A stretch of DNA of 9,335 bases, from assembly GCA_030630695.1 (NCBI GenBank), contig DAOVMP010000008.1, positions 1-9,335 of the forward strand, written 5' to 3'. Of this stretch, positions 1 to 9,335 are shown piece after piece. Within the stretch, counting starts at the first letter, position 1. Each line of letters begins with the position of its first letter. The position numbers and the translations under genes were made by a program. The notes beneath the pieces were generated by a model. The model worked only from the letters and a program-made list of their open reading frames with translations, searched no databases and was not told where the DNA came from. This DNA comes from Candidatus Woesearchaeota archaeon. GTDB taxonomy: Archaea > Nanobdellota > Nanobdellia > Woesearchaeales > ARS49.

Positions 1-603
1 AATATCGGATTTCAGCAAATACTACCATATGATGTGGATGCAATCTCCGGCTTAATGCATATTCGCGATACTAGAAATTTTTTTACATTATTACCTGTAG
101 GATCTGCTTTAGTCAAACTATCTGAAAGACATTTTACACCATTTGAAATAAAAGTACCATTATCTGAACTCAAAAAAGAAAAAATAAGCGATGCAGAACT
201 TAGTGAACGCATGAAAAAAATAGTTTTAGGAGAAAAAAGACTAAAACTTTTTAAAGAAAGAACGAATATTAGCAGTGTAAAGAAGCAATTACAGCGTGTG
301 GAGACTATAGCAAAAGCATCGGGAGTGAGACCACAAAAAGGAGATATGCTTAGTCAACCTATACTAGAATCATATTCATTTAGAAAAGAACAAAAAAAAT
401 TTTTAACGTACCTGAAAAGGCATCCCAAAATGGGAACAGCGAAAGTTTACGAGGCCCTAAAGCTCAGTGCACGAAAAGGCAATGAGATAAAAAAGGAACT
501 CGAAGGCTTGGGCTTTATCAAAGTAGCTGAAGTCAAGGATCAAAAAGGCTGGAGAAAAGTCATTGAGCTTACTGACCTGGGCGAAAAAGCACTAGAAGCC
601 TGA
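1..603 (+). CDS. HerA/FtsK-superfamily ATPase, C-terminal part (5' truncated)
   Basis: The reading frame is open from the first base of the window, so this is the 3' end of a longer gene; the in-frame GTG at 34 is probably internal. The first 55 or so codons (through LLPVGSALVKLSERHFTPFE) resemble the last strands of HerA/TraG/VirB4-type DNA-pumping ATPases, where a short 'leaves no more than a few residues, G-A-V-K' segment is followed by a PF(E/L)V(K/R)VP strand. A charged helical linker follows, and about codons 130-200 look like a winged helix (FLTYLKRHPKMGTAKVYEAL, then a basic recognition-helix region and LTDLGEKALEA). Proteins of this layout are known from archaeal integrated and conjugative-like elements. 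Walker motifs would lie upstream and cannot be checked. The family call is moderately sure, the winged helix more so. It could also be a HerA-type repair helicase variant. Confidence 0.6.
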   Translation, partial: NIGFQQILPYDVDAISGLMHIRDTRNFFTLLPVGSALVKLSERHFTPFEIKVPLSELKKEKISDAELSERMKKIVLGEKRLKLFKERTNISSVKKQLQRVETIAKASGVRPQKGDMLSQPILESYSFRKEQKKFLTYLKRHPKMGTAKVYEALKLSARKGNEIKKELEGLGFIKVAEVKDQKGWRKVIELTDLGEKALEA

Positions 604-611
604 AAACCGCT

Positions 612-641
612 CGTTATCGATGCTTTTGTCGTCGATAAACG
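612..641 (+). terminator. Hairpin after the ATPase gene, probable terminator
   Basis: TTATCGA (614-620) pairs with TCGATAA (632-638), extended by CG 612-613 with CG 640-641 across one bulged A. It begins 9 bases after the ATPase stop codon and is followed by a pyrimidine-rich stretch (648-660). The placement suggests transcription of the ATPase ends here, separating it from the RNA region downstream. Archaeal terminators often need only T-runs, so the hairpin's role is inference. Confidence 0.45.
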
Positions 642-671
642 GAAAACCTCTTTCTTTCTAGTAGTTTTTAG

Positions 672-681
672 TTTTAAAAAA
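672..681 (+). promoter_or_regulatory. TATA-like box for the large RNA
   Basis: An AT-only stretch (TTTTAAAAAA) lies in an AT-rich spacer immediately before the composition changes to GC-richer, structured sequence. A start about 25-28 bases downstream would fall near 700-706, at the GGGATTAGGG segment that opens the structured region. The spacer is AT-rich throughout, so the exact box is uncertain. Confidence 0.4.
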
Positions 682-725
682 TTCTATTTAACTTAAAAGG
701 GATTAGGGAAAACCAGGGAATGATT

Positions 726-755
726 TTGGAAAATCCTTTCCAAGAGGCGCGCCTC
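726..755 (+). other. RNA 5' hairpin plus adjacent 12-base palindrome
   Basis: TTGGAAA (726-732) pairs with TTTCCAA (737-743) around the loop ATCC. Immediately after is the self-complementary GAGGCGCGCCTC (744-755), which can form a 4-bp hairpin with a CGCG loop or dimerise two RNA copies. The two elements abut, so they could stack coaxially. Confidence 0.6.
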
Positions 756-782
756 GTGAATGAGTTGGATCCTAAGAATACT

Positions 783-806
783 GCCTGCATTGCGCCTCAT
801 GCAGGC
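783..806 (+). other. RNA hairpin, 8-bp perfect stem
   Basis: GCCTGCAT (783-790) pairs perfectly with ATGCAGGC (799-806) around an 8-base loop (TGCGCCTC). Confidence 0.6.
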
Positions 807-920
807 TTTGGGAATCTGCAAGGCATCTGTCTCTCCATTTTTGACCTTCCAAATCATATCTGGAATTCAGGTGCTTTGCTTTGAAGATAAACGCCGGGCA
901 CAAAGCTGCAGAGAAGTTAG

Positions 921-990
921 CAGTTCACGCATCTGTCCGCAGGATTAAAAATCCTACTGACATGACCTGGGTGCGCCCATGCGAGAACTG
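921..990 (+). other. RNA stem with single A-A mismatch enclosing a small hairpin
   Basis: CAGTTCACGCAT (921-932) pairs with ATGCGAGAACTG (979-990): 11 of 12 positions are Watson-Crick, with one central A927-A984 opposition. It encloses a perfect hairpin AGGATT (941-946), AAA loop, AATCCT (950-955). The nested arrangement is typical of a branched RNA domain. Confidence 0.6.
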
Positions 991-1010
991 ATCGGCAGAG
1001 GAGACGTAAA

Positions 1011-1077
1011 GCAGGCATTCTGCGGAAAAACGACTGATGCGAGAATAGGACAGTATCGTACTCAGTACGTCGCCTGC
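1011..1077 (+). other. RNA branched element
   Basis: GCAGGC (1011-1016) pairs with GCCTGC (1072-1077). Inside are ATTCT (1017-1021) with AGAAT (1042-1046), and the near-palindrome CGTACTCAGTACG (1057-1069). The helices are short and this fold is less certain than those downstream. Confidence 0.4.
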
Positions 1078-1107
1078 AACGGGACATTCTTTGCCGCAAA
1101 AGAGCCA

Positions 1108-1142
1108 AGGATTAGAGCAGACTACCATCATCTCTCAATCCT
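1108..1142 (+). other. RNA hairpin with bulged C
   Basis: AGGATT (1108-1113) pairs with AATCCT (1137-1142), continued by AGAG (1114-1117) with CTCT (1132-1135) after bulging C1136. The loop is 14 bases. Confidence 0.5.
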
Positions 1143-1145
1143 GTG

Positions 1146-1180
1146 CACCGCTCTCTTCTCGCAGCTGCCCGGTGTTTTTT
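1146..1180 (+). terminator. Terminator-like hairpin and T-run inside the RNA region
   Basis: CACCG (1146-1150) pairs with CGGTG (1170-1174), with the palindrome GCAGCTGC (1161-1168) in its loop, followed directly by six Ts (1175-1180). This may be an internal structural element, or the 3' end of a first RNA of about 480 bases with a second RNA beginning before 1199. Confidence 0.3.
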
Positions 1181-1198
1181 AAAAAGAGTCCTTCGCTT

Positions 1199-1260
1199 GC
1201 CCAGCAATGCAACTTCGCGCGACAAGCCTTCCATTCAAAACCTCATTAGCATTGCTGGGC
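1199..1260 (+). other. RNA hairpin A: perfect 12-bp stem, shared loop motif
   Basis: GCCCAGCAATGC (1199-1210) pairs without mismatch with GCATTGCTGGGC (1249-1260). The 38-base loop contains GCCTT (1226-1230) and CAAAACCTCA (1236-1245), which recur in the loop of the hairpin at 1296-1353. Confidence 0.75.
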
Positions 1261-1272
1261 TTTACATTATAC

Positions 1273-1291
1273 CCGTAACACTGAGTTACGG
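1273..1291 (+). other. RNA linker hairpin, 7-bp perfect stem
   Basis: CCGTAAC (1273-1279) pairs with GTTACGG (1285-1291) around the loop ACTGA. It sits between the two large hairpins that share a loop motif. Confidence 0.65.
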
Positions 1292-1295
1292 TCCT

Positions 1296-1353
1296 GTCTG
1301 ACCAAGTTTAGATACGATCGCCTTCAAAACACCTCACAATCACTTGGTCGGAC
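1296..1353 (+). other. RNA hairpin B: 12-bp stem with one G-U, shared loop motif
   Basis: GTCTGACCAAGT (1296-1307) pairs with ACTTGGTCGGAC (1342-1353); the only non-Watson-Crick pair is T1299-G1350, a G-U wobble in + strand RNA. The 34-base loop carries GCCTTCAAAACACCTCA (1320-1336), closely matching the loop of the hairpin at 1199-1260. Confidence 0.75.
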
Positions 1354-1364
1354 TTTAAACATTC

Positions 1365-1421
1365 ACGCAGGTCAAACTCGGGTGCTCCTTTCCCTGATGC
1401 ATTCCGAAAAATGGCCTGCGT
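1365..1421 (+). other. RNA stem, 9 bp with one G-U
   Basis: ACGCAGGTC (1365-1373) pairs with GGCCTGCGT (1413-1421); T1372-G1414 is a wobble. The 39-base interior has no strong helix that I can see. Confidence 0.5.
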
Positions 1422-1454
1422 TTGCCAACCCACTCGTAATATTATTTATTATGC

Positions 1455-1536
1455 GAGTTAATGCTTTGACTGACAAGAAATATACTCTGAACTTGCCACG
1501 TAGTTCGGCATTAACTCTGTCTGGCTATGTGGCAAG
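1455..1536 (+). other. Predicted H-type pseudoknot
   Basis: Two long helices cross. Stem 1 is GAGTTAATGC (1455-1464) with GCATTAACTC (1508-1517), 10 bp perfect. Stem 2 is CTTGCCACGTAG (1492-1503) with CTATGTGGCAAG (1525-1536), 12 bp with one G1500-T1528 wobble. The 5' arm of stem 2 lies inside stem 1 and its 3' arm outside, so both can form together only as a pseudoknot; otherwise they are alternative folds. Connecting segments are 27, 4 and 7 bases. The next hairpin begins immediately after, at 1537. Confidence 0.65.
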
Positions 1537-1565
1537 GTGCCGATTCATTCCGAATGAGTCGGCAT
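1537..1565 (+). other. RNA hairpin, 12-bp stem with two G-U pairs
   Basis: The arm 1537-1548 pairs with 1554-1565 (core TGCCGA with TCGGCA). T1544-G1558 and G1537-T1565 are wobbles on the + strand. The loop is TCCGA. It abuts stem 2 of the pseudoknot, allowing coaxial stacking. Confidence 0.7.
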
Positions 1566-1577
1566 TATTAAAAAACA

Positions 1578-1713
1578 ACTGGAGAGTCGGTGCCCTGGTA
1601 ACGGAAGGAGTGGTTTTCTTTTCAGGGGAAAAGTCGGTTGCCACTCTTTCCTACGGAGGAAGCACACCTGTTTTCGGGATAGGGACGTGTTTCCTCTAAG
1701 AAAACGCTCCAGT
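1578..1713 (+). other. RNA three-way junction with loop-flank pseudoknot
   Basis: ACTGGAG (1578-1584) with CTCCAGT (1707-1713) closes a domain with two arms. Arm 1: GGAAGGAGTGG (1603-1613) with CCACTCTTTCC (1641-1651), one G-U, continued by TTTTC (1614-1618) with GAAAA (1628-1632) after an 8-base bulge on the 3' side; the CAGGG (1623-1627) in its loop can pair with CCCTG (1593-1597) before the arm. Arm 2: GGAGGAAGCAC (1655-1665) with GTGTTTCCTCT (1687-1697), two G-U pairs, capped by CCTG/CGGG (1667-1670/1675-1678) around TTTT. Confidence 0.7.
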
Positions 1714-1714
1714 A

Positions 1715-1762
1715 GGCGGGGGAAGGCTATCTTGGAGCAATAGCACAAAAACTTCCCTTGCC
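1715..1762 (+). other. RNA hairpin, 11-bp plus 5-bp stacked stem
   Basis: GGCGGGGGAAG (1715-1725) pairs with CTTCCCTTGCC (1752-1762), with two G-U wobbles (1718-1759, 1719-1758). The 5' strand continues directly into GCTAT (1726-1730), which pairs with ATAGC (1740-1744). A 7-base A-rich bulge (1745-1751) interrupts only the 3' strand, and the loop is CTTGGAGCA. Confidence 0.7.
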
Positions 1763-1773
1763 CCCAACAATAA

Positions 1774-1787
1774 TCCTTGCAAAAGGA
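1774..1787 (+). other. GNRA-capped RNA hairpin
   Basis: TCCTT (1774-1778) pairs with AAGGA (1783-1787) around GCAA (1779-1782), a GNRA tetraloop. Such loops commonly dock into receptors elsewhere in large RNAs. Confidence 0.55.
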
Positions 1788-1816
1788 AAAAGATAAAAGT
1801 TCTTCATTCTTGACCA

Positions 1817-1860
1817 TGCAGGAGAAGATGTTCTCTCGTGAGGACCACTCTTCTCCTGCA
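1817..1860 (+). other. RNA hairpin, perfect 12-bp stem
   Basis: TGCAGGAGAAGA (1817-1828) pairs without mismatch with TCTTCTCCTGCA (1849-1860) around a 20-base loop. Confidence 0.75.
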
Positions 1861-1912
1861 AACAAAACCGTGCGTTCCTGGTGTTCAAGGGATTACAGGG
1901 GAAACTGGGAGA

Positions 1913-1928
1913 AACGGTTCGAACCGTT
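1913..1928 (+). repeat. 16-base perfect palindrome within the RNA
   Basis: AACGGTTCGAACCGTT is fully self-complementary. In RNA it forms a 6-bp stem with a TCGA loop, or it could pair two molecules. It follows a copy of the motif that also opens the RNA at 697-719. Confidence 0.65.
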
Positions 1929-1964
1929 CGGGCCTAAAACACCGGCTTGAGGAAGGAGAAACCT

Positions 1965-2072
1965 ATGAAGGAAAAGTCCAGGGCATCGCCCAGCAGCTGC
2001 AAAGAAGAAGCCGCCAAGAAGAAAGAGGCCTCCGAGAAGACAGAGGTCCACGAGAAGAAGAAGGCAAGCTGA
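1965..2072 (+). other. Possible 35-codon ORF embedded in the RNA
   Basis: ATG at 1965 follows AAGGAG (1953-1958) by 6 bases, ideal Shine-Dalgarno spacing, and the frame runs to TGA at 2070. The peptide starts MKEKSRASPSSCKEEAAKKK and continues as a Lys/Glu-rich, low-complexity chain. A purine-rich unpaired RNA segment would give a similar sequence by composition alone, so translation is unproven. A second strong motif, AAAAGGAGGT (2092-2101), is followed only by TTG starts with 15-16 codon frames. Confidence 0.2.
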
Positions 2073-2230
2073 GAAAAGGCCCGCAACACGGAAAAGGAGG
2101 TACAATTTGATTGTCCCACATCTTCGCCATCTTTCCGAAAACAAAGAGGAATAGCGACTGAAGGTAAAGGTTGCTAGATCGATTTAGGACAACAGAAAAA
2201 AAATGCCAGGAACGCACTTGAACTTCTGTC

Positions 2231-2245
2231 GTGCGCAAGGCGCGT
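2231..2245 (+). other. RNA hairpin, GC-rich stem
   Basis: GCGC (2233-2236) pairs with GCGC (2240-2243) around AAG, with two outer G-T pairs (2232-2244, 2231-2245). Confidence 0.4.
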
Positions 2246-2320
2246 TTACCCGAAAGGATTGTCGCAACATGGAGGGCTCTGATTTGCTTGTACAATTCCT
2301 CTAGACGCCTTGGTTAAAAT

Positions 2321-2360
2321 GCTCAGAAGCGTCTGAGCCACGAGAGCAATCTATCTCTCG
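2321..2360 (+). other. Two small RNA hairpins before the 3' end
   Basis: GCTCAG (2321-2326) pairs with CTGAGC (2333-2338), and CGAGAG (2341-2346) pairs with CTCTCG (2355-2360). Upstream AGACGC (2303-2308) can instead pair with GCGTCT (2329-2334), which overlaps the first hairpin and gives an alternative fold. Confidence 0.5.
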
Positions 2361-2368
2361 CATAAAGT

Positions 2369-2440
2369 AAGACCAGTGACTGAGAAATCGAATTGACACT
2401 CGATTTACTTGGAAGACGCTGGTCTTTTGCTATTTATTTT
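2369..2440 (+). terminator. 3' hairpin and T-rich tail of the large RNA
   Basis: AAGACCAGTG (2369-2378) pairs with CGCTGGTCTT (2417-2426), one G-U. Inside it AAATCGA (2385-2391) pairs with TCGATTT (2400-2406). The outer stem runs straight into TTTT and a T-rich stretch (2423-2440), as expected for transcription ending. After this point the sequence returns to AT-rich. Confidence 0.6.
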
Positions 2441-2471
2441 CTATATGGAAAGGAATCATTATTAGATAGGG

Positions 2472-2494
2472 AAAAATTAATGAAAATAAAATTT
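2472..2494 (-). terminator. T-rich stretch downstream of the infB operon
   Basis: Read on the minus strand, the bases just beyond the last operon gene contain runs of T (complement of 2472-2476 and 2483-2493). Oligo-T tracts suffice for archaeal termination. It meets the RNA terminator in a convergent arrangement. Confidence 0.35.
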
Positions 2495-2505
2495 ACGCAC
2501 CAGCA

Positions 2506-3354
2506 TTAAAGAGATTTAATATAATCCTGCTTGAATATAAAACCATTCTGTCTTGCTAACCTTGCAATGCATTTGTCGAAATAACTGCCGTATTGCGCTG
2601 CTTTTTTTGGACGCCAAGCATATTTTTTAAGCAAACCTAAGTCTTGAGCAATTTCTCTAAGAATGATTTTTTTATTTTTTTGGTCTATTTTTCTTTTAGC
2701 TGGAATACCCATAGCTGTTTTGATTAGGTTTTCATCTAAGAAAGGAGTTATTAACTTAACTTTCATTGCATTAGCAATAGCATAATCTCTTTTCAAATCT
2801 CTCTGCCACATTGATTTTAATCTTTTCCAGCATTCTTTATGCACATCTTCTGCTTCATCATGAAAATGATAGCCTGCAAAGATCTCTTCTGAGCCTAAAC
2901 CTGTAAAAAAAGTATCTATCTTATCTTTTTTACCTAATTCTATTGCCTGAACAAACACAGAACCTACCCCTATAGATAATGTATCAATATGTTTAAGCGT
3001 TTTCTTAGTTCGTTTGAATAATTTTTCCATTTCATCAAACTTTAGAACTTTTGTTTTTAATTTTAGATTATATTTTTTAGCAATTTCTTTTGCCCAGACC
3101 AAATCTGGGGAGTTCTCCAAACCAACAGAGTAACAAATAAAGTTAGCTTTGACTTTTTTACACAAATAGGCAATTAAAGTAGAATCTACACCTCCTGAAA
3201 ACAAAATTCCGAATTTTTTCTTTGGAATACTATCTTGAATGGCTTTTAATATTGATTTCTTTAATACTTGTTTTGTTGTTTTTTTCTCTTTATTTGATTC
3301 TTTTTCTAACTTAACTATTTTCTTGTTCCAATCCTTCTCTGGAATAAGTTTCAT
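2506..3354 (-). CDS. Stand-alone asparagine-synthetase-type PP-loop amidotransferase
   Basis: The 282-residue protein matches the synthetase (C-terminal) domain of AsnB-type enzymes: PP-loop SGGVDST (53-59) for ATP, GLGSEEIFAGY (152-162) corresponding to the AsnB SG-x-G-x-DE-(L/I)FGGY segment, a DLKRDYAIANAMKVKLITPFLD-type block (186-207, written as its key residues D186, R189, P204, F205, D207), and AWRPKKAAQYGS near 246-257. The N-terminal glutaminase domain with its catalytic Cys is absent; instead there are about 45 Lys-rich residues. It should adenylate a carboxylate or similar group, using ammonia directly or from a partner; the substrate is unknown. Its ATG overlaps the stop codon of the PUA gene upstream (ATGA), implying coupled translation. 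The pairing with a Nip7-like RNA-binding protein suggests RNA or tRNA modification, though plain asparagine synthesis is possible. Confidence 0.75.
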   Translation of the reverse strand: MKLIPEKDWNKKIVKLEKESNKEKKTTKQVLKKSILKAIQDSIPKKKFGILFSGGVDSTLIAYLCKKVKANFICYSVGLENSPDLVWAKEIAKKYNLKLKTKVLKFDEMEKLFKRTKKTLKHIDTLSIGVGSVFVQAIELGKKDKIDTFFTGLGSEEIFAGYHFHDEAEDVHKECWKRLKSMWQRDLKRDYAIANAMKVKLITPFLDENLIKTAMGIPAKRKIDQKNKKIILREIAQDLGLLKKYAWRPKKAAQYGSYFDKCIARLARQNGFIFKQDYIKSL

Positions 3355-3815
3355 GGCAAATCCTCAATCATCAACCTTCTTGCCTTAGGAACAAAATTAA
3401 GAATCTTATCTTCCATGACTTTTCCACAACCCATGAAATCTGTTTTATTTTTAATTATAACAAAATCTTTTTCTTTTACTTTTAATGCAATATCAATTCC
3501 TTTAAGCCATGGCACTACAAAAACATCAGGAATCTCAACAATATTTTTTTTAGCTAAAGGACCTATTAACTGCGAACCCTCAATACTTAATCTTAATTTT
3601 TCTTTTCTATACTCACCAAAATACATTCCAACAGTATTAATTGTTAATTTATCCAAATCAACTTTACCAATATCTTTGTTAGCTATATAAATTCTATTCT
3701 TAGTATTCATTAAAAAAGCAAAATCATCTTTAAAATCCGCGCCCCATTGTTCTTTTATTAATTTCTTAAAAAACTTAATTTCTTTTGAAGGCAAAATCCT
3801 TAAAGAATCTTTCAT
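3351..3815 (-). CDS. Nip7-like PUA-domain RNA-binding protein
   Basis: The 154-residue protein has the size and two-domain layout of archaeal Nip7-like (COG1374-type) proteins: an alpha/beta pre-PUA domain (1 to about 75, with LRILPSKEIKFFKKL at the start) and a C-terminal PUA domain beginning LRLSIEGSQLIGP (74-86) and ending with a glycine-bearing DFMGCGKV turn and two strands. PUA domains bind structured RNA; Nip7 takes part in ribosome assembly in eukaryotes, and archaeal members are thought to act similarly. It starts directly after the infB stop codon (the two are contiguous) and overlaps the amidotransferase by 4 bases, so the three are surely cotranscribed. In this context it could deliver the amidotransferase to an RNA target. 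I am confident of the PUA fold, less so of Nip7 orthology. Confidence 0.7.
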   Translation of the reverse strand: MKDSLRILPSKEIKFFKKLIKEQWGADFKDDFAFLMNTKNRIYIANKDIGKVDLDKLTINTVGMYFGEYRKEKLRLSIEGSQLIGPLAKKNIVEIPDVFVVPWLKGIDIALKVKEKDFVIIKNKTDFMGCGKVMEDKILNFVPKARRLMIEDLP

Positions 3816-5564
3816 TTAAACACCCCAAACAGGATTTTTCTCACGCATTAAAACAGCAATCTCTTTTAACAAATCCTTTTCATCTTGTGACAAGTACTGT
3901 TTATACTCTTTGAATTTTCTAAAATCTTCTTCAGGAACTAAAGAATACAATGTATCTCCTTCTTTAATCTGCCTTCCAATAATAACACCTGTTAAAGAAA
4001 CAGCAATTCTTTTACCTTTTTCAGCTTCACTGATAGATTTCTGCTCTTCCTGAATACCTTTAACACTTGTTACTACTTTTGCCTCTTTATTCATCAAAGA
4101 AATATTAGTTGTCAAAGTTCCGCTTAAAACATCTGCACCAATCACTGCAGGATTAGACTGTCTAAAAGTATAACCTTTTAACAATTGAATCTTACACGGC
4201 TTTGTTAAAACACCCATAGATTTTAATTCCATTTGTTTTTTAGTATCTATCTGCCATTTTTCCAAATCTTCTATAAGCTTATATATAACATCATGACAAA
4301 TTACTTTAACTTTATCTGAAATACTTTCTGGAGCTTCTAAATTAAAACCTAAAACAATAGATAACAATGGATTCTTATCAAAATTAGCTTCTGCATCAGA
4401 CATATCTCTTTTACTAATAGGTCCTACACTTGCTTTTTTAATCTGAATATTTTTTTCCTTTAATAAATTAGATAATGCTTCTAAAGAACCTAAAGAATCT
4501 GCCTTGATTACAATACCCTGCTCATCTGTTTCTAATAAAACTTCTTCAATTTGTTGTTTGATTTCTTGTTTTGCTTTTTCTTCATCCATTCCTGATATTA
4601 ACGGCATTCCTGAAACAACATCTTCAACACCTGGAGCAATAATTCTCACTCCACTTGCTGCTGTAATTTCCTTAATTGATTTGAATTTTGCTCTTTTATC
4701 ACGCATTTCTGCCAATGGTGCTGGGATGAACAAAGCTTTAACTCTTGATACAACAGGTCCTGTTAAACCGCCAACAACTAAAGTTTCACCAACTCTTAAA
4801 CAACCATTGTAAATGATTGCATCCATCACTTTACCCATTCCTTTTTCTTCTTTAACTTCTAAAACAGTTCCTTTAGCCGGGCCTTCTGTATTACATTCTA
4901 AACATTTTTCCAGGTACTTTTGTGCTAAACCAGTTAAAACCATTAATAACTCTGGAATACCATCACCTGTTTTAGCAGAAACCGGAACAATAGCAACTGT
5001 TTTAGCATAATCATCAACTCTATCAAATCTTTCAGAATTTAAACCATGTTCTGATAGTTGACCTACTATTTCATAGATTTTCTTGTCTATTTCATTTATT
5101 ACTTGATCGTTTTGTTTTTTTATCGTTGATAAAATCGGTCCTTTTTCAGATCTGAAACCGCTTATAAGATCTATTTTATTAGCAGCAATAATAAAAGGCG
5201 TTTTGTAAGATTTTAAAATCTCAATAGATTCAATTGTTTGCGGTTTTAATCCTTCACTAATATCTATAACTAAAATTGCCATGTCTGCTAAATTACCGCC
5301 TCTTTTTCTTAAACTAGTAAACGCTGCATGACCAGGAGTGTCTATGAATAATAAACCAGGAATTGTTAATTTTAAGTTTAATTGATCTAATAACGATCCA
5401 CAAACTTTTTTAATAGTTTCAGTAGGTATAATAGAAGCACCAATAGCCTGAGTAATTCCGCCTGCCTCTTTTGCTGCGATAGCACTGCCTCTAATCTTAT
5501 CTAGAACACTAGTTTTTCCATGATCCACATGACCCATCATAGCCACAATAGGTTGTCTTATCAT
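3816..5564 (-). CDS. infB: Translation initiation factor aIF5B
   Basis: This is the archaeal form of IF2/eIF5B, the GTPase that joins ribosomal subunits and helps seat the initiator tRNA. The 582 residues match the usual archaeal length of about 600, without the long N-terminal extension of eukaryotes and with no intein. GTPase motifs are in order: G1 GHVDHGKT (11-18), switch I GGITQAIGAS (35-44), G3 DTPGH (75-79), G4 NKID (129-132), G5 SAKTGDG (196-202). Beta-barrel domain II (about 230-340), domain III and the C-terminal barrel follow, including GVIIGRQIKEGD near 540. The ATG at 5564 is supported by the G1 position and by a TATA-like box 27 bases upstream. It is the first gene of the operon with the Nip7-like and PP-loop genes. 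Confidence 0.96.
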   Translation of the reverse strand: MIRQPIVAMMGHVDHGKTSVLDKIRGSAIAAKEAGGITQAIGASIIPTETIKKVCGSLLDQLNLKLTIPGLLFIDTPGHAAFTSLRKRGGNLADMAILVIDISEGLKPQTIESIEILKSYKTPFIIAANKIDLISGFRSEKGPILSTIKKQNDQVINEIDKKIYEIVGQLSEHGLNSERFDRVDDYAKTVAIVPVSAKTGDGIPELLMVLTGLAQKYLEKCLECNTEGPAKGTVLEVKEEKGMGKVMDAIIYNGCLRVGETLVVGGLTGPVVSRVKALFIPAPLAEMRDKRAKFKSIKEITAASGVRIIAPGVEDVVSGMPLISGMDEEKAKQEIKQQIEEVLLETDEQGIVIKADSLGSLEALSNLLKEKNIQIKKASVGPISKRDMSDAEANFDKNPLLSIVLGFNLEAPESISDKVKVICHDVIYKLIEDLEKWQIDTKKQMELKSMGVLTKPCKIQLLKGYTFRQSNPAVIGADVLSGTLTTNISLMNKEAKVVTSVKGIQEEQKSISEAEKGKRIAVSLTGVIIGRQIKEGDTLYSLVPEEDFRKFKEYKQYLSQDEKDLLKEIAVLMREKNPVWGV

Positions 5565-5586
5565 AGTTAGAAGCTAAATAGTGGGA

Positions 5587-5596
5587 TTTTAAAAAA
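5587..5596 (-). promoter_or_regulatory. TATA-like box of infB
   Basis: Minus strand TTTTTTAAAA, centred about 27 bases before the infB ATG, which fits a leaderless or near-leaderless archaeal transcript. Confidence 0.5.
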
Positions 5597-5612
5597 CTTT
5601 GCAAAGGCAAAG
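5597..5612. repeat. Inverted repeat between divergent promoters
   Basis: CTTTGC (5597-5602) and GCAAAG (5607-5612), 4 bases apart, lie exactly between the TATA-like boxes of infB and the divergent lipoprotein gene. A dimeric regulator could bind here and affect both. No regulator is identified. Confidence 0.4.
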
Positions 5613-5613
5613 C

Positions 5614-5623
5614 TTTAAATATT
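5614..5623 (+). promoter_or_regulatory. TATA box of the lipoprotein gene
   Basis: TTTAAATATT, a good archaeal TATA sequence, centred 26 bases upstream of the ATG at 5644. With no Shine-Dalgarno before the ATG, a leaderless transcript is likely. Confidence 0.6.
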
Positions 5624-5643
5624 TCTAGAATATAGAATATAGT

Positions 5644-5988
5644 ATGTACAATCGAATAAGAACTTATGCAGCATGCGCAATATCTACATTTTTACTAGCT
5701 GCATGTGCACCTTCACCAATTACTAAAGATATGCATCCTAAAACAGACATTTATACACCAGATTCATATAAAACTGGTATGAACGATTTAATTCTTAGCG
5801 ACAATCTTTCAAAAATGGGAATCGCAATGTTATTAGAATTAAGAAAAGAGGAAGCATTCAGATCCAAAGCTGCCCGTATTACATTAGATTCTTTAGCTGT
5901 TAGAAAACGAGCAGATGAAGTAACTACTAAAGAAGAATTTGATGAAGCAGCAAAAAAATCACTTGAAGATATTGCCAAAAAAGAGTAA
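5644..5988 (+). CDS. Small predicted lipoprotein, unknown function
   Basis: The 114-residue product begins with a basic, hydrophobic signal peptide (MYNRIRTYAACAISTFLLAA) and a lipobox, L18-A19-A20-C21, so Cys21 is probably lipidated and the protein anchored to the outer face of the cytoplasmic membrane. The mature part is short: a Pro/Thr-rich stretch after the Cys, then predicted helices rich in Lys, Glu and Ala to the end. I recognise no enzyme motif or family. The ATG is supported by the TATA box 26 bases upstream. It is divergent from infB and convergent with the peptidase gene, so it is probably transcribed alone. It may be a helical surface protein or partner of an envelope complex, but nothing in the sequence decides this. 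Confidence 0.75.
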   Translation: MYNRIRTYAACAISTFLLAACAPSPITKDMHPKTDIYTPDSYKTGMNDLILSDNLSKMGIAMLLELRKEEAFRSKAARITLDSLAVRKRADEVTTKEEFDEAAKKSLEDIAKKE

Positions 5989-6001
5989 ATAACTACTTCT
6001 A

Positions 6002-6034
6002 AATATATTCTCAATAAGGATATATTGATTTTTT
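6002..6034 (+). terminator. Hairpin plus T6 after the lipoprotein gene
   Basis: AATATAT (6002-6008) pairs with ATATATT (6020-6026), followed by a run of six Ts (6029-6034), 14 bases after the stop codon. The stem is all A-T and weak; the T-run alone would be enough in an archaeon. Confidence 0.45.
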
Positions 6035-6057
6035 AAATGTTTGGTAGGAAAATAGAA

Positions 6058-7077
6058 CTAATCCAATGCAGCCAAATCTAACTTAACTTCTCTAAGAACT
6101 TCTTCAACATCATAAGGCAATCTAATCAGCTTTCTTTGTTCTCTTTGCTCAACTATTTCTCCTATTTGGTCTGCAATTTCTTCATCTGCTAGAATAATAA
6201 TAGGATCATCTCTTGCTGCAAGTCCATCTTCAAAACGGCCCTGAAAATAATTATTTAAAAAGTAATCTACTCTACCAAAGTGAACAAGAGGTTCTTCTCC
6301 TATTTTTTCTCTTAAAATATCCGTAGGCCCTGTATGAGTATTTTCATGCTCTACAATTGCATCAGTAATTAATCGCGTATCCATAATAACCATATCATAA
6401 TGGATTATCTCACCACTAACTAATTCAGGCATATACCAAAGTTTTTGCAATAATCCTTCAAACTCTGCTTCATCAGAAGTATACCTTACATCAAAATCTT
6501 CTTGTTTAAGTCTTTTAACAAGTTCATAATGAACAGCTGGCTTTCCTCCTAAAAAGATATATCTTTTAGGAAATGCTTTATCAGCAATAGCATCACAAAT
6601 TTCTTCTTCAAGTTCATCTGCAATACCTGTTCCATCTGGATGCCATCCTCTTCCTTGAAATTCTGGAACTTTATTTTCTCCTTCCCATTTATAAAATAAT
6701 GTGTGTGCTAATTCATGCCATTTAGAACGCATTTTATCATTTTCTGTTTGATTTCTAAAAGGATTTAAACCAATAAAAAATCCTCCGGTTATTGGATACA
6801 ATCTTGCCGTTGAACTAATAGATTCTTTTTTTCCATCCTTATACTCAATTACTATTTCTTTATCGCCTTTTACCTGATTTCTTTCATAATATTCAGAAGG
6901 ATCTGCAAATGCTTTAGGTTCTTCGCCGCATAAATAATGAAGTGCTCCGCTGGCTAAACTACCCATAAAAAAACCAGGTTCATTTATTGATTCAAAACCA
7001 ATTGCCTCTTTTAATATCTCACATAAATACATTGTAGGAGAATTTTCTTTTGTAAACTCCGGCGTTTCTTCATCCAT
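6058..7077 (-). CDS. HELAH zinc metallopeptidase with receiver-like C-terminal domain
   Basis: The start chosen is the ATG at 7077 (MDEETPEF), giving 339 residues: a TATA box lies 28 bases upstream, whereas extending the frame to 7140 needs a TTG start and adds a hydrophobic 21-residue stretch. Residues 121-125 are HELAH, the HExxH zinc site, and the downstream E158/E159-I-C-D-A-I-A-D segment fits the third ligand and helix of ImmA/IrrE-like peptidases, which cleave repressors or regulators. From about 172 to the end the protein resembles a response-regulator receiver: YIFLGG strand, helix, YDMVIMDTR with D233 at the phosphoacceptor position, IIILADEE strand, and IRLPYDVEEVLREV where receivers have a (K)P(F/Y) turn. 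Many insertions separate these and the usual Lys is not clear, so it may be a pseudo-receiver. Targets are unknown. The N-terminal 100 residues are of unknown fold. Confidence 0.7.
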   Translation of the reverse strand: MDEETPEFTKENSPTMYLCEILKEAIGFESINEPGFFMGSLASGALHYLCGEEPKAFADPSEYYERNQVKGDKEIVIEYKDGKKESISSTARLYPITGGFFIGLNPFRNQTENDKMRSKWHELAHTLFYKWEGENKVPEFQGRGWHPDGTGIADELEEEICDAIADKAFPKRYIFLGGKPAVHYELVKRLKQEDFDVRYTSDEAEFEGLLQKLWYMPELVSGEIIHYDMVIMDTRLITDAIVEHENTHTGPTDILREKIGEEPLVHFGRVDYFLNNYFQGRFEDGLAARDDPIIILADEEIADQIGEIVEQREQRKLIRLPYDVEEVLREVKLDLAALD

Positions 7078-7101
7078 ACTCTTGAAACAAATAATGCATT
7101 T

Positions 7102-7109
7102 CTTATAAA
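7102..7109 (-). promoter_or_regulatory. TATA box of the metallopeptidase gene
   Basis: Minus strand TTTATAAG, centred about 28 bases upstream of the ATG at 7077. It supports that start over the in-frame TTG at 7140, within whose coding extension it would otherwise fall. Confidence 0.55.
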
Positions 7110-7168
7110 GATTAGGAATTATGGCAAAATACTGTCTCAAAACTATATTCTAAACAAGATAACCCCTT

Positions 7169-7231
7169 TTACTACTCACCAATACTCTAAATACGTAATC
7201 TTTAAATACTATGAGTATTTCCAAGTAGTAA
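7169..7231. repeat. Split inverted repeat around a promoter
   Basis: TTACTACT (7169-7176) and AATACTC (7181-7187) are mirrored by GAGTATT (7213-7219) and AGTAGTAA (7224-7231), giving 15 of 19 positions complementary per arm. The repeat brackets the TATA box of the downstream secreted-protein gene, with its right arm at the expected transcription start. It may be a regulator-binding site. Confidence 0.4.
7201..7208 (+). promoter_or_regulatory. TATA box of the secreted-protein gene
   Basis: TTTAAATA, 62-69 bases upstream of the ATG at 7270. A start near 7230 would leave a leader of about 40 bases with a small hairpin AGTCG/CGACT (7236-7240/7245-7249) and a G-rich GGGGGGAAG just before the ATG, unlike the leaderless neighbours. 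Confidence 0.5.
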
Positions 7232-7269
7232 CATAAGTCGTTATCGACTATAATTGGGGGGAAGAAAAT

Positions 7270-8226
7270 ATGAAAACAAAAATTTTAAGCGCGCTTTGTA
7301 TTCTATTGATAACTTTACTAGCCTCCAGTGCTATTGCATTACCAATAGATATACAGAAAGTTGAAATTGACGATGAAAGAGTCGATGACAACCAAGAAAT
7401 AAGACTTGACGTTGAAAGAGGACAAGATGTTGAAATCGAACTAACAATTGTACCAATTGAAGACGTTGAAGACATTGAAATAAGAGCATTTATTTCTGGA
7501 TACGAGTACAATGACTTTGAAAGCATTGCAGACTCAATCGGTCCAATAAGCATGGACGCAGGAATAAAATACAGAAAAACACTAACAATAACTCTACCTG
7601 AAGATGTAGAAGAAGACGACTACAAACTAAGAATATTATTCACAGACAGAAACGGCGAAGATTCATTCTTGCTGGCATACAGATTAAAAATTGACCTGCC
7701 ACGACACGAACTGAAAATTACCGACGTTCTATTCCATCCAGGAAAAAACGTTAAAGCTGGAACAGCATTGCTGGGCCAAGTACGCGTTGAAAACATGGGT
7801 GAAAAAGATGAAGATGACATTGTTGTAAAGATAATGATTCCAGAATTAGGAATATCTGCAACAGACTACATCGATGAAATCGAGAGCGGAGAACAAGAAG
7901 AAACAGAAGAACTATACCTGAGAATTCCTGACACAGCAGAACCAGGAATATACCAAGCACAAATATACATTGGTTACAATAACAACCACGATAAAGTGCT
8001 GGCAACCTCAGTATTAAACATCGAAGCAAGCGACAGAGTACAAAACGTGCCTGAAGAAACAATAGTTGTTGTAGAACAAGTACAAGAAACAACTCAAGAC
8101 GTTGTTCCTGCAACAAACTGGAAAAGCACAATAAAAACAATGCTTGAAGTAGTATTGCTTGTGTTAGTTGCTCTATTAGTTGTAATCGGATTAATAATCG
8201 GATTTACAAGACTAGGAAGAGACTAA
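7270..8226 (+). CDS. Secreted membrane-anchored acidic beta-domain protein
   Basis: The 318-residue product has a signal peptide (residues 1 to about 24, MKTKILSALCILLITLLASS then AIALP), two successive beta-rich regions (about 25-145 and 146-255) and a C-terminal transmembrane helix (about 289-312, LEVVLLVLVALLVVIGLIIG) followed by a short basic tail, the topology of an envelope protein displayed outside the cell. The second region (LKITDVLFHPGKNVKAGTAL, then VRVENMGEKDEDDIVVKI) resembles the CARDB/COG1361-type Ig-like modules of archaeal surface proteins. It is strongly acidic (many Asp/Glu). Between the second domain and the helix is a Gln/Val/Thr-rich linker (about 256-285). Codon choice favours A-ending codons like alaS downstream. 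Function is unknown; a surface or adhesion role is inferred from topology alone. Confidence 0.75.
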   Translation: MKTKILSALCILLITLLASSAIALPIDIQKVEIDDERVDDNQEIRLDVERGQDVEIELTIVPIEDVEDIEIRAFISGYEYNDFESIADSIGPISMDAGIKYRKTLTITLPEDVEEDDYKLRILFTDRNGEDSFLLAYRLKIDLPRHELKITDVLFHPGKNVKAGTALLGQVRVENMGEKDEDDIVVKIMIPELGISATDYIDEIESGEQEETEELYLRIPDTAEPGIYQAQIYIGYNNNHDKVLATSVLNIEASDRVQNVPEETIVVVEQVQETTQDVVPATNWKSTIKTMLEVVLLVLVALLVVIGLIIGFTRLGRD

Positions 8227-8231
8227 ATCTG

Positions 8232-8262
8232 TTTTTTTTATTTTTATTTTCTTTTTCTTTTT
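8232..8262 (+). terminator. Long T-rich terminator tract
   Basis: Five successive T-runs (of 8, 5, 4, 5 and 5 bases) broken by single A or C lie just after the stop codon of the secreted-protein gene. This is the typical hairpin-free archaeal terminator. Confidence 0.6.
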
Positions 8263-8276
8263 AATAACAAAAACCT

Positions 8277-8284
8277 TAATAAAC
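8277..8284 (+). promoter_or_regulatory. TATA-like box of alaS
   Basis: TTAATAAA, centred 27 bases before the ATG at 8307, consistent with a leaderless alaS transcript. Confidence 0.5.
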
Positions 8285-8306
8285 CTATACTCGATTTCTT
8301 AATCTT

Positions 8307-9335
8307 ATGACACGGAAATATCCATGCGGGTGTAGTGCTAAGAAGTATTTTGAATCTGATGAAGAGCTTAAAAAACACTATAAAGCAGAGTATTCTTCAG
8401 ATCCGTCTGTGAATTATCCTGTTAAAACACTCAAAAACAATGATTTTGTGCGGAAAAAATGTTCGTGCGGGCAATATTTTTGGTCGACAGATACAAAACG
8501 CGAGATATGCGGCGAACCAATCTGTGCAGGAGGATTTAGCTTTATAGGTAATAGTCCTTGCACTAAACAACTAAATTACATACAAGTATGGGAAGAATTC
8601 TCTAAAATACACAAGGAACTAGGATATACACCAATTAAACGCTATCCAGTAGTCGCACGCTGGAATCCAACAACTGAATTCACAATCGCTTCAATAGCAG
8701 CATTTCAGCCATATGTAGTATCAGGCGAAGTAGAACCACCTGCAAATCCATTAGTTATCCCGCAATTTTGTTTACGATTCCCAGATATAGATAATGTTGG
8801 ATTAACAGGACACTTTACTGGCTTTGTAATGCTAGGAGAACACGCATTCTTATCACCATCAGAGTATAATGTTAATAAATTATTACAAGATCACTTGATT
8901 TGGTTAAAAGACGGCATGGGACTTCCATTTGATGAAATAGTTATTCACGAAGACATATGGGCTGGTGGAGGAAATTTCGGGCCATGCTTAGAATTCTTTG
9001 TTAGAGGACTAGAAGTTTCAAATCAAGTATACATGCAATATGAAAATACTTCTTCAGGACCAAAAGAACTACAAATAAAAGTATTAGACATGGGACAAGG
9101 ACATGAAAGAGCAGCATGGATAACACAAGGAACACCAACATCATACGATGCTACATTTCCAACAGTAATAGAAAAACTAAAAGCAAAAACAAACATTAAA
9201 ATTGATTCTTTATTTATGAAAAAATTTGTTCACTTAGCGGCATATCTCAATGTTTTAGAATTTAAAGACATAGAAAAACAATGGAAAATCGTTGCTGAAA
9301 AAATAGGAATGAATATTGATAAATTAAAAGAAAAA
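8307..9335 (+). CDS. alaS: Alanyl-tRNA synthetase, N-terminal part (runs off the window)
   Basis: The frame from ATG 8307 stays open for 343 codons to the window end, so the 3' part is missing. AlaRS charges tRNA-Ala with alanine in the cytoplasm. Archaeal-type features in order: FVRKKCSCGQYFW (47-59) with C52, C54, C68 and C73, the zinc-binding segment at the start of archaeal AlaRS; IKRYPVVARW (motif 2 region); IASIAAFQPYVVSGEVEPPA with the following ANPL; a MLGEHAF block; and WAGGGNFGPCLEFFVRGLEV, the GGGN segment of the active site. The editing and C-terminal domains lie beyond the window. A 43-residue extension precedes the usual start, with C7-G-C9 and H24 spaced like part of a zinc finger. 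The start is backed by a TATA box 27 bases upstream and the absence of a better ATG. Confidence 0.93.
   Translation, partial: MTRKYPCGCSAKKYFESDEELKKHYKAEYSSDPSVNYPVKTLKNNDFVRKKCSCGQYFWSTDTKREICGEPICAGGFSFIGNSPCTKQLNYIQVWEEFSKIHKELGYTPIKRYPVVARWNPTTEFTIASIAAFQPYVVSGEVEPPANPLVIPQFCLRFPDIDNVGLTGHFTGFVMLGEHAFLSPSEYNVNKLLQDHLIWLKDGMGLPFDEIVIHEDIWAGGGNFGPCLEFFVRGLEVSNQVYMQYENTSSGPKELQIKVLDMGQGHERAAWITQGTPTSYDATFPTVIEKLKAKTNIKIDSLFMKKFVHLAAYLNVLEFKDIEKQWKIVAEKIGMNIDKLKEK

Follow-up and report, generated by a model that had tools for sequence, protein, structure and literature searches.

A hairpin array beside a HerA-like ATPase gene in Woesearchaeota probably represents one form of a rapidly changing island

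Results

A hairpin array in the HerA flank

A 9,335-nucleotide stretch of a Candidatus Woesearchaeota contig (the window) carries, beside a gene for a HerA-like ATPase that resembles DNA pumps, a 1.8-kb plus-strand region (604–2440). This region is probably one form of a rapidly changing island that combines RNA hairpins with tiny genes, not a single giant RNA. Judging from the sequence, we give about an even chance to a hypervariable, hairpin-punctuated island, probably transcribed into a long RNA of which almost nothing is translated. The array is better framed as 604–2458, from the HerA stop codon to the end of a near-palindrome (Table 1).

Table 1. Features of the array and its flanks
Feature	Position	Strand	Basis or remark
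HerA-like ATPase gene, 3' end (200 aa)	1..603	+	open frame; truncated by contig start
Non-coding hairpin array	604..2440	+	GC, folding z, stem excess, coding tests
Hairpin TTATCGATG/CGTCGATAA, common to G002	614..638	+	
8-bp hairpin, then TTTGGG	783..806	+	
12-bp hairpin, covarying counterpart in G002 (L045 2408–2468)	818..879	+	
Two crossing helices, 921–932/979–990 and 936–945/1017–1026, possible pseudoknot	921..1026	+	both loops under 80
Perfect 12-bp hairpin, 38-base loop	1199..1260	+	
12-bp hairpin, 34-base loop	1296..1353	+	
10-bp hairpin, 37-base loop	1365..1421	+	
Two adjacent hairpins, 1492–1536 and 1538–1564	1492..1564	+	z -5.6 for 1401–1600
Three hairpins, 1603–1651, 1656–1696 and 1715–1762	1603..1762	+	z -4.2 for 1601–1800
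Perfect 12-bp hairpin, 20-base loop	1817..1860	+	
Candidate tiny ORF, 35 aa, lysine/glutamate-rich	1965..2072	+	AGGAGA leads
Candidate 15-codon TTG frame	2107..2154	+	AGGAGGT leads
Terminal hairpin, then TTGCTATTTATT; terminator-like (candidate)	2369..2426	+	comparable ends: G002, G001, G000:C113, G311, G135
Near-palindrome TATTTATTTTC-TATATG-GAAAGGAATCA	2431..2458	.	7/11 arm positions
Asparagine-synthase-like gene	2506..3354	-	convergent flank

The region is non-coding and rich in local hairpins

As originally predicted, the region is GC-richer than its neighbours: in 300-base bins, GC content is 0.41–0.52 from 601 to 2400 and 0.26–0.41 elsewhere in the window. Raised GC as a family trait was dropped, the mean downstream difference over 24 loci being -0.002. 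The absence of a credible protein gene was borne out for genes of ordinary size. The longest open reading frame in 604–2440 (110 aa) is at the level of 200 dinucleotide shuffles (109 ± 26; 84 reach 110), and the period-3 GC signal, at 6.9, 52.8 and 22.2 in three of the window's genes, drops to 0.6 here. The two species with the array, the window's source and its sister G002, revealed no conserved reading frame. Scanning for Shine-Dalgarno-led frames of at least 12 aa revealed no excess in the window (6 on the plus versus 5 on the minus strand) and none at all in G002, and candidate ORFs are far fewer than hairpins in both. Over seven arrays, GGAGG-type words number 18 on the plus strand and 6 on the minus strand.

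A scan for local stems (loop 3–80, score at least 24) found 11 in 604–2440, compared with 1.0 ± 0.8 across 25 shuffled versions; four control segments taken from the window yielded 0, 1, 0 and 0, and the minus strand of the region 6. Stems with loops of 81–200 bases were at chance (8 versus 8.1 ± 2.3 in shuffles), and the supported long-range helices that define a giant ornate RNA were thus not found. Enriched local stems together with long-range stems at chance are the pattern expected of separate hairpins. On the plus strand, folding z over consecutive 200-base windows was -2.8, -5.6, -4.2 and -2.6 between 1201 and 2000, -1.3 at 801–1000, and between -0.3 and +0.3 at 601–800, 1001–1200, 2001–2200 and 2201–2400.

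The predicted number of at least 18 helices is reached by 20 stems with non-overlapping arms (score at least 19, loops up to 120), several of which are at chance level. Both the perfect 12-bp stems (1199–1260 and 1817–1860) and the terminator-like end, a candidate terminator, were recovered. Where two crossing-helix pseudoknots had been proposed, one crossing pair falls in the enriched class: five helices interlace at 921–1163, and only the pair listed in Table 1 has both loops under 80.

The array turns over between sister species

Flanked by the same gene pair, another hairpin array, of 0.7 kb, occupies this place in the sister species G002; its sequence is mostly unalignable with the window, and in a further sister, G001, the interval has no array. 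The only clearly matching hairpin (window 818–879) appears to covary with its G002 counterpart: 23 of 23 cells are paired, 2 changes are two-sided and 2 one-sided, a result for one hairpin in two species that 107 of 500 shuffles also reach. Across the order, 7 of 8 pairs within a genus lose DNA similarity in the downstream flank close to the HerA stop.

Downstream flanks differ among loci, some holding hairpin arrays and others tiny Shine-Dalgarno-led ORFs with intervening hairpins. Within the initial 2 kb, only 5 of 24 other loci have at least four strong hairpins; all 24 have at least 1,500 bases of downstream DNA (the threshold also used for the GC count). Tiny Shine-Dalgarno-led ORFs with hairpins between them are likewise seen in L058 and in the G261 upstream flank. 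Contig C113, which bears L058, probably lies upstream of the present HerA gene, as judged by synteny with G001; this contig (G000:C113) ends 10 bases past the palindrome. L058 has duplicated hairpins between its small ORFs; pairing in them is kept at 93.6%, and 2 changes are two-sided. Small genes in the islands L058 and L046 appear to be homologous to one another. Among 5.8 billion proteins, the L058 lipoprotein and a 481-aa protein of L048 each had one match, identical to the query; a PDB search with the L048 protein gave nothing below E 0.2.

The HerA-sense strand folds

We employed a strand-symmetric test that counts G.T versus A.C pairs continuing stems from perfect Watson-Crick seeds, so that no strand can be favoured by seed choice. 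In 30 downstream flanks, G.T exceeded A.C by 32 to 10 (p = 9e-4), compared with 9:9 in upstream flanks and 7:5 in HerA. Stricter seeds in the downstream flanks gave 18:2, 12:1 and 9:1, and symmetrically picked windows 20:1; the window alone gave 4:0, which is not significant. Continuation of stems by G.T rather than A.C means that the HerA-sense strand folds, as RNA would, and single-stranded DNA would give the same result. Over the set of downstream flanks there is therefore a folding bias of the HerA-sense strand, as RNA or single-stranded DNA.

A looser, unselected count in the downstream flanks showed no bias (332:335); within this count, seven of the chosen arrays gave 94:37 and the 22 loci outside the eight chosen by eye gave 196:239. 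The ORF-bearing upstream islands were also unbiased (27:28 and 18:18). An early count of 104:42 was set aside as biased because the scan by which its arrays had been chosen accepts G.T pairs and rejects A.C pairs. The looser count and the Watson-Crick-seed test used loci with at least 700 bases of downstream DNA; two of 34 HerA matches (G350 and G260:C94), cut by contig ends, were left out.

The 3' palindrome

The palindrome is multi-copy in many genomes. It adjoins orc1/cdc6 at 5 of 16 sites with listed neighbours, with the domains confirmed, and stands at the start of Lhr-type helicase genes in L093 (domains confirmed) and, by eye, L102 and L107. Given this copy number and these neighbours, the idea of a Xer/dif-like site marking where a mobile island ends was dropped, and a regulator's site fits better; the palindrome may still have a role in recombination.

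The neighbouring ATPase

The 200-aa fragment in the window is 93% identical to the C-terminus of the G002 protein and 80% to that of G001 (proteins of 588–592 aa). A Pfam search with this fragment alone gave no match; the full-length G001 protein contains PF01935 (DUF87). Scores for PF01935 exceed the curated cutoff of 23.2 bits in L046 (41.5), L047 (28.8) and L048 (32.2), placing these proteins in the HerA/DUF87 superfamily. The best specific NCBIfam match of the L046 and L048 proteins is CedD (E 6e-17 and 3e-16), at 61.4 and 59.2 bits against the equivalog cutoff of 600 bits (NF053655). By sequence, the ATPase resembles DNA translocases of the CedD/VirB4 type at scores below their cutoffs. 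CedD is reported to be necessary for DNA import in Saccharolobus (PMC11868833). A search of 352 genomes of the order located this HerA-like gene in 32 of them at E <= 1e-60.

Database searches

The Rfam 15 covariance models matched nothing in the region up to E 5, as the original prediction had expected of an undescribed RNA; two weak matches lie elsewhere in the window (5580–5736 and 6459–6544), and ten related loci gave one tRNA only at the gathering threshold. Besides itself, the region matched only 23–81 bases in 9 other genomes among 96 relatives and in 4 other genomes among 352 of the order, and its own bin gave two weak, short matches. Phages and plasmids yielded no match to the region up to E 0.1, and viral contigs none to its 105-aa chance frame, the HerA C-terminus or full HerA. 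Apart from Shine-Dalgarno words and TTTTGGAAAA (3 of 7 arrays), no 9- to 11-mer was common to the seven arrays, the only 9-mer in at least four being a Shine-Dalgarno word; the conserved core sites that would place the hairpins in integrons were not found in these arrays. Our literature searches turned up no description of such a hairpin island in the HerA flank.

Discussion

A single giant ornate non-coding RNA, acting as one folded RNA or RNP, appears unlikely. Its size, strong plus-strand folding over 1201–2000, non-coding nature, one crossing-helix pair, terminator-like end and the sense-strand bias over related loci would suit such a molecule, but the long-range helices are at chance level, one sister has a version of 0.7 kb that for the most part does not align and the other sister has none, Rfam gives no match, and z is near 0 in four windows. 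What survives of the predicted giant structured RNA in an archaeon is a long, structured region, non-coding in bulk and without an Rfam match, rather than one compact giant RNA. Its assignment to the class of OLE, GOLLD and ROOL found no support, given the exclusive enrichment of local hairpins, the state of the two sisters and the tiny ORFs of related islands. Quite improbable is a mobile element of plasmid or virus type, integrated or reduced to a remnant, that brought its cargo and hairpins to a hotspot beside the HerA operon: array GC unlike its flanks, the abrupt drop in similarity close to the HerA stop when sister species are compared, the orphan proteins of related islands and contigs ending near such islands (G000:C113, 10 bases after the palindrome) agree with it, against which stand the lack of phage or plasmid matches and of HerA relatives in viral contigs, direct-repeat ends that were not identified, and a downstream GC whose mean over 24 loci shows no rise.

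More improbable still are hairpins that act as single-stranded DNA, through integron-like cassette recombination or DNA transfer by the neighbouring translocase. The strand test, which cannot tell RNA from single-stranded DNA, and a neighbour resembling CedD leave room for this, but the seven arrays have no common core word. Decayed small genes without present function, with hairpins as leftovers, are the least probable account; the window has only tiny frames while L058 and L046 hold small genes, yet the hairpin excess, the compensatory change in one hairpin and the strand-asymmetric wobble over related loci together point to selection on pairing.

In the hairpin-punctuated island that we favour, the array sits in a variable flank of the Woesearchaeota HerA-like ATPase operon and would be transcribed as a long, nearly untranslated RNA. 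Its hairpins would punctuate a series of tiny cistrons that are gained and lost, and may shield or end cistron-sized pieces of the transcript; the copy in this genome would be such an island in a state poor in ORFs, possibly linked to the work of the ATPase. A bolder proposal, which we regard as possible but doubtful, is a new kind of archaeal RNA locus, in which large hairpin-array RNAs are rebuilt almost from scratch between sisters while staying fixed beside a HerA/CedD-like translocase operon, a structured RNA class held together by position and architecture rather than sequence and perhaps acting with the translocase in DNA exchange. If this reading of the locus is right, archaeal loci for structured RNA whose sequence turns over within a genus escape RNA discovery based on sequence, and RNA structure would be tied to the surroundings of a DNA translocase in a lineage where little is known of DNA exchange. 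The flanks of the HerA-like gene offer a handle for collecting and testing more examples.

Like OLE, GOLLD and ROOL (PMC12286853), the array is large, highly structured and non-coding. These RNAs are described by covariance models that span the family, and fold compactly with many helices (PMC12286853), whereas the array has no Rfam match, shows enrichment of local hairpins only and undergoes sequence turnover between sister species; tRNA is absent from the window. The neighbouring ATPase has the DUF87/HerA core in common with the DNA-translocating ATPases CedD, VirB4 and HerA (PMC11868833). It differs from CedD in scoring about 60 bits against the cutoff of 600. Integron cassette arrays carry attC hairpins, and in both systems hairpins lie between small ORFs and fold as single strands, but the hairpins of the islands have no core word in common. 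Hypervariable genomic islands and the intergenic hairpins of operons likewise combine variable content at a fixed place with hairpins beside stop codons; compared with operon hairpins in general, those of the array fill most of 1.8 kb, with almost no cistrons between them.

An ORF-poor, hairpin-rich region downstream of a HerA-like ATPase gene

The window is one entire contig of a 699-kb bin of 66% completeness; among public records, its closest relatives belong to Candidatus Woesearchaeota. As originally predicted, bases 604-2440 are GC-rich and hold no credible protein gene: the longest ORF is 110 aa vs 109 in shuffles, and a period-3 signal is absent, indicating that the region is non-coding in bulk. 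An Rfam search, one of the checks proposed with that prediction, found no family match within it. The further proposal of a giant structured RNA was borne out in part. Local hairpins are about elevenfold more frequent than in shuffles, whereas helices with 81-200-base loops show no excess over chance, leaving a long-range fold unsupported. Folding scores are strong on the + strand at 1201-2000 and about zero in four other 200-base windows of the region. We interpret the region as the ORF-poor state of a hypervariable island punctuated by hairpins.

Coordinates of the region, the palindrome, candidate frames and related islands
Feature	Location	Description
Region	604-2440, window	flanked by the end of the HerA-like ATPase gene and, convergently, by an asparagine-synthase-like gene
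Near-palindrome	2431-2458, window	consensus TTATTATTTTC-YATATN-GAAAATAATAA
Candidate 35-aa frame	1965, window	outside strong hairpins; Shine-Dalgarno scan
Candidate 15-codon frame	2107, window	outside strong hairpins; Shine-Dalgarno scan
Second island of the window's bin (L058, G000:C113)	3700-6742	similar by eye to the island in G001
Island, sister species G001 (L046)	2900-4290	similar by eye to the island in L058

The interval varies between relatives

In the sister species G002 (JAFGHW010000012.1), the same two flanking genes enclose about 0.7 kb at 45% GC that carries hairpins of its own, and in G001 (WJKI01000001.1) they enclose about 0.24 kb of 27% GC that lacks the array of hairpins and in which a 75-aa frame can be read on the opposite strand. 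Window and G002 can be aligned as far as about 664, over 2424-2451 and again starting at 2502; only short, weakly similar pieces were found between the aligned parts. A hairpin at 614-638 is common to both, and the terminal stem-loop occupies the same position with a different sequence. Hairpin 818-879 has a convincing G002 counterpart, with pairing in 23 of 23 cells, both members altered in two pairs and a single member in two others; with only two sequences, this result was reached in 107 of 500 letter shuffles between them, and it was lost in each of six slid registers.

Four full-length HerA-like proteins were aligned, and a search with this alignment (E <= 1e-60) yielded 34 matches in 32 of the 352 genomes of the order; 32 of the 34 were analysed. 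In blastn comparisons of 11 locus pairs, similarity spanned HerA and stopped at most 267 bases beyond its stop in nine, except for one 38-base match farther out; in G317/G316 it extended 466 bases, reaching the end of the G316 contig, and G347/G348 gave no blastn match. Seven of the eight same-genus pairs fall among the nine; in three of the loci involved (G318, G272 and G312), under 2 kb of DNA is present downstream. The operon interior can vary too: G275 has, immediately upstream of HerA (about -2743 to -1785 relative to the end of HerA), 958 bases with one weak inverted repeat that are missing in its congeners G276 and G060. In G001 and G311 (JACOVM010000072.1), HerA is preceded by a gene that, judged by eye, is coiled-coil-like and rich in lysine and glutamate.

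Arrays are not universal: at least four strong hairpins occur in the first 2 kb at 5 of 24 other loci, and none at G001, G261, G275, G276, G092 and G348. G311 carries hairpins whose arms reach 30 bp across 1.8 kb containing no frame above 135 aa, and in G343 12 hairpins score >=24 across 1.3 kb, with one internal, Shine-Dalgarno-led frame of 62 aa; arrays in G111, G135 and G238 are smaller or mixed. Hairpin density (score >=26) is 3.8/kb in the window and 8.2/kb in G002 vs 0.34/kb in upstream flanks, a contrast that is not independent evidence because the arrays were selected for their hairpins. In G311, an orphan 481-aa protein (7257-8702 of the locus) is encoded in a GC-rich stretch downstream of HerA. 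Searches of Pfam, NCBIfam and PADLOC gave no match for it, and no further homologue was found; a partial frame in G312 (JACPCA010000012.1; 7837-8517 of its locus) is similar to it by eye.

Islands with small ORFs

The second island of the window's bin has at its end a copy of the same palindrome together with a hairpin and a T-run; the gene preceding this island presumably encodes an OBG-like GTPase. G001 has the same GTPase, then an island with the same type of end, then the HerA operon; by this synteny, C113 would be joined to the window's HerA. Read by eye, both islands contain Shine-Dalgarno-led small membrane proteins, a lipoprotein and a lysine-rich peptide, with hairpins separating several of the small genes. 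Three related hairpins in the bin's second island have 93.6% of cells paired and two two-sided changes; its lipoprotein found no relative except itself among 5.8 billion proteins. Hairpins likewise alternate with small Shine-Dalgarno-led frames in the G261 upstream flank. GGAGG-type words in seven downstream arrays number 18 on the + strand vs 6 on the other; a broader Shine-Dalgarno scan of the window gave 6 frames on + vs 5 on -.

The folding strand and molecule

A single strand that folds gains stability from G.T pairs, and on the opposite strand the identical positions read A.C. Stems were seeded with perfect Watson-Crick pairing, which favours neither strand, and the first break that let the stem continue was scored. 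Across 30 downstream flanks, each at most 3 kb long, G.T outnumbered A.C by 32 to 10, vs 9 to 9 upstream and 7 to 5 inside HerA; strand-symmetrically picked windows gave 20 to 1 downstream and 3 to 4 upstream. The window alone gave 4 to 0, which is not significant. A looser count of the same downstream flanks returned 332:335, its missing bias probably due to chance stems. Taken over the downstream flanks, the strand test suggests that it is the HerA-sense strand that folds. The folding molecule is most simply RNA; single-stranded DNA could instead be the molecule that folds. The hairpins may protect, terminate or insulate transcripts.

A shared palindrome

With up to three mismatches, the palindrome occurs in 61 of 96 related genomes, and the backwards-read pattern in 6 of 96; of 16 sites inspected, 5 have an orc1/cdc6 gene nearby. 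The half-site ATTTTC agrees with ANTTTC, the element to which Orc1-2 of Sulfolobus binds in its own promoter (PMC9738581). From sequence, a candidate Orc1-type regulon is possible in Woesearchaeota. Three contigs (G000:C113, G002:C28 and G002:C47) end about 10-45 bases from a palindrome copy, and such assembly breaks may reflect population variation.

Comparison with known systems

Literature on Woesearchaeota structured or noncoding RNA, on OLE, GOLLD or ROOL with archaea, on HerA with hypervariable islands or DPANN, and on large or giant structured RNA in archaea or DPANN did not describe the locus in the titles and abstract openings of the matches listed, subscription papers lying outside this scope. 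PMC6851277 concerns a hypervariable protein gene of a bacterium and is unrelated. The neighbouring ATPase is HerA-like and resembles the DNA-translocating ATPase CedD (PMC11868833), scoring below the CedD cutoff. In its single-strand folding and near-absence of coding, the region is like a long structured RNA, for which the giant bacterial RNAs OLE, GOLLD and ROOL (PMC12286853) provide the background, a single RNA and its transcription being putative here.
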